A DNA stretch of 64,000 nt from Anaerolineae bacterium. GTDB taxonomy: Bacteria; Chloroflexota; Anaerolineae; 4572-78; J111. How positions within the stretch are numbered: the first letter of the stretch is position 1; each line of letters starts with the position of its first letter. The position numbers and the translations under genes are program-made. Shown here one piece after another: positions 1 through 64,000 of this stretch. The notes under the pieces are model-generated. The model was not told the origin of the DNA. It saw nothing but the letters and a program-made list of their open reading frames with translations, and did not search any database. The DNA is taken from positions 1 through 64,000 of the forward strand of contig JAFGDY010000208.1 of the NCBI GenBank assembly GCA_016931895.1, read 5' to 3'.

Positions 1-1316
1 CCGCCAATCCAGAGGGTCGCCTGCTCGCTCCAGGCATTGCCGACCAGATTAGTCTTCCAGTTCTCAGTGTAGCTGGGCAGAGCCTTGGCCGCGTCAATAA
101 AGATCTTGCCGGCTTGCTGACCGCCAACGTAGGGCACTGCTTCTTCATAGATGGGATTTTCCCAGTTGCCAGGCACTGGAGGCAAGATGCCAGTATCCAC
201 AAAGCGTTGGGCCAGTTGGCCTTCGCCATCTTCAAAGTAGACATAGAGCAGAACTTCGATGGACTTGTCAATATTGTTGGATTGCTTGACCACCGAACCG
301 GACGCGCCACCCCAACTCCCTGCTTTGGGCCCATCAGGCACAAATTTGAGCCGCATGGGCGAATCGGCCACAAAGGCAGCGTCATCGGCGGTACCCTGTT
401 TATGAATACCATACAGCCAGTCCGGCACAAACTGGGAGAGGAATTGGCCATCTTTGAACATGGCTACCTGGTTGCCCCAATCAATGTCAACCCGGTAAGG
501 ATTCATGCGGATCCAGGTTTCGTAAGCAGCTTTAAAACCGGGAGCGGTGATCATGGGTTCCCCATCCTCGCCGGTATACCAAACGCCATTTTGCAGCCTG
601 AGGGTGGCGGCGCCGGCCGAGTAGATGCTTTCCATAACGGCGTAGCGAGGCCGGCCATCGGCCATCGTCGTCCCTGCGCCCACCGCTTCGCAGGCAGCAA
701 TGTAATCGTCCCACGTCTTCACGGTTTCCAGGTCAACCCCGTATTCTTTCCAGCCCGCATCGTGGTAGAGCAACAAGACCGGGTGAACATCATGAGGCGC
801 GCCATAAACATTGCCGTCTTTGGTGTAGCGGTCAAAGCGGCTCTGTAGAACTTTTCCATCGTAGGGGCTGGCGGCAATGGCATCATTCAACTTCACAAAA
901 GGAATTTCAGCATCTGTGCCTTTCATGAACTTGTTGATGTCTTCATTATTCTGTTCGATGATGTCGGGGAAGCCGCTGCCGGCCATGAGGGTAGTGGGGA
1001 ATTTTTTGGTCATGGCATCGCGGTCTAAGATTTCCCAGGTCAGACTAAGGCCAAACTTGTCTTCAAGTTCTGACGTGCGCCGGTCATACTCAGGTTTGTG
1101 GTTTTCAGCCTGATACCAATACAACAACGAAACAGCTTCTGCTGGGGGGGCTTCTTCTTGGGGCTGCTCTTCGGCGGGTTCAGCAGCAGCCGGCTGTTGC
1201 TCTGCCGGAGCGGGTGCCGCTGGTTGGGCGCCACCACAAGCGGTAGCCACCACCCCGGCGGTGGTCAAAGCGCTGATGCGCAAAAAATCACGACGACTCA
1301 ATTTTTGCTTTTGCAT
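1..1316 (-). CDS. ABC transporter sugar-binding lipoprotein (Tat-exported), C-terminus cut by window edge
   Basis: Extracellular solute-binding protein of the carbohydrate family 1 type, which captures a sugar outside the cell for an ABC permease. The start at 1316 has a GAGGAG ribosome site about 8 bases upstream. The N-terminus reads MQKQKLSRRDFLRIS, a twin-arginine signal (RRDF), followed by a hydrophobic stretch and a lipobox ending ATAC|GG, then a low-complexity Ala/Pro/Glu/Gln linker before the binding domain begins (SLLYWYQAENHKPEY). Family features include the segment SGFPDIIEQN and ligand-domain text such as YGAPHDVHPVLLLYHD. About 438 residues are present and the reading frame runs off position 1 without a stop, so the family's usual length (about 430-470) is almost complete. 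Permease genes would be expected to the left, outside the window. The sugar cannot be told from sequence. Confidence 0.9.
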   Translation of the reverse strand, partial: MQKQKLSRRDFLRISALTTAGVVATACGGAQPAAPAPAEQQPAAAEPAEEQPQEEAPPAEAVSLLYWYQAENHKPEYDRRTSELEDKFGLSLTWEILDRDAMTKKFPTTLMAGSGFPDIIEQNNEDINKFMKGTDAEIPFVKLNDAIAASPYDGKVLQSRFDRYTKDGNVYGAPHDVHPVLLLYHDAGWKEYGVDLETVKTWDDYIAACEAVGAGTTMADGRPRYAVMESIYSAGAATLRLQNGVWYTGEDGEPMITAPGFKAAYETWIRMNPYRVDIDWGNQVAMFKDGQFLSQFVPDWLYGIHKQGTADDAAFVADSPMRLKFVPDGPKAGSWGGASGSVVKQSNNIDKSIEVLLYVYFEDGEGQLAQRFVDTGILPPVPGNWENPIYEEAVPYVGGQQAGKIFIDAAKALPSYTENWKTNLVGNAWSEQATLWIG

Positions 1317-1545
1317 TGTTGTTATCTCCTCTTCATTGATTTAATAGATTTAGGTTAGTTATTATTGATATTGAAAACCGGGTGACTTTATTTTATCTGC
1401 TATCTTCCTCCTTTCTTTTGCTATAAAAACGGATATATTAAAACGCCAAGGGGGGCGAGTGAGGCACACCAAAACGGTTTGACAATACTTAAAAAGACTG
1501 GCTTAGTCAGCGACATTGTTTTCAAAGTTTGGGGAAAATAAATAG

Positions 1546-1574
1546 TTGCCAGTGGTTAAGGTACAATATATAAT
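1546..1574 (+). promoter_or_regulatory. Sigma70-type promoter for the HTH/receiver gene
   Basis: TTGCCA (1546-1551), a 17-base spacer, then a perfect TATAAT (1569-1574). Transcription would begin near 1581, about 60 bases before the ATG at 1644. The -10 box lies between the two arms of the inverted repeat GGTACA/TGTACC (1560-1565, 1584-1589), so a protein bound there would cover the promoter. Prediction only. Confidence 0.6.
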
Positions 1575-1589
1575 ACAATAAAATGTACC
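1560..1589. promoter_or_regulatory. Candidate operator GGTACA-N18-TGTACC over the promoter
   Basis: Perfect 6-bp arms flank the -10 element of the promoter driving the gene at 1644, with a third GGTAC half-site at 1598-1602. The geometry fits autoregulation by the HTH protein encoded immediately downstream, but this is inferred from position alone. Confidence 0.35.
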
Positions 1590-1643
1590 TATTGTCAGGT
1601 ACTTTAGGACTGGATTAGGCCAAAAAGAGGCCAAAAAAAGGAC

Positions 1644-2888
1644 ATGCTCTCCAGAAAAGAATTTTTAAAACACTTAAGAGAAGCTTTAAATCATCTTTAT
1701 GACCCCAAATTTTTACGGCAAAGCCCGTTAGCCGACCTATTTGGGCTGGCAGAACGGTTTGATACCTCTTCCCAATTACAAAGTATTTTGATCGAAGCCA
1801 TCGAAACCCTGCAGACAGAGGCCGAGGCATCATCGCTCTCACCCAACCGGCGAATTTATGAACTTCTCTTGTATCGGTATGTAGAGCATTTTAGCCAGAA
1901 AGAAGTAGCCGATCAATTTGACGTCAGCGTCCGCCACTTGCGTCGCGAACAGGATGCCGCCCTGGAAGTACTGGCTTACCGCTTGTGGGAACAATTCCAC
2001 CTGGAAACAGAAATTGGCAAAAAACCAAAATCGCAAACTGACCCTATCCAAACACCAACAGCCGATGCCGCCGTTAATGATGAGTTGGCCTGGTTAAAAA
2101 ACGTTCCCCCCGAAAGTACAACAGACTTGCAACAAACCCTGCCAGTGGTCTTAGATCTAGTTCGACCGTTAGCTACTCAGCATGGGGTCCGCCTGGAAGT
2201 TTCTATTGCCAATGACCTTCCCGCTTTAGTTATCCATCTGGTTGCCTTACGCCAGATTTTGCTTAACTTACTCACCGTAGCTATAGACCGATCGCCGGGA
2301 GGTAAAATTATCATCTCGGCCCAATTTAATCGTTGGGAAGTTCAAATTCAATTGCAATGCAGTTCTTGTGCCTCTCCGGCCACTCCTTTCTCGGATCAAC
2401 AAAAAACCAGCCTGGAGATGACCCAACAAATGGTCAGCCTCAGCGGTGGCCAATTGACCCTTTCCAAAGACAACGTTCCCTTCAAGACAACCCTTACTCT
2501 ACCTGCGGTGGAGCAAACGCCAGTGCTGGCCATTGACGATAATGCAGACACATTACAACTGCTGCAACGTTACACCACAGGCAGCCGATACCGGCTGGTG
2601 AGTACGCAAGATCCGGAACAAGCGTTAAACCTGGTTGAACAGTTGCAGCCGCAAATCATTGTGTTAGATGTAATGATGCCTCAAATTGATGGCTGGGAAC
2701 TGTTGGGACGGCTGCGACAACACCCGGCGGCAGAGCACACGCCCATCATCGTTTGCACCATCTTGGCTCAAGAAGAATTGGCCCTCTCTCTGGGAGCCGA
2801 TGCGTTTATTCCCAAGCCGGTTCAGCGGCAGGCTTTTCTGGCTGCGCTTGAGCGCCAAATCGAAATGAAGGGGACAGAACCTCGCTGA
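1644..2888 (+). CDS. HTH - degenerate histidine-kinase ATPase - receiver regulator
   Basis: A 414-residue signalling protein with three parts. Residues about 60-115 look like a sigma-like helix-turn-helix (ELLLYRYVEHFSQKEVADQF, then SVRHLRREQ). Residues about 160-285 resemble a histidine-kinase ATPase domain, but the N-box reads NLLTVAID, where the catalytic Asn of the usual NLLxNA is Val, and no DxGxG box is visible, so it is probably inactive. There is no phospho-acceptor His box. Residues about 290-410 are a receiver domain with the acidic pair in AIDDNAD, phospho-acceptor Asp342 in LDVMMP and the conserved Lys in IPKPV. It is transcribed from its own promoter and its last 83 bases overlap the end of the convergent hybrid kinase gene, which is its likely phosphodonor. 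DNA targets are unknown; the direct role of the HTH is inference. Confidence 0.75.
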   Translation: MLSRKEFLKHLREALNHLYDPKFLRQSPLADLFGLAERFDTSSQLQSILIEAIETLQTEAEASSLSPNRRIYELLLYRYVEHFSQKEVADQFDVSVRHLRREQDAALEVLAYRLWEQFHLETEIGKKPKSQTDPIQTPTADAAVNDELAWLKNVPPESTTDLQQTLPVVLDLVRPLATQHGVRLEVSIANDLPALVIHLVALRQILLNLLTVAIDRSPGGKIIISAQFNRWEVQIQLQCSSCASPATPFSDQQKTSLEMTQQMVSLSGGQLTLSKDNVPFKTTLTLPAVEQTPVLAIDDNADTLQLLQRYTTGSRYRLVSTQDPEQALNLVEQLQPQIIVLDVMMPQIDGWELLGRLRQHPAAEHTPIIVCTILAQEELALSLGADAFIPKPVQRQAFLAALERQIEMKGTEPR

Positions 2889-5079
2889 TAGCCTGAATAC
2901 AGGCCAGTAATCTTCGCACCGACAGCCCGCCACTTCGGGTGATGGTCAGCCGGTCGCTCACAATGGCCTCGCCGGTGGGATCTCTGGAAGAAATCACTAT
3001 CACCGGAATGTCATAAATGGTTGGATCTTGACTTTTCTCCTCTAACACCTCCAAACCGTCCATACCCGGCATAATCAAATCCAGGAGCATCACATCGGGC
3101 CGTCTTTTACGTAACAATTCAAGGGCCTGTTGTCCATCCGTGGCTCGCAAAACGCGGTAGCTATGGTCTGTTGCAGAAAACATCCGGGCAAAGAGCTGGA
3201 GCACCTCGCGGGAGTCATCTACCAGCAACACATCCTTGATCTCGTCACTCAGGTCTGCTAACGTTGAGAACAATATCTCGCGGGTGACTGGTTTAACCAG
3301 GTAGCGCACTACCCCCAATCGTTGCGCCACTTCATCTTCACCGGGTACCCAACAAGCCAGGATAGGGGTGCCAAAAGGAAGGTTATTCAACTGATCCAGG
3401 GGGATTGGTCCTTGCTTGAGCGAAGGCGTATTCACAATAAGTGCCTGCGCCGGGGAATGGGTTATCTCCTTAATGGCCTCTTCCAGATCTCTCACCGGAC
3501 AAATTTCAACGTCATCCAGATATCGAGTAAACAAACGTTGCAGTGTATTCCCCGTATCCAAGAGCACAAACCGGGGAATTAACTTGGGTACAGGCACCTT
3601 GGGCCACCAGTCACGGGCTTCATATTGCTCGTAAGGATTGAACCAACGTTTTGCATCCGTGCTGGTCTGAAGGGGAGGACGCGCTTCCAGGGGAAGGCTG
3701 AAAGTGATAGTGGTGCCCCGACCCACTTCACTCTCTAACCACATCTTGCCCTTGTGCATTTCTACAAATCGTTTACTGATACTCAATCCCAAACCACTGC
3801 CGCCATGCCGGCGCCGAAGAGAGCCATCAAGCTGCTGAAAAGGTTCAAAAAGTTTTTGCTGGTCCTCGGGAGCAATGCCGGGGCCTGTATCAATTACACT
3901 CATCAAAATATCATTTGTCTCTCGCCAAACCTTTACCCGCACTCCGCCTTGATCGGTGAAACGCCCGGCATTGCTGAGCAAGTTGATGATGACCTGACGG
4001 ACGCGGGTGCCATCGCAGAACATCGGGGGCAGGTCTGGCGGAATTTCCGTCTCCAGATAAAGTCTCTTGGATTTAAAAAGGGCGTGTACGGCCAACGTGG
4101 CCGCATCCACAATCTCAGAAATGTTGACCCATTCTTTGCTCAGGGCCATCCGCCCGGCCTCAACCTGGCTAAGATCAAGCACATCATCCACCAGTCTCAC
4201 CAATTGCTGGCTGTTACGCTGGATGGCAGTGATGTCGGCCAGGAGCGCGGGCGGCAAACTGTCGCCGTAAACCTGGGGAGACTGGGTAATCATTTCGGCA
4301 AAACCAATAATCATGTGCAAGGGAGTACGCAGTTCGTGACTCACATTGGCCACAAACTCTTCTTTGGCCCGGCGGGCCTCCTGGGCAACCTGATTCAGAG
4401 CCTTGAGCCGGTCGGACAATCTGGCCAATTCCTGGTTGGCCAAGAGCAAATCATCCTGAGCCTGCTTGAGTTCCACCTGCCGTTCCCGAATCTCCTCCAT
4501 TCTTTCCTGGGCCTGTCTAAAATTAAAAAGAGACCACTGAGTCACCGTCAGGAGGGTATGGGTGGTGGCCCAGCCCAGGAGGCCGGTAAAGGCTCCGCCA
4601 ACAATCGTGGCCAGGCCATAACCGGGGCGCAGCAGGGGCACCTCCGGGCCATAAACAAACCATGCCACTAACCCTATCACCAAACCTTCCACAATCAACC
4701 CCGCCGGCCAACCCACAATAAGCACAGCCATCAAGGGCAGCAGCGCATATAAAAAAACAACCTCTGGCTGCCGAGAAGCATATATAGCCAGCATAATTGA
4801 AATGGCCAGGCCAACCAGCCAAACAGTCTCGGCCACCAAGAGTTGTTTTGGCAGTAACCAGAGAGAAAGAGCGCAGGTTAACAGAATCACAACGGTTATG
4901 GGGAAAAAAGCCCGGTAGAGTTCGATAGAAAAGTTCCCGCCAAAAACCATATAATACCAGGTCAGATAGACACCCCCCGTAATGAGAATAAGATTACGCA
5001 AGGTAGATTGTAACAATTCGGTTGTGCCGGCGGTAAAAGCCGCTCTGGTCTCCGAGGAAGTACGGGTTAAATGCCACAT
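2806..5079 (-). CDS. Membrane hybrid histidine kinase with two receiver-like domains
   Basis: A 757-residue sensor kinase. Residues about 25-165 form five or six hydrophobic helices (a membrane sensor without an obvious periplasmic domain), followed by a coiled coil (about 190-235). The HisKA box is FVANVSHELRTPLHM with His248. An ATPase domain follows with N-box VIINLLSNAG, DTGPGIAP and GLGLSISK motifs. The first receiver-like domain (about 515-625) has VNTPS where the phospho-Asp should be, so it is a pseudo-receiver. The second (about 640-735) has LLVDDS and LLDLIMPGMDG and looks active, although the C-terminal Lys region is altered (ITRSGGLS). The start has AAGGAGG five bases upstream. 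The tail overlaps the convergent regulator gene by 83 bases. The stimulus is unknown. Confidence 0.88.
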   Translation of the reverse strand: MWHLTRTSSETRAAFTAGTTELLQSTLRNLILITGGVYLTWYYMVFGGNFSIELYRAFFPITVVILLTCALSLWLLPKQLLVAETVWLVGLAISIMLAIYASRQPEVVFLYALLPLMAVLIVGWPAGLIVEGLVIGLVAWFVYGPEVPLLRPGYGLATIVGGAFTGLLGWATTHTLLTVTQWSLFNFRQAQERMEEIRERQVELKQAQDDLLLANQELARLSDRLKALNQVAQEARRAKEEFVANVSHELRTPLHMIIGFAEMITQSPQVYGDSLPPALLADITAIQRNSQQLVRLVDDVLDLSQVEAGRMALSKEWVNISEIVDAATLAVHALFKSKRLYLETEIPPDLPPMFCDGTRVRQVIINLLSNAGRFTDQGGVRVKVWRETNDILMSVIDTGPGIAPEDQQKLFEPFQQLDGSLRRRHGGSGLGLSISKRFVEMHKGKMWLESEVGRGTTITFSLPLEARPPLQTSTDAKRWFNPYEQYEARDWWPKVPVPKLIPRFVLLDTGNTLQRLFTRYLDDVEICPVRDLEEAIKEITHSPAQALIVNTPSLKQGPIPLDQLNNLPFGTPILACWVPGEDEVAQRLGVVRYLVKPVTREILFSTLADLSDEIKDVLLVDDSREVLQLFARMFSATDHSYRVLRATDGQQALELLRKRRPDVMLLDLIMPGMDGLEVLEEKSQDPTIYDIPVIVISSRDPTGEAIVSDRLTITRSGGLSVRRLLACIQAISEVLSPSFRFGAQAQPEKPAAEPAWE

Positions 5080-5142
5080 AAAAACCTCCTTATTTGATGC
5101 CAGCCCAGGAGGGGCTTGGTGTATCCCAAACGATGGCCCATC

Positions 5143-6384
5143 CTAAAAAGCAAGCATTTTCCCGTGGCTATCAAACATATCAACCGGCTCGCCGCTCACT
5201 TCAAGGTCAGGCCGGGAAATTATCTCGGCCAGAACAGCTTTTGATACATAAACTTGGTCCAGGTGCAGCGTATCCTGAATACGGATAACCCGCTCCTGCC
5301 CCTCCGGGATCAAACCACAACCCCGGCGCGCCCAGGCATAGGCCTGCCCATCATTTTGAGCAATCAAGGGGATTTTGCCCCTTTCCAGAAAGGAACTGGT
5401 AACGATATTCTCATAAGTGGCCGCCAAATCAATTTTATTGAACAGTCTTTGGGTGATCACATCGGCCAATCCTAGGCCCAAGGCGTTACCGTGCGTCTCT
5501 TCGGTCAGATCACTGACCATGATTGATTTGATTAGGGGCCGATCCGGCTCTGCTTCACCCCTTATTTTGATACGGCCGATGATGTTGGGATCAAGTCCCA
5601 CGCCGCTGATATTCTTGCCCAGCCGGTCAACCATCAAAATATCAATTTTGTCAACCGGCAATTTAGGCATGTTGGCCCTGGCCGTTTCCAACAATTTGGG
5701 TTCTTCAACCATTATTTCGTCAGCTTTGAGAACGTTGATCACCATTGTTTTATCGTAAGCGTTTTCCACCAGGGCAATCCCGGCTATAATTTTGCCGGTG
5801 GCCAGAATCTGTTTGGCCGTTAATGGAATCAATTCCCGCAGACCATAAACGCCAAAACTGTGAATTTCCAGAGCCTGGGCATGTTTGCCCAGGCCAATCA
5901 CGCACATTTTGGCCAGGCCGCTTTCATAAAGACCATGATAATCGGTGTGGGGTTTGATCCGATTGATGAGGATAACGCCATCTGCTTCATAGGCGTAACG
6001 GCCCATAAAAACACGATTAGGGCTATCGTTTTTGGTTAACTCTACGGTTTCCATTGACGAGCGGATAGGCGCATCCATCGCTGCCGTGGTGATACCATAA
6101 CTGGCCAAAATCTCTATCTGTCCTTCAGCCGTAGCCCCCCCGTGACTGCCCATTGCCGGGATGATAAAGGGCAGACCGCCCCGACTTTTGATAAAATCAG
6201 CCGTTGTTCTGACAATTTCGGCGATACCGGCGATGCCCCGGCTACCCACGGCCAGGGCAATACTGGTATTCGGGTGAATCAAGGGTTCTATCCGGCTCAG
6301 CTCAGCGGTGAGAGTAGCCGGTATATCCGCAATAACCGGGCATTCAAAATGCTGTTGAATTTTGACCAGTTGTAATGGCTGCAT
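5143..6384 (-). CDS. LarA-like (DUF2088) protein
   Basis: A 413-residue member of the lactate racemase N-terminal domain family (DUF2088/LarA-like). Known LarA racemises lactate with a nickel-pincer cofactor; many homologues act on other 2-hydroxy acids. The sequence shows AVGSRGIAG near the N-terminus and PAMGSHGGAT (about residues 90-99), glycine/histidine-rich loops typical of the fold, and NRIKPHTDYHG further on. Its ATG directly follows the stop of the upstream AmrS-type gene (TAGATG), with a GAGGA ribosome site inside that gene, so the two are translationally coupled. No larB/larC/larE maturation genes are nearby, which argues against a classic nickel-pincer lactate racemase. Substrate not assignable. 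Confidence 0.8.
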   Translation of the reverse strand: MQPLQLVKIQQHFECPVIADIPATLTAELSRIEPLIHPNTSIALAVGSRGIAGIAEIVRTTADFIKSRGGLPFIIPAMGSHGGATAEGQIEILASYGITTAAMDAPIRSSMETVELTKNDSPNRVFMGRYAYEADGVILINRIKPHTDYHGLYESGLAKMCVIGLGKHAQALEIHSFGVYGLRELIPLTAKQILATGKIIAGIALVENAYDKTMVINVLKADEIMVEEPKLLETARANMPKLPVDKIDILMVDRLGKNISGVGLDPNIIGRIKIRGEAEPDRPLIKSIMVSDLTEETHGNALGLGLADVITQRLFNKIDLAATYENIVTSSFLERGKIPLIAQNDGQAYAWARRGCGLIPEGQERVIRIQDTLHLDQVYVSKAVLAEIISRPDLEVSGEPVDMFDSHGKMLAF

Positions 6385-7527
6385 CTAAATCCTCACTCTT
6401 ATTGGCCGCCGTGAAAAAATAGCGGCGGGGGAACCGGTTTGAACCTTATGGGCAGACCGGGGCCAGATGCCGGGGATAGGGTGGTTACATTTTGGACACG
6501 CGCCCTCATCGGTCAGATGATAGCTCAAAACGACAAATCCATAACGCTCAACCAAGAGCGTTTGACATTTGGGGCAATAAGTATTTTCCCAATTGCCCAC
6601 CTCGCCGGGCCGGTTGCCGGCGTAAACGTAGTGCAGGCCCGCCTCCACCCCAATTTCAACAGCACGAATAAGCATGGCCGAGGTGGTGTTATCCGGTTCG
6701 GTCATCTTGTAATTCTTATGGAAAGCGGTCACATGCCAGGGAATCTCCGGCGACACTCCCGCAATAAAACGGGCGGTTTCCCACAACTCCTCGGTGGAGT
6801 CGTTGAAACCCGGCACAAGCAGGGTCAGCACTTCCAGCCAAAAATCGCGCCGGTAGAGTTCTTCAATCGTCCACAGCACGTGTTTGAGCTGCCCGCCCAA
6901 CTCGCGGTAGTTTTCCTGGCGCATAGACTTGAGATCAACTTTGTAACAATCGGTGTAGGGTTTGAGGTAAGTCAACACCTCCGGGGTGCCGTGACCGTTG
7001 GAGACAAAGCCGGTTACCAGGCCAACGGCTTTGGCCTGCTTAAAAACCTCCACCGCCCATTCCGCGGTAATGAGCGGTTCATTGTAACTGCTCACTACCA
7101 GCCGCGCCTCTGTGCGTTGGGCGGATTGCACCAGGCTTTCAGCCGTAACCTGAGTTGGCGCGACTCCGGCGGCTTTATCGCGCAGGGCCTGGCTGGTAAC
7201 CCAGTTCTGGCAGTAGCCGCACTGCAAATCGCAGCCGAGCATGCCAAAGGTTAAGGCATTACTGCTGGGCATGGCGTGGAAGAAGGGTTTCTTTTCCACG
7301 GGGTCGCTTTGCACGCCGGCGGCATAACCAAAGGGCACGCGCAGTACGCCACCTTCATTGTAGCGCACCTGGCAAATACCCCGGCGGCCCGGAAAGATCA
7401 CGCAGCGATGTCCACAGGCAAAACAACGGACTTTATCGTCTGCCAGCTTTTCGTAGAGTTCGCCCTCAACCGTGGCGGTATCAAGAACCTCTTGCAGCGT
7501 GGCTTGCTGCGATGAAGAGAATGTCAT
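6385..7527 (-). CDS. amrS: AmmeMemoRadiSam-type radical SAM enzyme (AmrS-like)
   Basis: A 380-residue radical SAM protein of the group annotated as AmmeMemoRadiSam system radical SAM enzyme. The cluster motif is CDLQCGYC, with Cys99, Cys103 and Cys106 binding the 4Fe-4S centre. Upstream is a Cys-rich N-terminal segment CFACGHRCVIFPGRRGIC, and the C-terminus carries a zinc-ribbon-like pair of CPKC motifs. An upstream in-frame start (7593) exists, but the ATG at 7527 is preferred because GGGGTG lies 8 bases before it and the protein then begins MTFSSSQQ. AMMECR1 and Memo partners, which name the family, are absent here. Instead the gene is fused in an operon to the LarA-like gene. The chemical role of the family is not established. 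Confidence 0.88.
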   Translation of the reverse strand: MTFSSSQQATLQEVLDTATVEGELYEKLADDKVRCFACGHRCVIFPGRRGICQVRYNEGGVLRVPFGYAAGVQSDPVEKKPFFHAMPSSNALTFGMLGCDLQCGYCQNWVTSQALRDKAAGVAPTQVTAESLVQSAQRTEARLVVSSYNEPLITAEWAVEVFKQAKAVGLVTGFVSNGHGTPEVLTYLKPYTDCYKVDLKSMRQENYRELGGQLKHVLWTIEELYRRDFWLEVLTLLVPGFNDSTEELWETARFIAGVSPEIPWHVTAFHKNYKMTEPDNTTSAMLIRAVEIGVEAGLHYVYAGNRPGEVGNWENTYCPKCQTLLVERYGFVVLSYHLTDEGACPKCNHPIPGIWPRSAHKVQTGSPAAIFSRRPIRVRI

Positions 7528-7625
7528 TATAAAATCACCCCTTTCTGTTAGGATATTGTACTCTCGGCAGAAAGGGGTGTCAATGAATAACAAATAAGGG
7601 GGTCTGTCTCAATTTTTTGGTCTGC

Positions 7626-7650
7626 AGAGACAGGATAATGTCCTGTCTCT
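7626..7650. repeat. Palindromic hairpin AGAGACAGGA-N5-TCCTGTCTCT
   Basis: Perfect 10-bp inverted repeat with a 5-base loop just downstream of the UPF0173 gene (minus strand), where it could act as a terminator or mRNA end. A related hairpin with the same core (GGTAGGGACAGGA... TTCTGCCCCTACC) is found at 42687-42717, so it belongs to a dispersed family rather than being a one-off terminator. Confidence 0.7.
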
Positions 7651-7704
7651 ACAAATAGCCAAAAATCTGGGATACCCCTCAAACAAGGGATAAATTTTTG
7701 TTGG

Positions 7705-8397
7705 CTACAAGTTCAGCGAACCGCCGGGCGACAACACGAACACTTTGGTATCAGTCTCGGCTTCAACCCGCTTGGCCCAGGCCTCGGCGTCTTGCTCAAT
7801 CACGGGCCAGCTATTGTAATGGGTAGGCACAGCCATTTTGGGCTTAACCAATTTGACGGCCTTCAACGCATCATCCGGGCCCATTGTAAAATTATCGCCA
7901 ATAGGCAGCACAAACAGGTCAACGCCTTCCTGGCCGTAAAGCTGCATGTCGCCAAAAAGGCCGGTGTCGCAGGCCAGGTAAATCTTTTTGCCTTCCGCCG
8001 TAATCAGGAAACCGGCCGGGTTGCCGCCGTAGCTGCCATCCGGCAGGCCGGAGCCGTGATGGGCAATGGTCAATTTAACGTAGCCAAATTCGTGTTGATA
8101 CCCCCCGCCAATATGCTGCCCATGCACCTGGCCGGCGGGCAGGCCCTGTTTACCCTTCAGCCAACCGGCAATCTCGGCATTGGCAATCACTTTGGCCCCG
8201 GTGCGTTTGGCAATAGGGACCAAATCAGCCACATGGTCGCCATGGCCGTGGGACGCCAAAATGTAATCCGCCTTTACCGTGCCGGGAGATACATCGGTTG
8301 TTGGGTTATCGGTGAAAAAAGGATCAATCAGAATTTGTTTGCCACCAATTTCCAAATTATGAGTTCCGTGTCCAATCCAGGTGTATTTTATGGTCAT
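7705..8397 (-). CDS. UPF0173 metal-dependent hydrolase (metallo-beta-lactamase fold)
   Basis: A 230-residue protein of the small UPF0173 (YtkL-like) family. It shows the metal site SHGHGDH with His50, His52, Asp54 and His55, an early WIGHGTHNLEIGG segment and LIDPFFTDNP, which are diagnostic of this family. Further metal ligands fit HHGSG and CDTGLFGD, and the C-terminal PTHYNSWP carries the final His. Length is normal. The ATG at 8397 follows AGGAGG by seven bases. The in vivo substrate of UPF0173 proteins is not known. It sits downstream of the AddA gene with a 105-base gap and is probably a separate unit. Confidence 0.9.
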   Translation of the reverse strand: MTIKYTWIGHGTHNLEIGGKQILIDPFFTDNPTTDVSPGTVKADYILASHGHGDHVADLVPIAKRTGAKVIANAEIAGWLKGKQGLPAGQVHGQHIGGGYQHEFGYVKLTIAHHGSGLPDGSYGGNPAGFLITAEGKKIYLACDTGLFGDMQLYGQEGVDLFVLPIGDNFTMGPDDALKAVKLVKPKMAVPTHYNSWPVIEQDAEAWAKRVEAETDTKVFVLSPGGSLNL

Positions 8398-8502
8398 TTT
8401 TTTGCCTCCTCAAAAAATCGTGAATGACTTTTATCTGTAACAATAGGCCGGTGTTTTTGACGCTTAAGGTGAGTATAGCCCACAAATCAGGACTGTCAAC
8501 GT

Positions 8503-11500
8503 TTAGGGCAACAACAATGTTTGGACCGATTGTTCCACATTCAAAAAAACCAATAAAACCTGGGGTTCGCTGCCCAGTTGTTGGGCAACAGCCTGGCGAT
8601 AAGCCTGGACCTGCCGGTCGTAACCCTTTTCAGCAATGTATGTTTGCAGATTGACCTTTGGGGGCAGCCGGTCTGTTTTGAATTCAACAATCGTCCAGGG
8701 AGTATCGGGCGCGGTGCGGAACAACAGGTCTATGATGCCGCTGTGTAATTGCCCCTCCAGCATCAGGTTGTAGGGCACTTCGTGATGACGTTCGGCCACG
8801 GCTAATTGTTGGTAGAGTGGATGCGCTTGAAAACGGGCCAACAATCTGGCGGTCCGTTTTAAGGCTGTCTCAATGCTGACCGGATCGGTCAGCCCGGCAT
8901 CCAGGGCAAAGGGACGCAAGAAATCGGGAAAATCCTCTGCATCGGGAAAATGCCAGTAACGCAGGGCAATATGGGTAAGGCTGCCGACCACCCAGGCCGG
9001 CACATCGTATTCACTGTCCGGCACCACCCGCCAAACCCGGGGAGGAGGGTCACTCTCCCATTCCTGAAGTTTTTCATCCAACTCGGCAGAAGGGGGTAAA
9101 GTTAAGGGCGCCAAGAGATCAAGGGACAGCGGCCGGGAGACAGGAACCGGAGAACGGTCTTCAGACAAAACCAGGCCGATGTTTTTGGGAGGAGGATAAA
9201 CGGTACAACCCACCGCGCCGTTTTGCCAGGCCAGGGAGATAGTTTGGGCGGCGGCGGGCGGTTCGGCCAACTGTATTTCATTCAGGCCAACGACCCCGGC
9301 CAGGTCGGCCAGCCAGCCGCTGCCTTGAAGTTGAACGGCAGTTTGTTTGGCCGTACTCAATTTTACATTGCCGGAAACAATAATCTTTTCCTGGGCCCGC
9401 GTGACAGCCACGTAGAGCAACCGCCGTTCCTCGGCTGCCTTTTGTTCCGCCTCGCGGTAACTGGCCAGGCGAAAGATAGCCGGTTGGGTTTCGGCATTGG
9501 CCAGGTTTAGGGCCAGCCCCAATTCCTGATCCAGGTAAAAGGGTATGGCGTGAAAACCGCCGGTATAGCCGGCATCGGCCAACACCACCACCGGGAACTC
9601 CAGACCTTTGGCTTTGTGAATGGTCATCAATTGCACAGCACCACCCGCTTCGGTAGGAGCCTCGCTCTCCCGCGCGCCAACGTCGCTTAGCGCCTCAAGA
9701 TATTCCAAAAATTCGGAAATATTGACCACTTCGCTGCGGTGGGCGTCGGCCAGCAGTTTGTCAACATTTCGGCGCAACCGCTCTCCGCCGGGAACCAGCC
9801 GCAGAATGGCCCGGTAATGCGTTTCATCCAAAAAACGTTTGAGCACCTGGGCCACCGAGACCCGTCCCACCTGGGCGTGCAAGGCGCCAATCATCCGGCA
9901 GGCAAAAGCAGCTCGCTGTTGTTCATCTTTAGCCAACGCGGCCAGCGCCTGGCCATTGTGTAAAGCCGGCCAAAAAGAACGGCGGGTATTGTCTTCGGCC
10001 CAACGCAATTGATAAAGGGCCGCATCGCTAAGGCCAATGGCGGGCGAACGAAGCAACCCGGCCAGGGCCAGGTCGTCGGTGGGATCGGCGATTGCGGCCA
10101 GGGCATTGAGTAAATCGCGTACTTCCGGCCGGTTGTAAAAACCGCGCCCGGCAATGGTCACAAAAGGAATGCCCACCTGCTCCAGGGCGTCTTCATACAC
10201 GCCAAAGGCCGTACTGGCCCGGAAGAGCAGAGCCACGTCCTGCCAGTAGATTTGGCCGGCAGCATGCAGTTTATGCAAATGATCCGCCAGGCCAACAGCG
10301 GCGGCCCGCCGACCTTCATTTTTGTCCGCACCCAGGCCAAGTTGAAATTCAAGATAAGGGGATTTTATACCCTGGCGCGGCTCCTGGCGAAAGGCGACCA
10401 GCGGGGCAAAGGGCACCTCAAAGGGGCGGACGGGGTCATCTTCGGCGAGCATCAGGGGCGACAAAAGCACGTTGGTCAGGCCAACCAGGGCGCTGTGCGC
10501 CCGGAAGGTCAGGTCAAAATTAATAAGAGCGCCCCCTGCCGCCTGAATATCCGTTTGCACCTGACGAAAAACGGCCACGTCCGCACCGCGAAACCTATAG
10601 ATGGATTGTTTGGCGTCGCCAACCACGAACAGGGAAGACTGGGAGATAGGAGAGTTGGGAGATAGTACTTGTCTATTCCTTTTTTTCGCCCCCTCCCCAT
10701 TTTGAGCAGGCACTGCGGTTTCAGCCGGCTCAAAACCGGCCAGGGCGTACACAATCTCCCGCTGGCGTTGGTTGGTATCCTGGAATTCGTCCACCAGCAG
10801 CACGGCCTGAATCTCCTGTTGCCAGCGAGCGCGGACAGATTCATGGCCGACTAATAAGCGAACGGTCATCTGCTCCAGGTCGTCAAAATCAAGGGCCTGG
10901 GCATTGTTTTTGTAGCCCCGGTAAACGGCGCATGTGTACTCAAACAAACGCCGCACCAGGGGCAGCAGGGCGGCGGCCTGCATGTCAAGCGCCCAGCTCG
11001 GCGGTTTTTTGGGGTCAACCAGGCGACCGATCACCTGGTCAAAATGGTCGCGCAGGGCGCGCATAGCTTCTCGCGCCGCCTCAAGATCGGCTGCCGCCCA
11101 GTTGCCTTTTTGCCCGCCGGTGGAAACGGCACCTCGCAGGGCCACCAACGCCTCAAATACAACCGGCCAGTCCCGATTGGCCTGGGCTTGAGCGGCCCGG
11201 TCCCAACAGGCCAGCACCGCCCGACGGGCGACCTCCAGTTTGTCATCCTCATTTTGGGACTGTAAGGCAGCCAGCGTTCGTAGGGATTCTGACCAGGCGG
11301 GCCAGGCCAGGCGGATGGCCAACCAATGGTTCAATACGGCGGACCACTCTGCCAGAAGTTGATCATCCGGTTTTGCGGCCAGGGTGGATTCGGCATCCAG
11401 ACGACGCGCCAGCAATTCCGCCAACAAATCACGCAGTTGCCCTTCCTGGAAAAAACTGAACAACTGCGCCACTTCCGGCTGAGTGGTCACCCAGGCCAAC

Positions 11501-11958
11501 CCCTCTTCCACCGCGTGCGCCTGCCAGAGGGCGCTTTGACCCTCGTCCAGCACGACAAAGCCTGGGTCAAGACCGGCCTCAACGGGGTGGGTGCGCAGAA
11601 TGACGGCGCATAGGCCGTGAATAGTGCTAATGCGGGCCGAGTCCAGGGCGCTGAATACTTCTTGCCACAACTGCCGGTCAGGGGTCGCTTCTGCCTGCGC
11701 CAACCACTGCGCGGTGAGGCCGCGCACCCGGTTACGCATTTCGCGGGCAGCTTTGTCGGTGAAGGTGATGGCCACCAGAGAGCGCAGCGGAAATTTCGAC
11801 TCCAACAGAGAAAGATAGCGTCCCACCAGGGCCCGCGTTTTGCCCGACCCCGCCCCGGCAGTAACGGAGATAGCTGTGTCGCGGGCCGTGGTTGCGGCCA
11901 GTTGGTCGTTGGTGAGTTGAAAGAGGGAGAGAATGGAAGAATTATCTTTCGTCGCCAT
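8503..11958 (-). CDS. addA: AddA-type helicase/nuclease subunit
   Basis: A 1151-residue UvrD-like superfamily 1 helicase with a C-terminal nuclease, matching AddA of the AddAB double-strand break end-resection complex (the RecBCD analogue). Motifs in order: Q-motif region, Walker A TAGAGSGKT (Lys40), Walker B VDEFQDTNQRQ, GDAKQSIYRFRGA, the long 2B insert, MTIHKAKGLEFPVV (motif V) and YVAVTRAQEK (motif VI). The PD-(D/E)XK nuclease has GIIDLLF and IVEFKTDR near the C-terminus. It begins three bases after the stop of the AddB gene, so the two are co-translated. The linker around residues 415-430 is low-complexity. Subunit assignment rests on gene pairing plus motifs. Confidence 0.92.
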   Translation of the reverse strand: MATKDNSSILSLFQLTNDQLAATTARDTAISVTAGAGSGKTRALVGRYLSLLESKFPLRSLVAITFTDKAAREMRNRVRGLTAQWLAQAEATPDRQLWQEVFSALDSARISTIHGLCAVILRTHPVEAGLDPGFVVLDEGQSALWQAHAVEEGLAWVTTQPEVAQLFSFFQEGQLRDLLAELLARRLDAESTLAAKPDDQLLAEWSAVLNHWLAIRLAWPAWSESLRTLAALQSQNEDDKLEVARRAVLACWDRAAQAQANRDWPVVFEALVALRGAVSTGGQKGNWAAADLEAAREAMRALRDHFDQVIGRLVDPKKPPSWALDMQAAALLPLVRRLFEYTCAVYRGYKNNAQALDFDDLEQMTVRLLVGHESVRARWQQEIQAVLLVDEFQDTNQRQREIVYALAGFEPAETAVPAQNGEGAKKRNRQVLSPNSPISQSSLFVVGDAKQSIYRFRGADVAVFRQVQTDIQAAGGALINFDLTFRAHSALVGLTNVLLSPLMLAEDDPVRPFEVPFAPLVAFRQEPRQGIKSPYLEFQLGLGADKNEGRRAAAVGLADHLHKLHAAGQIYWQDVALLFRASTAFGVYEDALEQVGIPFVTIAGRGFYNRPEVRDLLNALAAIADPTDDLALAGLLRSPAIGLSDAALYQLRWAEDNTRRSFWPALHNGQALAALAKDEQQRAAFACRMIGALHAQVGRVSVAQVLKRFLDETHYRAILRLVPGGERLRRNVDKLLADAHRSEVVNISEFLEYLEALSDVGARESEAPTEAGGAVQLMTIHKAKGLEFPVVVLADAGYTGGFHAIPFYLDQELGLALNLANAETQPAIFRLASYREAEQKAAEERRLLYVAVTRAQEKIIVSGNVKLSTAKQTAVQLQGSGWLADLAGVVGLNEIQLAEPPAAAQTISLAWQNGAVGCTVYPPPKNIGLVLSEDRSPVPVSRPLSLDLLAPLTLPPSAELDEKLQEWESDPPPRVWRVVPDSEYDVPAWVVGSLTHIALRYWHFPDAEDFPDFLRPFALDAGLTDPVSIETALKRTARLLARFQAHPLYQQLAVAERHHEVPYNLMLEGQLHSGIIDLLFRTAPDTPWTIVEFKTDRLPPKVNLQTYIAEKGYDRQVQAYRQAVAQQLGSEPQVLLVFLNVEQSVQTLLLP

Positions 11959-11961
11959 TAT

Positions 11962-14900
11962 CTACCAGCCTTTGGCCTGATACTGCCAACAAAATTTAAC
12001 TCCCGGACAGTGGCCGGGACAACCGGCGGGCGGCGGCAAGGGCGCAAACCAACCGGCCCGCACTCCGGCGATATGCTTAAAAGCATGATTGATGGCTGTG
12101 TTGAGCGCCCCGGCCACGCCGCCCTCAAATTTTTCAAGCTTGAGGCTGCTGGCTTTGGCCGAGCCGATGTGCCAGTAAAAACCATCGGCAATGTCGCCCA
12201 GGTGCAGCGCCTGGCGAGCAGCTAGGGCATAAAAGGCAATTTGTAAACGACGCCCCTCCACCAGGTCACGGGCAACGATGGGGGTAGCGCCTGATTTGTA
12301 ATCAATGATACACAAACGGCCATCGGCGGTTTGGTCTATCCGGTCAATGAAACCGCGCACTCTAAACTCATCTCCGTCACGTTGAACCACCAAAGGCGGT
12401 TCATCTTTCAGGCCAAAGGTCTGCTCCTGGGCCAACGGCGTATTGAGGGCGGTCACTTCGGCCAAAGCGGCCAGGGTTTTGGCCATGATTTGTTCCAATT
12501 CGCGCCGCTGCACGGCCCACAAAGCTGTGGGCCGGAAACCGTATACAGCCGGAGCTTTATCAAAAATTTCTTGGGCCACCGCAGGCAACAGGTCCAGTAA
12601 ATGTTCACTATCCGCCGGAGTATCGGCGACCCGGCGGTAGACCTCTTCCAAAATCTCGTGGTACATACTGCCCAGGATGAACACGTCGAAGCCCTCGGCC
12701 GGCGCCCGGCGCAATTCCAGGCCCAAATCTAACCATAGCCAAAAATGGTGCGGGCAAAGGCCATAGGCCTCCAAACGGGTAGCGCTCCACACGTGTTCAG
12801 GGCCGTAAACAGCCGTGAGCCGGTTGGACAAAGCAGACAAATCCCCCTCAAAAGGACCTTGCGGTGCAACGGCCAGGCGGGTTTGCAGCACAGCCACCCC
12901 CTGAACGGTTCGGGCGGCGGCGGCGGCTAATTTCTGCTCACCCTGGTCAAACTCGGCCGGTTCAAGTTGGGCCACCAAACCGCCCTGCACAAACTCTTGC
13001 GGCGAGGCCGACTCGCTTAAACCCGGCGGGGCTTCCGGCCGGATGTGTTCCGGCGGCGGTTGGTCAAACAAGCCGTACACTTGCGACCAATAGGGCGACG
13101 GCTCCCACGGTTGGCCGTCGTCGGCCAGGTAGGGGCGGCAGAGGAACAGCTTTTCCCGGGCGCGGGTCACGGCCTGGTAAAAAAGGGTGATCTCATCGCC
13201 TCGCAGGCGATTTTCCAGCGCAGACAGGCCGGCCAGGCGCAGGGCGCGGCGATCTTCTTCGCGCAGCAAAATGTCTTCCCGTTCGGGCCGGGGAAATTCG
13301 CCTTCGGCCAGGCCAAGCAACGCCACGGCCTTGAACGATAATCCCCGCGCGTCCAACGCCGACAGCACCGGCAGGGCCGCCTCCGGGGGGTCGGGCGGGG
13401 GCAGGGCGTAGGTAGCGCCCTGAACCGCGCCTTGCAGTTCCTGGTAAAATTGATCATATGTGATCTCAGGCGGGCTGGGAGAGGATGAACTCTGGCGCAA
13501 CGACGCTTCGGCCAGCACCAAGCCGCGCAGCGCATCTTTGAAAGCGCGCAGAGCCGCAATATCACGGAAGGCTGTGGCTGATACGGCCCTGGCGCGGTTG
13601 ACGAGACCAAGACTTTTTGCTTCTCCTTTTGAGGGAGAGAGGGTATCAATTTCCAATTTTGGGTCATCGCCGATGAGGTTTTCCACAAAAGCGGCGTACC
13701 GGCGCAGGGTGGTTTGGGGGGGCGGCGTGAGACGGCCCACAAAGGCCTCAAAAGCCTGTTGCAAAGCCAGGGCTTGGGTGTGGAGAAGCTGACCGGCGGA
13801 AAGGGCATCTTCGTCGTCTCGCGCTTCAAGGTTTGAGTGTTTAGACACTTGCGCTTGCAAAGCTTCCCGCCATTGATCAAGGCCTCGGATCACCAATCCC
13901 CGCCGGGCGACAACGTCGAGATGGTCGGCATGGGGAGTTCCCACGCCGGGGGCCAGGTTTTCAAAATAGGGGCTGCGCCAGGCGTCAACCATCCGACGAC
14001 GAGGCCAATTACCGTCAAGACTATCACTTTGGGCAGGCAGCGCCAACAACGAGAGCAGCGCCGCCACTGCGGGATTGGCGGCCAGGTTCAAACGCTCCCG
14101 GAGACGCAGGGTCAAACCAAATTCAGCCGCTACCTCCTCAATAAAGGGAGAGTAAGGGGTCAAATCACGGGCAATCAGGGCCACATCGGCGGGGGCCAGC
14201 CGGTCTCTGACCAGGCGGGCCTTCAGCCAACGCAGGGCGGCGCGGGTTTCTTCGGCTCGATTTTGGGCTTCGACAAAGGTGACGCTTGTCTGGGCAAGTT
14301 CTGCTTTTAAGGGGGCGGCGTGAGGATTAAAAAGGTTCGCTTCCAGGTGGGTCAGCGCAGCCGGAGACGGTGAAACAGATTCTTGGGGCAGCGGTTCCGG
14401 CTCAAGTTTTAAGGCTTCGCTGACGGCTTGCAAGGCCCGGGTAAAACGGCGCAAAGCCGGGCGGGCAGCGGTTCCGGCGGAGGCGAAAGCTGTGGCCGGG
14501 TCGCCGGTTAAGGTGATGATGGTTTCGGCGGCGCGTTGGGCCAAAGATTTGAGCACGTCTAACTGGGTGGGATTAAATTCGTCAAAGCCGTCAACAATGA
14601 GCAAGCGCAGGTGGCGTCCTAAATCGGGCTGGCGTTCCAGGGCCAGGGCGGCCAGCCAGCCCCGGCCTTCCGTGTCGGCCCAGCGGTAATCGAGCAGCCA
14701 ATCCTGGTAGATGGCGTATATGTCGGCCAATTCGGTGAGGCGGGGTTGCTGATGGGGCAGCGATTGGATGGCCTGGCGGAACGCCTCCCGCCGGATGCCG
14801 GCCCGTTTGAGTTCTTCCACCAACGAGCGCAGGGTCACTACAAAACCCGGTTTATCGCGTAGGGGGGCATAATAAGACAAACGGCCTTCATCGGTAAGCC

Positions 14901-15192
14901 GGGTGACGATGCTGCGCAACAGGTGATATTGCACGGGTTCGGGCAGGCATGGCTCCAGTTTACCGGCCCAGGCCAATATTTCGGCGTAGAGGCCGTAAAA
15001 GGTTTGTAACTGCACGCCCAGGGCACCCCCAGCGGCGCTCAAGCGGTAGCGGAAGGCGTTTACCTGGGCCTGGTTGGGGAGGATAACCTCAATAGAGGTC
15101 AGGGGGTCAGCAACGCGAACCTGGCGGATACGCTCCAGGGTATAGGCGGTTTTGCCGCGTCCGGCCGGGGCCAGGTAAAGGTGGATCGTCAT
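11962..15192 (-). CDS. addB: AddB-type helicase-like/nuclease subunit
   Basis: A 1076-residue partner of AddA. The N-terminal Walker A is APAGRGKT (Lys14); the rest of the helicase-like core is divergent, as is usual for AddB. The C-terminal PD-(D/E)XK nuclease shows RVRGFIDRID and IIDYKSGATP. Four cysteines fit the AddB iron-sulphur cluster: one in YGLCPHHFW before the nuclease motifs and three in CPGHCPGVKFC at the extreme C-terminus. Proline-rich low-complexity stretches occur around residues 270-290 and 580-610. It is read before addA and after the SNF2 gene. A heptad-repeat hairpin lies in the gap upstream. Confidence 0.88.
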   Translation of the reverse strand: MTIHLYLAPAGRGKTAYTLERIRQVRVADPLTSIEVILPNQAQVNAFRYRLSAAGGALGVQLQTFYGLYAEILAWAGKLEPCLPEPVQYHLLRSIVTRLTDEGRLSYYAPLRDKPGFVVTLRSLVEELKRAGIRREAFRQAIQSLPHQQPRLTELADIYAIYQDWLLDYRWADTEGRGWLAALALERQPDLGRHLRLLIVDGFDEFNPTQLDVLKSLAQRAAETIITLTGDPATAFASAGTAARPALRRFTRALQAVSEALKLEPEPLPQESVSPSPAALTHLEANLFNPHAAPLKAELAQTSVTFVEAQNRAEETRAALRWLKARLVRDRLAPADVALIARDLTPYSPFIEEVAAEFGLTLRLRERLNLAANPAVAALLSLLALPAQSDSLDGNWPRRRMVDAWRSPYFENLAPGVGTPHADHLDVVARRGLVIRGLDQWREALQAQVSKHSNLEARDDEDALSAGQLLHTQALALQQAFEAFVGRLTPPPQTTLRRYAAFVENLIGDDPKLEIDTLSPSKGEAKSLGLVNRARAVSATAFRDIAALRAFKDALRGLVLAEASLRQSSSSPSPPEITYDQFYQELQGAVQGATYALPPPDPPEAALPVLSALDARGLSFKAVALLGLAEGEFPRPEREDILLREEDRRALRLAGLSALENRLRGDEITLFYQAVTRAREKLFLCRPYLADDGQPWEPSPYWSQVYGLFDQPPPEHIRPEAPPGLSESASPQEFVQGGLVAQLEPAEFDQGEQKLAAAAARTVQGVAVLQTRLAVAPQGPFEGDLSALSNRLTAVYGPEHVWSATRLEAYGLCPHHFWLWLDLGLELRRAPAEGFDVFILGSMYHEILEEVYRRVADTPADSEHLLDLLPAVAQEIFDKAPAVYGFRPTALWAVQRRELEQIMAKTLAALAEVTALNTPLAQEQTFGLKDEPPLVVQRDGDEFRVRGFIDRIDQTADGRLCIIDYKSGATPIVARDLVEGRRLQIAFYALAARQALHLGDIADGFYWHIGSAKASSLKLEKFEGGVAGALNTAINHAFKHIAGVRAGWFAPLPPPAGCPGHCPGVKFCWQYQAKGW

Positions 15193-15373
15193 CAGTAATC
15201 AATCTTTAAAGTAACTACTCACCGCTCAAGCCAAATGACGCCATAAACAGACGACCAATGACCAACGACGAACGATCATTCTGACGAACGAACAATGACC
15301 AATTTTTACCGTTCGTCGTTGGTCGTTTGTCATTGGTCGGAAGGGGTCCTGGCCAAAGCAATAAACTCTCAAA
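15193..15373. repeat. Heptad-repeat hairpin array, copy A (core 15251-15341)
   Basis: The gap between the SNF2 and AddB genes is filled by runs of a 7-base unit, GAC-(C/G/A)-AA-(C/T), in both orientations. A perfect 15-bp inverted repeat GACCAACGACGAACG (15260-15274) pairs with its complement at 15310-15324, and a further heptad run lies between the arms (15283-15303). Related arrays are at 19484-19538, 22416-22454 and 60524-60581. It does not encode protein. Function unknown. Confidence 0.8.
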
Positions 15374-18226
15374 TCACAATCCCGCCTCCGCCACCAACTC
15401 GTAACCTTTGTTGACCAAATCCTGTACCGTCTCAATCAGGTTTTCGGCGGTTTCAATTGAAGGCGGCGGAGCTTCTTCCTCGTCGCCGGGCGGCGCGGTC
15501 AATTCGCGGACATGGGCCAGGCGGGCAGCCAGGCTTTCGTCAATCCGTTTGCTTTCCACCAATTCAGCTTGCACCAGGCGCGGCGAAGGCAGCTCGGGGC
15601 CGGGTTCGCGGTCTTTAACCAGGGTCAAATGAGCGGTCAAAGCCCAACCCAGGGCCTGGTGGATGGGGCGCATCACTTCTTCTGGAAAACCGCCTTGCAA
15701 CACCACCCGGGCCAGTTGCAGGCGTTTGCCGGCGGTATCCAGACCTTCGCGGGCTTTTTGCAGGCGGCGGGTATCGGCTTCGCGGACGGCAGCCGGGGCG
15801 GGCATAGAGGGGGCGCGGTAGAGATCGCCTTCGGCCTGGGGGCCGGGCTGTTCGATGGCTCCGCCGGTAAGGGCCAACAAGGCGCGATAACCTTCTTGTT
15901 CCATCAGGTGCAGGCCGGGGATTGTGGTCGACTCGTCTGCGCTGAAATGTTGGGTTAACAGTTTCTCAATCTGGGGCCGCAAATCGGCAGGGGTTTTGTC
16001 AACCACCACCAAAATGTTGCCGTTGGCTTGAGCGCCGGGGAGGTGAGGCGCGCGGCGCACCAGCATAATCCGGCCAGGGAAATGGCCCACCAGTAAATCG
16101 GCAAAGGCGCGCAGGGTTGGCGTGGCTGCCGGCTCCGGCGCGGCCTTGGGCGCCAGGTCCACCTTCACTTCCACCGGCGGCGCGCCCAACATTTCATCCA
16201 GCTTTTGCATCAAACTCTGGCCGGTATCGTGGAAGGTGATGGAATCGGGCGCTTCTTCGCTGCCAAAAACTCCGGCAAAAACGTCACGTTTGGCGGCCAG
16301 GGTATCGAGCATGCGCTCCTCGATGGTGCCTTTGGCCACCAAGTTGATGACGTTGACCGTATGCGGCTGGCCGTGGCGATGGGCGCGGGCAATGCGCTGG
16401 TCGAGCACCGCCGGATTCCAGGGCAAATCAAGATTGACGACCAGGCTGGCCGCCTGCAAATTCAGGCCCACACCGCCGGCATCAGTTGAGAGGAATACTT
16501 TGCACTGGTCGTCGTTAAAAAAACGTTCAATCAGCGCGCCGCGTTTGGGCGTGGGCACGTCACCGCTGAGGGTCACGTGGCCCAGATTGAGCCGGTTCAG
16601 CACGGGATAGGTCAGGTGGAGCATGGTGGTCCACTGGCTGAAGAGGATGGCCTTGTGACCGTTATTGGCCACTTCGTCGTCGAGGATTTCTGCCAATTCT
16701 TGCAGCTTGGGCGAGGTTTTTTCGCGCTCTTTTTCCGGCAGGTGAGGATCATGCAGGGCCAGGGCGTTGCAGATGAGGCGCATTTTGACCAGCGCGCCAA
16801 GCAGGATTTGGTGCTCTTTGGGCGTTAAGGGCCGGCGGCGGGCGGTGGCAATGAGTTTGGCCACGGTGTTACGGTATTCGTCGTAGGCTTTCCACTGGGG
16901 GTCGGTCATGGGCACAAAAAAGTTGCTGTCAATCCGTTCCGGCAGGTCTTTCAACACTTCATCCCGCACCCGGCGCAGCACATAGGGCGAGATTTCATGG
17001 CGCAGTTCTTCCAAATTTTTGTAGCCCAGCACTTTGTAGGAACCGGAGGAGCGACGCTCTACCTGGAAAAAACGTTGATTGAACCGCCACAACGGGCCAA
17101 GGATGTTGGGGTCAATAAATTGGAAAATACTGTAGAGTTCGTCCAGCCGGTTTTCCAACGGCGTGCCGGTCAACACAAAAGCGTAGGGGCTGCGCAAACG
17201 TTTGACGGCGTCGGCAGTTTTGGTGCGCCAGTTTTTAATGCGCTGGGCTTCGTCAAGGATGATGAGATCGGGCCGCAGGCTGCGCAGGTCTTCCTCGTCG
17301 CGCAGCACCAATTCGTAATTGATGATGTTAAAGAAAGCCGGGTTGTGGTAGGAGTTGCGGCGGGTGGTCAGGTCGCCTTCGATGACCTCCGCGGGAAAAG
17401 AGGTGAATCGTTTGATCTCGCGCGCCCACTGGTGTTTGAGCGAGGCAGGACAAACAACCAACACTCGCTGGATGTCGCGCAATTGGTTGAGCAGGCTGCT
17501 GGCGGCGATGGCCTGCACGGTTTTACCCAAGCCCATATCGTCGGCCAGCATGGCCCGGCGGCCAAAAGCCAGGTGCATAGCGCCCTGCTCCTGGTAAGGA
17601 TAAAGGGGCGTGGAAAGCAGATTGAGGGAACGCTGGCCACGCTCGATTTGCTCTGTGAACCATTCTTTCTGGCGTTGAATGGCCTCAATGTCTTGCAGGC
17701 GCTCTAAATAACTGTATACTTCGGGCGTGATTTGAATAGAGTCGCGTTGCGCGGCGGACAGAGCCTCGATGTCTTGCAGCAGGGCGGGTAGGGTTTTGGT
17801 GACCGAGCCGGTGAGCAGACCGTCGGCGTCAAAATAACGATGCAGGGTTTCGCGCAAGGCTGATTTTTCCGGCAGGGGGAGGGTGATCCGCACGGTGGTT
17901 TCTTCGGCGTGGTGCAGAAAAATTTGGGATACAGGCGGCCGTTGGGCGGCTACTGCGTCCCACTGATCGCCCAGATTCTCTTTGAGGTGGAGCAGGACCG
18001 CTTCGATATGCTTACAAGTGCCCAACAAGTTGGTTTTATAATCGGCGCAGGAGCAACTATTGAGCAAATCCGTTAAAGAGCGAATCTGAACCCGGTAGGT
18101 TTGTTTGGATTGTGAGGTCACGTCAAAAAGGCTATAAACGGGCTGGCTGCCTTTGTTTTCAATAGCGGCAATATCTTCAGTAGCGCGTTTGCGGCGGCGC
18201 TCGATCTGTTCTTGGACGTCAACCAT
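15374..18226 (-). CDS. SNF2-family helicase with SWIM zinc finger
   Basis: A 950-residue DEAD/SNF2 ATPase. An N-terminal SWIM finger reads CSCADY...GTCKHIEAVL (about residues 60-85). The SNF2 core has DDMGLGKTVQAIA (Walker A), LIILDEAQRIKNW (Walker B, DEAQ), LTGTPLENRLDELYS, then helicase C motifs ILFSQWTTML, TDAGGVGLNLQ and DQRIARAHRHGQPHTV. A C-terminal region of about 250 residues is not recognised. The start at 18226 is chosen over 18256 because AAGGAG lies six bases before it. SNF2 proteins remodel protein-DNA complexes; here the location directly upstream of addB-addA suggests a role in DNA repair or in clearing proteins from DNA. This functional link is inference. Confidence 0.92.
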   Translation of the reverse strand: MVDVQEQIERRRKRATEDIAAIENKGSQPVYSLFDVTSQSKQTYRVQIRSLTDLLNSCSCADYKTNLLGTCKHIEAVLLHLKENLGDQWDAVAAQRPPVSQIFLHHAEETTVRITLPLPEKSALRETLHRYFDADGLLTGSVTKTLPALLQDIEALSAAQRDSIQITPEVYSYLERLQDIEAIQRQKEWFTEQIERGQRSLNLLSTPLYPYQEQGAMHLAFGRRAMLADDMGLGKTVQAIAASSLLNQLRDIQRVLVVCPASLKHQWAREIKRFTSFPAEVIEGDLTTRRNSYHNPAFFNIINYELVLRDEEDLRSLRPDLIILDEAQRIKNWRTKTADAVKRLRSPYAFVLTGTPLENRLDELYSIFQFIDPNILGPLWRFNQRFFQVERRSSGSYKVLGYKNLEELRHEISPYVLRRVRDEVLKDLPERIDSNFFVPMTDPQWKAYDEYRNTVAKLIATARRRPLTPKEHQILLGALVKMRLICNALALHDPHLPEKEREKTSPKLQELAEILDDEVANNGHKAILFSQWTTMLHLTYPVLNRLNLGHVTLSGDVPTPKRGALIERFFNDDQCKVFLSTDAGGVGLNLQAASLVVNLDLPWNPAVLDQRIARAHRHGQPHTVNVINLVAKGTIEERMLDTLAAKRDVFAGVFGSEEAPDSITFHDTGQSLMQKLDEMLGAPPVEVKVDLAPKAAPEPAATPTLRAFADLLVGHFPGRIMLVRRAPHLPGAQANGNILVVVDKTPADLRPQIEKLLTQHFSADESTTIPGLHLMEQEGYRALLALTGGAIEQPGPQAEGDLYRAPSMPAPAAVREADTRRLQKAREGLDTAGKRLQLARVVLQGGFPEEVMRPIHQALGWALTAHLTLVKDREPGPELPSPRLVQAELVESKRIDESLAARLAHVRELTAPPGDEEEAPPPSIETAENLIETVQDLVNKGYELVAEAGL

Positions 18227-18439
18227 GGTGTGCTCCTTTTTCATAAAAACCGGCAAAGATAACGACCCATTGTGCGTAATTCTGCCGGGTGTTTTTTAAG
18301 ACGTGTTGCGTAGACGGAAGACAGTGTACGCAGCATTTATTCAAACTGAACGAGGCAGGCTAATTACAACCAACCGGCTGAGATATTTTAACACGCTTGT
18401 TTATTTGGAGCTAAATTGGGGAGAACGTATCAACAATAT

Positions 18440-18468
18440 TTGACACAGACACCGTTGAAGTTTATCAT
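18440..18468 (+). promoter_or_regulatory. Sigma70-type promoter for the DUF364 gene
   Basis: Perfect TTGACA (18440-18445), a 17-base spacer and TATCAT (18463-18468). Transcription would start near 18475, about 40 bases before the ATG at 18516. It lies in the gap that separates minus-strand genes on the left from plus-strand genes on the right. Confidence 0.6.
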
Positions 18469-18515
18469 TCAAAGTCAACAACAGTGAATTTTAGAGGAAT
18501 GGCGGGCAGTTAGAC

Positions 18516-19265
18516 ATGGGGCTTATAGAAGATTTGATTAACACCCTGCCGGATGGCAAGATTCAGGAAATATGCGTTGGCGCCTTCTGGACGGCGGTAG
18601 TGGTTGATAGCGCCGGGAAGTTGGGCTGTGGGTTGGCGTCAACAATGCGTGATCAAAACCATCATCACCGAGAGGGGCCGGACGTGTCCCATGCCGGCCG
18701 GTTAACGGAATATAGCGCTCGAGAGTTGGCCGAATGGGCTTGCTCTCAAAAATCCATGGAAGCGGCCATTGGCCTGGCCACTCTCAACGCCCTGTTGCCC
18801 CGGCAACCGGAGCTTTGGGTAGACCGCAATGCCGCAGAAGTGATTGCCCAACACGGTGCAGGGAAACGAGTGGCCCTGGTGGGGCATTTCCCCTTTATCC
18901 CCCAATTACAGAAGCAGGTAGACACCTTATGGGTTTTAGAACAGGTTCCCCAGGGCGCGGACCTGCCGGCCAGTGCCGCCTCAGAAGTGATCCCCCAGGC
19001 CGACGTGGTGGCTATCACGGGCACAACTTTGATCAATCACACCTTTGCCAAATTAATCACCCTCTGTCGCCCGGAAGCTCTGGTGTTAGTGCTAGGCCCC
19101 ACCACCCCTCTTTCGCCTATTTTGTTTGATTATAAGGTTGACCTTTTATCCGGCTCGGTGGTTGAAAATATACCGGCCGTACTCAGGGCGGTCAGTCAAG
19201 GAGCGAATTTCCGGCAAGTGCACCGGCAGGGCGTGCGCCTGGTGACAATGCAAGCCACCCAATAG
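18516..19265 (+). CDS. DUF4213/DUF364 protein, putative heavy-metal chelation family
   Basis: A 249-residue protein of the DUF364 family with an N-terminal DUF4213 domain. Residues about 1-90 include VGAFWTAVVVDSAG and the segment GLASTMR; residues about 100-235 form a Rossmann-like domain with VALVGHFPFIP (usual family form GxFPxi), ITGTTLINHT and VLGPTTPLSP. Family structures suggest binding of a metal chelate or anion, but no reaction is established. Family members often sit near molybdenum or iron-uptake genes; none are here. The promoter at 18440-18468 drives it, and the DnaA-box cluster begins 36 bases after its stop codon. Confidence 0.8.
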   Translation: MGLIEDLINTLPDGKIQEICVGAFWTAVVVDSAGKLGCGLASTMRDQNHHHREGPDVSHAGRLTEYSARELAEWACSQKSMEAAIGLATLNALLPRQPELWVDRNAAEVIAQHGAGKRVALVGHFPFIPQLQKQVDTLWVLEQVPQGADLPASAASEVIPQADVVAITGTTLINHTFAKLITLCRPEALVLVLGPTTPLSPILFDYKVDLLSGSVVENIPAVLRAVSQGANFRQVHRQGVRLVTMQATQ

Positions 19266-19300
19266 GCTCACCTTTGCCCGCAAACCAGGGATAATAACCA

Positions 19301-19372
19301 TGTGGATAAAGCCAACCATTCTGTGGATAAATTAAATATTATTGTGGACAACCGGGCTTGCCCTGTGGATAA
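19301..19372 (+). promoter_or_regulatory. Cluster of four direct DnaA boxes at 21-bp spacing
   Basis: TGTGGATAA occurs at 19301-19309, 19322-19330 and 19364-19372, and the variant TGTGGACAA at 19343-19351. These are the reverse complements of TTATCCACA and TTGTCCACA, the consensus DnaA-binding box and a common variant. All four have the same orientation and their starts are exactly 21 bases apart, two helical turns, so DnaA would stack on one face. The second spacer is AT-only (ATTAAATATTAT). Such an arrangement fits a replication origin, a DnaA-titration site or a DnaA-controlled promoter. dnaA and dnaN are not in the window. Confidence 0.8.
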
Positions 19373-19426
19373 ATCATCCCCCGCCAATGGCGTCATTACC
19401 TTCAATTTCTATTCATACCCGGAGCG

Positions 19427-19436
19427 TGATACAATA
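19427..19436 (+). promoter_or_regulatory. Extended -10 promoter for def
   Basis: TG-A-TACAAT is an extended -10 element (TACAAT at 19430-19435). No good -35 box is seen, which is normal for extended -10 promoters. The predicted leader would be about 155 bases and contains the heptad-repeat hairpin ahead of the def start. Confidence 0.45.
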
Positions 19437-19483
19437 TCTGGGATATTTGTTTATTCAGGCCAGGTCACATTTTGACCTAAAAG

Positions 19484-19538
19484 AGCGACGAATGACGAAC
19501 AAGTAAAGTTGGTCATTGGTCGTTCGTCGTTGGTCGTA
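19484..19538. repeat. Heptad-repeat hairpin array, copy B
   Basis: Left arm GCGACGAATGACGAAC, right arm made of TTGGTCA, TTGGTCG, TTCGTCG and TTGGTCG units, which are the reverse complement of the GACNAAY heptad. The arms can pair. It lies 60 bases upstream of def and 110 bases downstream of the DnaA boxes. Confidence 0.75.
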
Positions 19539-19597
19539 TTACTGAGCCGTTAAGCTTAACTGTAGAGGGGCCTGACTCGTGATAGGGAGAGCAATAA

Positions 19598-20161
19598 ATG
19601 GCTGTTAGAGACATTGTATTATACGCTAAAAATGAAACCGCCCTGCGCAAAAAAAGCGAGCCAGTGCGGGTGGTCAACCGGCGGATAAAAAAATTGATCA
19701 GGGATTTAAAGGACACCCTGGCGGTGCATCCCGAAGGCATTGGTTTGGCTGCCCCGCAGATCAACGTTCACCAACGCATCGTGGTGGTGCGCCTGGGCAG
19801 TCGTAATGAAAACGGCCAGGAACCGGACCCGCCGATAGCCTTGGTTAATCCCGAAATCATCGAGGCCAGCGACCCCCAAAAAGACTTTGACGGTTGTCTC
19901 AGTTTTCCCGGCCTGTTTGCCGAAACCACCCGCCCCCATTATTTACGGGTTAAGGGTTTGAATGAATATGGCAAACCCTTTGACCGCATTTTTGAGGATT
20001 TTGATGCCGTGTTGGTGCATCACGAAATAGACCACCTGGAGGGCATCCTCTTTATTGACCGGCTGGACAGCATAGATGATTTGTACCGGGTGGAGGAGGA
20101 CGAAGAAGGCCAGTTAGTGCGGGTCCCGGTGGCGGCCAGAGAGAGGAACTATGGACTTTGA
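19598..20161 (+). CDS. def: Peptide deformylase
   Basis: A 187-residue iron/zinc enzyme that removes the formyl group from the initiator methionine of new proteins. The three family motifs are present: GIGLAAPQ (residues 47-54), DGCLSFPG with metal ligand Cys100 (usual form EGCLSVPG, so Asp and Phe replace Glu and Val), and HEIDH (142-146) with two His ligands and the catalytic Glu143. Length is normal. Its last 11 bases overlap the start of the methyltransferase gene. A fmt gene, often its neighbour, is not in the window. Confidence 0.96.
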   Translation: MAVRDIVLYAKNETALRKKSEPVRVVNRRIKKLIRDLKDTLAVHPEGIGLAAPQINVHQRIVVVRLGSRNENGQEPDPPIALVNPEIIEASDPQKDFDGCLSFPGLFAETTRPHYLRVKGLNEYGKPFDRIFEDFDAVLVHHEIDHLEGILFIDRLDSIDDLYRVEEDEEGQLVRVPVAARERNYGL

Positions 20162-20717
20162 CCATTTTTCTCTGCTGGCCCCGGTTTACGACCGTGTTTT
20201 TAACCACAAAGACCTGACCCGATTAAAAACACTCCTGGCTTTGCCCACCGCAGGCCGCCTGTTAGATGCCGGCGGTGGCACCGGCCGGGTGGCCCAGGAG
20301 TTGGTCGGATTGGCCGGCCAAATTGTGGTAACCGATATATCCAGTGGGATGTTGGGGAAGGCTGTTCAAAAAAAGGGGCTTGCGCCCCTGCAAGCCCACG
20401 CCGAGCTATTTCCCTTTGCCGAGGCCAGTTTTGCCCGCATTTTGGTAGTGGACGCTTTTCACCACTTTTGTAATCAGCGCGAAGCGGCGGCTGAACTCTG
20501 GCGGGTGTTAGCTCCCGGCGGGCGGCTGGTCATTGAAGAACCCAACATCGAAACCTGGCCGGTCAAACTGATTGCCCTGGCCGAAAAATTGGCCCTGATG
20601 CGCAGCCACTTTTATGCGCCCCACGAGATCAAAACGATGTTCCAGCCTCTCAACGCCTCCGTTGAAATCCACACCGACCGGCCATACACAGCCTGGGTGG
20701 TGATCCAGAAACAATAG
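20151..20717 (+). CDS. Class I SAM-dependent methyltransferase
   Basis: A 188-residue UbiE/Methyltransf_11-type enzyme. The SAM-binding motif I is LLDAGGGTGRVAQEL (about residues 36-50), followed by VVTDISSGML (motif with acidic ribose ligand) and LVVDAFHHFCN, RVLAPGGRLVIEEPN. The substrate is not evident. The gene starts inside def by 11 bases and so is almost certainly translated from the same mRNA. It is shorter than typical UbiE (about 230-250). Confidence 0.85.
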   Translation: MDFDHFSLLAPVYDRVFNHKDLTRLKTLLALPTAGRLLDAGGGTGRVAQELVGLAGQIVVTDISSGMLGKAVQKKGLAPLQAHAELFPFAEASFARILVVDAFHHFCNQREAAAELWRVLAPGGRLVIEEPNIETWPVKLIALAEKLALMRSHFYAPHEIKTMFQPLNASVEIHTDRPYTAWVVIQKQ

Positions 20718-20726
20718 CGATAGCTT

Positions 20727-21644
20727 TTACGGCCTCACCGCCACATTGCCGGGCCGGCGCCAGCCTATACTCTTGAAGATTTCATTGACCACCATCACCC
20801 CCACTAAAATCAATACGCAGCCAGCATAAGCGCTCCACCCCAATTGTTCGTTCAGGATAACGACCCCCAAGACCACCCCAATGGAGGGCGCCAGATAGGT
20901 GACCATAGACACGTAGGTGGCGCTGGTTCTTTCTAAAAGGCGGTAATAAATAATAAAGGCTATGGCCGTGCCTAAAACGGACAGGCCCAGCAACGATCCC
21001 ACCGCCGGCCACGAGGGCAGGGGGTGACGGAAAGGTTTTTCAATAAGCAGCGACAGCGGCAGCAGGTAAATAGTGGCCACGGCCAATTGGGCCGTGGGTG
21101 CAACCAGGGGCGGCAAACCCCGCAAATGGCGGCGCACATAAACCAGGCCAATGCCATAACTGGCTGCCGCCATAGTGATGGCTAACAAGCCCCAGGTGGT
21201 GGCATGCACGCCGCCCCACAGCGACGGCGAAATCAGCAGCGACAGACCGGCAAAACCCACCAGAGTGCCCATCACTTTTACCGGCGTCATACGGTCATCG
21301 GCAGTAAAAAAGTGGGCCAGGATGATGGTAAAGAGAGGCGTAGTGCCGTTAAGGATAGCAGCCAGGGCGCTATCAATGTATTGTTCGCCCCAACTAAAAA
21401 GAACAAAGGGCAGGGCATTGGAGAAAAAACCAACCACGGCAAAATGTTTCCAAATCCGGCCCGGACCGGGTAAATTTTTCCCCTGCCCACGCAAAACGGC
21501 ATAGAGCAGCAACGTGGCTATCCCCACCCGGCTCATGGCCAGAGTAATGGGCGGAATATCGCCCACGGCTACTTTAATAAACAAAAAAGAAGGCCCCCAC
21601 AAACAGGCCAAAAATATCAACCACAGAAAATTTCTAAACCCCAT
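20727..21644 (-). CDS. DMT/EamA family exporter
   Basis: A 305-residue inner-membrane transporter with ten predicted helices in two EamA repeats (first about 5-140, second about 155-290). Recognisable segments are LACLWGPSFLFIKVA at the N-terminus and LERTSATYVSMVTYLAPSIG in the second repeat, both typical of the drug/metabolite transporter superfamily. The substrate is probably an amino acid or similar metabolite, judged only from the Lrp/AsnC regulator gene read in the same direction 155 bases upstream. The region 21645-21799 between the two holds no gene. Confidence 0.9.
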   Translation of the reverse strand: MGFRNFLWLIFLACLWGPSFLFIKVAVGDIPPITLAMSRVGIATLLLYAVLRGQGKNLPGPGRIWKHFAVVGFFSNALPFVLFSWGEQYIDSALAAILNGTTPLFTIILAHFFTADDRMTPVKVMGTLVGFAGLSLLISPSLWGGVHATTWGLLAITMAAASYGIGLVYVRRHLRGLPPLVAPTAQLAVATIYLLPLSLLIEKPFRHPLPSWPAVGSLLGLSVLGTAIAFIIYYRLLERTSATYVSMVTYLAPSIGVVLGVVILNEQLGWSAYAGCVLILVGVMVVNEIFKSIGWRRPGNVAVRP

Positions 21645-21799
21645 TTTTGACTCCCCAAAAAATAGTGAAGGGTGAAATATTAATTGTGAATTCTTTACGG
21701 CGGCGGTTCAGTGTTGGCTAAATCGCTAACGCGCCGGATCGCAACTTGCTGAATGGCTGAAGCGCCGGTGTATTTTTGCCCCCCTGCTTTCACCGTTGA

Positions 21800-22279
21800 T
21801 CAGGAATCGGGCGGCAAGCCGGGCGTTATCTTTGTAGTTTCTTTAAACGTGGAAAGCACAATGCTGGTGGTTGTTCTGGAAACCTGCGCATTGCAGCGGA
21901 TACGCTCGATCAGCTTTTCCAAATCTCGCGGGCTGGCCGCCCGCACCTTTAAAATGTAACAATCTTCACCGGCCACGCCATGACACTCCAATACGTCCGG
22001 CTCGGCCCGGCAGATATGCCTCACGCTATTTTTTGATTCAAGATAATCCGCCGAGACAGCACTTAAAGTCAGACGGATAAAGGCCATAATGGGCTTGCCT
22101 AAAGCTTCGGGCCGGACCACGGCCATGTAACCTTTGATGATCCCCTTCTTTTCCAATTTTTTGACCCGCTCGTAAACCGTGGAGGCAGGTAATCCTACTT
22201 TTTCGGCCAGGGCTGCGTTGGAAAGACGGCCATCCTCTTGCAACAAGGAGACGATTTGGCGATCAATTTCGTCTAACAT
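21800..22279 (-). CDS. Lrp/AsnC family transcriptional regulator
   Basis: A 159-residue regulator. The N-terminal winged HTH reads LDEIDRQIVSLLQEDGR followed by SNAALAEKVGLPASTVYERV; the C-terminal half is the ligand-binding RAM/ACT-like domain with VLECHGVAGEDCYILKV. The start at 22279 gives the canonical MLDEIDR N-terminus; a longer in-frame version beginning at 22327 is possible but has no better ribosome site. Lrp-type proteins sense amino acids as octamers. The downstream EamA exporter on the same strand is the likely target. It has no sign of truncation. Confidence 0.9.
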   Translation of the reverse strand: MLDEIDRQIVSLLQEDGRLSNAALAEKVGLPASTVYERVKKLEKKGIIKGYMAVVRPEALGKPIMAFIRLTLSAVSADYLESKNSVRHICRAEPDVLECHGVAGEDCYILKVRAASPRDLEKLIERIRCNAQVSRTTTSIVLSTFKETTKITPGLPPDS

Positions 22280-22604
22280 TCGGAAAATCATCCATAGTTT
22301 CGTATATTTTTTGAAAAATGACGACAATGCCGAAGATTATACGGCAAGAAACTCCCTTTGTCAACGGGCCAATCAGGGGAATTTTGATGAGGCCAATTTG
22401 CGTGAGGCGAGAGGGGATGACCAACGACCAAAGACGAACGACAAACGACGGGCGCATATAATCGTCAGGGAGGGAATTCACCTGTACGGGATTCCCGGCT
22501 CATGTCATTTCGAGTGGAGCGTAGGAAGCCTGGCGGCTGTAGCGGAATCAGAAATCTCCTTGTATTAAGGCCGGCCGGCAACCGGCAGCCCAAAAGCTGT
22601 GAGT
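22280..22604. other. Intergenic region with heptad array C and a dispersed repeat fragment
   Basis: No gene is seen between the Lrp gene and the end of the amidase gene. It holds a one-orientation heptad array at 22416-22454 (AACGACC, AAAGACG, AACGACA, AACGACG units) and, at about 22503-22562, a fragment beginning TGTCATTTCGAG and ending AGAAATCTCCTTG that matches parts of the 52734-52933 element. Confidence 0.6.
22416..22454. repeat. Heptad-repeat array, copy C (single orientation)
   Basis: Units GATGACC, AACGACC, AAAGACG, AACGACA and AACGACG follow without gaps, keeping the 7-base period while varying the fourth and seventh positions of the GACNAAY unit. Unlike copies A, B and D there is no facing arm. 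Confidence 0.7.
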
Positions 22605-24908
22605 TTACTGCAAGGTTTTAAACCGCTTGCCCTGCGCTGCCAACTCCTCCAACAGGCGGCGCGTGTCCGTTTCGGTGGGGCCGGCCAGCCGCTCAACCTG
22701 GCAGCCGGCGGCCAGGAGGGTCTGTTCGGCGTCGGCGGGCACGCCGCCCGTGCCGCCAACAATGGTGACATACCGGGCCAATTTGGCCTCTTCCAGAGAA
22801 AAGCCAATGGTGGGGGCAAATTTTTCAATGTAATCCATGGCTCCGCGCAAATCCCACTCGGCCCAATTGCCCGGCCCGCGATGCCACAAGAGCAGGTAAT
22901 GTTCAATCGGTTTGGCGGTAGGGGTTGGCGTGGGGGTGGGGGTGGGCGTAATCACCGGCCCGCCGCCGGCCATGAGATTGCTCACTTGTTGCAGGAGCGG
23001 CCCCTTCCAGGTAGGCCAGGTGGCACCGGGACTGCCGGTTTTGACCAAATCGCTATAGCCAACAATTTGGTCAACCGTAATGCCAAACTCCGTTACCAGT
23101 TGGGCCAGCAGGGCTGCGGCTGCGTCCAGTTGTTGTTGGGGAGGGGTGGTATCGGTAAAGTTGCCAATCAGGCACACGCCAATGCTGTCGTTGCTAAAAT
23201 TACCGGCATGTGAAGAAACTACTTCCAGCGGTTGGGTCTGGTAAATCTGGCCCTGGTCGGTAACGCAGTAATGATAGGTGATACCGGGCAACCCCCGATT
23301 GTTGACCTGGTACTCGGCAATGCGCTGCACCGATACATTGGGCGGCGTGGCCGTATGGTGCAGAATAATGCGGCGAATGGCCGTCCGCGCCCGCCGCGGG
23401 TATTGCGAGGCCGGAAAGCCGGCCAATTGGGCGCTAACATCCTGGATTTGCGCCGAAACCGTCGGCCCAATTTGCACCCCCGGGCTGACCGTGACCGGAC
23501 TGACCAATAAGCCGGCATCGCCCTGGCTGGTGAACCAGGAAACTTGCTCATGCAGCATATCCCAGCGCAGGTGATACGTACCCGGCGTATCGGGCGTGCG
23601 CAGCCGGGCCAGCAGGGTGACGGTTTCGCCGGGGGGCGTGTCGGCCGGCAGGGGGTTGTGAAAATCAAATTCAGGTGAAAAAGCGACCATCTGGCCGGCG
23701 GTGTTATACCACTGAAAACCCAGGCGAAAGGGATTGCTGCCGCCGCTGGTCCAGGTCAGTCGGCCTACGTTTTGCACCGTAATGTTTACGCTCAAGGTCT
23801 GGGCCGGCGGCACGCTGGTGGGGGTATTGTGATTGAAAAAACGAGTCCGGTAATCGTACTGCGTGGTGGCCATGCCTGCTGCTACAGAAGGATCCCATTG
23901 ATAATCCATTTTGATTGCCTCGCTAAAATCTTTTTGTACGCCAAGTTTGCCCTCAATATACCACTCATCATCGCGCGACCAGCGATACAGGACCATACAA
24001 CGGATTTGCTGGTTGCCCGCCTGATTCCAATCATTGATTTCCCGATAAGCGTTTTGAACCCAGCCGCTATTCACATCGGGCCATCTCACCCCGCCAGGGT
24101 CCTGATCGCCATTGGCTTCGGTGAGATAAACGGGGAGATGTTTGAACAGATAGGGAATGGCGTTCATCTGATCGCGGTAGGTGCGGAAGTTGTAAAAATA
24201 TTTACTAAATTCCGGCGGGGTGGTCATTTTTTCATTGTTAAAAACCAGTTGGGGCTGATAGCCATGGGAATAGGCATGAATGGCTACGCCGTCGCAGTTT
24301 TCAGCCCCAATGGCTAACAGGATGTCCCGCAAGTATTTAATAAAATCTCCCCAAAACGCCTGGGGGCCATTGGGGATCTTGTTGGCCGAATACTTGCCTT
24401 GGGGGTCAGCGTCATAATAGGTTTCAGCGTTCCAGGGGCCAATGGCGCCCACTATCACCTGATCATTTTGATGACCCGGCAGCCGGTGGATGGCCTCCCG
24501 GCAAAGCCTGTAACAGTCGGCATACTGACGGGGTGTAATCGGTTCGGGCTGGCCAGTGCCGGGACGGCGGGGCTGCTCTCGTTCCAAATTCATCTCATTG
24601 CCAATAATCCAGATGTGCGCGCCGGACGAGTGGCGCACAAAGTTGGCCACCCGTTGGGCAAAATCCTGATATTTGCCGGGATGGGGAATGGTGCCGTCGG
24701 AGCCGTAAGCGTGGTTGAGCCGCACCAGCACGCCAAAGCCCTGATCGGTCAAATCCTGGTAGTAACCGCCGCCTTGGTCGTTGGGATTGGCCCCCAATTT
24801 TTCGGTAACCAGCACCCAGCCCCTGGCCTGGCCGTTAGCCAGCATCAAGCGTTCGCCACCCCGGTCGTGCAGGCCATAGATGTAGGCAGATTCACCCGGA
24901 ACAGCCAT
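22605..24908 (-). CDS. Multidomain protein: TIM-barrel glycosidase-like, Ig-like and N-acetylmuramoyl-L-alanine amidase
   Basis: A 767-residue protein beginning MAVPGESAYIYG at 24908, with GAGGA five bases upstream; a 101-residue upstream extension is open but would run through the pentapeptide gene on the other strand and is rejected. Residues about 1-340 look like a glycoside-hydrolase TIM barrel (IWIIGNEMNLE and VYLTEANGDQDPG hold candidate acid/base and nucleophile Glu residues). Residues about 350-470 resemble an NBR1-type Ig-like domain (NITVQNVGRLTW). Residues about 485-645 form an amidase_2/PGRP domain with zinc ligands in LHHTATPP and YHYCVTDQGQIYQ. A TP-repeat linker then leads to an unrecognised C-terminal domain of about 105 residues. 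No signal peptide is visible, which is odd for a peptidoglycan enzyme. Confidence 0.8.
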   Translation of the reverse strand: MAVPGESAYIYGLHDRGGERLMLANGQARGWVLVTEKLGANPNDQGGGYYQDLTDQGFGVLVRLNHAYGSDGTIPHPGKYQDFAQRVANFVRHSSGAHIWIIGNEMNLEREQPRRPGTGQPEPITPRQYADCYRLCREAIHRLPGHQNDQVIVGAIGPWNAETYYDADPQGKYSANKIPNGPQAFWGDFIKYLRDILLAIGAENCDGVAIHAYSHGYQPQLVFNNEKMTTPPEFSKYFYNFRTYRDQMNAIPYLFKHLPVYLTEANGDQDPGGVRWPDVNSGWVQNAYREINDWNQAGNQQIRCMVLYRWSRDDEWYIEGKLGVQKDFSEAIKMDYQWDPSVAAGMATTQYDYRTRFFNHNTPTSVPPAQTLSVNITVQNVGRLTWTSGGSNPFRLGFQWYNTAGQMVAFSPEFDFHNPLPADTPPGETVTLLARLRTPDTPGTYHLRWDMLHEQVSWFTSQGDAGLLVSPVTVSPGVQIGPTVSAQIQDVSAQLAGFPASQYPRRARTAIRRIILHHTATPPNVSVQRIAEYQVNNRGLPGITYHYCVTDQGQIYQTQPLEVVSSHAGNFSNDSIGVCLIGNFTDTTPPQQQLDAAAALLAQLVTEFGITVDQIVGYSDLVKTGSPGATWPTWKGPLLQQVSNLMAGGGPVITPTPTPTPTPTAKPIEHYLLLWHRGPGNWAEWDLRGAMDYIEKFAPTIGFSLEEAKLARYVTIVGGTGGVPADAEQTLLAAGCQVERLAGPTETDTRRLLEELAAQGKRFKTLQ

Positions 24909-25037
24909 AGAATCCTCAGTAACGGAGTTTGACAGTTGAATTATAACCGAAAATAACGGATGGGGGAAGTTTGGATATTTTTTTTGACATAATACCAAGA
25001 CTTTTAGGGCCTGGGGAGAATGTGACCAATGGCCCGG

Positions 25038-25067
25038 TTGAAAGTCGGCCTTGATTGTTGTACAATC
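25038..25067 (+). promoter_or_regulatory. Promoter with overlapping palindrome for the pentapeptide gene
   Basis: TTGAAA (25038-25043), 17-base spacer, TACAAT (25061-25066). The -10 sits inside a perfect inverted repeat GATTGT-TGT-ACAATC (25053-25067), a plausible repressor site. Transcription would start near 25073, about 25 bases before the ATG at 25098. Confidence 0.55.
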
Positions 25068-25097
25068 GAAGGGCAGGTCATAAAATAGGAGCAGCCT

Positions 25098-25985
25098 ATG
25101 GATGCCCAAGCACTGATCGCTCTTTACAAAAATGGCGAAAGATTTTTTCAAGGGGTCTACCTCAACCGGGCCGATCTGGACGGGGTTGATTTGAGCGGGG
25201 CCAATCTGCAAGGGGCGACCCTGAGTGGCGCCCGCTTACAGGGGGCCAACTTGGCCGGAGCCAACCTGAGCAAAACTGATTTGAGTTGGGCTTATTTGAG
25301 CGGGGCCAACCTCAACCGGGCCAATCTCAGCGGGGCCAATTTGCACGATGCGTTTTGCATGGGCACTGATTTGAGGGGCACTGATCTTGGCCAGGCCGAC
25401 CTGCGCGGAACCTATTTACAGCAGGCCGAGATTGATGAGACCACGCAGCTTGATCCCAAATGGCGTTTGGTCTGGCAAATCGCCAATCAAACGGTCAAGG
25501 GGCAAGATTTCAGCCAAGCCGACTTGAGCCAGGCCAATTTACAGGGCCTTGACCTGACCAAAATCAGCCTGGTTGGGGCCAATCTTCAGGGCGCCAATTT
25601 GGTAACGTCTCACCTGGCGGGGGCCAATCTGGATGGGGCCAATCTCAAGGAAGCCAATTTAAGTGGGGCCAATCTGCGCGGCGCAGATTTGAGCAAGGCC
25701 ACGTTGCACGGGGCTAAATTGCAGGGCGCAAATCTGAGCGGGGCTATTCTAAAGCAAACTGACCTCAAAGAAGCCAATCTCAGCGGAGCTAATTTAAGCG
25801 GCGCGGTTTTACAACAAGCCAATTTGAGCCAGGCAATTCTGGTAAAAGTGAACTTAAGCGGGGCGGTGGTCAGTCAAAGTGATTTGAGCCAGGCCAGCCT
25901 GGAAGGCATAAATTTAAGCGAGGCCAACGTGGAAAGGGTCAACCTGGCCGGAGCCATTATGCCCGACGGCACCCTGCACGCCTGA
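25098..25985 (+). CDS. Pentapeptide repeat protein
   Basis: A 295-residue protein built almost wholly of A(N/D)LxG-type pentapeptides, which fold as a right-handed quadrilateral beta-helix. The first block (about residues 20-110) is broken by a non-repeat insert TTQLDPKWRLVWQIANQ (about 114-131) and followed by a longer second block to the C-terminus. The same style of insert is seen in pentapeptide proteins of cyanobacteria and Chloroflexota. There is no signal peptide or membrane helix. Some pentapeptide proteins mimic DNA and protect gyrase; most have no known role and nothing here favours one. AGGAG precedes the ATG. Confidence 0.93.
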   Translation: MDAQALIALYKNGERFFQGVYLNRADLDGVDLSGANLQGATLSGARLQGANLAGANLSKTDLSWAYLSGANLNRANLSGANLHDAFCMGTDLRGTDLGQADLRGTYLQQAEIDETTQLDPKWRLVWQIANQTVKGQDFSQADLSQANLQGLDLTKISLVGANLQGANLVTSHLAGANLDGANLKEANLSGANLRGADLSKATLHGAKLQGANLSGAILKQTDLKEANLSGANLSGAVLQQANLSQAILVKVNLSGAVVSQSDLSQASLEGINLSEANVERVNLAGAIMPDGTLHA

Positions 25986-25995
25986 GCCGGTTTGC

Positions 25996-27309
25996 TTACG
26001 GCCCCCAGCTGAGCCGGTCAAAGGTCCAATGGCGGTCGCCCTGGCCCCACAGCATGGGGCTGGTATTGATGGCGCTGTAATCCACAATTTTGGCCGGCTC
26101 GCCGCCGCTGCGCGGCACAATCCAGATGCCCCATTTGCCGTCCCGGTCAGACAAAAAGGCCACCCAGTTGCCGTCGGGGGAAACCGTGGGCAGCCCATCC
26201 TGGGCGGTGGGGTTGTTGGAAATATTAACCAGGTTACCGCCGTCCAGGTCAATGGCGTAAGCCTCCCAATTCTGGTCAATGCTGCCCGCCGAGAAAAACA
26301 CCTGGAACCCATCCGTATCGTTGGGGCGGCCATTGCCTTTAACCAATAATTGGGGCAAACCAACTCCGCCGGATTGCCACAACGACGAGGCCCCGTTCAC
26401 CACGTAAATCCCATCATCTCCCGTGAAACTAAAAAACGCGATCCGGTCGTCATCCGTCCAAACCGGATATTCACCAACGGCTACTTTGCCAAAGGTATTG
26501 AGATCGCGGCATTTTTCCGCTTCTTCCCAGATAGGGCGCAGCGAGCAGGGGATGAACACGTGAGGCAGGGGATCGCGGGTCAGCGGGTCCGTCAATCGCC
26601 GGGGATTGGAAAAAACGTAGCGGCTGCCGTCGGGATTCCAAAAGGGAAAGGCGTCATCCGGCGAGTCGGTCACTTCACCCAACCAGGCATAGTTGGTATC
26701 CAGGATGCCAATGTGATTGCCAAAGCCGCTGTTTTCAAGATTGACCAGCAGCCGGCCGTCATCAGAAAAATTAGGCTGCCGCGCCCCCTGGATTATCTGG
26801 AACGGTTTTTTATCCGGGAATGACACGGCCCATATATCAAAACTGCCGCCGCCGTCATCAATGGAAAAAGCGATACGTCCCGCCGGCGGGGGCGCGGTAG
26901 GCACAGGTGTTTCGGTGGGGGTAGGTGGAGGAGGGGGAGGGCTAGGCGTAGCCGTAGGGGTGGCGGAGGGCGTTTCGGGCGGCGATTCTGTTTGACCAAC
27001 TGCTTCAGAAGTGGATGTTGCCGTTTCCGGCAAGTTTGCCGCCTCTGGCAAGTTTGCCGCCTCCGGCGAACCGCTGGCCAGGGTGGGCGTTATCGCCGAG
27101 GGGGTATTTGCGGTCGGGACGGTGGGGGGGTCGGCGAGCAGGTCGCCGGAAACAGGCGTTGGCGTTGGGGTGGTAAACCGGGCCATTTCAAAGGTGGGCG
27201 TTACCGTAGGCGTGGTGAACGCCGCAATCAAATCGTCTGAGCGGCAGGCCAACAGGCTGATGAATAAAACCACAACCGCCAGGCTAACCATCTGTTTTTG
27301 ATTCAACAT
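25996..27309 (-). CDS. Lipoprotein with TolB-like beta-propeller (PD40)
   Basis: A 437-residue lipoprotein. The signal MLNQKQMVSLAVVVLFIS is followed by the lipobox LLAC, then a long Thr/Pro/Glu/Ala linker (about residues 30-145) that includes a tandem hexapeptide LPEAAN encoded by an 18-bp DNA duplication near 27030-27065. The C-terminal domain (about 145-437) has repeated blades such as ARQPNFSDDGRLLVN, DAFPFWNPDGSRYVFSN and DGLPTVSPDGNWVAFLSDRDGKWGIW, typical of TolB/WD40-like PD40 propellers. It probably sits outside the membrane and binds a partner protein. The next gene on the same strand lies upstream with a 14-base gap. Confidence 0.85.
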   Translation of the reverse strand: MLNQKQMVSLAVVVLFISLLACRSDDLIAAFTTPTVTPTFEMARFTTPTPTPVSGDLLADPPTVPTANTPSAITPTLASGSPEAANLPEAANLPETATSTSEAVGQTESPPETPSATPTATPSPPPPPPTPTETPVPTAPPPAGRIAFSIDDGGGSFDIWAVSFPDKKPFQIIQGARQPNFSDDGRLLVNLENSGFGNHIGILDTNYAWLGEVTDSPDDAFPFWNPDGSRYVFSNPRRLTDPLTRDPLPHVFIPCSLRPIWEEAEKCRDLNTFGKVAVGEYPVWTDDDRIAFFSFTGDDGIYVVNGASSLWQSGGVGLPQLLVKGNGRPNDTDGFQVFFSAGSIDQNWEAYAIDLDGGNLVNISNNPTAQDGLPTVSPDGNWVAFLSDRDGKWGIWIVPRSGGEPAKIVDYSAINTSPMLWGQGDRHWTFDRLSWGP

Positions 27310-27323
27310 AAGTAGAGCGCGTC

Positions 27324-27923
27324 CTATTCCGGCAAATTACTGATAAAGAAAAACATCAATACCCCCCACACCGCAAATATGCCAATCAGCAGCAGAAAGG
27401 TAACAACGGCGTTTGCAAAAACAGCCCACGAAGCCCAGGCCGCCGGCCCGCCGGCCCCAACAGCGACCAGCGTGGTGGGCACGGCCCGCACCAAAAACCA
27501 GTTCATCGCCGAAATCTCACCCAACCCCGGCATTTGGCCGACAAAATAGTAGATCAAACCGCCCCATGCCCCAAAAGTTACAATAAGCAAAATTGCGGCC
27601 CAGAGCTGGCTATCCAGAAGCGACCACAAAGCCCACGCTCCGGCAATGCCGCCGCCCAACAGGAGCAGGGCGGCGGGCACAGCCCGCACCAAAAACCAGG
27701 TCATTACCGAACCCTCGGTCACTTTGCCGCTGCCCCAACAGGTTTTGCACAATTGCTTTTCAATCTCAAACTCGCCGGTGCCAATTTCGCCCCATTTATT
27801 ACAGCGCTCACATTCGGCGCCGTCGGGCAGCACTTTACTGCCATCGCAATCAGGGCAACGGGTGGTTATTTCTTTTTTTACTTCTCTTTGGCCGGTACCG
27901 TGGCAATCTCGACAAACAGGCAT
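27324..27923 (-). CDS. DnaJ-type zinc-finger membrane protein with internal duplication
   Basis: A 199-residue protein. The first 66 residues carry four CXXC pairs (Cys4/7, 23/26, 38/41, 59/62), with the first and last in CXXCXGXG form as in the DnaJ cysteine-rich domain, enough for two zinc sites. The remainder has about four membrane helices arranged as two repeats: MTWFLVRAVPAALLL (about residue 74) and MNWFLVRAVPTTLVA (about 139) start each half. No J-domain is present. It is read just ahead of the beta-propeller lipoprotein gene and may be in its operon. The combination of a DnaJ-like finger with a duplicated membrane unit is not one I recognise; function unknown. Confidence 0.75.
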   Translation of the reverse strand: MPVCRDCHGTGQREVKKEITTRCPDCDGSKVLPDGAECERCNKWGEIGTGEFEIEKQLCKTCWGSGKVTEGSVMTWFLVRAVPAALLLLGGGIAGAWALWSLLDSQLWAAILLIVTFGAWGGLIYYFVGQMPGLGEISAMNWFLVRAVPTTLVAVGAGGPAAWASWAVFANAVVTFLLLIGIFAVWGVLMFFFISNLPE

Positions 27924-28103
27924 TTCTTACTTCTCCGTAAAATCAGATATGATTCATAAAAACCTGCCCAAAGTGTAGCACAAATTGGCAAGAGGGTAAA
28001 ATCACAAATTCATTCCGCTGATTTTGCTATTTATTTTAGCTACGTTTAAACTATACAGGTTGCAGACTGGCCAACAAAAAACAAATGTCAACGGAGATAA
28101 AAC

Positions 28104-29165
28104 ATGAACATCAGCAAACAAGCTTTTGGAAAAACGGCAGACGGCATGGCCGTAGACCTCTGTACCTTGACCAACGCTAACGGCTTAGAAGCAAAAATCG
28201 CTACTTATGGCGGGATCATTGTTTCTTTGACCGCGCCGGACCGGGACGGCAAATTGGAAGACGTTGTGTTGGGGCTGGATACTCTGGAGCAATATCTCGC
28301 CCAAAGCCCCTACTTTGGCTGCATCACCGGGCGATACGCCAACCGGATTGATCATGGGAAATTCACCTTAAACGGAATTGAATATACTCTGACCAAAAAT
28401 GAAGGCAGGCGGCACCATCTGCATGGCGGCAATATTGGCTTTGATAAAAAAGTTTGGGCTGCCGCAGAGGTCAGAAGCAACGAGGGGGTGGGCCTAAAAT
28501 TGAGCTACCTCAGTCCCGACGGTGAGGAAAACTACCCCGGCAACTTATCGGTAACAGTCACCTACACTCTTACCAACGACAACGCCCTGAAAATAGATTA
28601 TACCGCCACCACCGACCAAGATACAGTGCTCAACCTCACCAATCACTCCTACTTTAATCTGGCCGCGGGCCGGGCCGGGGATTGCCTGGGGCACGAATTG
28701 ATGCTCAACGCCGCTCAATTCACCCCCATTGACGAAACCCTCATCCCTACCGGCCAACTGCGCAGCGTTAAAGGCACGCCCCTGGACTTCACCACGCCCA
28801 CTGTTATTGGCGACCGGATTGAAGAAGATTACGACCAGCTTCGTTTTGGCGGCGGCTACGATCACAACTTTGTGCTTGATAATTTGGACGGCAGCCTGAT
28901 TTTGGCGGCCAAAGTGCGGGAACCCATCACCGGCCGGGTAATGGAAGTTTACACCACCGAGCCGGCCGTTCAATTTTACAGCAGCAACTTTTTGGATGGC
29001 AGTATCACGGGCAAAGGCGGCGTTGTTTACAAAAAACGCTACGCCTTTTGCCTGGAAACGCAGCACTATCCCGATTCGCCCAACAAACCCAATTTTCCCT
29101 CAACCGTGCTCAAACCGGGCCAAACATATCAGACCACAACCATTTATAAGTTCGCTGCTGAATGA
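28104..29165 (+). CDS. galM: Galactose mutarotase (aldose 1-epimerase)
   Basis: A 353-residue enzyme interconverting alpha and beta anomers of galactose and related sugars. Family motifs are GRYANRIDHGKFTLNG, the catalytic-site GRRHHLHGG (His about residue 106), LTNHSYFNLAG-like NLTNHSYFNLAAG (His about 180) and YDHNFVL, and a late Glu in FCLETQHYPDSPN (general base). No signal peptide, so cytoplasmic. It is monocistronic: the preceding gene diverges and a hairpin follows the stop. Length is normal for the family (340-350). Confidence 0.95.
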   Translation: MNISKQAFGKTADGMAVDLCTLTNANGLEAKIATYGGIIVSLTAPDRDGKLEDVVLGLDTLEQYLAQSPYFGCITGRYANRIDHGKFTLNGIEYTLTKNEGRRHHLHGGNIGFDKKVWAAAEVRSNEGVGLKLSYLSPDGEENYPGNLSVTVTYTLTNDNALKIDYTATTDQDTVLNLTNHSYFNLAAGRAGDCLGHELMLNAAQFTPIDETLIPTGQLRSVKGTPLDFTTPTVIGDRIEEDYDQLRFGGGYDHNFVLDNLDGSLILAAKVREPITGRVMEVYTTEPAVQFYSSNFLDGSITGKGGVVYKKRYAFCLETQHYPDSPNKPNFPSTVLKPGQTYQTTTIYKFAAE

Positions 29166-29176
29166 TTTATTTTTTT

Positions 29177-29239
29177 GAGTGAGAACAAGGCTCACTCTCC
29201 AACCCGTACTGCGTATTGCCCTTAAAACGCAATACGCCA
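29177..29239. repeat. Two hairpins between galM and the permease gene, one with 7-base periodicity
   Basis: GAGTGAG-AACAAGG-CTCACTC (29177-29197) follows galM and may act as its terminator, although there is no U-run after it. A second perfect 9-bp inverted repeat, GCGTATTGC (29211-29219) with GCAATACGC (29229-29237), lies in short runs of a 7-base unit (CGTACTG, CGTATTG; then ACGCAAT, ACGCCAT). Its period equals that of the GACNAAY arrays but its sequence is different. Confidence 0.6.
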
Positions 29240-29264
29240 TACGAAACACCCAATAGAGCTAACC

Positions 29265-32162
29265 GTGACTCTTAAATACGTTCTCAAAAGTCTCAATCGC
29301 CACAAAATCCGCACCATTTTGATGCTCCTGGCCCTGCTGGTGGGCGTGAGTGCCCTGGTTGCCCTCAACGCCACGGTAGACACCTACGAGCGCTTTTACC
29401 TGGCCACCATCAGCAACAGCGCCGGCGACTATGATTTGGTTATCACCAAAAAGCAGATTGAGCCAAATTTGTTGATTGACGTGCCGCGGATCATCCCGGC
29501 CGTTCAAAGCAGCGACCCCCAAATAACGCGGATTGTGCCGCGCATTCAGGGAGTGGCAGATGTAGACGTATCCCCTTCTGTTCCACCCGGCGGGGAGGAA
29601 GAAGGAACGAGCGAAACTGTTCATGGCAGTGCCCAATTTATCGCCCTGAATCGAGAGATTGACGATATGGGCACGTTTGAGGTAGTCAGTGGCACGCTCA
29701 ATTTTGGCCCCGGCTATGCCGTGGTTTTGCAGGAAACCGCCGACACTTTTGGCCTTGGCCCCGGCGATACCTTTGACCTCAGCTACGCCTTGCCCCTGCC
29801 GCGCCAAAAAGGCGTGGAAAGCGCGTCGGATACCAGCACCCGGCGGGTCAGAACCACGCTCACCGTAAGCGCCATTGCCCTGCAACGGGGCGTCACCGGC
29901 CTGGACGACAACGATGGTGTACTGGTTGACCTGGCCTACGTGCAGAATTGGTTGGGCGTGCCAAACCAGGCCGAACGGATTGTGGTTGCTTTTGATAAAA
30001 GCCTCTACAGCAATAACGACCCCCAGGCGGCGGCGTTTCGGGCGCGCGCGCTGGCCGAAAGAATCCAGGATATATTGGGCGAAACCTACGATTACACCCT
30101 GCCCCGCGCCACCATTTTTACCAACACTTTTGAGTTTTTTATCTTTTTTCAGGCGTTGACATCTGTTTACGGCATTTTGTCGTTGAGCGTGGTGGGCCTG
30201 TTGGTGCGCACTATGGTAATGACCAACGTCCGCGAACAAACCCGCGACCTGGCCCTATTTCGCATTATCGGAGCGCCGCGCCATTACCTGTTTAGCCTGG
30301 TGGCGGTTGAAGTAGCCACGCTGGGCCTGATTGGGATTGGGCTGGGCGCGGTCAGCGGGCAATTATTGAACAATACCCTGATTGTGTCGTTCATTTCTCA
30401 GCAGGCCAATGTGCCCATTACCGATATTCCCCCTGTCTCCATGAGAGCGTTGGTGGTATCCATCGCCACCGCCGCAATTGTGCTGGTTGTCAGCGCCTAC
30501 ACCCCGGCTCAACGCGCCGCCGGCACCAAGATCATGTACGCCATCAATCCCGGCATCGCCGAGGGCCTGGGCCTGGACGACCTGGCCAAACTGCGGGAGC
30601 GGCGGGTTGACTTGCGCATTTTCCGCAGCGGCGCGGTTGTTCTTTTTTTCCCGGTTTTGATCTTTTTTGTCTTTCCCCTGGCCTTTACGTTTGGCGTGCT
30701 CTGGGTGCAGGCGGTTTTGATTTTTGGTTCGCTGCTGTTGCTCATTGTGGGCACAGCCTTACTCTTTTTCCCGGTCACGCTGCCTATACAGCGGCTATTG
30801 ATCGGCCTGATCAAAATGGCGGCCGGTAAAGTGGGCTATTTTGCCCAACGCAATATTCTGCGCGCCCAAAATCGCAACACCTTGATCAGCCTGATGATTG
30901 TGATCAGCGCCACCCTGCCCACCTTTTTTGCCACCACCCTGGCCATAGAAACCGCCAACACCGCCACCGACACCCGCCTGAACAACGGCGCGCCCCTCAT
31001 CATCCGCAAATGGGGCGCGGTTCAGGTAGAGGAAGAAATCGGCGGGCCAGGCCCTGTTCAGGCTGCGCCGACAGAAGTTAAAAATCGCTTCAACCGCGAA
31101 CTGTTAGCCGAACTCAGGGCCGAGGGCACGCTTGGCCCCAATGTAGCCGTTACTTATCGGTTCAACACCAATATTTGGGACGACGTTGGCCTGCGAAATG
31201 TGGGCGTGCGCGTGTATGGCCTGGACGGCAACCTAGCCGAAATCACTTACGCCGAAGGGATTGAGTGGCTTGCCGGCAGCACCGCCAGCTTTGACGAAGT
31301 TATGGCCGACCCCAACGCCGTCATTGTCAGCCAAGGGCTATCCGAATATTTTGAGCGGGGGGTGGGCGACACGCTGCGCTTAAAGGGGGAAGGGCTGGAC
31401 CATACCCGCATTGTGCGCATTGTGGGCGTGTTGGGACGTTTCTCCGGATTCAACGGCTTCACGTCTAAACGCACCACGGCCCAAGAGGGTCGCACAGACC
31501 TTTTTATCAATGCCACAGCCTTCCGCGAGTTGACGCGCGACCCGCTGGACGGCCCCTATGATCCCACCTATCCTATTTTTGAGCGGCTGATGGCTGCTCC
31601 CAACCTGCGGCCCGGCCTGCTGGGCCTGCCCGAAGAGGTAGGCGATGAAGCCATCCGGCAAGTTGCCGCCAAACTGCGCAAAGAATTTGGCCTCACCGAA
31701 AATGTGAGCGTCAATTCAACCCCCGAACGCATCGAGTCAATCCAGGCCGACGCGCAGCAGGGGCAGGTGGTCATTTTGGTTTTGACCAGCATCAGCTTCA
31801 TTTTGGCCATTTTTGGCGTTTTTGTGGTCACCTATATCGCCGTCTATACCCGCCGGGCGGAGATAGCCATGCTCAAGGCCATGGGGTCGTCGAATCGACA
31901 CCTGTTTGGCATGTTTTTGAGCGAAGCCCTGGTGATGACCCTGAGCGCCACCCTCACCGGCATTGTGGCCGGCATTATTTTGGGCTACGTGTTCCGCTAC
32001 TCCAACTCATTTAGCGCCGAAACCCCCACCGTGCCCGCCTTTGACACCCTGGTTACGCCCTATATGCTCGCCTTGATGATCGTGGCCGCCCTGGTAAGCA
32101 CCCTGCTGGCTACCTGGGGGTATCTCCGCCGCAAAGCCATAGAGATCTTTAGGGCCATTTAG
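29265..32162 (+). CDS. FtsX/MacB-like ABC transporter permease, no ATPase partner nearby
   Basis: A 965-residue membrane protein with the layout TM - large extracytoplasmic domain - three TM (FtsX domain about 290-410) - second half with four further TM stretches and another extracytoplasmic domain - final FtsX domain (about 835-960). Typical segments are SLNRHKIRTILMLLALLVGVSA at the N-terminus (shortened here: HKIRTILMLLALLVG) and RAEIAMLKAMGSSNRHLFGM near the end. Such permeases work with a LolD/MacB-type ATPase in lipoprotein or lipid export or mechanotransmission. None is encoded on either side, so the partner must be elsewhere. The start is GTG with only a weak ribosome site. The final 14 bases overlap the convergent gene. 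Confidence 0.85.
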   Translation: MTLKYVLKSLNRHKIRTILMLLALLVGVSALVALNATVDTYERFYLATISNSAGDYDLVITKKQIEPNLLIDVPRIIPAVQSSDPQITRIVPRIQGVADVDVSPSVPPGGEEEGTSETVHGSAQFIALNREIDDMGTFEVVSGTLNFGPGYAVVLQETADTFGLGPGDTFDLSYALPLPRQKGVESASDTSTRRVRTTLTVSAIALQRGVTGLDDNDGVLVDLAYVQNWLGVPNQAERIVVAFDKSLYSNNDPQAAAFRARALAERIQDILGETYDYTLPRATIFTNTFEFFIFFQALTSVYGILSLSVVGLLVRTMVMTNVREQTRDLALFRIIGAPRHYLFSLVAVEVATLGLIGIGLGAVSGQLLNNTLIVSFISQQANVPITDIPPVSMRALVVSIATAAIVLVVSAYTPAQRAAGTKIMYAINPGIAEGLGLDDLAKLRERRVDLRIFRSGAVVLFFPVLIFFVFPLAFTFGVLWVQAVLIFGSLLLLIVGTALLFFPVTLPIQRLLIGLIKMAAGKVGYFAQRNILRAQNRNTLISLMIVISATLPTFFATTLAIETANTATDTRLNNGAPLIIRKWGAVQVEEEIGGPGPVQAAPTEVKNRFNRELLAELRAEGTLGPNVAVTYRFNTNIWDDVGLRNVGVRVYGLDGNLAEITYAEGIEWLAGSTASFDEVMADPNAVIVSQGLSEYFERGVGDTLRLKGEGLDHTRIVRIVGVLGRFSGFNGFTSKRTTAQEGRTDLFINATAFRELTRDPLDGPYDPTYPIFERLMAAPNLRPGLLGLPEEVGDEAIRQVAAKLRKEFGLTENVSVNSTPERIESIQADAQQGQVVILVLTSISFILAIFGVFVVTYIAVYTRRAEIAMLKAMGSSNRHLFGMFLSEALVMTLSATLTGIVAGIILGYVFRYSNSFSAETPTVPAFDTLVTPYMLALMIVAALVSTLLATWGYLRRKAIEIFRAI

Positions 32163-32727
32163 AGCCGGACGCTTCGGGCCGGGTGTTCTGCTTGCCCCAC
32201 TTTATTTGCCCGGTGACCAGAAAATGCTTTAAGTTGGGCCATTGGTAAAGACGGCGCGAAAAAACAAACCAGCCGAGCGCAAACATCGCCAGAGTCTCAA
32301 TCACCCATACCTGGGGATAACGGATAAAGAGGTCCAAATAAACCGACACCATTGTTTCCGGAGTGTTCATCGGCTTGAATGCCCAAAACACGTTCCAGCC
32401 GTAAACGGGCCACCAGAAGGTTTGCCCATGATGCCACATCCGGTCGGCCAGCAGGTGCAGGGTAACGGCCAGAACATAGGGAACAGACCGCTTCCAAAAA
32501 AGGAGGGCGAGCACAATCAACACCAGGTTAAAGATGAGGCTATGGGCAATGAACTGGCTGGTCTCGGCCCGGGTAAAGACCAACATGGCTAACGGCTTAT
32601 CTATAATATCCGGCAGCAGGGCGCACGCCGCCAGAAGCCGGTAATCCAATTGCGCCAGTTGCGGATTATTTTTTTGGAGAAGACCGGTTATACCCCAAGT
32701 AACGGCCACATGACCGGGTGGCATCAT
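32149..32727 (-). CDS. YdjM/DUF457-like membrane-bound metal-dependent hydrolase
   Basis: A 192-residue membrane protein of the YdjM (LexA-regulated membrane-bound metal-dependent hydrolase) family. It opens with MMPPGHVAVTWGITG, keeps AACALLPDIIDKP (the family's LPD-D metal motif), FIAHSLIFNL and LHLLADRMWH, which give the expected His/Asp ligands inside four membrane helices. The family's biochemical substrate is not known. It lies 40 bases downstream of the otsB gene on the same strand and could be the last gene of the trehalose operon, but no functional link is evident. It overlaps the convergent permease gene by 14 bases. Confidence 0.75.
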   Translation of the reverse strand: MMPPGHVAVTWGITGLLQKNNPQLAQLDYRLLAACALLPDIIDKPLAMLVFTRAETSQFIAHSLIFNLVLIVLALLFWKRSVPYVLAVTLHLLADRMWHHGQTFWWPVYGWNVFWAFKPMNTPETMVSVYLDLFIRYPQVWVIETLAMFALGWFVFSRRLYQWPNLKHFLVTGQIKWGKQNTRPEASGSKWP

Positions 32728-32767
32728 CAGGATGTACCTTAAATCAATTTAGGAATAGGGCCGGCGA

Positions 32768-33553
32768 TTATGAAGACCAAACTCCAGGCAGGGCTTTGAG
32801 CCACGACCGAACAGCCCGCGGCGATTCTAAACGACAATCGGCTTTGGCGGGGCGGGGGTGTTGGGCCACCAGAATTGTTAGCCCGCCCCGGGCTTTAATC
32901 ACCTCAAAGGCCTCCTCATCCTTGTCGTCATCCCCCAGGTAAAGGGACAAGCTGCCGGGCCAGGGATATTTTTCTAAAAGATATTCAACGGCCCGCCCTT
33001 TATGGGCCAGTTTGGGACCAACCTCCAAAAAACGATGCCCCCCCAACAAACGGAACATTTCCCCGGAGGCGGCCTCAAGGGCCAGAGAATGGGCGGCGCG
33101 GAGAACTTTGCCTGCGGCAAGCTCATTGGCAAAACGAGCGTGCAACGCCAGAGACCAACCTTTGTCTTCTAAAAAGAAACCTTCCTGCCCTGCTAACAAA
33201 GCCTGCCAGCGTGGTTTGAGGCTTTCCAACACGGGACGAATACGGTCATACGACAAACGCTCAATCCGTTGACCAGATGGAGTTTGTAATTCCAGGCCGT
33301 AGGTTCCGGCCAGCAGAAGGCCCGGCACGGGCAACAAAGCCTGCACGTGCCTTAGCCTGCGGCCACTAACAACGGCAATCCGCAGTTCAGGTCGGTGAGA
33401 GAGTGTGGTGAGGATATCCACCACCTCGGGGTGCGGTTCAACATATTCCGGCGTTGGCGCAAAGTCGGCCAGCGTGCCATCGTAATCCAAAAACAGCCAC
33501 AAGCGCCCTGCTTGAGCAATGCGGCGGTTCAGTTTGTTACAGTTATCCGGCAT
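32768..33553 (-). CDS. otsB: Trehalose-6-phosphate phosphatase
   Basis: A 261-residue HAD-family enzyme that hydrolyses trehalose 6-phosphate to trehalose. HAD motif I is FLDYDGTLAD, with nucleophile Asp23 and acid Asp25; motif II is AVVSGRR; motif III/IV is YLGDDDKDEEAFEV; the cap carries the family pattern (GTYGLELQ). The reading frame starts 11 bases inside the end of the glycosyltransferase gene. The product OtsA makes trehalose 6-phosphate, so both steps of the pathway are in this operon. Confidence 0.93.
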   Translation of the reverse strand: MPDNCNKLNRRIAQAGRLWLFLDYDGTLADFAPTPEYVEPHPEVVDILTTLSHRPELRIAVVSGRRLRHVQALLPVPGLLLAGTYGLELQTPSGQRIERLSYDRIRPVLESLKPRWQALLAGQEGFFLEDKGWSLALHARFANELAAGKVLRAAHSLALEAASGEMFRLLGGHRFLEVGPKLAHKGRAVEYLLEKYPWPGSLSLYLGDDDKDEEAFEVIKARGGLTILVAQHPRPAKADCRLESPRAVRSWLKALPGVWSS

Positions 33554-34817
33554 CGGGGGCGTCTCCGGGTTGGGCCAGCAGGGGTTCGATATGCCGCTTA
33601 AAGATGGCCGGCCAGGTGTAATTCTGTCGCACTCGCCGGCGCAGTTGGTGTACCGGGTTATGGTTGGCCCAGGCCAAAATCTCTGCGGCTACATCGGCCG
33701 GGTTGGCCGTGGGTTCAAACGTAATTATATCGGGGGCGCCAATTTCCCGGGCGGCCGGAATAGTGGCGCTACAGAACACCGGCAGGCCCACCTGACCCGC
33801 TTCTAAAATGGGCATGCCAAATCCTTCACGATGGCTTGGCATGAACATAATGTCGCTGAGCCGAAATAAATCGGCCACAACCGGGGGGTCAATATAAAAA
33901 GCCTCGCCGGGGTCAGGCCCCGACTCAAACACAAAACGCATTTCCTGCTCAACATCCAAGTTTTTCCGCAAATCCTGAAGCGAACGAAAATAGGCCATAC
34001 TTTGAGCGTCGTGAGGGTCCGGGGGGCCGGTGAGAATTAACTTTGGCCGCGAGCCGCGTTCTTTTAATGCCGCTACTACGTGTAAGGCAAACTCAATATT
34101 TTTGGCCTGCGTCACCCGGACCGGCATCAATAACATCAAATCGCTTGCTAAAAGATCCAAGCGTTTTATTAAATCGTTCCCTTCGGCAGACAGACCCAGC
34201 AAAGACTGAGGGTCTACCCCATTATAAACCACGTGAATTTGCTCCGGCGGACAGTTAAATAGGGCTGCCAGGGCCTGCTGCCGTTGTTGCGAAACAACAA
34301 CGTAAGTAAGGGCGGGGTGGGACGTACGCAACAAATCCCACGGATAACCGGGATGAACTTGTGAACGCGAATTCGGGCTGGTCCAGGTGAAATCGTGGCA
34401 CCAGGCCAGGCAAAGCGGGAGTTTACCTTCATTTAGCAAGGTGTGCAAGGCCGCGGTCAACGGTAAATTGAAGTGTTTGGTGAAAATGTTATGGACGATG
34501 AGGTGATCAAATTGATTCAAAATTGGGGTTAGCAATTTTATGGTTTGCGTAACAAAACCGTCGAATTCGGGCGGAACTTCACCTTTTTCCAATTTTTCGT
34601 TCATGTCCAAGAGCGACGGATGCTGAGAATCCACTTCCGGCAGCCGGACAAAATCAGTTCCTTCTGGCAAAGCGTCCGGCTCACCTCGCCCGGCGATGAC
34701 GGTAAGGGGATACCGGTTCTGGAGGAATAATTGGCTGTGGGCCTGGATGACGATCTCTACCCCACCCACTACGGGTGGTGCGGTGTAATGCAGAATGGCT
34801 ACCTTGGGCTGCGGCAT
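33543..34817 (-). CDS. GT4-family glycosyltransferase
   Basis: A 424-residue GT-B enzyme. The N-terminal domain begins VAILHYTAPPVVGGVE with the glycine-rich loop; the C-terminal donor domain has VVYNGVDP, LMPVRVTQAKNIEFAL and the catalytic stretch SHREGFGMPILEAGQVGLPVF (EX7E motif: the Glu in REGFGMP and the Glu in LEAG). The donor is probably a nucleotide sugar. Its start lies 137 bases inside the OtsA reading frame and has AAGGAGG about nine bases upstream. Its placement between otsA and otsB suggests it builds a trehalose-based or other compatible-solute glycoside, which is inference. Confidence 0.88.
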   Translation of the reverse strand: MPQPKVAILHYTAPPVVGGVEIVIQAHSQLFLQNRYPLTVIAGRGEPDALPEGTDFVRLPEVDSQHPSLLDMNEKLEKGEVPPEFDGFVTQTIKLLTPILNQFDHLIVHNIFTKHFNLPLTAALHTLLNEGKLPLCLAWCHDFTWTSPNSRSQVHPGYPWDLLRTSHPALTYVVVSQQRQQALAALFNCPPEQIHVVYNGVDPQSLLGLSAEGNDLIKRLDLLASDLMLLMPVRVTQAKNIEFALHVVAALKERGSRPKLILTGPPDPHDAQSMAYFRSLQDLRKNLDVEQEMRFVFESGPDPGEAFYIDPPVVADLFRLSDIMFMPSHREGFGMPILEAGQVGLPVFCSATIPAAREIGAPDIITFEPTANPADVAAEILAWANHNPVHQLRRRVRQNYTWPAIFKRHIEPLLAQPGDAPDAG

Positions 34818-36354
34818 GAGGTGTTTCCTCCTTCATCAAGTTTAGTTGGATAATCGTTTCTAACTGGCGGCACAACCAATCGGCAATGTCCTGTCGTTCG
34901 ATGATCCAACGCAGGCGGTTGGCTCGCTCAGCGCGTTCGGCCATAGACATAGTGAGGGCTTGATGTATGGCTTCGGCCGTGGCGTAGATATCGCAGGGCG
35001 AAATGATAATGGCTCCCGGCTTCAACTGCTGTTGGGCACCGGCTCTTTCGGAAAGAATGAGCGCCCCATTGCGCTGGTTAACTACCGGCCCTTCTTTAGC
35101 CACAAGATTCATGCCGTCGTCAATGGCATTAACCAGCAACACGTCATATACTTGCAGAGCAGCCACCGCGCGTGAATAATCCTCGCCTACCAGCAGCCGC
35201 ACCGGCTCCCAATCACTACGGCCGTAGTTGGCATTGACCCGTCCCGCTGCAGCCATCAACTCGTCCAGATAATTTTGGTATTCGTTAACGTCCAATCGCG
35301 ACGGCACCAGAATGGCCAGAAATTTGACCTGGCCCCGATGTTCGGGATAAAGCTCCAGCAACTCCTCAAAAGCCTGAAACCCACGGATGATGTTTTTACT
35401 TGGCTCAATCCGATCAACCCGCAGAATCAATTGCTGATTGCCCACAATGTTTTGCAGTTTAGGTTGATGGAGGGCCACGTCCGGCGATGCCGCAAATTGT
35501 TGTAATAATTCCACGTCAATAGAAATAGGGAAGTCGCGGATATGGGTGGCATGGTTGCGATACCACACCCGGCCTCGCTTGAAGTTAACGTAGGCCCTGG
35601 GCAGCAGAGATTCGCAGGTGCGAATAAAATTTAAGCCATCGTCGTGGGTCTGGAAACCCAAAACATCTACCGCACACAAACCGTCCAGAATGGTTTGACG
35701 CATTGTTGGCGGTAAAATCTGCCAATATTCCGGACCGGGCCATGGGATGTGGACAAAGTGCAATAGCGTCGGTCGTTCGCGAGGACGTAACTGGTCTTGC
35801 AAAAGACGCGGGGCCAAATAGAGATGATAATCTTGCAGCATAACCAAAGTAGGCTGCAAATTTGCCCGGACCTGGGAGGCTATCGCATCGGCGAACATAC
35901 GGTTGACTGTGATATATCCCTCCTCCCAGGCTTGCCATGTAGCGCGGTTAATGACAGGCACCCGGGATACATCCCACATAGAATGTTGTAGAAACCATAA
36001 CAGCGGATTGGCAATAACGTTGTAGTAACCCTCGTAAGTTGAGGCTTCTGGAGAAATAAACTGAACCTGAATGGTTTTTTCGTCCGGCCAAATCGACACG
36101 TTTCCTTGCTGCCAGTTTGTATCGGCCTCGGTTTGGGCGCAGGCCAGCCAGGTGGCATTGGTATGCCGGCACAAGCCTAACAGGGCCTTTACCAGGCCTC
36201 CTTCGCCGGGCCGAGATTCCAACTCTCCATTTTCGGCTACCCCAAAAGTTACCGGACCTCGATTGGAGGCAATAATCAAAGCTCGGTTGGCAAAAAAACT
36301 AGCCTCCAATGATTTACACTGTTGACGATCATCTTCTACAATTCCATCAGTCAT
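34681..36354 (-). CDS. otsA: Trehalose-6-phosphate synthase (GT20)
   Basis: A 557-residue enzyme joining UDP- or GDP-glucose to glucose 6-phosphate. Motifs: ASNRGPVTF at the start, RPGEGGLVKAL, HFVHIPWPGPEYWQ, RVDRIEPSKNIIRGFQAF and GMNLVAKE near the donor site. The family usually ends soon after the segment AERAERANRLRWIIERQDIADW (here near residue 495); the extra 50-residue tail (from about residue 508, EETPHAAAQG on) is basic and low-complexity and is encoded in the 137 bases shared with the start of the GT4 gene in another frame. The tail may be dispensable. The ATGA overlap with the GH63-like gene upstream shows coupling. Confidence 0.93.
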   Translation of the reverse strand: MTDGIVEDDRQQCKSLEASFFANRALIIASNRGPVTFGVAENGELESRPGEGGLVKALLGLCRHTNATWLACAQTEADTNWQQGNVSIWPDEKTIQVQFISPEASTYEGYYNVIANPLLWFLQHSMWDVSRVPVINRATWQAWEEGYITVNRMFADAIASQVRANLQPTLVMLQDYHLYLAPRLLQDQLRPRERPTLLHFVHIPWPGPEYWQILPPTMRQTILDGLCAVDVLGFQTHDDGLNFIRTCESLLPRAYVNFKRGRVWYRNHATHIRDFPISIDVELLQQFAASPDVALHQPKLQNIVGNQQLILRVDRIEPSKNIIRGFQAFEELLELYPEHRGQVKFLAILVPSRLDVNEYQNYLDELMAAAGRVNANYGRSDWEPVRLLVGEDYSRAVAALQVYDVLLVNAIDDGMNLVAKEGPVVNQRNGALILSERAGAQQQLKPGAIIISPCDIYATAEAIHQALTMSMAERAERANRLRWIIERQDIADWLCRQLETIIQLNLMKEETPHAAAQGSHSALHRTTRSGWGRDRHPGPQPIIPPEPVSPYRHRRAR

Positions 36355-38126
36355 TTTCCCTCCTCCGCCTCATTTTCTTGACTGGCCCGAATAGCCAGAT
36401 CAATGAATACCGCCGCCGTCCAACCAAAAACATCGGCCGCCGTGGTTGGCGGTTGGCCTGTTTGGGCGTTATAGTATTCATAGATACTGGAGTGGCTCAT
36501 AATTAAATCCAATGTTTTTTCCATTATCATGTTGGCTAAATTGACTTCGTCAATCTGGCGCAACGCTTCGATGAAGAAATAATTGATATTGGCCCACACC
36601 GGCCCCCGCCACATGGTGTCGGGATCAAAACGCGGATCGTTGCGAGCTACCGTGGGAATAACATACTCTCCCCAAAATTCAGCGGAATTAGTGAGATGCG
36701 CCAGCAACCGGCTGCGGATATGGTCCGGCAACTGGCCGGTCCATAAAGGATATAGATTAAAGGGTGTGACCACAGGAATTGGCTGTTCATTGTGCAAAGC
36801 CTGAAATAATCCGGCCTCTTCGTCCCAAAAGTCATTAATCATCCGGCGCACAATGGCTGCGGCCCGCCGGCGCCACATCGCGCCTTCGTCGTTCATTCCC
36901 AAAGCCTCGGCCATCATGGCCAGTGAGCCCATTTGGACACACAGATAGGTATTCAGATCAGGGGACTCGACCGGCATGCCTTGATCCCACAAGGGGCTGT
37001 TGTCCAGGCCCGACGAATAGGGGTGGTTGTATTGGGCTAACCCGTCAACGTCGTCATCGTTCATGCTAAACCACCAGGCATTCCACCGCACCAGGGGAAT
37101 GTATATTTCCTTAAGGAAATCCAGGTCGGGGTCGGTTTCATGCAGCTTGAGCGCGGCCCAGGCCAAGATTGGGGGTTTGGTTACTTCGGCGCTGATGGGG
37201 TGGTCAATGGTAGCTATCACCCCTTCGTCGTAAATTGCGTCGGGCAGCATCCCGTCGGGTAACTGATAGGCCAACATGGCCCGGATTTGATTGCGGGCCA
37301 GTTCGGGATCAACATGGCGGTAGGCCAGGGCGTGCATGGCACTGTCCCACAGCCACAATCCCACATAACTCAACTTGGAAGGGGTCATCGCCTCGTAAAC
37401 CACACTACCCCGGGGACTGATAAGATTATTGGCCATAATCCACCAAGCATAGGCATAAGTCTGCCGGTAAGGCTCCTTGACCGGTGGAATACGTTGAAAC
37501 CAATCTTGCCAGCGAGTCTCGGCGGCAGCACACGAGGCGGAAAATGGCGACACTTCATGCACGGCATCGGTCAAATCACCAATGGTAATGTTAATAGCAT
37601 CATCATCTCCCGTTTGGATGACGAATTCAACATTGTAACCCGCTCTATCAGGCATAATTTGATTACGAACGACTTCCCCCTTGCTGGTGTAAGCCAAATT
37701 TCGGATTGATTTGAATACACCGCCCGCTGCCGTTTCTTGCCAATATTGGGGAGAAACGTGAAACCGTAACCCAGCAATTACCTGGGCCGGTAGACCAAAG
37801 GTAAGCGTTTGATTGTTCTGGAAAGTCAGGCCAAACTGGCCCAATTGAGTTTTGAAATAAACGATGTGAGGGAAAGTCTGTACCTCAAAGGTCAAGGGTG
37901 TGCCTGACTCATCCACAAAACAGAGGTCCCGGATGAGGGGCGGGCGTTTCAGGTAAGCTTCGATATCCGGTTGGAGTTGGGTCAGCCGTTCGGCTAACTT
38001 AATCAGCAAACAGTTTTGGCCAGGCTTTTGCAGCACTAAAAGTCGGGAACCCCTATCGCTAAAAGGCACACGGGTTATGTCAATATGATTTTTGAGTAGA
38101 TTGAGGTATGGTGAGGGTGTAGTCAT
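36351..38126 (-). CDS. GH63-like (alpha/alpha)6-barrel glycoside hydrolase
   Basis: A 591-residue protein of the MGH1/GH63/trehalase-like group of (alpha/alpha)6-barrel enzymes. After a beta-rich N-terminal domain (about 1-200) the catalytic barrel shows LWLWDSAMHALAYRHVDPELARNQIRAMLA, shortened here to LWDSAMHALAY, YQLPDGMLPDAIYD, SGLDNSPLWD (candidate acid Asp) and DPDTMWRGPVWANINYFF (typical of the fold). It is the first gene of the operon and overlaps otsA by four bases. Given the neighbours, a role on trehalose, glucosylglycerate or mannosylglycerate-type solutes is likely but unproven. No signal peptide, so cytoplasmic. Confidence 0.83.
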   Translation of the reverse strand: MTTPSPYLNLLKNHIDITRVPFSDRGSRLLVLQKPGQNCLLIKLAERLTQLQPDIEAYLKRPPLIRDLCFVDESGTPLTFEVQTFPHIVYFKTQLGQFGLTFQNNQTLTFGLPAQVIAGLRFHVSPQYWQETAAGGVFKSIRNLAYTSKGEVVRNQIMPDRAGYNVEFVIQTGDDDAINITIGDLTDAVHEVSPFSASCAAAETRWQDWFQRIPPVKEPYRQTYAYAWWIMANNLISPRGSVVYEAMTPSKLSYVGLWLWDSAMHALAYRHVDPELARNQIRAMLAYQLPDGMLPDAIYDEGVIATIDHPISAEVTKPPILAWAALKLHETDPDLDFLKEIYIPLVRWNAWWFSMNDDDVDGLAQYNHPYSSGLDNSPLWDQGMPVESPDLNTYLCVQMGSLAMMAEALGMNDEGAMWRRRAAAIVRRMINDFWDEEAGLFQALHNEQPIPVVTPFNLYPLWTGQLPDHIRSRLLAHLTNSAEFWGEYVIPTVARNDPRFDPDTMWRGPVWANINYFFIEALRQIDEVNLANMIMEKTLDLIMSHSSIYEYYNAQTGQPPTTAADVFGWTAAVFIDLAIRASQENEAEEGK

Positions 38127-38324
38127 CTTTTACAAATCCTATACCAAAAGCATCCTGATTTTTCCACAGGCGATTTCTGAGCCCTTTTGCCGGAATTCTG
38201 TTTTTTTCCCTGGATTTATCGTATCATTTCCCTTCCTATTTGCCCACACTAACCTGAGTGGTTATTATAATAAAAAGGGGATATTTTTCAATAGCCCGCA
38301 TCGCTTCTATATAATTGATCTTGT

Positions 38325-38338
38325 CACCCAACTGGGTG
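38325..38338. promoter_or_regulatory. Palindrome CACCCA-AC-TGGGTG
   Basis: A perfect 6-bp inverted repeat with 2-base centre, 10 bases downstream of a TATAAT box (38310-38315) in the sdh upstream region. It could be an operator over a weak promoter or a short hairpin. Binding protein unknown. Confidence 0.35.
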
Positions 38339-38446
38339 AGCCGCTGAACCCAAAGGTTGAAAAAGATAGCCTTGGGGGATCATTCACACGTAGCTATGTT
38401 ACCCGAATCAGTCAGGTAATGTTTGGCGGCATAAATAGACCAACCC

Positions 38447-38474
38447 TTGCCCCCTGCCCCCAAAAAAGTATAAT
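38447..38474 (+). promoter_or_regulatory. Promoter for sdhABCD
   Basis: TTGCCC (38447-38452), a 16-base spacer and a perfect TATAAT (38469-38474). It would give a leader of about 180 bases before the sdhA ATG. A second TATAAT at 38591-38596 has only a poorly placed -35 (TTCTGG at 38565-38570, 20-base spacer). Confidence 0.55.
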
Positions 38475-38661
38475 GCTTTTATCTTTGTTAACAATGGAAG
38501 ATGTTCCAGACCTTGGGCCTAGACAACAAGGCTTACCCCGACTCAAGCCAGGGTCTGGCGCGGCTTCTGGCTCTGCCGGATGAATGGTGATATAATTCAG
38601 ACGATGCTGATGGGCATAAAAATTAAAATTTGATGTAGATAGTCGTAATAGAGGAAGGGCA

Positions 38662-40476
38662 ATGACGTCAAACTCAAACACAGACCCAAACACAATCAGC
38701 CACGATGTAATTGTTGTTGGCGCGGGCCTGGCCGGGACGTGGGCGGCGCTGGCTGCCGGTCAACAAGGAGTCAAAGATATTGGGGTGATTTCTAAAATTC
38801 ACCCCTTACGCTCGCACAGCGGCGCAGCCCAGGGAGGCATTGCCGCTGCCTTAAACAACGTGCGCCCGGTAGCAGGTACCGGGCCGCGCGGCCCCCTGGA
38901 AGCAGTCCCCTCTGGCGCAGACCCCCCCGATAGTTGGGAACTTCACATGTTCGATACCATCAAAGGCTCAGATTGGCTGGGCGACCAGGATGCCATTGAG
39001 ATACTGGTCAAAGACGCCATTGACATTATCTACGAGTACGAACACATGGGCTGCGTATTCAGCCGGTTGGCCGATGGCCGGATTGCCCAGCGCCGGTTTG
39101 GCGGCCACAGCGTTCCCCGGGCCAACTACGCCGCCGACTTCACCGGCCATGTGCTGCTGCACACCATCCATGAGCAGGCCTTACGGCATGGCGCAAAATT
39201 TTACAGCGAATGGTATTGCCTTGATTTAATCATTGAGGATAACGTTTGCCGGGGGGTGGTGGCCATGGATATTCTGACCGGCAAACTCTATACCATGCGG
39301 GCCAAAGCGGTGGTGTTTGGCGCCGGCGGCTACGGCCGGGCTTTCAAAATCACCTCCAACGCTTACGCCAATACCGGCGACGGCGTGGCTATTGCTTACA
39401 AGGCCGGGCTGCCCCTGATGGATATGGAATTTGTCCAGTTCCATCCCACCGGCCTGTACAAGCACGGCATTTTAATGAGCGAAGCCTGCCGGGGTGAAGG
39501 GGGCTACCTGATCAATAAGAATGGCGAACGGTTTATGGAAAAATACGCTCCCGAAAAAATGGAATTGGCCCCCCGCGACCTGGTGAGCCGCTCCGAGCAA
39601 ACCGAAATTGACCAGGGCCGGGGGATTGGCCCCGACGGCCAGGGCATTTATTTGGACCTGCGCCATCTGGGCCGGGAAAAAATTCTGGCCCGTCTCCCCC
39701 AGGTACGGGAATTAGCCATTGACTTTGTGAACGTTGACCCTATTGACGCCCCCGTGCCAATCCAGCCAACCGCCCATTACAGCATGGGCGGCATTCCCAC
39801 CGACGCCAACGGCCAGGTGATAGCCGACGCCGAAGGAACGCCGGTGCTTGGCTTTTACGCTGCCGGCGAATGTGCCTGTGTTAGCGTTCATGGCGCTAAC
39901 CGGCTGGGGACCAATAGCTTGCTGGAGGCGTCTGTTTTTGGCCGCCGGGCCGGTTATGCGGTGGCTGATTTTATCAAAAATGGGGCTAAACTGGAGCCCG
40001 TGAACGGCGATCCCGTTGGCCGCAACCGGCAGCGTTTGCAAAATTTGCTCGACAATCCCGGCGCCGAGTCTGTAGAACAAATTGCCCAGGCCCTAAAAAC
40101 AACCATGACCGACAATTGCGGCATTTTCCGTGACGAAGGACGGCTGCAAACAGCAATGCACGACGTTAAACAATTGCAAGAGCGTTTCAAACAGGCTCGC
40201 GTGATGGATAAGGGCCGCCGTTTCAACACCGACCTGTTGGTGACTCTGGAAACGGAACACTTATTGACCTTCAGCGAAATCATCGTGGCTGGGGCCTTGG
40301 CCCGGACGGAAAGCCGGGGCGCGCACAGCCGCACCGATTTTCCCCGGCGAGATGACCAGAACTGGCTCAAACACACCCTGGCCTTCCCCGCTGAGCCGGG
40401 CCAACCGCCAACCTTAAACTACAAATCCGTCAACATTGATTGGGAAAAATACCCGCCCCAAGAACGGAAATACTAG
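38662..40476 (+). CDS. sdhA: Succinate dehydrogenase / fumarate reductase flavoprotein subunit
   Basis: A 604-residue flavoprotein that oxidises succinate to fumarate on the cytoplasmic face of the membrane. The FAD dinucleotide-binding motif is [15 protein letters not shown]; the covalent FAD attachment His lies in [14 protein letters not shown] (about residue 53). Catalytic and FAD contacts include [31 protein letters not shown] and [14 protein letters not shown]. An insertion of about 25 Gly/Pro-rich residues (around 70-95, [10 protein letters not shown]... ADPPDSW) interrupts the usual ALNN to [16 protein letters not shown] passage. GAGGAAGGG precedes the ATG. It is the first of four contiguous sdh genes. 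Confidence 0.96.
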
Positions 40477-40486
40477 GAAGGAATTG

Positions 40487-41275
40487 ATGATGGCTAACAA
40501 CGGTTCCACCCAAATGGTTACAGTGCGCGTGCAGCGCTTTAATCCTGAAGTTGATCAAAAACCATATCTGCAAGAGTTTTCCGTGCCTATGACGTCTGAC
40601 ACCACCATCCTGGATGCCTTGCATTACATCAAAGCAGAGTTGGACGGCAGTTTGACCTTTCGGCGTTCTTGCCGGCACGCTATCTGCGGCAGTTGCGCCA
40701 TGAACATTAATGGCAGCAATCTGCTGGCCTGCAAAACGCCGCTCAGAAGCAAACTGGATCGCCAGGGCCGGGTCACTATCCGCCCCCTGCCCTATTTGCC
40801 CATCATTAAAGACATGGTGGTAGATCGGGCCAGCTTCTGGGAACAGTACCAGCGCGTCAAACCCTGGCTGGTTCCTCCGGCTGACATCCCGGAAAAAGAG
40901 TTCCGGGTCAGCCCGGCAGAAGTGGAAGCCCTGCACAATGCCGAAACCTGCATTATGTGTGGGGCGTGTTATTCTGCCTGCCAGGTTGTGGCCCTGAATA
41001 AGCAATATATTGGCCCGCACGCCTTGCTCAAGAGCTTTTTGCGGGTGCTGGACCCACGAGACAGCATCCCCGGCGAGCGACTGCAGGATGTGTCCGGTTT
41101 TGACGGCGTTTATCGTTGCCATACCATTTTTAATTGCATTGACGCCTGCCCCAAAAATCTAAACCCAACTCAAGCCATCGAAACCCTGCGCAAATTGGTT
41201 CAAAAACGCCTGGCCTTTGAACAAGCCCGCCGGGAACGGCAAAAAACGCTCAATGACCCTATTGAGATGCGTTAG
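40487..41275 (+). CDS. sdhB: Succinate dehydrogenase iron-sulphur subunit
   Basis: A 262-residue protein carrying three iron-sulphur clusters between the flavin and the quinone site. The 2Fe-2S site is CRHAICGSC (Cys62, 67, 70) plus Cys82; the 4Fe-4S site is CIMCGACYSAC; the third cluster uses C...CHTIFNCIDACPKNLNP. The frame is open back to 40436 inside sdhA, but GGAAGGA lies just before the double ATG at 40487/40490, so translation begins there; either ATG is possible. It follows the sdhA stop by 10 bases. Confidence 0.95.
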   Translation: MMANNGSTQMVTVRVQRFNPEVDQKPYLQEFSVPMTSDTTILDALHYIKAELDGSLTFRRSCRHAICGSCAMNINGSNLLACKTPLRSKLDRQGRVTIRPLPYLPIIKDMVVDRASFWEQYQRVKPWLVPPADIPEKEFRVSPAEVEALHNAETCIMCGACYSACQVVALNKQYIGPHALLKSFLRVLDPRDSIPGERLQDVSGFDGVYRCHTIFNCIDACPKNLNPTQAIETLRKLVQKRLAFEQARRERQKTLNDPIEMR

Positions 41276-41341
41276 AAACGGGTTTAAAACATCTGGCCGT
41301 GAACGTGTTGTTTAAGTTTAAGTAAGAGTAGGAGTCAAACT

Positions 41342-41689
41342 ATGTATAAAAGCACCGGCTTTATCAGCTTTTTTCTGCGCCGTCTTACCGGATTGGCGCT
41401 GGTATTTTACCTGTTTGTGCACATGTGGGTCATCGGTTCAATCAATAGTGGGCCGGAAGCCTTTAATGCCCGGCTGGCCGCTGTCCAGACCCCCTTCTTC
41501 AAATTGGCCGAGATTGCCTTGCTGGCTGCCGTAGTTTATCACGCCTTTGACGGGATCCGGCTATTGATTGTCCATTATTTTGAAGTGACGGAATATCGCA
41601 AAAGCCTTTTTTACGCCGCCTTTGCGGTTTCAGCCTTGTTGACGATAGCCGGCGGCATCCCCATTTTGCTGTTCATGCTGGCAGGATAG
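41342..41689 (+). CDS. sdhC: Succinate dehydrogenase cytochrome b subunit
   Basis: A 115-residue membrane anchor with three helices. It begins MYKSTGFISFFLRRLTGLAL, has LFVHMWVIGS in helix one and VVYHAFDGIRLL in helix two, whose His is the expected haem b ligand and whose following Arg/Asp are typical of the SdhC family (HxxxGIRHLxxD-like). It binds haem and forms the quinone site with SdhD. GGAGT precedes the ATG. It follows sdhB with a 66-base gap. Confidence 0.9.
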   Translation: MYKSTGFISFFLRRLTGLALVFYLFVHMWVIGSINSGPEAFNARLAAVQTPFFKLAEIALLAAVVYHAFDGIRLLIVHYFEVTEYRKSLFYAAFAVSALLTIAGGIPILLFMLAG

Positions 41690-41701
41690 GAGGACAACAT
41701 T

Positions 41702-42028
41702 ATGCGAATTTTCCAAATGCAACGCCTGAGCGCCATTGCCCTGGTAATTTTTTTAACCATTCACATGATTGTGCTTCATTACCCCCCCTTCCATATTGAT
41801 TTTAACCGCATTATTGAGCGGATGGCCGACCCCATGTGGAAGGCCATTGACATTGCCTTTCTCTTTTTTGTGTTGATGCACGCCATCACCGGAACCTACA
41901 TGGTCATTACCGATTTGGAACGCATGTCTCATTACCGGCGTGTTTTAATTGGTCTCTCGATTGTGGTGGGCGTGGCGGCCTTCATCTATGGCACACAAAC
42001 CATCATCGCTTTTCAGCCGCCGGCATAA
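41702..42028 (+). CDS. sdhD: Succinate dehydrogenase membrane anchor subunit
   Basis: A 108-residue three-helix membrane protein, the partner of SdhC. It shows IFLTIHMIVLHYPP in helix one and FFVLMHAITGTYMVITDL in helix two, with candidate haem-ligand His residues in both. AGGAGG lies ten bases before the ATG and the gene begins 12 bases after the sdhC stop. It is the last gene of the operon, followed by a terminator hairpin. Confidence 0.85.
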   Translation: MRIFQMQRLSAIALVIFLTIHMIVLHYPPFHIDFNRIIERMADPMWKAIDIAFLFFVLMHAITGTYMVITDLERMSHYRRVLIGLSIVVGVAAFIYGTQTIIAFQPPA

Positions 42029-42110
42029 TTTCTGGTTGGATTGGAAAAAGCAGGGTTACTGAAGCATTGAGTATAATACAGCCTATTTTTGACAATTTAC
42101 CTTAATAAAG

Positions 42111-42140
42111 AACGCTGGAGTGACAAACACTCCAGCGTTT
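42111..42140. terminator. Terminator hairpin after sdhD
   Basis: AACGCTGGAGTG (42111-42122), loop ACAAA, CACTCCAGCGTT (42128-42139) then TTCTCATT. A perfect 12-bp stem; the U-rich tail is short. It probably ends sdhABCD and may also stop transcripts from the opposite strand, since A-rich sequence precedes it. Confidence 0.7.
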
Positions 42141-42181
42141 CTCATTCCAGCCAGGGCCGGTATATTGAATTTAACCCAAAC

Positions 42182-42295
42182 TTAAGGCAACCAGCGATCA
42201 CCATTGCCAATATAAACGGCCAACCGGCTCACGCCGATAAGGCCAACCAAAAGAACCAAGATAACCAACAACAACAAAATCTCAGATACGCCCAT
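42182..42295 (-). CDS. 37-residue single-span membrane peptide
   Basis: A short gene with a strong ribosome site, GAGGAGG, eight bases before its ATG at 42295. It encodes MGVSEILLLLVILVLLVG..., one hydrophobic helix (about residues 5-29), then Arg24 and a short polar tail ending GDRWLP. A few bases upstream another ATG is followed at once by TGA and is not used. The acidic residue at position 5 and the Leu/Val helix recall the start of TatA, but the amphipathic helix that TatA needs is missing, so it is not called tatA. It faces the sdh operon tail-to-tail. Function unknown; likely in the inner membrane. Confidence 0.65.
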   Translation of the reverse strand: MGVSEILLLLVILVLLVGLIGVSRLAVYIGNGDRWLP

Positions 42296-42360
42296 CACAT
42301 TAACCTCCTCACTATTATTTATATGGTACTATGGTCATAGTCTAACCTATTTTGGTCACA

Positions 42361-42605
42361 ATTTTTCGTACTTCCGGCTACGAATTTTCGTAATTCACTC
42401 TGTTTTAATCTCTTCGTATTTGTTGAGTATTGCCAGGGGATGGTTCCGGTTATTGGTCATAGTTGAACAGTTATTTTGCTGTTTCCCCCCGTGTTCATTT
42501 AGAATAAGACTCAGTAGGTCCAAAGTTGAAAAGCCAGCGCGGCGCTTCACTCCGCTAAAATTGGATCTACTGAGACTACGATTTTTCGTAGTTTGACTAC
42601 GATTT
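42361..42605. promoter_or_regulatory. Cluster of TACGA/TCGTA palindromic operator-like sites
   Basis: Perfect palindromes TACGAA-TT-TTCGTA (42379-42392) and CTACGA-TTTT-TCGTAG (42576-42591), with half-sites TTTTTCGTA (42362-42370), TTCGTA (42413-42418) and CTACGATTTTTTGG (42597-42610 region). They lie between the divergent membrane-peptide and STAND genes. The spacing and symmetry suggest dimeric repressor or activator sites, perhaps for the STAND protein's HTH domain; this is inference. Confidence 0.5.
42510..42574. repeat. Hairpin CTCAGTAGGTCCAA ... TTGGATCTACTGAG
   Basis: Arms 42510-42523 and 42561-42574 are reverse complements at 13 of 14 positions, with a 37-base loop that itself contains a GC-rich palindromic core (CAGCGCGGCGC). 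The compact, stem-ended shape is that of a small dispersed hairpin element. Only one copy in this window. Confidence 0.5.
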
Positions 42606-42686
42606 TTTGGTAAGATTAGCTGGTAAAATATAACTACCGGGTAGATATACTATGGGTGTTCAGAAAAAGAATTTGGATTTCCAGCC

Positions 42687-42717
42687 GGTAGGGACAGGAC
42701 AATGTTCTGCCCCTACC
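42687..42717. repeat. Palindromic hairpin, second copy of the family at 7626
   Basis: GGTAGGGACAGGA-CAATG-TTCTGCCCCTACC: 13-base arms with two mismatches. The core GACAGGA...TCTG is shared with the 7626-7650 hairpin, including the AATG in the loop. It lies just upstream of the STAND gene. Confidence 0.65.
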
Positions 42718-42765
42718 AAAAACATTAACTGAACAACTATATTTTTGAACAGGGGGAACATCCCT

Positions 42766-45069
42766 ATGGAAAGCGCAGAATTCAAACAATTGCTCAAAGA
42801 GGGTATTGACAGCGTGGCTAACCGGCAAAACAAAACCGTGCGAAAGGTAGAGCAAGAAATTGGCGAGGCGTTGCATATCTCGCCCCACACGGTTCAACGC
42901 TGGAAACGAGGCTTTGTGCCAACCGATATGCAACGGGTGGAATTTATGATCTCGTATTGTCACCAGAACGGGCGGGTGGATAGAGCATGGGCGCAACGAT
43001 TTCTGGTTCAGGTTGGCCATCCTACCCCGGCTGTTGTTGTTGAGCGCTTCTTTCCCAAAGTGCCGGCGCAAGACGACCAGCCGGCATTGCCGCGCCTTTA
43101 TCACAATTTACCGCCTCGCTTTGGAGAGTTTATTGGCCGCGAGACCGAAGTAGCCCGCGTTTTGGAATGGGTGCAAGATTCGCGCTGGCCCCTGGCCGCC
43201 ATTGAGGGGATAGGGGGCATTGGCAAAACCAGTTTGGCCCTTGAAGTGGCCCATCGCTGCCTGCCCGGCGCGCAACTGGAGATTGACAATCCCTTTGAGG
43301 CCGTCGTCTGGACCTCGGCCCGCGACCAGGCCGATTTTAACCTGGGCCTGGAACAGGTACTCGATGCCATTGCCCAGGTTCTTGACTATCCCTACCTCAT
43401 GCAACTGGAACCTGAATCCAAAGCTACGGCCATGGATAAATTACTGCGCAGTCGCCGCACGCTGGTAATTGTGGATAACTTTGAAACCATTACCGATCTG
43501 GCCCTGGTCAAATTCCTGGAAAAAACACCGGAGCCAAGCCTGGCCCTCATTACCTCCCGGTACAAACAACTGCGCCGGGTATGGGACATTCCCCTGTATG
43601 GCCTGACCAATGAAGAAACCCTCACCCTTATTCGCCGCCATAGCCACCGGATTGGTTTGAACATGGTGGCCGGGGCTGATGATGAAATTCTGGGTCGGCT
43701 GGCGGCGGCTACGGGCAATAATCCCAAGGCCGTTATTCTATCATTGGGTCTCATCAAACAAAAAGGCTTGCCCTTCAACACGGTGGTAGACGAATTATAC
43801 CAGGCCAGCCAAATTGTGGAAGAGGTGTTTGATTACATTTTTGCCGAGGCCTGGAAATTGATAGACGTGAACACCCGCCAGGTGCTATTGGCTATGCCTC
43901 TCTTTGTAACCACGGCCAGCCGCGAAGCCTTGTCTGCCGTATCGGGAATAGACGGCTTTGATTACCATAAAGCCATTGAGCAATTGGTAGGTATGTCGCT
44001 GCTTGAGGCCAGCGAGGCCCTGGATGTGAGCCAGCAGCGTTACCAGATGCATCTGCTTACCCAGGCTTTTGCCCGAAAGGAACTGGGCGTTGATATTACC
44101 CTCACTCCCATCGGGGAGACTTCATCCGCAAAAATTTCTGAGCTAAAAACAAACTTCTATACCTACTTTGCCCAATTGGGCCAACATAAAATTGGCGGGC
44201 AATTTTGGGATTTTGTTTTAAGTAGCACCGAAAAATGTGAAGAAATATACCGGGAGTTGCCTAATTTGCTCATCGCCCTAGAATGGGCTGATGAAGCCAA
44301 AAATTGGGAGACCGTTCTATCACTGACCAAAACAATTGTCCATCCCATTTACTATCAGGGCAAGCTAGATAAACGCATCCGGTGCAGCCAATATGGTTTG
44401 GCCGCCGCCAATAAACTGGGCACAATGGAAGATGAGGTATGGTTCACCATTCAGGGGTTGGGATCGGTATATCTGTTACGCGGGGATTATGAAAACGCCA
44501 AAAAATATCTAACGCAGGGTCTTGAACTGGCCCAAAAGCATAACCTGGCCAATGGGATCGCCCTGGGTGAAACCTATCTGGTGTACATGGCCCTGCAAGC
44601 GGATGATTTAATGACGGCCCAAAAACATGTTGACCTGGCCCTAAACTATGCGCAAGGCCCTTTATTCAAATATCGCGCGCATCAGGTGGCCGGCCACGTG
44701 GCCCGGTATCTACGCAATTACGAACAAGCCAAAGAATATTATCTGGAAAGCACTAGATTTTTGGAAGGGACAGGTTACCTGGATACGTCAGACGTTTGGT
44801 TAGGTTTTGCCCAACTGGGCATGAAAGAGTATGAAAAGGCAGAAGACCATTTTCGGCACTACCTGGATACCTATGGCAAATACGGCAACCAGCGGGTGGT
44901 TGGCATGGCCAAGCTTGGCCTGGCTATGTATTATGAAGTGCAAGAATTGTGGTCAGAAGCAGCCGAGTTTGCGCATGAGGCCCACCAACTGCTCTCGCAA
45001 ATGAACGCCCAATGGGAATTGAAACAGGTTAAAGACTTAATGGAACGTTTGGAAAAAGTTGATCACTGA
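42766..45069 (+). CDS. STAND/NB-ARC-type ATPase with HTH and TPR-like repeats
   Basis: A 767-residue regulator. The N-terminal 90 residues contain an HTH (VEQEIGEALHISPHTVQRW). The nucleotide-binding domain has Walker A GIGGIGKT (148-155, Lys154), Walker B TLVIVDNFET and sensor ALITSRYKQL, followed by a winged-helix region. Residues about 470-767 form TPR-like helical repeats (LGSVYLLRGDYENAKKYLTQ is one). The ATG at 42766 is chosen over an upstream TTG at 42745 because AGGGGGA lies about eight bases before it. STAND proteins switch on by oligomerising when the repeat domain meets a signal. Next to a kinase and phosphatase, it is likely a transcription factor or a sensor of infection or stress; which is not shown. 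Confidence 0.88.
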   Translation: MESAEFKQLLKEGIDSVANRQNKTVRKVEQEIGEALHISPHTVQRWKRGFVPTDMQRVEFMISYCHQNGRVDRAWAQRFLVQVGHPTPAVVVERFFPKVPAQDDQPALPRLYHNLPPRFGEFIGRETEVARVLEWVQDSRWPLAAIEGIGGIGKTSLALEVAHRCLPGAQLEIDNPFEAVVWTSARDQADFNLGLEQVLDAIAQVLDYPYLMQLEPESKATAMDKLLRSRRTLVIVDNFETITDLALVKFLEKTPEPSLALITSRYKQLRRVWDIPLYGLTNEETLTLIRRHSHRIGLNMVAGADDEILGRLAAATGNNPKAVILSLGLIKQKGLPFNTVVDELYQASQIVEEVFDYIFAEAWKLIDVNTRQVLLAMPLFVTTASREALSAVSGIDGFDYHKAIEQLVGMSLLEASEALDVSQQRYQMHLLTQAFARKELGVDITLTPIGETSSAKISELKTNFYTYFAQLGQHKIGGQFWDFVLSSTEKCEEIYRELPNLLIALEWADEAKNWETVLSLTKTIVHPIYYQGKLDKRIRCSQYGLAAANKLGTMEDEVWFTIQGLGSVYLLRGDYENAKKYLTQGLELAQKHNLANGIALGETYLVYMALQADDLMTAQKHVDLALNYAQGPLFKYRAHQVAGHVARYLRNYEQAKEYYLESTRFLEGTGYLDTSDVWLGFAQLGMKEYEKAEDHFRHYLDTYGKYGNQRVVGMAKLGLAMYYEVQELWSEAAEFAHEAHQLLSQMNAQWELKQVKDLMERLEKVDH

Positions 45070-45233
45070 AATACACCCCATTATTGCAAAGCCTTCCAGC
45101 CTGTGATAAACTAATATTTAGATTAAGATCGAGTTTGTGGGCAAACGTCATTCGACTCCCACTTTTACGCCAACGGCCACATGACCACACCGCCCAAATT
45201 TTAGGTATCCTGCCACTTTAATGGGGATGTATT

Positions 45234-47048
45234 ATGTTAACCAAAGATACTATTTTGGAAGACCGGTATCGGATCGAAACTGTGCTGGGTCAGGGGGGGA
45301 TGGGCACGGTGTACCGGGGTTTTGATACCAATTTGCAAACAGCGGTGGCCATTAAGGAGAATTTTTTTCAAACCAGCCACGCGATAACCCAGTTCAAACG
45401 AGAAGCCCTGATCCTGGCCAAATTACGCCATCCCTCGTTGCCGCGCGTTACGCACCATTTTAGTGTGGGCCATCAACAATACCTGGTGATGGATTTTATT
45501 GAGGGAGCCGACTTGTGGCAGCTTATCCAGAGTCAGGGCCATCCCCTTGATGAACGCCTGGCCCTCATCTATATCTCGCAGATATGCGATGCGTTAGCCT
45601 ACCTGCATAGTCAAAGCCCACCCATTATTCACCGGGATGTCAAACCCCAAAATATCAAAATTACCCCCGACGGACGGGCAGTGTTGGTTGATTTTGGGAT
45701 TGCCAAAGAGCAGGTTTCCGGCGAAAAAACCATGACCGGCGCCAAAGGCGTAACGCCAGGTTTCTCGCCGCCGGAGCAATACAGTGGCGCCGGCACCGGC
45801 CCGGTTTCGGATATTTACTCGCTGGGAGCCACCCTTTACGCCCTGCTCACCAGCCAAAAACCGCCCGACAGCATCAGCGTGCTGGTCAAAAGTCAAAAAT
45901 TCATCCCGGTCAGTCAGATAAACCCAATGATCACTCCCGCAGTTTCCCAGGCGATTAGCTGGGCCATGGAACTGGAAACCACCCAACGCCCCCCCACCAT
46001 GCAAACCTGGCAGAACAGGCTGCAAGAGATTGAAACCAGGGTCAGCCCGGCTACTCAGATTGCCTCCGGCGAACAGAGCAAACCGACCATGGCCGGAGCC
46101 AAACGGGTTTGGCTGGTAGATGACCAGGGTAATAAGTATCCCTTCAGTACTGAACAATGCCTGACCATAGGCCGGCTGGCAATCAATACCATCAAATTGA
46201 ATTCCCCGCAGGTTTCGCGGCGACATGCCTCGGTGGCGCTGGTTGGGCAGCGCTGTATGGCCTACGATGAAGGCAGCGCCAACGGCACTTTTATCAATGG
46301 CCGGCCGGTAGGACGAACAGGGATGGAATTGCGGCCTGGCGACATCCTGGCCGTTGGCCCCGTTCAATTCCGGCTGGAGAGGCTACCTGCCGCTCAGCCA
46401 CCTTCCGCCTCAAAACCTGTTCAGCCCGTGTCCCCGCCACCGGTTCAAGCTGCCCCCGGCATTGGCCCACGTGATGATGAGCTAACCGGCCTGGCCGGAA
46501 TGACCCAAATGCTCACCCTCAACATCGCCCACAAAGTAGAGGCGATGAGCAATATTCAGGTGGCCGTGCTGGCCCTTGTTTTGATTGGGGGGCTGGTGCT
46601 GGCCACCTATTTTGTCGGCGACTTTATTCAGGACAATATCCCCTGGCTCTGGCAACTTTTTCCCTTTTACTATATTGCCGGGCCGTTGGCTTATGTTTTG
46701 TCCCGCCGCAAAGGAACGGCGTTTTTGGTGCATGCGCCCACACACGTTTTGGTTTTGTCAATCGCCTGGTCTACGCCCCAATATTTCAGCTTTATTCTGT
46801 CGGGTCTGGTGGGAGGAGCCGTGATGGAAGGCATTTTTGGCCTTCCCAAATTACCGGATTGGCTACGCTATCCCCTGGGCCTGATGCTCACCTACGCCGC
46901 CAGCCTGCTCGTCCTCATTCTATCTACCACTATAACTTATGATTATACAGAACTTATTGGCGCGGCCTTGATTGGATTTTTGATTTATCTCATCAGCGAA
47001 ATTCAAAAAGGCGTCCAACAGGCGCGCTCAACATTGCGCCGAAAGTAA
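45234..47048 (+). CDS. Membrane Ser/Thr protein kinase with FHA domain
   Basis: A 604-residue kinase. The kinase domain (about 10-265) has the glycine loop LGQGGMGTVY, Lys41, the catalytic HRDVKPQN (Asp135), DFG (Asp153) and an APE-equivalent FSPPEQYSG. An FHA domain (about 300-385) reads LTIGRLAINTIKL, SRRHASVAL and GSANGTFING, which binds phosphothreonine. A Pro-rich linker leads to a C-terminal region with about five membrane helices (440-595), which is unusual since most bacterial kinases of this kind have a single span and an outside sensor domain. Read with the PP2C gene 50 bases downstream. The FHA may bind autophosphorylated kinase or a substrate. Confidence 0.93.
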   Translation: MLTKDTILEDRYRIETVLGQGGMGTVYRGFDTNLQTAVAIKENFFQTSHAITQFKREALILAKLRHPSLPRVTHHFSVGHQQYLVMDFIEGADLWQLIQSQGHPLDERLALIYISQICDALAYLHSQSPPIIHRDVKPQNIKITPDGRAVLVDFGIAKEQVSGEKTMTGAKGVTPGFSPPEQYSGAGTGPVSDIYSLGATLYALLTSQKPPDSISVLVKSQKFIPVSQINPMITPAVSQAISWAMELETTQRPPTMQTWQNRLQEIETRVSPATQIASGEQSKPTMAGAKRVWLVDDQGNKYPFSTEQCLTIGRLAINTIKLNSPQVSRRHASVALVGQRCMAYDEGSANGTFINGRPVGRTGMELRPGDILAVGPVQFRLERLPAAQPPSASKPVQPVSPPPVQAAPGIGPRDDELTGLAGMTQMLTLNIAHKVEAMSNIQVAVLALVLIGGLVLATYFVGDFIQDNIPWLWQLFPFYYIAGPLAYVLSRRKGTAFLVHAPTHVLVLSIAWSTPQYFSFILSGLVGGAVMEGIFGLPKLPDWLRYPLGLMLTYAASLLVLILSTTITYDYTELIGAALIGFLIYLISEIQKGVQQARSTLRRK

Positions 47049-47098
47049 AACGCCAGCAGCGCAAATTCAACTTCTCCCTGGAAAACAGGAGGTTAAAC

Positions 47099-48235
47099 AT
47101 GAAACATCAACTCAATCAAATTGACGATAACCTGGTCCTGACCCTGGGGTTATGGCCCGGCTTGGGCCTATCTTATCAAGGCCCTGGCGTTTTGCCTATT
47201 GCTTTTTCGGTTACAGCAGGCGTAACCATAGGACTGATTGTGATTATTGTGGCCGCCCTCATCCTGTTACTCTGGCTTAGAAAAAAGAAGCGAGTACCAC
47301 CTGTTTTTCCCGCCGTCCCTCAACCCGACGACGACATTACCGTCCCGGTAGTTTCCCAAGATTTGGAAGACACCAAACCCAGCCTGCCTGTGGTGGAAGA
47401 AGCAAAGACAGATGAGACGGCGCGCGTTATCACTGTAGGCGAACCTGAAACCACGCCTATCTCGGGCCTGCGCCCGGAGGGAATTGGCTGGCAAATTGCC
47501 GGTTTAACCGACGTAGGGTTGAAACGCGAATTGAATGAAGATAGTATGTTGATGATAGAAGCGGAAATGCCCAACCTTGGCCCCTATGGCATCTATGCCG
47601 TGGCCGATGGGATGGGCGGGCACGAAAAAGGTGAAGTAGCCAGCCAACTGACCCTCAATGCCATTCAAGCTCAATTCACCCAACACCCGCTCAACGCGTC
47701 CCCAGAATCTTTTGACGATTGGCTCAAGGCTGCCGCCACGGCCGCCAACGAGATCGTATTGGCGCGCCAAGGCCAGCCCAATGGTCAGGAAAGAAAAATG
47801 GGGTCTACCCTGGTGATGGCCCTGATCACAACCGGAGAGGCGCGTATTGCCAATGTTGGCGACAGCCGCGCCTATCACCTCACCGGCGCCGGCATTGAAC
47901 AAATCACGGAAGACCACTCCCTGGTGGAACGCCTGGTGCAGATTGGCCAGATTACGCGCGAAGAGGCTCGCGTGCACCGGCAACGCAACGTTATTTATAA
48001 CACTATTGGCGACAAGCCAAATCTGGAAGTCAGCCTCTACCAGCTCACCCTGCAACCGGGCGACAGGCTTTTGCTGTGTTCCGATGGCCTCAGTAATATG
48101 GTGACCGACGAGGAGCTATTGGACATCAGCCGCAACCATAGTTCAGCCGCCGCAGCCTGCAAGGTTATGGTTGAAGCGGCCAAATCCGCCGGCGGTAATG
48201 ATAACATTACCGCCCTCATTGTGCAGATAGCCTAA
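47099..48235 (+). CDS. Membrane-anchored PP2C-type protein phosphatase
   Basis: A 378-residue metal-dependent Ser/Thr phosphatase. A single membrane helix (about residues 38-62, GVTIGLIVIIVAALILLLWL) is followed by Arg/Lys-rich stop-transfer residues and a Glu/Pro/Thr linker. The PP2C domain (about 130-378) has GLTDVGLKRELNEDSM, YAVADGMGGHEKGEVAS (two metal-binding Asp residues), ANVGDSRAYHLT, ITEDHSLV, and SDGLSNMV, and ends with GNDNITALIV. It follows the kinase gene by 50 bases and probably reverses its phosphorylations. AGGAGG precedes the ATG. Confidence 0.94.
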   Translation: MKHQLNQIDDNLVLTLGLWPGLGLSYQGPGVLPIAFSVTAGVTIGLIVIIVAALILLLWLRKKKRVPPVFPAVPQPDDDITVPVVSQDLEDTKPSLPVVEEAKTDETARVITVGEPETTPISGLRPEGIGWQIAGLTDVGLKRELNEDSMLMIEAEMPNLGPYGIYAVADGMGGHEKGEVASQLTLNAIQAQFTQHPLNASPESFDDWLKAAATAANEIVLARQGQPNGQERKMGSTLVMALITTGEARIANVGDSRAYHLTGAGIEQITEDHSLVERLVQIGQITREEARVHRQRNVIYNTIGDKPNLEVSLYQLTLQPGDRLLLCSDGLSNMVTDEELLDISRNHSSAAAACKVMVEAAKSAGGNDNITALIVQIA

Positions 48236-48250
48236 AGAAAGGAGCAAAAA

Positions 48251-48814
48251 ATGGTAGCCCTTGCCAAAGCGGAATATCCCCAAGACTTAGTCACCGCCGA
48301 AGAGTTGTGGCAGCTATCCGGTGATAAAAATTACGAGCTAGTTAGAGGAGAACTTGTTGAAATGACCCCACCAGGAGGAAAACACGGCAATATTGCTCTG
48401 GAAATTGGTTGGCTCTTGCGTAACTTTGTCCAAACCCAGCAACTGGGCAAAGTAATGGTAGAAACCGGCTTTCGTTTGACCACCAACCCCGACACCGTCC
48501 GCGCCCCGGATGTCTCCTTTTTGTCCGCGGCAAAAATCCCGCCCGGCGGCCTGCCCGAAGGTTATCTTACCGGCCCGCCTGATCTGGCCGTGGAAATTGT
48601 GTCGCCCCACGATACAGCTTCAGAAATTCAAGATAAAGTTCAGGATTACCTGGCCTATGGCGCCCAATTGGTGTGGGTTATTTATCCCCAACAGCAAATT
48701 GTTATTGCCCATCACCCCGATGGAATGGCCCGCATCTTGCGAGAAGCAGACACCCTATCCGGCGAAGCCATTCTCCCCGGCTTTTCGTGCCAGGTAAAAG
48801 ATATTTTTAGCTAA
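48251..48814 (+). CDS. Uma2-family (DUF820) putative endonuclease
   Basis: A 187-residue PD-(D/E)XK fold protein of the Uma2 family. The diagnostic parts are YELVRGELVEMTPPGGKHG, RAPDVSFLS (catalytic Asp), PDLAVEIVSPHDTASEIQDK (the E-V-S core with catalytic Glu) and WVIYPQQQIV. Uma2 proteins are abundant in cyanobacteria and Chloroflexota and their activity is not proven. It starts 15 bases after the phosphatase stop with AAAGGAG upstream, so it is in the kinase-phosphatase operon. Confidence 0.92.
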   Translation: MVALAKAEYPQDLVTAEELWQLSGDKNYELVRGELVEMTPPGGKHGNIALEIGWLLRNFVQTQQLGKVMVETGFRLTTNPDTVRAPDVSFLSAAKIPPGGLPEGYLTGPPDLAVEIVSPHDTASEIQDKVQDYLAYGAQLVWVIYPQQQIVIAHHPDGMARILREADTLSGEAILPGFSCQVKDIFS

Positions 48815-48821
48815 AATCAAC

Positions 48822-50399
48822 TTGACCCTCAAACTCACCGCGCTCAAAAACTTTGTTTCAAACAACCTGTCCGTTCAATTGGCCCTCATCGCCGGAGCGA
48901 GCGGCCTGGTTTATGCCCTTGTCTTTACCTGTCGTTTTCCCCTGATCAATCTTTACGCCACCATTCCCCCGGTTGACTACACCAAACTAACTGACTATTC
49001 CGCCGGTGGCTTGACGGCCTACCTGCTTGGCATTGGCGCCTTATTTTGGCTTTACCTCCGGGCCGTGCAACTGGTAGCGCCTGCCAATGGCCGGTCGCCA
49101 GCAGTCGGCAGTCGTTTTGTGCTTTTAAGCAGCGCGGTTCTGGTTTTTATCTCCATTTTTTCCTATCCCTTAACCGCCATTGACCTTTTTATCTACGCTC
49201 TACACACCCGCGGATGGGCCTTATACAATTTACTGCCCCAGACCACCCCACCCCAGGCCCTTCCCCCCTCTGAACCCTGGCTGGCTTTGGCCGCCGAATG
49301 GGGCGATAATCCCTCGCCCTACGGGCCGATGTGGGAGTTACTCTCGTTGGGCGCGTTTTACCTGAGTGGAGGCGATTTTTTGGGCCATTTGATTGCCCTA
49401 AAAATTGTGGCGGCGCTGGCCTACCTGGGCTGTGTTTGGCTGGTTTACCAAACGCTCCGGCAACTTCAACCAAAGTGGGCTGTCACCGGAGCCATTGCTT
49501 TTGGCTGGAGTCCGCTGGTTTTGCTGGAAAGCGGGCAAAACGGGCACAACGATATTGTGATGGTCTTCTTTCTGCTGGCCGCCCTCTGGACTTGGGCCAA
49601 ATGGGCCACCAATCGCTCCAGGGAAGACCAATTCATCCTCAATTCATACCTGCTATTGACCTGTCTATTCTTCGCCCTTTCTATTTTGGTTAAATTTGTC
49701 ACCATCATCATTGGGCCTTTTCTACTGATAGGCATCGCTACAACTTATGCCAAGTGGCGGCAACGCTGGTCGGCCCTGGTTGTTTTCGCCACGCTCACTG
49801 GCGGTCTTGTGATCCTGGCTATGGTTCCGTTCTGGCCCGGTCTGGATAACTGGGCTGTCCTCAAAACCGGCAGCGGGGCCGGACGTTCACTTTTGGCTTT
49901 ACTTGTGCTGAGTCTCAGAGGTTGGCTGGGCACCAACACCGCCTTTGACCTTACTCATAATATCATCCTGGTCGTTTTTGCCCTGCTTTATCTTTACTAC
50001 CTGGCCAAAATAATTTACCTGCTTCTCCATAACCCGCAAATGACCCCATCCCACCGCCTCCCCGGTTCAACCCATGTTTATATTCCTGTCGCTGCTTCTT
50101 TTTCTGTTTTGTTCTGGTACGTTCTTTTAGTGGCGCCGGTTTTTCATGCCTGGTATTTGCTGTGGTTTATGCCATTAGCGATTCTGTTGCTGCCCTATCG
50201 CTGTCCCTTTGTGGCCAGCACCGTTTTTTCCATTACCGCTTTACTGGTGATCCCTTATTTTGAAACCATCCGGGTGTGGTATCCAATCTTATTGGAAAAT
50301 CATCTGTGGGGACATCTTATCGGCGTTCCTTTTCTCATCGTTCCCCCCGCCATTGCCATCTTCTGGCCAATTAGCCCGTCAGAAAATTCTGAGGTATGA
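48822..50399 (+). CDS. Integral membrane GT-C-type glycosyltransferase
   Basis: A 525-residue protein with about 12 membrane helices. The first loop contains FSYPLTAIDLFIYALHTRGW, with an Asp in the place of the GT-C catalytic/metal Asp, followed by ALAAEWGDNPSPYGPMW, a pattern of polyprenol-phosphate-mannose dependent mannosyltransferases (DUF2029/GT87-like). It probably extends lipoglycan or cell-surface glycans using a lipid-linked sugar from the outer side. The start is uncertain: only TTG at 48822, eight bases after the Uma2 stop, fits the frame, and no strong ribosome site is visible. The donor sugar is unknown. Confidence 0.75.
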   Translation: MTLKLTALKNFVSNNLSVQLALIAGASGLVYALVFTCRFPLINLYATIPPVDYTKLTDYSAGGLTAYLLGIGALFWLYLRAVQLVAPANGRSPAVGSRFVLLSSAVLVFISIFSYPLTAIDLFIYALHTRGWALYNLLPQTTPPQALPPSEPWLALAAEWGDNPSPYGPMWELLSLGAFYLSGGDFLGHLIALKIVAALAYLGCVWLVYQTLRQLQPKWAVTGAIAFGWSPLVLLESGQNGHNDIVMVFFLLAALWTWAKWATNRSREDQFILNSYLLLTCLFFALSILVKFVTIIIGPFLLIGIATTYAKWRQRWSALVVFATLTGGLVILAMVPFWPGLDNWAVLKTGSGAGRSLLALLVLSLRGWLGTNTAFDLTHNIILVVFALLYLYYLAKIIYLLLHNPQMTPSHRLPGSTHVYIPVAASFSVLFWYVLLVAPVFHAWYLLWFMPLAILLLPYRCPFVASTVFSITALLVIPYFETIRVWYPILLENHLWGHLIGVPFLIVPPAIAIFWPISPSENSEV

Positions 50400-50467
50400 T
50401 TAGGAAAGGGATTGGTAGAAGGAGGACAGGTTTTATTCTCTAAAGTTCACCTTCAACTAAAAACGCT

Positions 50468-51139
50468 ATGGGGATAATTCAAAAAATGGACAAAACTATC
50501 GCCATCCTGGGCGGAACCGGGAACGAAGGGCCGGGCCTGGCTTTACGCTGGGCCAGGTCGGGGTACAAAGTCATCATTGGCTCGCGTCAGGCGGAAAAAG
50601 CTGAGGCTGTAGCCGCTGCACTCAATCAAAAGTTGGGCCAGAATTCAATTCAGGGTTTGTCCAACTTGCAAGCCGCCCAAACCGCCGAATTGTGTGTGTT
50701 GACCGTGCCTTACCAGGTTCAGGAAACTATACTAACCTCGCTACGCGAAACCTTGCAGGGCAAAATCCTGGTGAACGTGACCGTGCCGTTGCGGCCCCCT
50801 AAAGTCAGCCACGTTAACCTGCCGCCGGGTCGTTCTGCCGGGGAAGAAGCCCAGGCCACCTTGGGCCAGGGCGTGCGCGTGGTGACAGCCTTTCAGAACG
50901 TAGGTGCCGGCCACCTGGCCAAAGAGGAAGGCCCCATTGATTGCGACGTTCTGGTTTGCGGGGACGATAAAGAAGCCAAAGCCGCCGCCATTGCCCTGGC
51001 CGAGGCTGCCGGGATGCGTGGTTTTGATGCGGGTCCCCTGCAAAACTCGGTGGCGGTGGAAGCCCTGACCGCCGTGCTCATCGGCATCAATATTCGGCAT
51101 AAGGTTAAAGCAACGGGGATTAAACTGACCGGAATTTGA
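50468..51139 (+). CDS. npdG: F420-dependent NADP oxidoreductase (NADPH-dependent F420 reductase)
   Basis: A 223-residue Rossmann protein exchanging hydride between F420 and NADP. It begins IAILGGTGNEGPGLALRWARSG (shortened: ILGGTGNEGPGLAL), with IGSRQAEKAE as the NADP 2'-phosphate contact. Further family text is VTVPLRPPKVSHVN, AFQNVGAGHLA and CGDDKEAK. An upstream ATG gives MGIIQKMDK; the start could equally be the Met seven residues later (MDKTIAIL). It lies four bases upstream of the F420 ligase gene. Confidence 0.88.
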   Translation: MGIIQKMDKTIAILGGTGNEGPGLALRWARSGYKVIIGSRQAEKAEAVAAALNQKLGQNSIQGLSNLQAAQTAELCVLTVPYQVQETILTSLRETLQGKILVNVTVPLRPPKVSHVNLPPGRSAGEEAQATLGQGVRVVTAFQNVGAGHLAKEEGPIDCDVLVCGDDKEAKAAAIALAEAAGMRGFDAGPLQNSVAVEALTAVLIGINIRHKVKATGIKLTGI

Positions 51140-51142
51140 TGA

Positions 51143-51910
51143 GTGGATATGAATGGTCTACATCTCATCCCTTTACTTGATATTCCCTTGATCCAGCCCG
51201 GCGACGATGTGGCCGGCTTGATCTTTACGTCTGTTCAAAAAGCGGGGCTGTTCTTAACTGACCACGACATCGTGGTTATTGCCCAAAAGATTGTGTCCAA
51301 AGCCGAGGAAAGGTTTGTACGGCTGGCTGACGTCAACCCTTCGGCCCAGGCGCAAGAGCTGGCCCAAATCACGGGCAAACCCGCCGCGCAGGTGGAAGTG
51401 ATCCTGTGGGACACCGCCCGGATTATCCGGGCCAAAAAAGGGATATTGATTGTAGAACATAAGTTGGGCTTTATCAGCGCCAATGCCGGGGTAGACCACT
51501 CAAACGTGAGCGATAAAGAGGACGTGCTGCTCCGCCTGCCCCAAGACCCCGATGACTCGGCCCGCGCCATTCGCCAACGCCTGGCCGCGTTGAGCAGGGC
51601 ACGCCCGCCGGTGTTGATCATTGACAGCCACGGGCGGCCCTGGCGCTTGGGCGCGGTTGGCGTTACCATCGGCTTGAGCGGGCTGGCCCCGGTGCAAAAT
51701 TTACGCGGCACGCCTGACTTGTTCGGCCACCCCTTGCAAGTCACCGAGGTGGGGTTTGCCGACCAGATTGCCGCCGCCGCCAGCCTGTTGATGGGCCAGG
51801 CGGCAGAAGGTTGCCCGGTGGTGATTGTGCGGGGGCTTTCCTTTACACCAGATGAACAGGCCAGGGCGGCCGATGTTCTCCGCCCCAAGGAAAATGATCT
51901 GTTTCGATAG
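51143..51910 (+). CDS. cofE: Coenzyme F420-0:L-glutamate ligase
   Basis: A 255-residue enzyme adding glutamates to F420-0 to make F420. It shows the start LIPLLDIPLIQPGDD, the segment VVIAQKIVSKAE, WDTARIIRAKKG, GFISANAGVDHSNVS with the conserved Asn/Asp/Ser metal and GTP site, and IDSHGRPWRLGAVGVTIG. The nitroreductase-like FbiB extension of actinobacteria is absent, so it is a stand-alone CofE type. The start is GTG at 51143 or ATG at 51149; neither has a strong ribosome site, consistent with coupling to the upstream npdG gene. Other F420 genes (cofC, cofD, cofGH) are not in the window. Confidence 0.9.
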   Translation: MDMNGLHLIPLLDIPLIQPGDDVAGLIFTSVQKAGLFLTDHDIVVIAQKIVSKAEERFVRLADVNPSAQAQELAQITGKPAAQVEVILWDTARIIRAKKGILIVEHKLGFISANAGVDHSNVSDKEDVLLRLPQDPDDSARAIRQRLAALSRARPPVLIIDSHGRPWRLGAVGVTIGLSGLAPVQNLRGTPDLFGHPLQVTEVGFADQIAAAASLLMGQAAEGCPVVIVRGLSFTPDEQARAADVLRPKENDLFR

Positions 51911-51919
51911 AGGTTGCTG

Positions 51920-52711
51920 ATGTCACCATCCAGCCGAGTCAACTACGACGCCATTGCCCCCACCTACGACGAGCGCACCCGGGGCGGCTACCTGAAAGGC
52001 GTTACCCAGGCGTTGCAAAATCTGGCCCGGCAAGTTGAGGCGCGGCGGGTGCTGGACCTGGGCTGCGGCACAGGGCGCTCGTTGCGGGGCCTGGCCGAGA
52101 GTCGGCAGCCCGCCCCCCTCTGCTACGGCCTAGACTTCTCAGCCGGAATGTTGGCCCAGGCCCGCCAATTTGAGGCGCGCTACCGGCTGGCGCGCGCTTC
52201 CGCGCCGTTACCGCCCTTTGCCCCAAAAAGTTTCGACCTGGTCTTTTGCGTGCATGCCTTTCATCACTTTCCTAACAAGGCGCAAGTAGTACGGGCGGCG
52301 TACCGGATGCTGCGGCCGGGAGGGATTTTTGCCATTGTCAATTTTGACCCGTATGAAAGCCGCCGGAGCTGGTATGTTTACGATTATTTTGAGGGAGTCT
52401 ACGAAACCGACCTAAAACGTTTTCCCCGGCGGGCAGAACAGAATGAAATGCTCAACCAGGCCGGGTTTCAACAGATTGACACTCTGTTGGTAGAGCATAT
52501 TGAAGAAACCATTGTGGGAGAGGCTGTGTTTGATAACTACTTTTTGCAGAAAAACTCCAACTCGCAATTGATCCTGTTATCGGATGAAGCCTATCAAGCC
52601 GGCCTGGCCCGGATGTGGGCCAGGATTGCCGCAGCAAAGGCTAAGGGCGAGCAGGCGGTGTTTCAAACAGAGATCAAAAATTGGCTGTGCTTTGGCTTAA
52701 AACCACCCTGA
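51920..52711 (+). CDS. Class I SAM-dependent methyltransferase
   Basis: A 263-residue UbiE/Methyltransf_11-type enzyme. Motif I is VLDLGCGTGRSLRGL, preceded by YDAIAPTYDERTRGG, a pattern common in small-molecule methyltransferases; it continues with LDFSAGMLAQA and DLVFCVHAFHHFPN. A C-terminal half of about 110 residues probably binds the substrate. It starts nine bases after the cofE stop with AGAGG upstream of the ATG at 51920, so it is probably co-transcribed with the F420 genes. The substrate is not evident. Confidence 0.85.
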   Translation: MSPSSRVNYDAIAPTYDERTRGGYLKGVTQALQNLARQVEARRVLDLGCGTGRSLRGLAESRQPAPLCYGLDFSAGMLAQARQFEARYRLARASAPLPPFAPKSFDLVFCVHAFHHFPNKAQVVRAAYRMLRPGGIFAIVNFDPYESRRSWYVYDYFEGVYETDLKRFPRRAEQNEMLNQAGFQQIDTLLVEHIEETIVGEAVFDNYFLQKNSNSQLILLSDEAYQAGLARMWARIAAAKAKGEQAVFQTEIKNWLCFGLKPP

Positions 52712-52733
52712 AAGTGAGCGCGATAGTTTAGTA

Positions 52734-52933
52734 TTGGTGATTACTCACAGTTGCTCCGAGGAGTGACACGATGGGGAATCTCCGCTCTTGAAGGATACCT
52801 CTAAGAGCGTGTTTCTTAACTGTCATTTCAAGGTCGTCAGGCCGAGAAATCTCCTTATAACGTCCGCCTGAAGTAGATTTCTCGTCGCTACGCTTCTCGA
52901 AATGACATGCCGTCACTTATGGGTAATCACCAA
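52734..52933. mobile_element. MITE-like 200-bp element with terminal inverted repeats
   Basis: The ends are TTGGTGATTACTCA (52734-52747) and TGGGTAATCACCAA (52920-52933), reverse complements at 13 of 14 positions. TTAGTA lies directly left of the left end, and again one base right of the right end, as a possible short target duplication. Inside, a second inverted pair (TGTCATTTC near 52821 and GAAATGACA near 52899) encloses AGAAATCTCC and AGATTTCTCG, again roughly mirrored. No open reading frame. Part of the interior recurs at about 22503-22562. Confidence 0.6.
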
Positions 52934-52965
52934 CTTAGTACCCAGGCGCGCGTGCGTATGCTGGC

Positions 52966-53000
52966 AACAAAAACCCCCCCCCAGCAACCGGGGTTTTGAA
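52966..53000 (-). terminator. Terminator-like hairpin downstream of bioY
   Basis: On the minus strand AAAACCCCGG-TTGCTGG-GGGGGGTTTTTG forms a stem (AAAACCCC with GGGGTTTT) followed by a U-run, about 40 bases after the bioY stop. It fits a factor-independent terminator. Confidence 0.6.
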
Positions 53001-53039
53001 TTATAACAACACGTTTTATCGGTTTACACAACTCTGTAC

Positions 53040-53597
53040 TTATCGCCTAAAAAACAACCTTCCACTTTCAGCCACGCCTGCGGCTACCGCCGCCTTGACC
53101 AAATCAAACATGATGAAAGGAGCGACACCCCCCAACAGAGCCTTTTGTCCACTGCCCAACATAAAGGCCAGCCAGCTCATGCCGGCCAGGTAAACAACTC
53201 CCACGCCAACCAGCGCCGCGGCAAAGTTGCCCCACCAACTCCGCCCGGCCAACCGTTCCGCCAGCCAACCGGCGGTAAACGCCGCCGGGATAAAACCAAG
53301 GAGATAACCGGCGGTTGGGCCAAAAAAGGCTGCCGGCCCCGCGCCTTGGGCGTCAACGGGCAAACCCAGCGCCAGCAAGCCCAGGTAGCCAAATTGAGCG
53401 AACGCCCCACCCCGCGCTCCCAGCACTAACCCGGACAACACCACCGCCAGCGTTTGCAGGGTGATGGGCACCGGGGTAAACGGTAAAAAAATGGTGATCC
53501 GCGCGGCCAGGGCCGTTATAACCGTAAAAACAATGATGGCTGCCGCACGGCGCCATAAGGTTTCATTAAAGTAGAGGGTTAAAGAATTTGCGCGCAC
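53040..53597 (-). CDS. bioY: Biotin transporter BioY (ECF S-component)
   Basis: A 185-residue membrane protein with six helices that captures biotin. Family motifs: PFTPVPITLQTLAVVLSG, ARGGAFAQFGYLGLLALGLPV, FFGPTAGYLLGFIPAAF and ERLAGRSW. The start is a GTG at 53597 (VRANSLTLYF...) with AGGAG seven bases upstream; an ATG seven codons further up lacks a ribosome site. It may work alone or with ECF module subunits encoded elsewhere. No biotin synthesis genes or BirA are in the window. Confidence 0.92.
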   Translation of the reverse strand: MRANSLTLYFNETLWRRAAAIIVFTVITALAARITIFLPFTPVPITLQTLAVVLSGLVLGARGGAFAQFGYLGLLALGLPVDAQGAGPAAFFGPTAGYLLGFIPAAFTAGWLAERLAGRSWWGNFAAALVGVGVVYLAGMSWLAFMLGSGQKALLGGVAPFIMFDLVKAAVAAGVAESGRLFFRR

Positions 53598-53627
53598 TAT
53601 TTTTCTCCTGAAATGCAATTTGGCATT

Positions 53628-55835
53628 TTACCCGGTTTTAAAAACCAGTTTTTTGCCCCTTACTTGAATTTTAACGGTTGTGCCTGCCTGGGGGTCTTCT
53701 TTTAACAAAAAGTCGGCCATCGGTTCGCGGATGTTCTTTTCAATGATCCGGCGCAGGGGCCGGGCGCCCCATTCGGGATGGTCGTTTTGAGCCAGCAGCC
53801 AGGGTTTGACCTTATCCGCCAGCTCTAATTTAAGGTTACGAGTAGCCATTAACTGCTCTTCTTTGCGCAGCAACAGGTCCAGGATGTCGCCCAGGTTTTC
53901 GTCGCTCAACAGGTGGAAGAAGATGATGTCGGTCAGCCGGTTCAAAAACTCCGGGCGAAAATGGGTCTTCAGGGCTTCTTCGGCCATTTCTCGGGCTTCC
54001 GCCTCGCTCAATTCGGGGTTGGCCAGAAAACGGCTGCCGATGTTGCTGGTCATTAAAATAACGCACTCGCTGAAGCTGACGGTTTCGCCTTTGCCGCTGG
54101 TCAACCGGCCCTCGTCCATCACCTGCAACAGAACGTCAAACACTTTTACGCTGGCTTTTTCCACTTCGTCAAACAGCACCACGCTGTACGGCTGTTTTTT
54201 GACCGCGTCAGTCAGTTGGCCGCCCGCTTCGTGGCCCACGTACCCCGGGGGCGAGCCAATGAGCCGGTTCACCGATGAATCATCCATGTATTCGCTCATG
54301 TCCTGGGTAATCAGGGCCGTTTCCGTGCCAAACATAAACTCGGCCAGGGCTTTGGCCAGCTCGGTTTTGCCCACGCCCGTTGGCCCCAAAAAGAGGAAAG
54401 AGCCAATCGGCCGGCGGGGGTCTTTTAAACCCACGCGGGCCATTTTCACCGCCCGGCTCAAGGCTACTACCGCTTCGTCCTGGCCAATGATGCGCTGATG
54501 CAGGTGCTCGACCATGTTGGCGTAACGGTTCCGCTCATCGGCGCCCATATTTGTTACCGGGATGCCGGTCAGCAGGCTGGCGGCCACCATTACGTCATCC
54601 GGGTCAACCTGATTGTCTTTTTTAACGGCCGGATCGCCCCCGTCCCCCAAACTCATTTTAACCATAGCGCAGGTGCGATGCAGCAGGTGAACGGCTGCGC
54701 CGGGCAGCGGCTCCACCGTATAGTAACGCCCGGCCAGGCGGGCGGTTTCTTCCAGGCTTTTGTCAACAATGGTCAAATCGTAATCGGCCTGGAACGTGGT
54801 GCGCAGCACTTTGAGGATTTCCACCGTTTCCGGCACGGTGGCGGGCGGGATCTCCAGGCGCTGCACGTGGTCCATCACCGATGATTTGGCCAGGCGATCA
54901 TTGTAACGGCCCTCGGTGGTAGTGCCCACAATCACCACGTCGTCGGCCAGGAGAGCCTTTTGCAATTCTTTGCCGGCCCGTTCCTGAAACTCGGCCCGGA
55001 TGCCGCCAAAAAAACGGCTAATATCAGGCACAAACAGGATGCCGCCTTGGGCCAGGCGCAGCCCGGCTTGCAGGGCGGTGAGGGTGTTATCCAGCAGGGC
55101 CGGTTCGTTGATCTGCACCACGGCCTTTAGCCCTACCGGGCCTTTGCCCTCGGCAATCAACTGGGCCAGGGCCAGGGCCAGCGATTGTTTGCCGATGCCC
55201 GTTGGCCCCACCAGGATCACGTGCCGGTCGCGGGCCATGGAGAGCAAGTTGACCAAATCGCGCAATACGTCATCCCGAAAATAAACCGGGGCCATTTGGC
55301 CGTTTTTGGCCAGGGCCACGTGGTCAATGGCGGTGGCCCCGCTGGCCAGGGAGGGCCGGCCCATGGCATCCAGAACGGCCCGTTGAGTAATGCCCAATTT
55401 ATTGAGCAGGCGCGACGTGCCCACGCTGATCTCGGTCATCACGGCCAGGGCGTGGGCCGTGTTGCACCAGGCTTCATCCCGCGATCTGGCTACGGTCAAG
55501 CCCTCGTCCAACACAATCAGCATTTCTTCGCTCAGGGGAATGCGCTTGCGATTGTCGGCCACAAAATCAAATTCCATGTCGCGGGCCGCGCGCTCAGCCG
55601 CCATGCGCTCAACGTCCTGCTCAAAGTCGGCCCAGTTAAAGCCGCGCTCCTTGCTAAAGTTGCGCAGCAGCCGATGGGCTTCTACATCGGGCATTTTTAC
55701 AAAGGCCAGCAGCAAAATCTCCGCCGTCATCACCCGCTTCTTATTGCCGCTCATTAAAGAGACGGCCTGGTTGAGGGCATGGGCTAAAGTTTTGGAGGGT
55801 ATTTTGCTGGATAACGTTCCTCGTTTGGGGGCCAT
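53628..55835 (-). CDS. Clp/Hsp100 ATPase with a degenerate first AAA domain
   Basis: A 735-residue protein of the ClpA/ClpB/ClpC family. An N-domain (about 10-160, with ALNQAVSLMSGNKKRVMTAE) precedes two AAA domains. In D1 (about 190-400) the Walker A reads GPTGIGKQSL, with Gln replacing Thr/Ser, and the Walker B region is ILFVPDIS, lacking the catalytic Glu, so D1 is probably inactive. D2 (about 470-720) is intact: GPTGVGKTELAKAL, VVLFDEVEKA, and LLQVMDEGRLT. No ClpB-type middle coiled coil and no IGL/IGF ClpP-binding loop are visible. It could unfold proteins without ClpP. Substrate unknown. Confidence 0.86.
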   Translation of the reverse strand: MAPKRGTLSSKIPSKTLAHALNQAVSLMSGNKKRVMTAEILLLAFVKMPDVEAHRLLRNFSKERGFNWADFEQDVERMAAERAARDMEFDFVADNRKRIPLSEEMLIVLDEGLTVARSRDEAWCNTAHALAVMTEISVGTSRLLNKLGITQRAVLDAMGRPSLASGATAIDHVALAKNGQMAPVYFRDDVLRDLVNLLSMARDRHVILVGPTGIGKQSLALALAQLIAEGKGPVGLKAVVQINEPALLDNTLTALQAGLRLAQGGILFVPDISRFFGGIRAEFQERAGKELQKALLADDVVIVGTTTEGRYNDRLAKSSVMDHVQRLEIPPATVPETVEILKVLRTTFQADYDLTIVDKSLEETARLAGRYYTVEPLPGAAVHLLHRTCAMVKMSLGDGGDPAVKKDNQVDPDDVMVAASLLTGIPVTNMGADERNRYANMVEHLHQRIIGQDEAVVALSRAVKMARVGLKDPRRPIGSFLFLGPTGVGKTELAKALAEFMFGTETALITQDMSEYMDDSSVNRLIGSPPGYVGHEAGGQLTDAVKKQPYSVVLFDEVEKASVKVFDVLLQVMDEGRLTSGKGETVSFSECVILMTSNIGSRFLANPELSEAEAREMAEEALKTHFRPEFLNRLTDIIFFHLLSDENLGDILDLLLRKEEQLMATRNLKLELADKVKPWLLAQNDHPEWGARPLRRIIEKNIREPMADFLLKEDPQAGTTVKIQVRGKKLVFKTG

Positions 55836-55994
55836 TAATACTCCTGCGTTGTCACTGTGTCTGGCTGTACGTCAGCCTCATTATAGCACACAGACCCACT
55901 CGACCACAAACACGGCTCACCCGCTGACTTCTTTAATCGTCAAAAAAACGAATTCCTGATATAATGGGGGTCATTATAATGCGGGGAAATCAAA

Positions 55995-56510
55995 ATGTCT
56001 GACGAAATACTACAAGTGATTTCAACCCTGGTCCCAACCGTGTTGCTGGTTGGGTTGGGCCTGTTTTGGTTATTCAGGTTTATCATCGCCCGTCGCTGGA
56101 ACAAACACCGGGCGGCCACAGTGGGCCAGTGGGAGGCGGAAGGGATAGAATTTGTGCGCGGCCCGGCCGGGGGCCAGTTTGGGGGATTGGAGTCAATGGG
56201 CCTTAAGGGAGTGGCGCGCGGCATTGGCCTGGCGGTAATGACCGACAAAGATTTGCGCGTGACCCGGGCCAGCCCGCCCGGCGTGTGGTGTGTAACCTAT
56301 AAACAAATCAAGGGCGTAACCGTTCAGCAATCCTTTATGGGCCACACGGCCCAAAAAACGCCCTTTATTGTGGTGCGGTTTGTGCAAGACGGCCGGCCGG
56401 ATAAGTTGGGCTTTCAGGTAAATAACGTTGAAGAATGGGCCGGGGATTTAGCCAAAGCCGCCGGCGTTTCCGGCAAAGGTCTGAAAAAGAAAAACAGATC
56501 AAGGAGCTGA
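55995..56510 (+). CDS. Membrane-anchored protein of unknown function, possible PH/GRAM-like domain
   Basis: A 171-residue protein with one N-terminal membrane helix (about 10-32, LVPTVLLVGLGLFWLFRFII), then a basic loop and a beta-rich domain (about 50-160) with VMTDKDLRVTR and VWCVTYKQIKGVTVQQSF, suggestive of PH/GRAM-like sheets. The C-terminus is Lys-rich. I do not recognise a family. It precedes the HAD gene by three bases, so they form an operon. Two TATAAT boxes lie upstream (55960-55965 and 55975-55980), without clear -35 boxes. Confidence 0.6.
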   Translation: MSDEILQVISTLVPTVLLVGLGLFWLFRFIIARRWNKHRAATVGQWEAEGIEFVRGPAGGQFGGLESMGLKGVARGIGLAVMTDKDLRVTRASPPGVWCVTYKQIKGVTVQQSFMGHTAQKTPFIVVRFVQDGRPDKLGFQVNNVEEWAGDLAKAAGVSGKGLKKKNRSRS

Positions 56511-56513
56511 CAC

Positions 56514-57248
56514 TTGACCACCCTCACCGTTTTGCTTGATCTAGACAATACGCTGCTGGGCAACGATATGAACCATTTTTTGCCCCCTTACGCGGCGGCT
56601 TTGCAGAAACATCTGAAAAAATTCACCGATGAGCAAGATTTGTGGCCAATGCTTGTTGCTTCGGTGCAGGTGATGCAGGCCAACCAGGACCCCACCGTGA
56701 CCAATCACGAGTCCTTTTACCGCGACTTTACTCGCCGCCTGGGGCTTTCTTACGAAGTTATCCAACCTTCTATTGACGTTTTTTACCACGAAGACTTTCC
56801 GCAACTGCAACCATACACCACCCGCCGACCCCAAGCGCAGGCTGTGGTGCGCCGTTTGCTGGCGGATGGTCACCAGGTGGTCATTGCCACCAGCCCGCTT
56901 TTTCCGGCCCAGGCCATTGAGCAGCGAATGGCCTGGGCCGGCGTGGACGGGTTTCCTTACGCGCTGGTCACCACCATGGAGAACAGCCACTACTCCAAAC
57001 CAAACCCGGCCTACTACCGGGAAATATTAAGCAAAACCAACAGCTCGCCGGAGACCACCTGGATGGTGGGCGACGACGTGGAAAACGATATTATCCCGGC
57101 CCACGCCCTGGGTTTGAGCACCTGGTGGATCACCCCGGAGCGGGCTATTGACATCCAACCGCCCCCCGCCTGCGACCGGCAAGGAACCCTGGCCGATTTT
57201 TTGGCCTGGCTGGAAGCAGGCGGCTTATCCGGCCCCGGCGCTGTTTAA
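56514..57248 (+). CDS. HAD-superfamily phosphatase
   Basis: A 244-residue hydrolase of the haloacid dehalogenase superfamily. Motif I is LLDLDNTLLGND (two Asp), motif II is VIATSP, and motif III/IV is SKPNPAYYREIL followed by WMVGDDVENDIIPAHALG. A helical cap (about 20-110) is present. The start is TTG at 56514 with AAGGAG eight bases upstream; no better ATG occurs before motif I. The substrate is not evident. It shares an operon with the PH-like gene. Confidence 0.85.
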   Translation: MTTLTVLLDLDNTLLGNDMNHFLPPYAAALQKHLKKFTDEQDLWPMLVASVQVMQANQDPTVTNHESFYRDFTRRLGLSYEVIQPSIDVFYHEDFPQLQPYTTRRPQAQAVVRRLLADGHQVVIATSPLFPAQAIEQRMAWAGVDGFPYALVTTMENSHYSKPNPAYYREILSKTNSSPETTWMVGDDVENDIIPAHALGLSTWWITPERAIDIQPPPACDRQGTLADFLAWLEAGGLSGPGAV

Positions 57249-57289
57249 CCATTTTCCGCAAATAAGTTTGTAGACAGGCTAACTCCGTT

Positions 57290-58885
57290 TTAAGCCCCCA
57301 AAGCCCTATACTCAAACCAATCAAAATCCGCGACATTTTGGCCGGGCTGCCCGTTGCTGCTGGCATACATTCCCAGGTACGCCCCCACAAAGCCGCCGGC
57401 CACCGGCGTGCTGAGAATACGCCCGTCTACGGCCTGGGCCACCACCTGCCATGCTTCGGCCGCGGTAGCAATATAAAAGCTATAACGTTGACCCACTGCC
57501 TCAACTTTGAAATAGACCCGCTTTGTCTCAATGGCTTTTTCGGCCAAAACCGTTTCCTCACCATGCTCGCGTTTAATGAGCCGGACCATGGAACCTTTGC
57601 CTTCAACTTGGGTAACCACAAAACGAAAATGAAAATTGCTGTTTTGCAGCAATACAATCCCCGCGCACTCGTCCGCACTTTGGGGTGAAAAGTCCATCAC
57701 GGTGCGAGCAGCAAAATTAATATGCTGTTGCCGCCGCCCAACAAAGCTGGGGTTGGCCTGTTCAGAGAGCATCTGCGGGCGTAAACGTAGCCGCAGATAA
57801 CCGGGACGCTCCGTCAGGCTGTAAAAATCGTCACGAGGGGTACGGATGAAATTCCAACACCCGGCCAGTGTTTCGGCCTCAAAGTTATCGCAAGCAGGTT
57901 GGGTGGGCCAACGATGTTCGGGCAGATTGGGCACAGGATATTCAAACTCAATGCGGCCGGCGCCGGGACTGACGATAGGCCAATCCTCTTCCCAACGCAC
58001 CGGGGCCAAAAACGTTTCCCGGCCCAGGTTGTAAAAATAACCGTCGTAGGGACGCATAGCCAGGGCCACCAGCCACCACTCGCCATGTTGCGTTTCCACC
58101 AAATCGGCATGGCCGGTACCAACAATAGGGTAGTCCAGTCCCAGGTGGCGATGGGTGAGAATGGGGTTGCGCGGATTGGCTTCATAAGGGCCGGTGATAT
58201 GTTTACTGCGGGCGATGGTTACGGCGTGATTGTGGTGGGTGCCGCCCTCGGCAATCAACAAATAATACATTCCGTTGATCTTGTAAAGATGGGGCGCTTC
58301 GGCATGCACCCCTCCTTTTAGCGCCCCATCCCACAAGGAATGTTTAGGGCCGGTCAACTGCATGGTGGGCAGGTCGAGTTCTTGCAGCCAAATTTCACGA
58401 TGCCCCGTAAATTGTTCGCCCGCCGGGGGCACGCGGTTGCCGGTATACCACACCCGTCCATCGTCGTCAAACAAAAGCGAAGGATCAATGCCGGGCGCAT
58501 CCTCCAGCCAGACCGGCTCCGACCATGGCCCCGCCGGATGGGTGGCGGTGACAATAAAGTTGTCACGGCCGGCCGGCTGGTCTACCAGGGTATTGATCAC
58601 ATAGAACGTGCCCGCATGGTAACGGATGGTGGGCGCATACAACCCCCCGGTAGGCCGGACGCCATCCGCTCCCAACTGCGACCGGATACTATCCAGGTTC
58701 AACTGCGAGGGGCGATCCAGGATGTGACCAAGCTGTTGCCAGTGCACCAGATCCCGGCTGTGGAAAATGGGCAGGCCGGGAAAATATTCAAAAGTTGAAG
58801 TTATCAGGTAGTAATCTTCACCCACCCGGCAAATGGAAGGGTCTGGATAAAATCCCGGTAAAATTGGATTTTGAAACGTTTGCAT
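57290..58885 (-). CDS. GH43-family glycoside hydrolase (beta-xylosidase/arabinofuranosidase-like)
   Basis: A 531-residue protein. The five-bladed propeller (about 1-315) opens with NPILPGFYPDPSICRVGEDY, where the Asp of PDPS is the general base, and shows GIDPSLLFDDDGRVWYTGN with the second Asp and GGVHAEAPHLYKINGMYYL with the catalytic Glu, all in the expected order. A C-terminal beta-sandwich (about 335-531), typical of the GH43 xylosidase group, follows. The start at 58885 gives MQTFQNPIL and has TGAGG upstream. There is no signal peptide, so it should act inside the cell on imported xylo- or arabino-oligosaccharides. Confidence 0.92.
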   Translation of the reverse strand: MQTFQNPILPGFYPDPSICRVGEDYYLITSTFEYFPGLPIFHSRDLVHWQQLGHILDRPSQLNLDSIRSQLGADGVRPTGGLYAPTIRYHAGTFYVINTLVDQPAGRDNFIVTATHPAGPWSEPVWLEDAPGIDPSLLFDDDGRVWYTGNRVPPAGEQFTGHREIWLQELDLPTMQLTGPKHSLWDGALKGGVHAEAPHLYKINGMYYLLIAEGGTHHNHAVTIARSKHITGPYEANPRNPILTHRHLGLDYPIVGTGHADLVETQHGEWWLVALAMRPYDGYFYNLGRETFLAPVRWEEDWPIVSPGAGRIEFEYPVPNLPEHRWPTQPACDNFEAETLAGCWNFIRTPRDDFYSLTERPGYLRLRLRPQMLSEQANPSFVGRRQQHINFAARTVMDFSPQSADECAGIVLLQNSNFHFRFVVTQVEGKGSMVRLIKREHGEETVLAEKAIETKRVYFKVEAVGQRYSFYIATAAEAWQVVAQAVDGRILSTPVAGGFVGAYLGMYASSNGQPGQNVADFDWFEYRALGA

Positions 58886-58920
58886 GTTGCACCTCAATAA
58901 TTAACGTGATTGACTTTAGG

Positions 58921-59436
58921 CTATTTTAAGGACTCTGGCCGATAGGGTGCTTTTGCCCCCAGATCACCGACAAACTCAGGCAAGTTGGTATGGCCCAACA
59001 TTTGTCGCACGGCCATTGCTTCCCCAATATGATACCAATAATGATACAGCGCTCTTTGCAGAAGGGTACCGGCATCTTCCGGGTGAGGTTGGCCATTCCA
59101 TTCAAAGTGAGTTTGCAAAATTTCGGGTGTCACCGTGTCTAAATATACGTCCGCTTCAGCGGTAACAGCGCGCCACACCTGCCACATTTCGTCCAGGGGG
59201 GGGACGCTAGCGGGTTTGCCAAAGCCGACTAAATCGTTAAGTTCGGGGAACAGGGTTTTGCCCTGGGCGGCCAACACCCAGTAACGATTTTCTTGATTAG
59301 CCAGATGACCAATCATCCAACTAATGCAATTCATTGGCTTTAACCGCCGGCAAGCATCTTGATCCGAAATCCCGGCCAGGGCACGCTGTAATTCACTACG
59401 AGCAAAACGTAATTGCGTCACAAGAGGGTGAGTCAT
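58921..59436 (-). CDS. DinB-like four-helix-bundle protein
   Basis: A 171-residue protein of the DinB_2 family (four-helix bundle with a three-His metal site). Candidate ligands are His in MIGHLANQENRYW (about 43), and two in LYHYWYHIGEAMAVR near residue 130-140; these are the spacings of the family. DinB proteins include thiol-S-transferases and unassigned members; no reaction can be named here. It lies downstream of the divergent promoter region before the frameshifted gene and its start follows a moderate ribosome site. Confidence 0.82.
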   Translation of the reverse strand: MTHPLVTQLRFARSELQRALAGISDQDACRRLKPMNCISWMIGHLANQENRYWVLAAQGKTLFPELNDLVGFGKPASVPPLDEMWQVWRAVTAEADVYLDTVTPEILQTHFEWNGQPHPEDAGTLLQRALYHYWYHIGEAMAVRQMLGHTNLPEFVGDLGAKAPYRPESLK

Positions 59437-59536
59437 TATTCATTCCTTTCATCATCAAACATTTTAGATGCCCGCATTTTAACACATCTCCATCTATTGA
59501 CAATTAACAGGGTATTTTTTAAAAACAAGAGCGGTG

Positions 59537-59565
59537 TTGCGCCCTCAGTTGGATGCGTGTATCAT
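59537..59565 (+). promoter_or_regulatory. Promoter for the frameshifted TIM-barrel gene
   Basis: TTGCGC (59537-59542), 17-base spacer, TATCAT (59560-59565) preceded by TG (extended -10). Transcription would start near 59572, about 70 bases before the ATG at 59641. Confidence 0.5.
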
Positions 59566-59640
59566 GATGGGTGATTATCGTAACACGGAGAGGAATTGCG
59601 GTAAGAGAATACAATAAGAAAACCCAACGGAGCATAAAAA

Positions 59641-60473
59641 ATGGCTGAATTTCCAAGAACCATCGTGGGGGGGTATCTGTTTCCCGCCTGATAATCGGCA
59701 CCAATTGGTTTCTGGGTTACTCGCATACCAGCGCGGCCAAGGATAAATTCATTAAAACCTACCACACTCGCAATAGCATCACCGAGGTAATGGCCGTTTT
59801 CTTTAACCACGGCATTGATACCGTCATGGGGCCACTGAACCCTCTGCTACACGAGGCCATGACCGAAACCGAGCAGCGCACAGGCCGCAAAGGCATTTTG
59901 ATCACCACCCCCCATTTTAACATCCTGCCCGGCGGCCCGGCGGAGATGGAACCGGAACGGGTTTTTGATACCTGCCAAGCGGACGGCGCTACCTTCTGCA
60001 TGCCGCACCAGTGCATCACCGACGCCCTGATGGACAAGATGCACCAGAAAATCCGCGACATTGACCGCTACACCAAAATGATCCGCGAGCGAGAAATGAT
60101 CCCGGGCCTATCCACCCACATGCCGGAAACAATCCCTTACGCCGATAACACCGGCGCGGACTTGGAAACTTACATCCAAATCTACAACGCCATGGGCTTT
60201 CTGATGCAGGTGGAGGTGGATTGGGTGATGCGGATCATTAAAAACGCCAAAAAGCCGGTGATAACCATTAAGCCCCTGGCCGCAGGCAGCCTGCTGCCGC
60301 CCGTTGGCCTGGCTTTTGTGTGGAACACCATCCGCGACCAGGATATGGTGTCCATTGGCACCGCCACCCCTGATGAAGCCCGCGAGGTTATTGAACTTTC
60401 AGAAGACTTTTTGAGCCGCCGTTTGCCGGATAACCCGTTGCAGCAGACGCGCAGCAAAAAATCGTTGGTATAA
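59641..60473 (+). pseudogene. TIM-barrel aldo/keto-reductase-like gene split by a one-base frameshift in a G tract
   Basis: From the ATG at 59641 (GGAG upstream) the reading frame gives MAEFPRTIVGG and then stops. In the next frame the protein continues VSVSRLIIGTNWFLGYSHTS, then through the internal Met at 59790 to 60473. The switch happens at a run of seven G bases (59667-59673). With eight Gs the two frames join perfectly. The complete product would be about 277 residues, with TIM-barrel-like alternation and segments FVWNTIRDQDMVSIG and AGSLLPPVG near the C-terminus, resembling aldo/keto-reductase-related proteins, although a clear catalytic tetrad is not seen. The break may be an assembly error, a real mutation, a phase-variable tract or programmed -1 frameshifting. 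Confidence 0.8.
59667..59673 (+). other. Homopolymer G7 at the frameshift site
   Basis: Seven G bases between ATCGT and TATC. An eighth G would restore the reading frame. Also a possible slippery site for ribosomes (GTG GGG GGG). Confidence 0.9.
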
Positions 60474-60523
60474 CAACTTTTAGCATTACTACTCACGGCC
60501 AAACTTAACACTCCTGGCATCAC

Positions 60524-60581
60524 CGACGAGGGACGAAGGACGAACGACGCAACGTGGTCGTTGGTCATTGGCCGTTGGTCA
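60524..60581. repeat. Heptad-repeat hairpin array, copy D
   Basis: Left arm GACGAGG, GACGAAG, GACGAAC, GACG; then CAACG; right arm TGGTCGT, TGGTCAT, TGGCCGT, TGGTCAG. The left arm reads GACNAAY-like units and the right arm their complements. It sits between the frameshifted gene and the leader of the sugar-binding lipoprotein gene. Confidence 0.75.
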
Positions 60582-60622
60582 GGAATGTCAAAACTTATTA
60601 AATTTGGAGGAATAAACAGAAT

Positions 60623-60655
60623 ATGTTTGGGCTGCGCCAACAACTTGGCGTTTGA
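60623..60655 (+). CDS. 10-residue leader peptide (uORF) with internal hairpin
   Basis: ATG at 60623 with TTTGGAGG about eight bases upstream encodes MFGLRQQLGV and a TGA stop, 24 bases before the ATG of the lipoprotein gene. Inside it, CGCCAA-CAAC-TTGGCG (60635-60650) forms a perfect 6-bp hairpin. A strong ribosome site on such a short frame suggests a leader that controls the downstream gene. It could also be chance. Confidence 0.4.
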   Translation: MFGLRQQLGV

Positions 60656-60678
60656 GCGTTTAGCAATGGGGAGGAAAA

Positions 60679-61935
60679 ATGTTGCTCAAAAATCTAGCAG
60701 TACTCCTAAAAAACAAAATTTGGATAGGCGGTCTGGCCGCTCTGCTGGTTCTCCTGCCCGGCTGTGCTGGACTGGCCTCGCTGCCTGAAGCAACGCCGGT
60801 GGTTGAGGCGGTCACCGTCAAATTTGCCTACGACGAAGATGTGGTGCATCCGGGTTACTACGAAGATTTGGCCGAGGTGTTCCACGAACGTTATCCCAAT
60901 GTAACCGTAGAACTTCTCCCGGCGGGTTGGGAACAAGATTGGGACGTTGTGGCCGATCCTGAGCTTTGGATTGCCCGGATGCAACGCAGCAAACGCATCA
61001 CGAGCCTGAATTCATTCATCGAGCAAGATGAAACCTTTGACCTGCCCGACTTTTACCCGACCTCCCTGGAATTTTTCACCATCGAGGGGGAAGTGATGGC
61101 TATTCCTGCCGGCACCGACATCCTGGTGATGTACTACAACCGGGACCTTTTTGACCAATACGACGTCCCCTACCCGGAACTAGATTGGACCTGGAACGAT
61201 TTTTTGAGCCGGGCCATAGCCTTGCGCGACCCCGGGGTCGGCATCTACGGGTATGCGCCTCAGGAAGATTATCTTGACTCCCTGAACTACGTTTACCAGC
61301 ACGGGGGCAAAATCTTTGACGACCTGCAAAATCCCACCCGTTCCACCTTTGACGATCCCTTGACCATCGAGGCCCTGGAATGGTACGCCGATTTACTCCA
61401 CCAACACAACGTGGCCCCTACCCCCGCCCAGGTAAGTGAATTTGGTTCAGGCCTGACCAATCCTGCGATCAGTTTTACTTTGGGCAAAGCCGGCATGTAC
61501 GCCGGCAGTCTATCCGACCAGGGGGGCGTTTCGTTTGCGCAGTGGAAATTCCGTTGGGGCATAGCGCCTTTGCCCCACGATGCCCAATTTGTTACGGGAT
61601 CCCGGGGATGGGGTTACGGCATCAGCAGTGACACGCCAATTCCCCAGGCCGCCTGGCAGTGGGTGGTTTTTCTCAGCCGGCAAAGACCCAGCCGCCTGGT
61701 CCCGGCCCGCCGGTCGTTGGCCGAGGCTGAAGAATACAAAGAATCGGTAGTAGACTACATAGCTATCCAGACCACCCTGGAGCAAGCGCAGCTCGTCCCC
61801 TACATATCGTTATGGACAGAACCGGAACTTAGTTCTAAACGTTGGCCCCTGGAAAATGCGCTGCGGCAAATTGTCCGGGGAGAGACCACCCCGCAAGAGG
61901 CTATGACGGCGGCTCAAGCCCAGGCTGAAAAGTAA
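60679..61935 (+). CDS. ABC transporter sugar-binding lipoprotein
   Basis: A 418-residue solute-binding protein of the carbohydrate family 1 type. A Sec-type lipoprotein signal (LLKNKIWIGGLAALLVLLPGC) has the lipobox LPGC|AG. The binding domain shows VTVKFAYDEDVVHPGYY, FHERYPNVTVELLPAGW, IPAGTDILVMYYNRDLFDQY, TWNDFLSRAIALRDPG and, near the end, GIAPLPHD. It differs from the window's left-end homologue by the Sec signal. The usual segment reporting DV-(S/A)-P-W-I is shortened (DVVADPELWIARMQR), so the N-lobe may be altered. No permease gene follows before uvrB. GGGGAGG precedes the ATG. Confidence 0.88.
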   Translation: MLLKNLAVLLKNKIWIGGLAALLVLLPGCAGLASLPEATPVVEAVTVKFAYDEDVVHPGYYEDLAEVFHERYPNVTVELLPAGWEQDWDVVADPELWIARMQRSKRITSLNSFIEQDETFDLPDFYPTSLEFFTIEGEVMAIPAGTDILVMYYNRDLFDQYDVPYPELDWTWNDFLSRAIALRDPGVGIYGYAPQEDYLDSLNYVYQHGGKIFDDLQNPTRSTFDDPLTIEALEWYADLLHQHNVAPTPAQVSEFGSGLTNPAISFTLGKAGMYAGSLSDQGGVSFAQWKFRWGIAPLPHDAQFVTGSRGWGYGISSDTPIPQAAWQWVVFLSRQRPSRLVPARRSLAEAEEYKESVVDYIAIQTTLEQAQLVPYISLWTEPELSSKRWPLENALRQIVRGETTPQEAMTAAQAQAEK

Positions 61936-62078
61936 ACCGCGTCACCGCTCCCTGCTCATACTTGACACAAGATGTCAGGAATCATCGGCTAAACTAGAGG
62001 CAACAGACTGGAGAGGAAAGAGGCCGGGAAAAGCTTCTCTTCCTCTCCCCTCTGAAACCTGTGAGAATGGAGTGCGTG
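61936..62078. other. Leader region of uvrB with hairpin
   Basis: A TTGACA (61962-61967) overlaps an inverted repeat TGACA-N5-TGTCA (61963-61977). Downstream is a hairpin GGAGAGGAAAGAG (62010-62022) / CTCTTCCTCTCC (62037-62048), 12 bases pairing with one bulge, then the ribosome site. The palindrome may be a regulatory site; no LexA box of a known type is recognised. Confidence 0.4.
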
Positions 62079-64000
62079 ATGCCTGATTTTCAGCTTGTGT
62101 CAGACTACCAAGCCACCGGCGACCAGCCCCCGGCCATTGCGGCCCTGGTGGCCGGACTCAACCGGGGCTGGCCGCATCAGGTGCTGCTGGGCGCCACCGG
62201 CACCGGCAAAACCTTTACCATCGCCAACGTAATTGCCCGGGTGCAGCGCCCCACCCTGATCCTGGCCCACAACAAAACCCTGGCCGCCCAACTCTACAGC
62301 GAATTTTCCGCTTTTTTCCCCCACAACGCCGTGGCCTACTTCGTCAGCTATTACGATTATTACCAGCCCGAAGCCTACATCCCCCGCACCGACACCTACA
62401 TCGAAAAAACCACCGAGATCAACGAAGAGATCGAACGCATGCGCCTGGCCGCTACCCAGGCCCTGGCCACCCGGCGCGATGTCATCGTGGTGGCCAGCGT
62501 CAGCGCCATCTACTCTTTAGGCGACCCGGAAAAGTATGATCAGGCCCACGTATCGTTTGAAACAGGCCAGGTTCGGCAGCGCGATAAAGTCCTGCGCCGT
62601 TTGATTGACATTTACTACGAGCGCAACAAGTTTGATCTGACCTACGGCACGTTCCGGGTGCGCGGCGACACCCTGGAAATCCGGCCCGCTTACAGCGACG
62701 CTCTTTACCGCGTTGAATTTTGGGGCGACGAAGTGGAACGGATCACCGAAATCCACTCCCTCACCGGCGAATTCATCCAGAGTATGAACAGCCTGACCAT
62801 TCACCCGGCCCGCCACTTTATCACCCCCGCCGAACGAATGGCCGAAATCCTCACCGCCATCGAGACGGAAATGGAAGAACGAGTCGCCCACCTGCGGGCC
62901 GGGAACAAACTGGTGGAAGCCCAACGCCTGGAGCAGCGCACCCGTTACGACTTGGAGATGCTGCGCGAATTAGGCTATTGCAGCGGCGCCGAAAACTACT
63001 CGCGCCACTTCTACGGCCGGGCGCCCGGCGACCCGCCCTGGACGCTCATTGATTATTTTCCCGATGATTTTCTGATGGTGGTGGATGAAAGCCACATGAC
63101 CCTGCCTCAAATTCGGGGCATGTACCACGGCGACCGGGCGCGCAAGCAGGTGTTGGTGGAACACGGCTTCCGCCTGCCCAGTTGCCTGGACAACCGGCCC
63201 CTCAAGTTTGAGGAATGGGCAGCGCGACTCTACCGGGTTATTTACACCTCGGCTACGCCCGGCCCCTATGAAACCACTCACGCTCAACAAACGGTTGAAC
63301 AGGTTATCCGCCCCACCGGTCTGCTTGACCCGGCCATTAGCGTCCGCCCGACTATGGGGCAAATTGATGACCTTACCCACGAAATCCAGCAGCGCGTAGA
63401 AAAAGGCCAGCGCGCCCTGGTGACCACGCTCACCAAACGGATGGCCGAAGACCTGGCCGACTACCTGGCCGACCTGGGCCTCAACGTGCATTACCTGCAC
63501 AGTGAGGTGGATACCTTTGAACGGGTAGAGATTTTACAAGACCTACGGGCCGGGGTATACGACGCCGTGGTGGGAATCAACCTACTGCGCGAAGGTCTGG
63601 ATTTGCCAGAAGTATCGTTGGTGGCGATTCTGGATGCCGACAAAGAGGGCTTTTTACGTTCCGAAACCGCCCTCATCCAGACCGTTGGCCGGGCCGCCCG
63701 CCACTTTGAGGGCACGGTTATTATGTACGCCGACAAAATAACCAACTCGATGCAACGGGCCATTGCCGAAACCAATCGCCGCCGCGATAAACAGATGGCC
63801 TACAATCAAGCCCACGGCATCACCCCCAGCAGCGTGGTCAAAGCAATCACGGAGATGCTGCCCCACGTAGCGGCCAACGGCAAAACCGAAACAACGCCGC
63901 TCAGGCCGGACGAGGCTAGGTTATCGCCGGATGAATATTTGGAAACTGTGGCCGGGTTAGAGGCTGAAATGAAAAAATTTGTCAAAGCTCTGGAGTTTGA
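62079..64000 (+). CDS. uvrB: Excinuclease ABC subunit B, C-terminus cut by window edge
   Basis: The DNA-damage verification helicase of nucleotide excision repair. The frame is open to position 64000 (640 residues of a usual 660-690). Motifs: GATGTGKT (Walker A), [27 protein letters not shown] (the beta-hairpin that clamps DNA), [22 protein letters not shown] (Walker B, DESH), [23 protein letters not shown] and QTVGRAARH. The ATG at 62079 has GGAG six bases upstream; an in-frame ATG at 62067 is possible but worse placed. The partial UVR motif ([19 protein letters not shown]) begins at the very end. Confidence 0.96.

Follow-up and report, generated by a model that had tools for sequence, protein, structure and literature searches.

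Inward-facing arrays of a degenerate heptad with two unlike arms form a dispersed intergenic repeat family in an Anaerolineae bacterium

The window analyzed here, a 64,000-nucleotide stretch of an Anaerolineae genome, carries an addA/addB-like gene pair for double-strand break repair (8503-15192) and a SNF2-family helicase gene (15374-18256), and the gap between them, which the gene pair directly adjoins, holds an array of degenerate heptads designated copy A (15251-15341). Copy A was composed of a left arm of GACNAAY units on the plus strand (ACGACCAATGACCAACGACGAACGA, 15251-15275), a second forward run between the arms (15288-15302, plus strand), both assigned from sequence, and a right arm of reverse heptads (15310-15339, minus strand), assigned from sequence and folding; heptad runs in both orientations with a third run between them, as described in the initial annotation, are indeed present. 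The perfect 15-bp inverted repeat that had been noted was also found (15260-15274 / 15310-15324), along with a longer alternative pairing of 24 nt at 92% (15252-15275/15316-15339). Folding of the copy A strand with DNA parameters surpassed 200 of 200 dinucleotide shuffles (z -5.8). As to arm type, copy A is mixed and shows little polarity. The arrays claimed for three other gaps of the window were located as well: copy B (19486-19537, unstranded) is two-armed, with a left arm of GACGAAY and a right arm mostly of GACCAAY, and lies 61 bp upstream of a peptide deformylase gene; copy C (22417-22450, plus strand) is a one-arm array of 4 units; and copy D (about 60532-60580, unstranded) is a short two-arm element. 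All four copies reside in gaps between predicted genes. The broader statement that such arrays never occur in genes held for window runs of at least 15 nt, but failed for two runs of 12-13 nt inside genes (11901-11913 and 30217-30228), which are short enough for chance.

A search of the 6.06-Mb assembly for (GACNAAY)3 returned 127 matches, 65 forward and 62 reverse, as against 0 for the reversed control pattern, documenting that the heptads occur elsewhere in the genome. In the first 410 kb of sampled loci, which are 88% coding, 56 of the 57 heptad runs of at least 16 nt lay outside genes. Match count and gene avoidance together support a genome-wide intergenic family. The gene statistics were drawn from about 590 kb of loci fetched around matches, and thus selected for carrying them, with genes called by a simple dicodon script; this selection does not account for the gene avoidance. 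The tandem-repeat spectrum of the sampled loci, in which period 7 ranked top (114 arrays) and period 12 second (39 arrays), is biased, since the loci were chosen for having matches.

All 53 two-arm copies that were parsed face inward, in the order (GACNAAY)n - short loop - (RTTNGTC)m. This order was seen in 27 copies of the discovery loci, none showing the opposite, and again in 26 of 26 copies of loci fetched after the pattern had been noticed. The loop has a median length of 7 nt and is often AT-rich; ten copies are loop-less, the last forward unit abutting the first reverse unit, as in GACCAATTTCGTC. For 157 units with perfect neighbors on either side, a filter that favors the fixed positions, positions 1-3, 5 and 6 were 91-98% fixed, whereas position 4 was C in 93 and G in 54, and position 7 was C in 95 and T in 45, so that positions 4 and 7 still stood far from the rest. 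The composition of these units thus bears out the fixed and variable positions that had been described. Adjacent units were no more similar than in within-array shuffles (lag 1 z of -1.6 at position 4 and -0.9 at position 7), unlike a simple microsatellite, in which neighbors are more alike than shuffled; the earlier contention that these arrays differ from ordinary slippage microsatellites is therefore sustained, and recent single-unit slippage as their only cause is ruled out by the unlikeness of neighboring units. An interior not made of heptads, GACCAACGTTGACCGG...GTAAATT, is common to the copies at L131:14091 and L134:11085. At L263:2432-2634, a reverse array runs to as many as 21 units, with position 4 alternating between C and G; it is unlike the other copies and resembles a 14-bp higher-order repeat.

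The initial annotation had also taken the arrays to be under a pairing constraint, which comparison of the two arms did not support. Position 4 was complementary between arms in 42 of 168 comparisons, against 0.43 expected, and none of 5000 shuffles gave so low a value. Counted from the loop outward, the discovery set gave 14 of 90 (0.40 expected) and the replication set 28 of 78 (0.36, with 0.43 expected; P 0.09), the replication-set test in this loop register being weak when taken alone. Complementarity at position 7 did not exceed chance (0.357 vs 0.411). Instead of the co-variation of arms that had been proposed as a check, its opposite was therefore seen at position 4, which rules out a simple hairpin maintained through compensatory changes. 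The compensatory changes of a structured RNA were likewise not found, position 4 being anti-matched and position 7 at chance, and no Rfam family matched at gathering score, the only hit being mir-4529 with 25 bits against a cut-off of 88. The C-fractions of the two arms were anti-correlated in the discovery set (rho -0.75, p 7e-6) as well as in the replication set (rho -0.52, p 0.006). Furthermore, position 7 was T in 84 and G in 7 of the 259 units with C at position 4 (C-units), as against T in 26 and G in 50 of the 216 units with G at position 4 (G-units), a difference in composition with p 1.7e-15. From the anti-correlated arms and the difference at position 7 it follows that the element has two distinct ends, namely a C-arm of (GACCAAY)n and a G-arm of GACGAA(C/G) units.

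With regard to placement, for the copies in 44 codirectional gaps the median distance to the upstream stop codon was 12.5 bp and that to the next start codon 61.5 bp, the stop side being the closer one in 33 (binomial p 0.001). Strong folding was seen in many copies. There was no excess in convergent gaps, which make up 7% of gap bases and held 4 of 60 located copies. The direction from C-arm to G-arm was sense to codirectional neighbors in 7 cases and antisense in 10. This lack of a fixed orientation to transcription argues against an mRNA-end structure in its polar form, one of the roles suggested at the outset, and random orientation together with the absence of a convergent-gap excess rules out a polar mRNA terminator.

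The number of heptads varies among genomes of the same family, where most arrays are one-armed; in two of them, G004 and G006, the reversed control pattern had many matches, which suggests that this bacterial family also harbors heptad families built on another unit. Several flavors (GACNAAY, GAANAAY, GATNAAY) were found across relatives, with other flavors common in the order. The same-genus genome G001 had only three pattern matches. Its element at C88:4388-4493, laid out as C-arm, loop and G-arm, is missing from the homologous C305 of G000, with flanks 92% identical downstream and 84.6% identical over a 4.1-kb upstream stretch; a terminator-like hairpin adjoining the element is kept in both. 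The syntenic C34:38427-38457 of G001 lacks the element found at L132:8960-9052. These empty sites could be deletions. For L130:15413-15552, the orthologous G001 gap carries heptads of a different flavor (GAGTAAT/GAACAAT), which therefore leaves room for in-place turnover and fits it as well as insertion. The first 6.5 kb of G001 C88 (L258:1-6564 vs L261 and L140) share 85-92% identity with G000, compared with about 70-80% elsewhere; because the rest of C88 is only ~75% identical to G000, this first stretch looks, by its identity values, like a recent exchange, a mosaic assembly or mis-assembly, or mis-binning. Two other dispersed hairpins were observed. One, CTCGTTCCCAAACT..AGTTTGGGAACGAG, occurs at L253:2698-2732, L235:1865-1910 and in several G000 contigs, and is also present in C88 and missing from C305; the other, about 100 nt long, GTCATTTCGAG..CTCGAAATGAC, occurs at L135:13090-13190 and L132:8048-8160, and has many copies in the same-genus genome.

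REP, BIME and REPIN sequences, with their TnpA-REP transposases, are short dispersed extragenic palindromes that often follow stop codons. The arrays described here differ from them in their heptad-built arms and in that no linked transposase was found; inspection of the copies by eye revealed no single conserved palindrome and no GTAG/CGTC foot tag, although CGTC recurs in every G-unit. The genome contains four Y1-transposase matches, and the stretches fetched around all four were free of heptads, whereas a TnpA-REP system has a cognate transposase gene flanked by the repeats. For a REP-associated tyrosine transposase-like gene in C87 (L284:2676-3239; NF047646, 76.8 bits with a cut-off of 80), situated between type I restriction-like genes, the 6.5 kb retrieved around it were free of heptads, and a REP transposase was thus rejected as the partner. 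No Y1 match was returned from the incomplete assemblies of array-rich relatives such as G007. No terminal motif was seen in the copies, and when filled and empty sites were aligned and inspected by eye, no target-site duplication stood out, the borders of these sites being unclear. Masked all-against-all comparison of the copy flanks revealed no conserved flanking motif, its one strong hit being a 36-nt match between L126 and L127 outside the arrays.

Arrays of degenerate heptamers between genes are already established as a kind of bacterial repeat, and the present family fits among the dispersed ones by its tandem 7-nt unit with fixed and variable positions at many loci, its non-coding excess, its proximity to stop codons and its location in gaps of aligned genes. 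In cyanobacteria, short tandemly repeated repetitive (STRR) heptanucleotides, reportedly known from the work of Mazel in 1990 and later, are tandem heptads in gaps. Among the matches listed for a collection of named genomes, the exact GACNAAY unit was abundant in cyanobacteria (Nostoc, Tychonema, Microcoleus and others), and was also found in Promineifilum, Anaerolineae, Bacteroidetes and a few others. In these listed and largely cyanobacterial matches, 85 of 110 arrays were one-armed, two-arm arrays faced outward in 22 cases and inward in 1, and adjacent units were alike (z 4.5 and 6.5). The arrays of this set are thus mostly one-armed or outward, in contrast to the inward pairs here, and neighbor likeness, the mark of slippage, is present there and missing in this genome. 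According to PMC4692102 (Rehm et al. 2015), the GGGAATC / GGGGA(C/T)T repeats of Xanthomonas and Nostoc are degenerate, dispersed, intergenic heptamers, mostly between aligned ORFs and in many cases no more than 50 bp from a stop codon, with a G-rich unit that forms quadruplexes; in Xanthomonas, the GGGAATC family counts 70-75 convergent pairs in each genome, forming inverted repeats. The present arrays share with them the fixed and variable positions, dispersal, location in gaps, stop proximity and facing pairs, and differ in that almost all copies are inward pairs and in the unlike arms, which are not reported in the passages of PMC4692102 consulted. GACNAAY also lacks a run of three G and thus the makings of a G-quadruplex. 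With the heptad widespread in cyanobacteria, and facing arrays near stops in Xanthomonas (PMC4692102), the initial impression that this was not a described element was not supported. The heptads of the Nostoc trnL intron P6b (TDNGATT, NNTGAGT; PMC4476775) similarly build both arms of a hairpin from degenerate units, but do so at one locus in a group I intron with pairing kept, whereas the copies here are dispersed with anti-matched arms. The dispersed intergenic TAACTGA heptamers of Beggiatoaceae, also found in cyanobacteria, are unlike the present ones in their near-invariant unit, almost exclusively direct repeats and location mostly just before start codons (PMC4679880). In the open-access literature, to the extent that its texts were accessible, no described family was found that has nearly all copies as inward pairs together with unlike arms, and reports on heptads in Chloroflexota were not found there either. 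What is new here is the host group, the unlike arms, and the pair of filled and empty sites.

The main rival of a dispersed element is slippage in place, whereby period-7 repeats form and turn over on the spot in tolerant gaps and acquire their arms by template switching, without movement or function. It draws strength from the lead of period 7 in the tandem-repeat spectrum, the several heptad flavors across relatives, the different flavor in the orthologous G001 gap, and a heptamer slippage bias whose proposal is cited in PMC4692102 and PMC4679880. Nonetheless, we regard it as possible but doubtful, considering that neighbors here resemble each other no more than shuffled units do, unlike in the named-genome set, that the variation is concentrated at positions 4 and 7, that the arm order is always inward, and that template switching predicts matching arms whereas these are anti-matched. 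The arrays might instead be a functional 3'-end or structural site, i.e., a stem-loop or protein-binding array after genes that stabilizes mRNA, insulates transcription or binds nucleoid proteins; the conservation of five of the seven positions is what a recognized unit would be expected to show, many copies fold strongly, and the stop codon is near. However, stop proximity also fits simple tolerance, position 4 complementarity is below chance, orientation shows no preference, convergent genes have no excess of copies, the C88 copy stands after an intact terminator-like hairpin, and copies are missing at syntenic gaps of the sister species, all of which make this account unlikely. A dedicated enzyme that writes the array by template-guided heptad addition would explain the strict period 7, the fixed core and the two degenerate positions, and would suit the unlike neighbors and the recurrence of the same heptad in unrelated phyla, but no gene was linked to the arrays, and we hold this to be extremely improbable.

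The favored reading, to which we give about even confidence, is that the arrays constitute a dispersed, non-coding, non-autonomous family of intergenic elements, heptad-built and REP/MITE-like in behavior, which corresponds to the mobile hairpin family among the possibilities first listed. It is supported by family size, gene avoidance, inward order, unlike arms, random orientation, post-stop position and the presence of an element in one allele where a homologous one lacks it. Copies of such an element would reach new gaps through a putative factor acting on a single-stranded or cruciform form, and their unit number would change afterwards by slippage or recombination. A polar master copy may have handed down the unlike arms, which may persist since perfect long palindromes tend to be cut or deleted. 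It is also conceivable, although quite improbable, that a class of mobile elements is made solely of two unlike, facing heptad arrays, in which the unit would be the recognition site, the two unit types would mark the two ends, and the mismatches every 7 bases would keep the hairpin usable by its mover and safe from palindrome-cutting nucleases.

The anti-matched arms help to distinguish local slippage from inherited copying. Heptamer arrays are found again and again in unrelated bacteria, and this genome, with its many copies of definable polarity, a filled and empty homologous pair, and relatives with other flavors, bears on why the period is seven and how such arrays spread.

Follow-up and report, generated by a model that had tools for sequence, protein, structure and literature searches.

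Four DnaA boxes stand in parallel, exactly 21 bp apart, in an intergenic region of the window (the whole 64,000-nucleotide stretch of DNA analysed here), and we consider that they probably form an array outside the origin that binds DnaA and either holds or processes it. This reading is supported by the exact boxes and steps, by their uniqueness outside oriC, by the stronger conservation of boxes than of spacers, and by recurrence in the family; because relatives keep similar arrays at other places, a site that restrains DnaA seems most likely, rather than an origin. We infer that DnaA occupies the array, four strong boxes on one helix face binding the protein, and that DnaA bound there would be held away from oriC or presented for nucleotide turnover, with the result that initiation at the dnaA-linked oriC would be limited or timed. 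An earlier note on this DNA had listed a DnaA-titrating locus like datA among its options, and as far as sequence can speak that option holds up.

Architecture of the array

Read on the forward strand, the array (19301-19372) consists of TGTGGATAA at 19301, 19322 and 19364 and TGTGGACAA at 19343, all on a single strand. As DnaA boxes they lie on the minus strand, where boxes 1 (19301-19309), 2 (19322-19330) and 4 (19364-19372) are the exact consensus TTATCCACA and box 3 (19343-19351) is the common variant TTGTCCACA. All three steps are exactly 21 bp, just as the earlier note had described for four boxes of the same orientation, and the gaps between boxes are 12 bp. To the left of the array a DUF4213/DUF364 gene (18516-19265, plus strand; Pfam PF04016, PF13938) ends, and to its right lies def, encoding peptide deformylase (19598-20161, plus strand; Pfam PF01327).

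Within the window, TTATCCACA with at most one mismatch occurs 23 times against 11.3 expected, a count that 0 of 100 shuffles reached. Strict boxes in 122 kb of the array genome give a background rate at which chance would provide, genome-wide, ∼0.05 same-strand strict pairs whose starts are separated by 10-39 bp, and ∼1e-11 four-box arrays of constant step. In the whole 6.06-Mb genome, strict same-strand pairs with gaps of at most 30 bp are confined to the array and to C283:14510-14906, the dnaA-linked locus; a reversed control pattern gave 0 strict pairs in the whole-genome search, and a 21-bp step with one mismatch permitted identified no additional site in the genome. The many similar clusters against which the earlier note had cautioned are absent, the array being the sole same-strand cluster besides the dnaA-linked one. 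A recent tandem duplication is excluded by the three spacers, which agree at only 4, 1 and 1 of 12 positions. Four boxes are few when compared to the ∼150 strict single ones that the whole genome is expected to contain; by number alone they would titrate little DnaA, and holding of DnaA by the array would need cooperative or preferential binding.

Conservation, recurrence and the neighbouring genes

In the sister genome G001, the contig that carries def (C158) stops 211 bp upstream of this gene, within CAGCATATCGTA, and a second contig, C122, starts with the same repeat-like end in matching orientation. Read towards def, the C122 boxes are TGTGGATAA, TGTGGATAA, TGGGGACAA and TGTGGATAT, at exact 21-bp steps and oriented relative to def as in the window; after the array come orthologues of window genes 7705-8397 and 6385-7593, ∼80-85% identical. 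The G001 array seems to be at the same place as the window array, given a C158-C122 join that is deduced from the shared contig ends. Boxes 1 and 2 are identical in the two genomes, and the boxes of ranks 3 and 4 are TTGTCCCCA and ATATCCACA in G001, box 3 ending in GACAA in both. Between G001 and the window, 34 of 36 box columns are identical versus 12 of 36 spacer columns (Fisher p 6e-8); boxes 1-2 served to locate the G001 locus and boxes 3-4 did not, and the latter alone are identical at 16/18 positions (p 1e-4). The array appears, from this comparison, to be under selection. Strong boxes beyond chance outside oriC and conservation in relatives (for G001, across the inferred join), both marks of an off-origin cluster, are found here.

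The DUF364 gene is missing beside the G001 array and is not needed for it. Also missing at this place on C122 are the AddA/AddB-like nuclease-helicase genes and the SNF2 helicase gene of window 8503-18256; a block of genes adjoining the array has been gained or lost between the window and C122.

Off-origin, intergenic arrays of 2-5 boxes with 21-22 bp steps were found in five family genomes besides G001. Those of G003 (5 boxes) and G009 (4-5 boxes) lie between aminotransferase and PAP2 genes, and both contain the variant TGTGAATAA followed by a GGACAA box; in G005, where glpX and LysE genes converge on the array, there are 4 boxes at steps of 22-21-22, and one spacer holds an extra near-box; G007 has 3 boxes between YgjP-like peptidase and nucleotidyltransferase genes; and in G006, 2 strict boxes with degenerate flanks adjoin a NUDIX gene at a distance of 519 kb from oriC. 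Steps of 22 bp occur in G003, G005, G006 and G007. At the search sensitivity used, no array was found in G004, G008 or G010, in a survey of draft genomes of which one (G002) is only 55% complete. The earlier note had proposed comparing the 21-bp steps across relatives, and these are retained in G001 and recur as 21-22 bp steps in the family.

Two further pairs were rejected: one on G011 C53, which is inside a gene with a similar pair nearby and is not an array, and one on G005 C815, which is 2.2 kb from origin box pairs and was left out of the off-origin set. The gene neighbouring the G006 array has an orthologue in G010, where an array is missing and the upstream neighbour differs, and a DNA search of relatives with the intergenic region of the window array returned the dispersed repeat described below and origin boxes, nothing more. 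Taken together, the family arrays indicate that position turns over between genera and that orientation, phasing and intergenic placement persist. One could envision a general rule for the family, which we hold tentatively and at rather less than even probability: outside oriC, each genome would have a single array of strong, parallel boxes in helical phase, its position turning over between genera and its phasing selected, a datA counterpart lacking both an IHF site and origin half-sites. How many arrays a genome is credited with depends on the pattern searched for.

Alternatively, the array could be a DnaA-responsive site for def and the methyltransferase gene behind it, DnaA near the promoter shifting expression with the replication cycle. 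This is the main rival to the holding model, and we judge it unlikely while giving it more weight than any other. That DnaA acts as a transcription factor is well established (PMC8203912, PMC4447404), and a candidate def promoter block (19404-19435, plus strand) is kept in G001, where, by eye, AATTTCTATTC and GCGTG-TAnAAT are retained; its extended -10-like TGaTACAAT (19427-19435), conserved with G001, begins 55 bp beyond the last array box. A generic promoter scan called nothing at this block. The PAP2 start is within about 12 bp of the array end in both G003 and G009. However, def orthologues in other genera, where upstream sequence exists, are without an array, and in G001 the end of a repeat-like element lies between array and def (across the putative join). 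Because the arrays of other genera adjoin unrelated genes, with that of G005 placed between convergent genes, a location in which one would not look for a promoter, the suggestion of the earlier note that DnaA regulates def through this site is weakened, and keeps only a minor share of the probability. Also between the array and def is a dispersed palindrome-like repeat (19486-19537), with 18 more matches in the genome and others in G001, G004, G007 and G019.

The search was extended to species genomes, among which three boxes at steps of 21/21 bp were found in 96 stretches. In 25 of the 80 examined, dnaA is within the fetched segment; among the remainder are Glycomyces, Pseudonocardiales and several Chloroflexi. 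No shared neighbour gene stood out. Because the fetched segments are short and off-centre, absence of dnaA from them is no proof of an off-origin place. Six Glycomyces loci (L103, L106, L111, L115, L116, L127) share a five-box layout in which a 60-bp step separates three boxes at 21 bp from two more at 21 bp, with no dnaA within the fetched segments.

A few of the examined stretches are protein-coding heptad repeats, 21 bp being seven codons. In Microseira (L169) and Nostoc (L120), DnaA-box-like tandem words at 21-bp steps lie within protein repeats such as VDKLSTD, mimics that are a trap for box-based origin searches. A coding repeat of this kind that happens to spell DnaA boxes, or chance, could be proposed for the window array as well, across which one frame is open for ∼68 codons. 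We consider either extremely improbable: the chance expectation given above is against it, the window array has no similarity to that of G001 past the boxes, and the 22-bp steps in four relatives break any reading frame, which largely excludes a coding repeat.

The dnaA-linked origin and other box clusters

The same genome has dnaA on a different contig (C283 13090-14454, plus strand; Bac_DnaA E 7e-71). Behind it are seven exact boxes, at 14510, 14531, 14576, 14695, 14716, 14864 and 14898, with near-consensus boxes interspersed, and then the weakest 50-100 bp of the entire contig by nearest-neighbour energy (∼15024-15123); selA comes after the origin region. Two box pairs spaced at 21/22 bp are also found behind dnaA in G001, G003, G005, G006, G009 and G010, and G008 and G011 have at least 14 exact boxes in this region, so that dnaA with its box cluster is a layout common to the family. 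With dnaA, boxes and least stable DNA together on C283 and this layout family-wide, the array is very probably not the main origin, and the proposal in the earlier note of an origin placed away from dnaA fails. The array shares with an oriC its multiple DnaA boxes (four), and has neither an adjacent easily unwound element nor a position behind dnaA as in relatives: an energy scan over 80-100 bp found no strong unwinding element, the array being only among the lowest 1.6-2% of the window, whereas the dnaA-linked locus has the minimum of its contig. GC skew is weak and shows no switch even at the dnaA-linked locus (both contigs, and 20 samples along G006 C1), and is therefore uninformative on origin position.

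A second DnaA-like match, on C82, was rejected as a DnaC/IstB-like helicase-loader candidate instead. This locus (L231, G000:C82:5182-8719) contains dnaB and a DnaB_2/DnaD-like gene, and also encodes a 476-aa protein in which two DnaC/IstB-type AAA+ domains follow each other; the double-domain candidate recurs across the order.

Box pairs at origins and elsewhere appear to be built differently. ATAAC, a half-box about one turn ahead of the second box, directly precedes that box in 11 of 16 origin pairs versus 0 of 19 off-origin pairs, a difference whose significance is inflated by kinship among the genomes, the pairs having been hand-listed; the two classes differ in half-box score (p 8e-6) and in mid-site mismatches (p 0.004). 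Origin pairs could accordingly be envisioned as a weak site between two strong ones, an arrangement that would suit a continuous DnaA chain, and off-origin arrays as composed mostly of strong sites only.

One could still suppose that the array serves as an additional or alternative origin of replication, detached from dnaA. In three genomes of other families (G012, G014, G021) the only clusters found are on contigs without dnaA, which suggests that detached origins may occur in the order, and an origin in such relatives can consist of just three boxes. The array genome, however, has a full dnaA-linked cluster together with the least stable DNA of its contig, and the array is without a comparable unwinding element over 80-100 bp and without the half-box of origin pairs; we regard a second origin as very unlikely. 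The clusters in those three genomes (L218, G012:C22; L219, G014:C125; L220, G021:C44) are same-strand and lie beside tkt, metG or, in G021, efflux and glycosyltransferase genes, between which 26 boxes are found; dnaA in these genomes is without a box cluster of its own. These clusters are possible origins detached from dnaA. In draft genomes, box clusters alone may indicate the wrong origin.

Relation to known DnaA-control sites

Off-origin control of DnaA is so far known from few model bacteria. If the holding model is true, a recognisable array in Chloroflexota would make it possible to test directly whether strong boxes in phase suffice to restrain DnaA, in a family of mostly uncultured organisms in which the gene neighbourhood changes and the helical phasing is kept. 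Experiments in E. coli support titration of DnaA by the chromosome (PMC12371093), and B. subtilis DnaA binds most strongly in vitro at its box arrays (PMC4447404). In the literature searched on Chloroflexi oriC and DnaA boxes and on the Anaerolineae DnaA box, we found no such locus reported.

Like the array, E. coli datA is an intergenic control site with few DnaA boxes away from oriC, and DARS1 and DARS2 are small box clusters of fixed spacing; both datA and DARS are short, intergenic and present once each per genome (PMC5742627). The array could by analogy be a nucleotide-switch site rather than a passive sink, either datA-like (ATP hydrolysis) or DARS-like (ADP release). However, datA requires an IHF site between its boxes (PMC5742627), and the window contains the IHF consensus only twice, at 21371 and 37802, neither of them near the array; the DARS core has three boxes with box I inverted to boxes II and III (PMC5742627), whereas the array boxes are all parallel. 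By architecture the array is therefore neither datA nor DARS, and we think a nucleotide switch improbable, though better placed than a second origin.

The holding model can also be set beside the E. coli double DnaA box, which likewise has a defined spacing between neighbours (PMC11317965). E. coli DnaA prefers pairs with a gap of 2-3 bp (PMC11317965), in contrast to the 12-bp gap and two turns per step of the array, and no recognisable box was found inside the 12-bp gaps. A further parallel is provided by the DnaA box clusters (DBCs) of B. subtilis and S. coelicolor, likewise compact off-origin groups proposed to limit initiation (Okumura 2012; Smulczyk-Krawczyszyn 2006, cited in PMC4585315), which are described as close to oriC and are reported to repress untimely initiation (PMC4585315). 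When compared to these clusters, the window array is distinguished by its four parallel boxes, its constant 21-bp steps, and a position that appears to turn over between genera.
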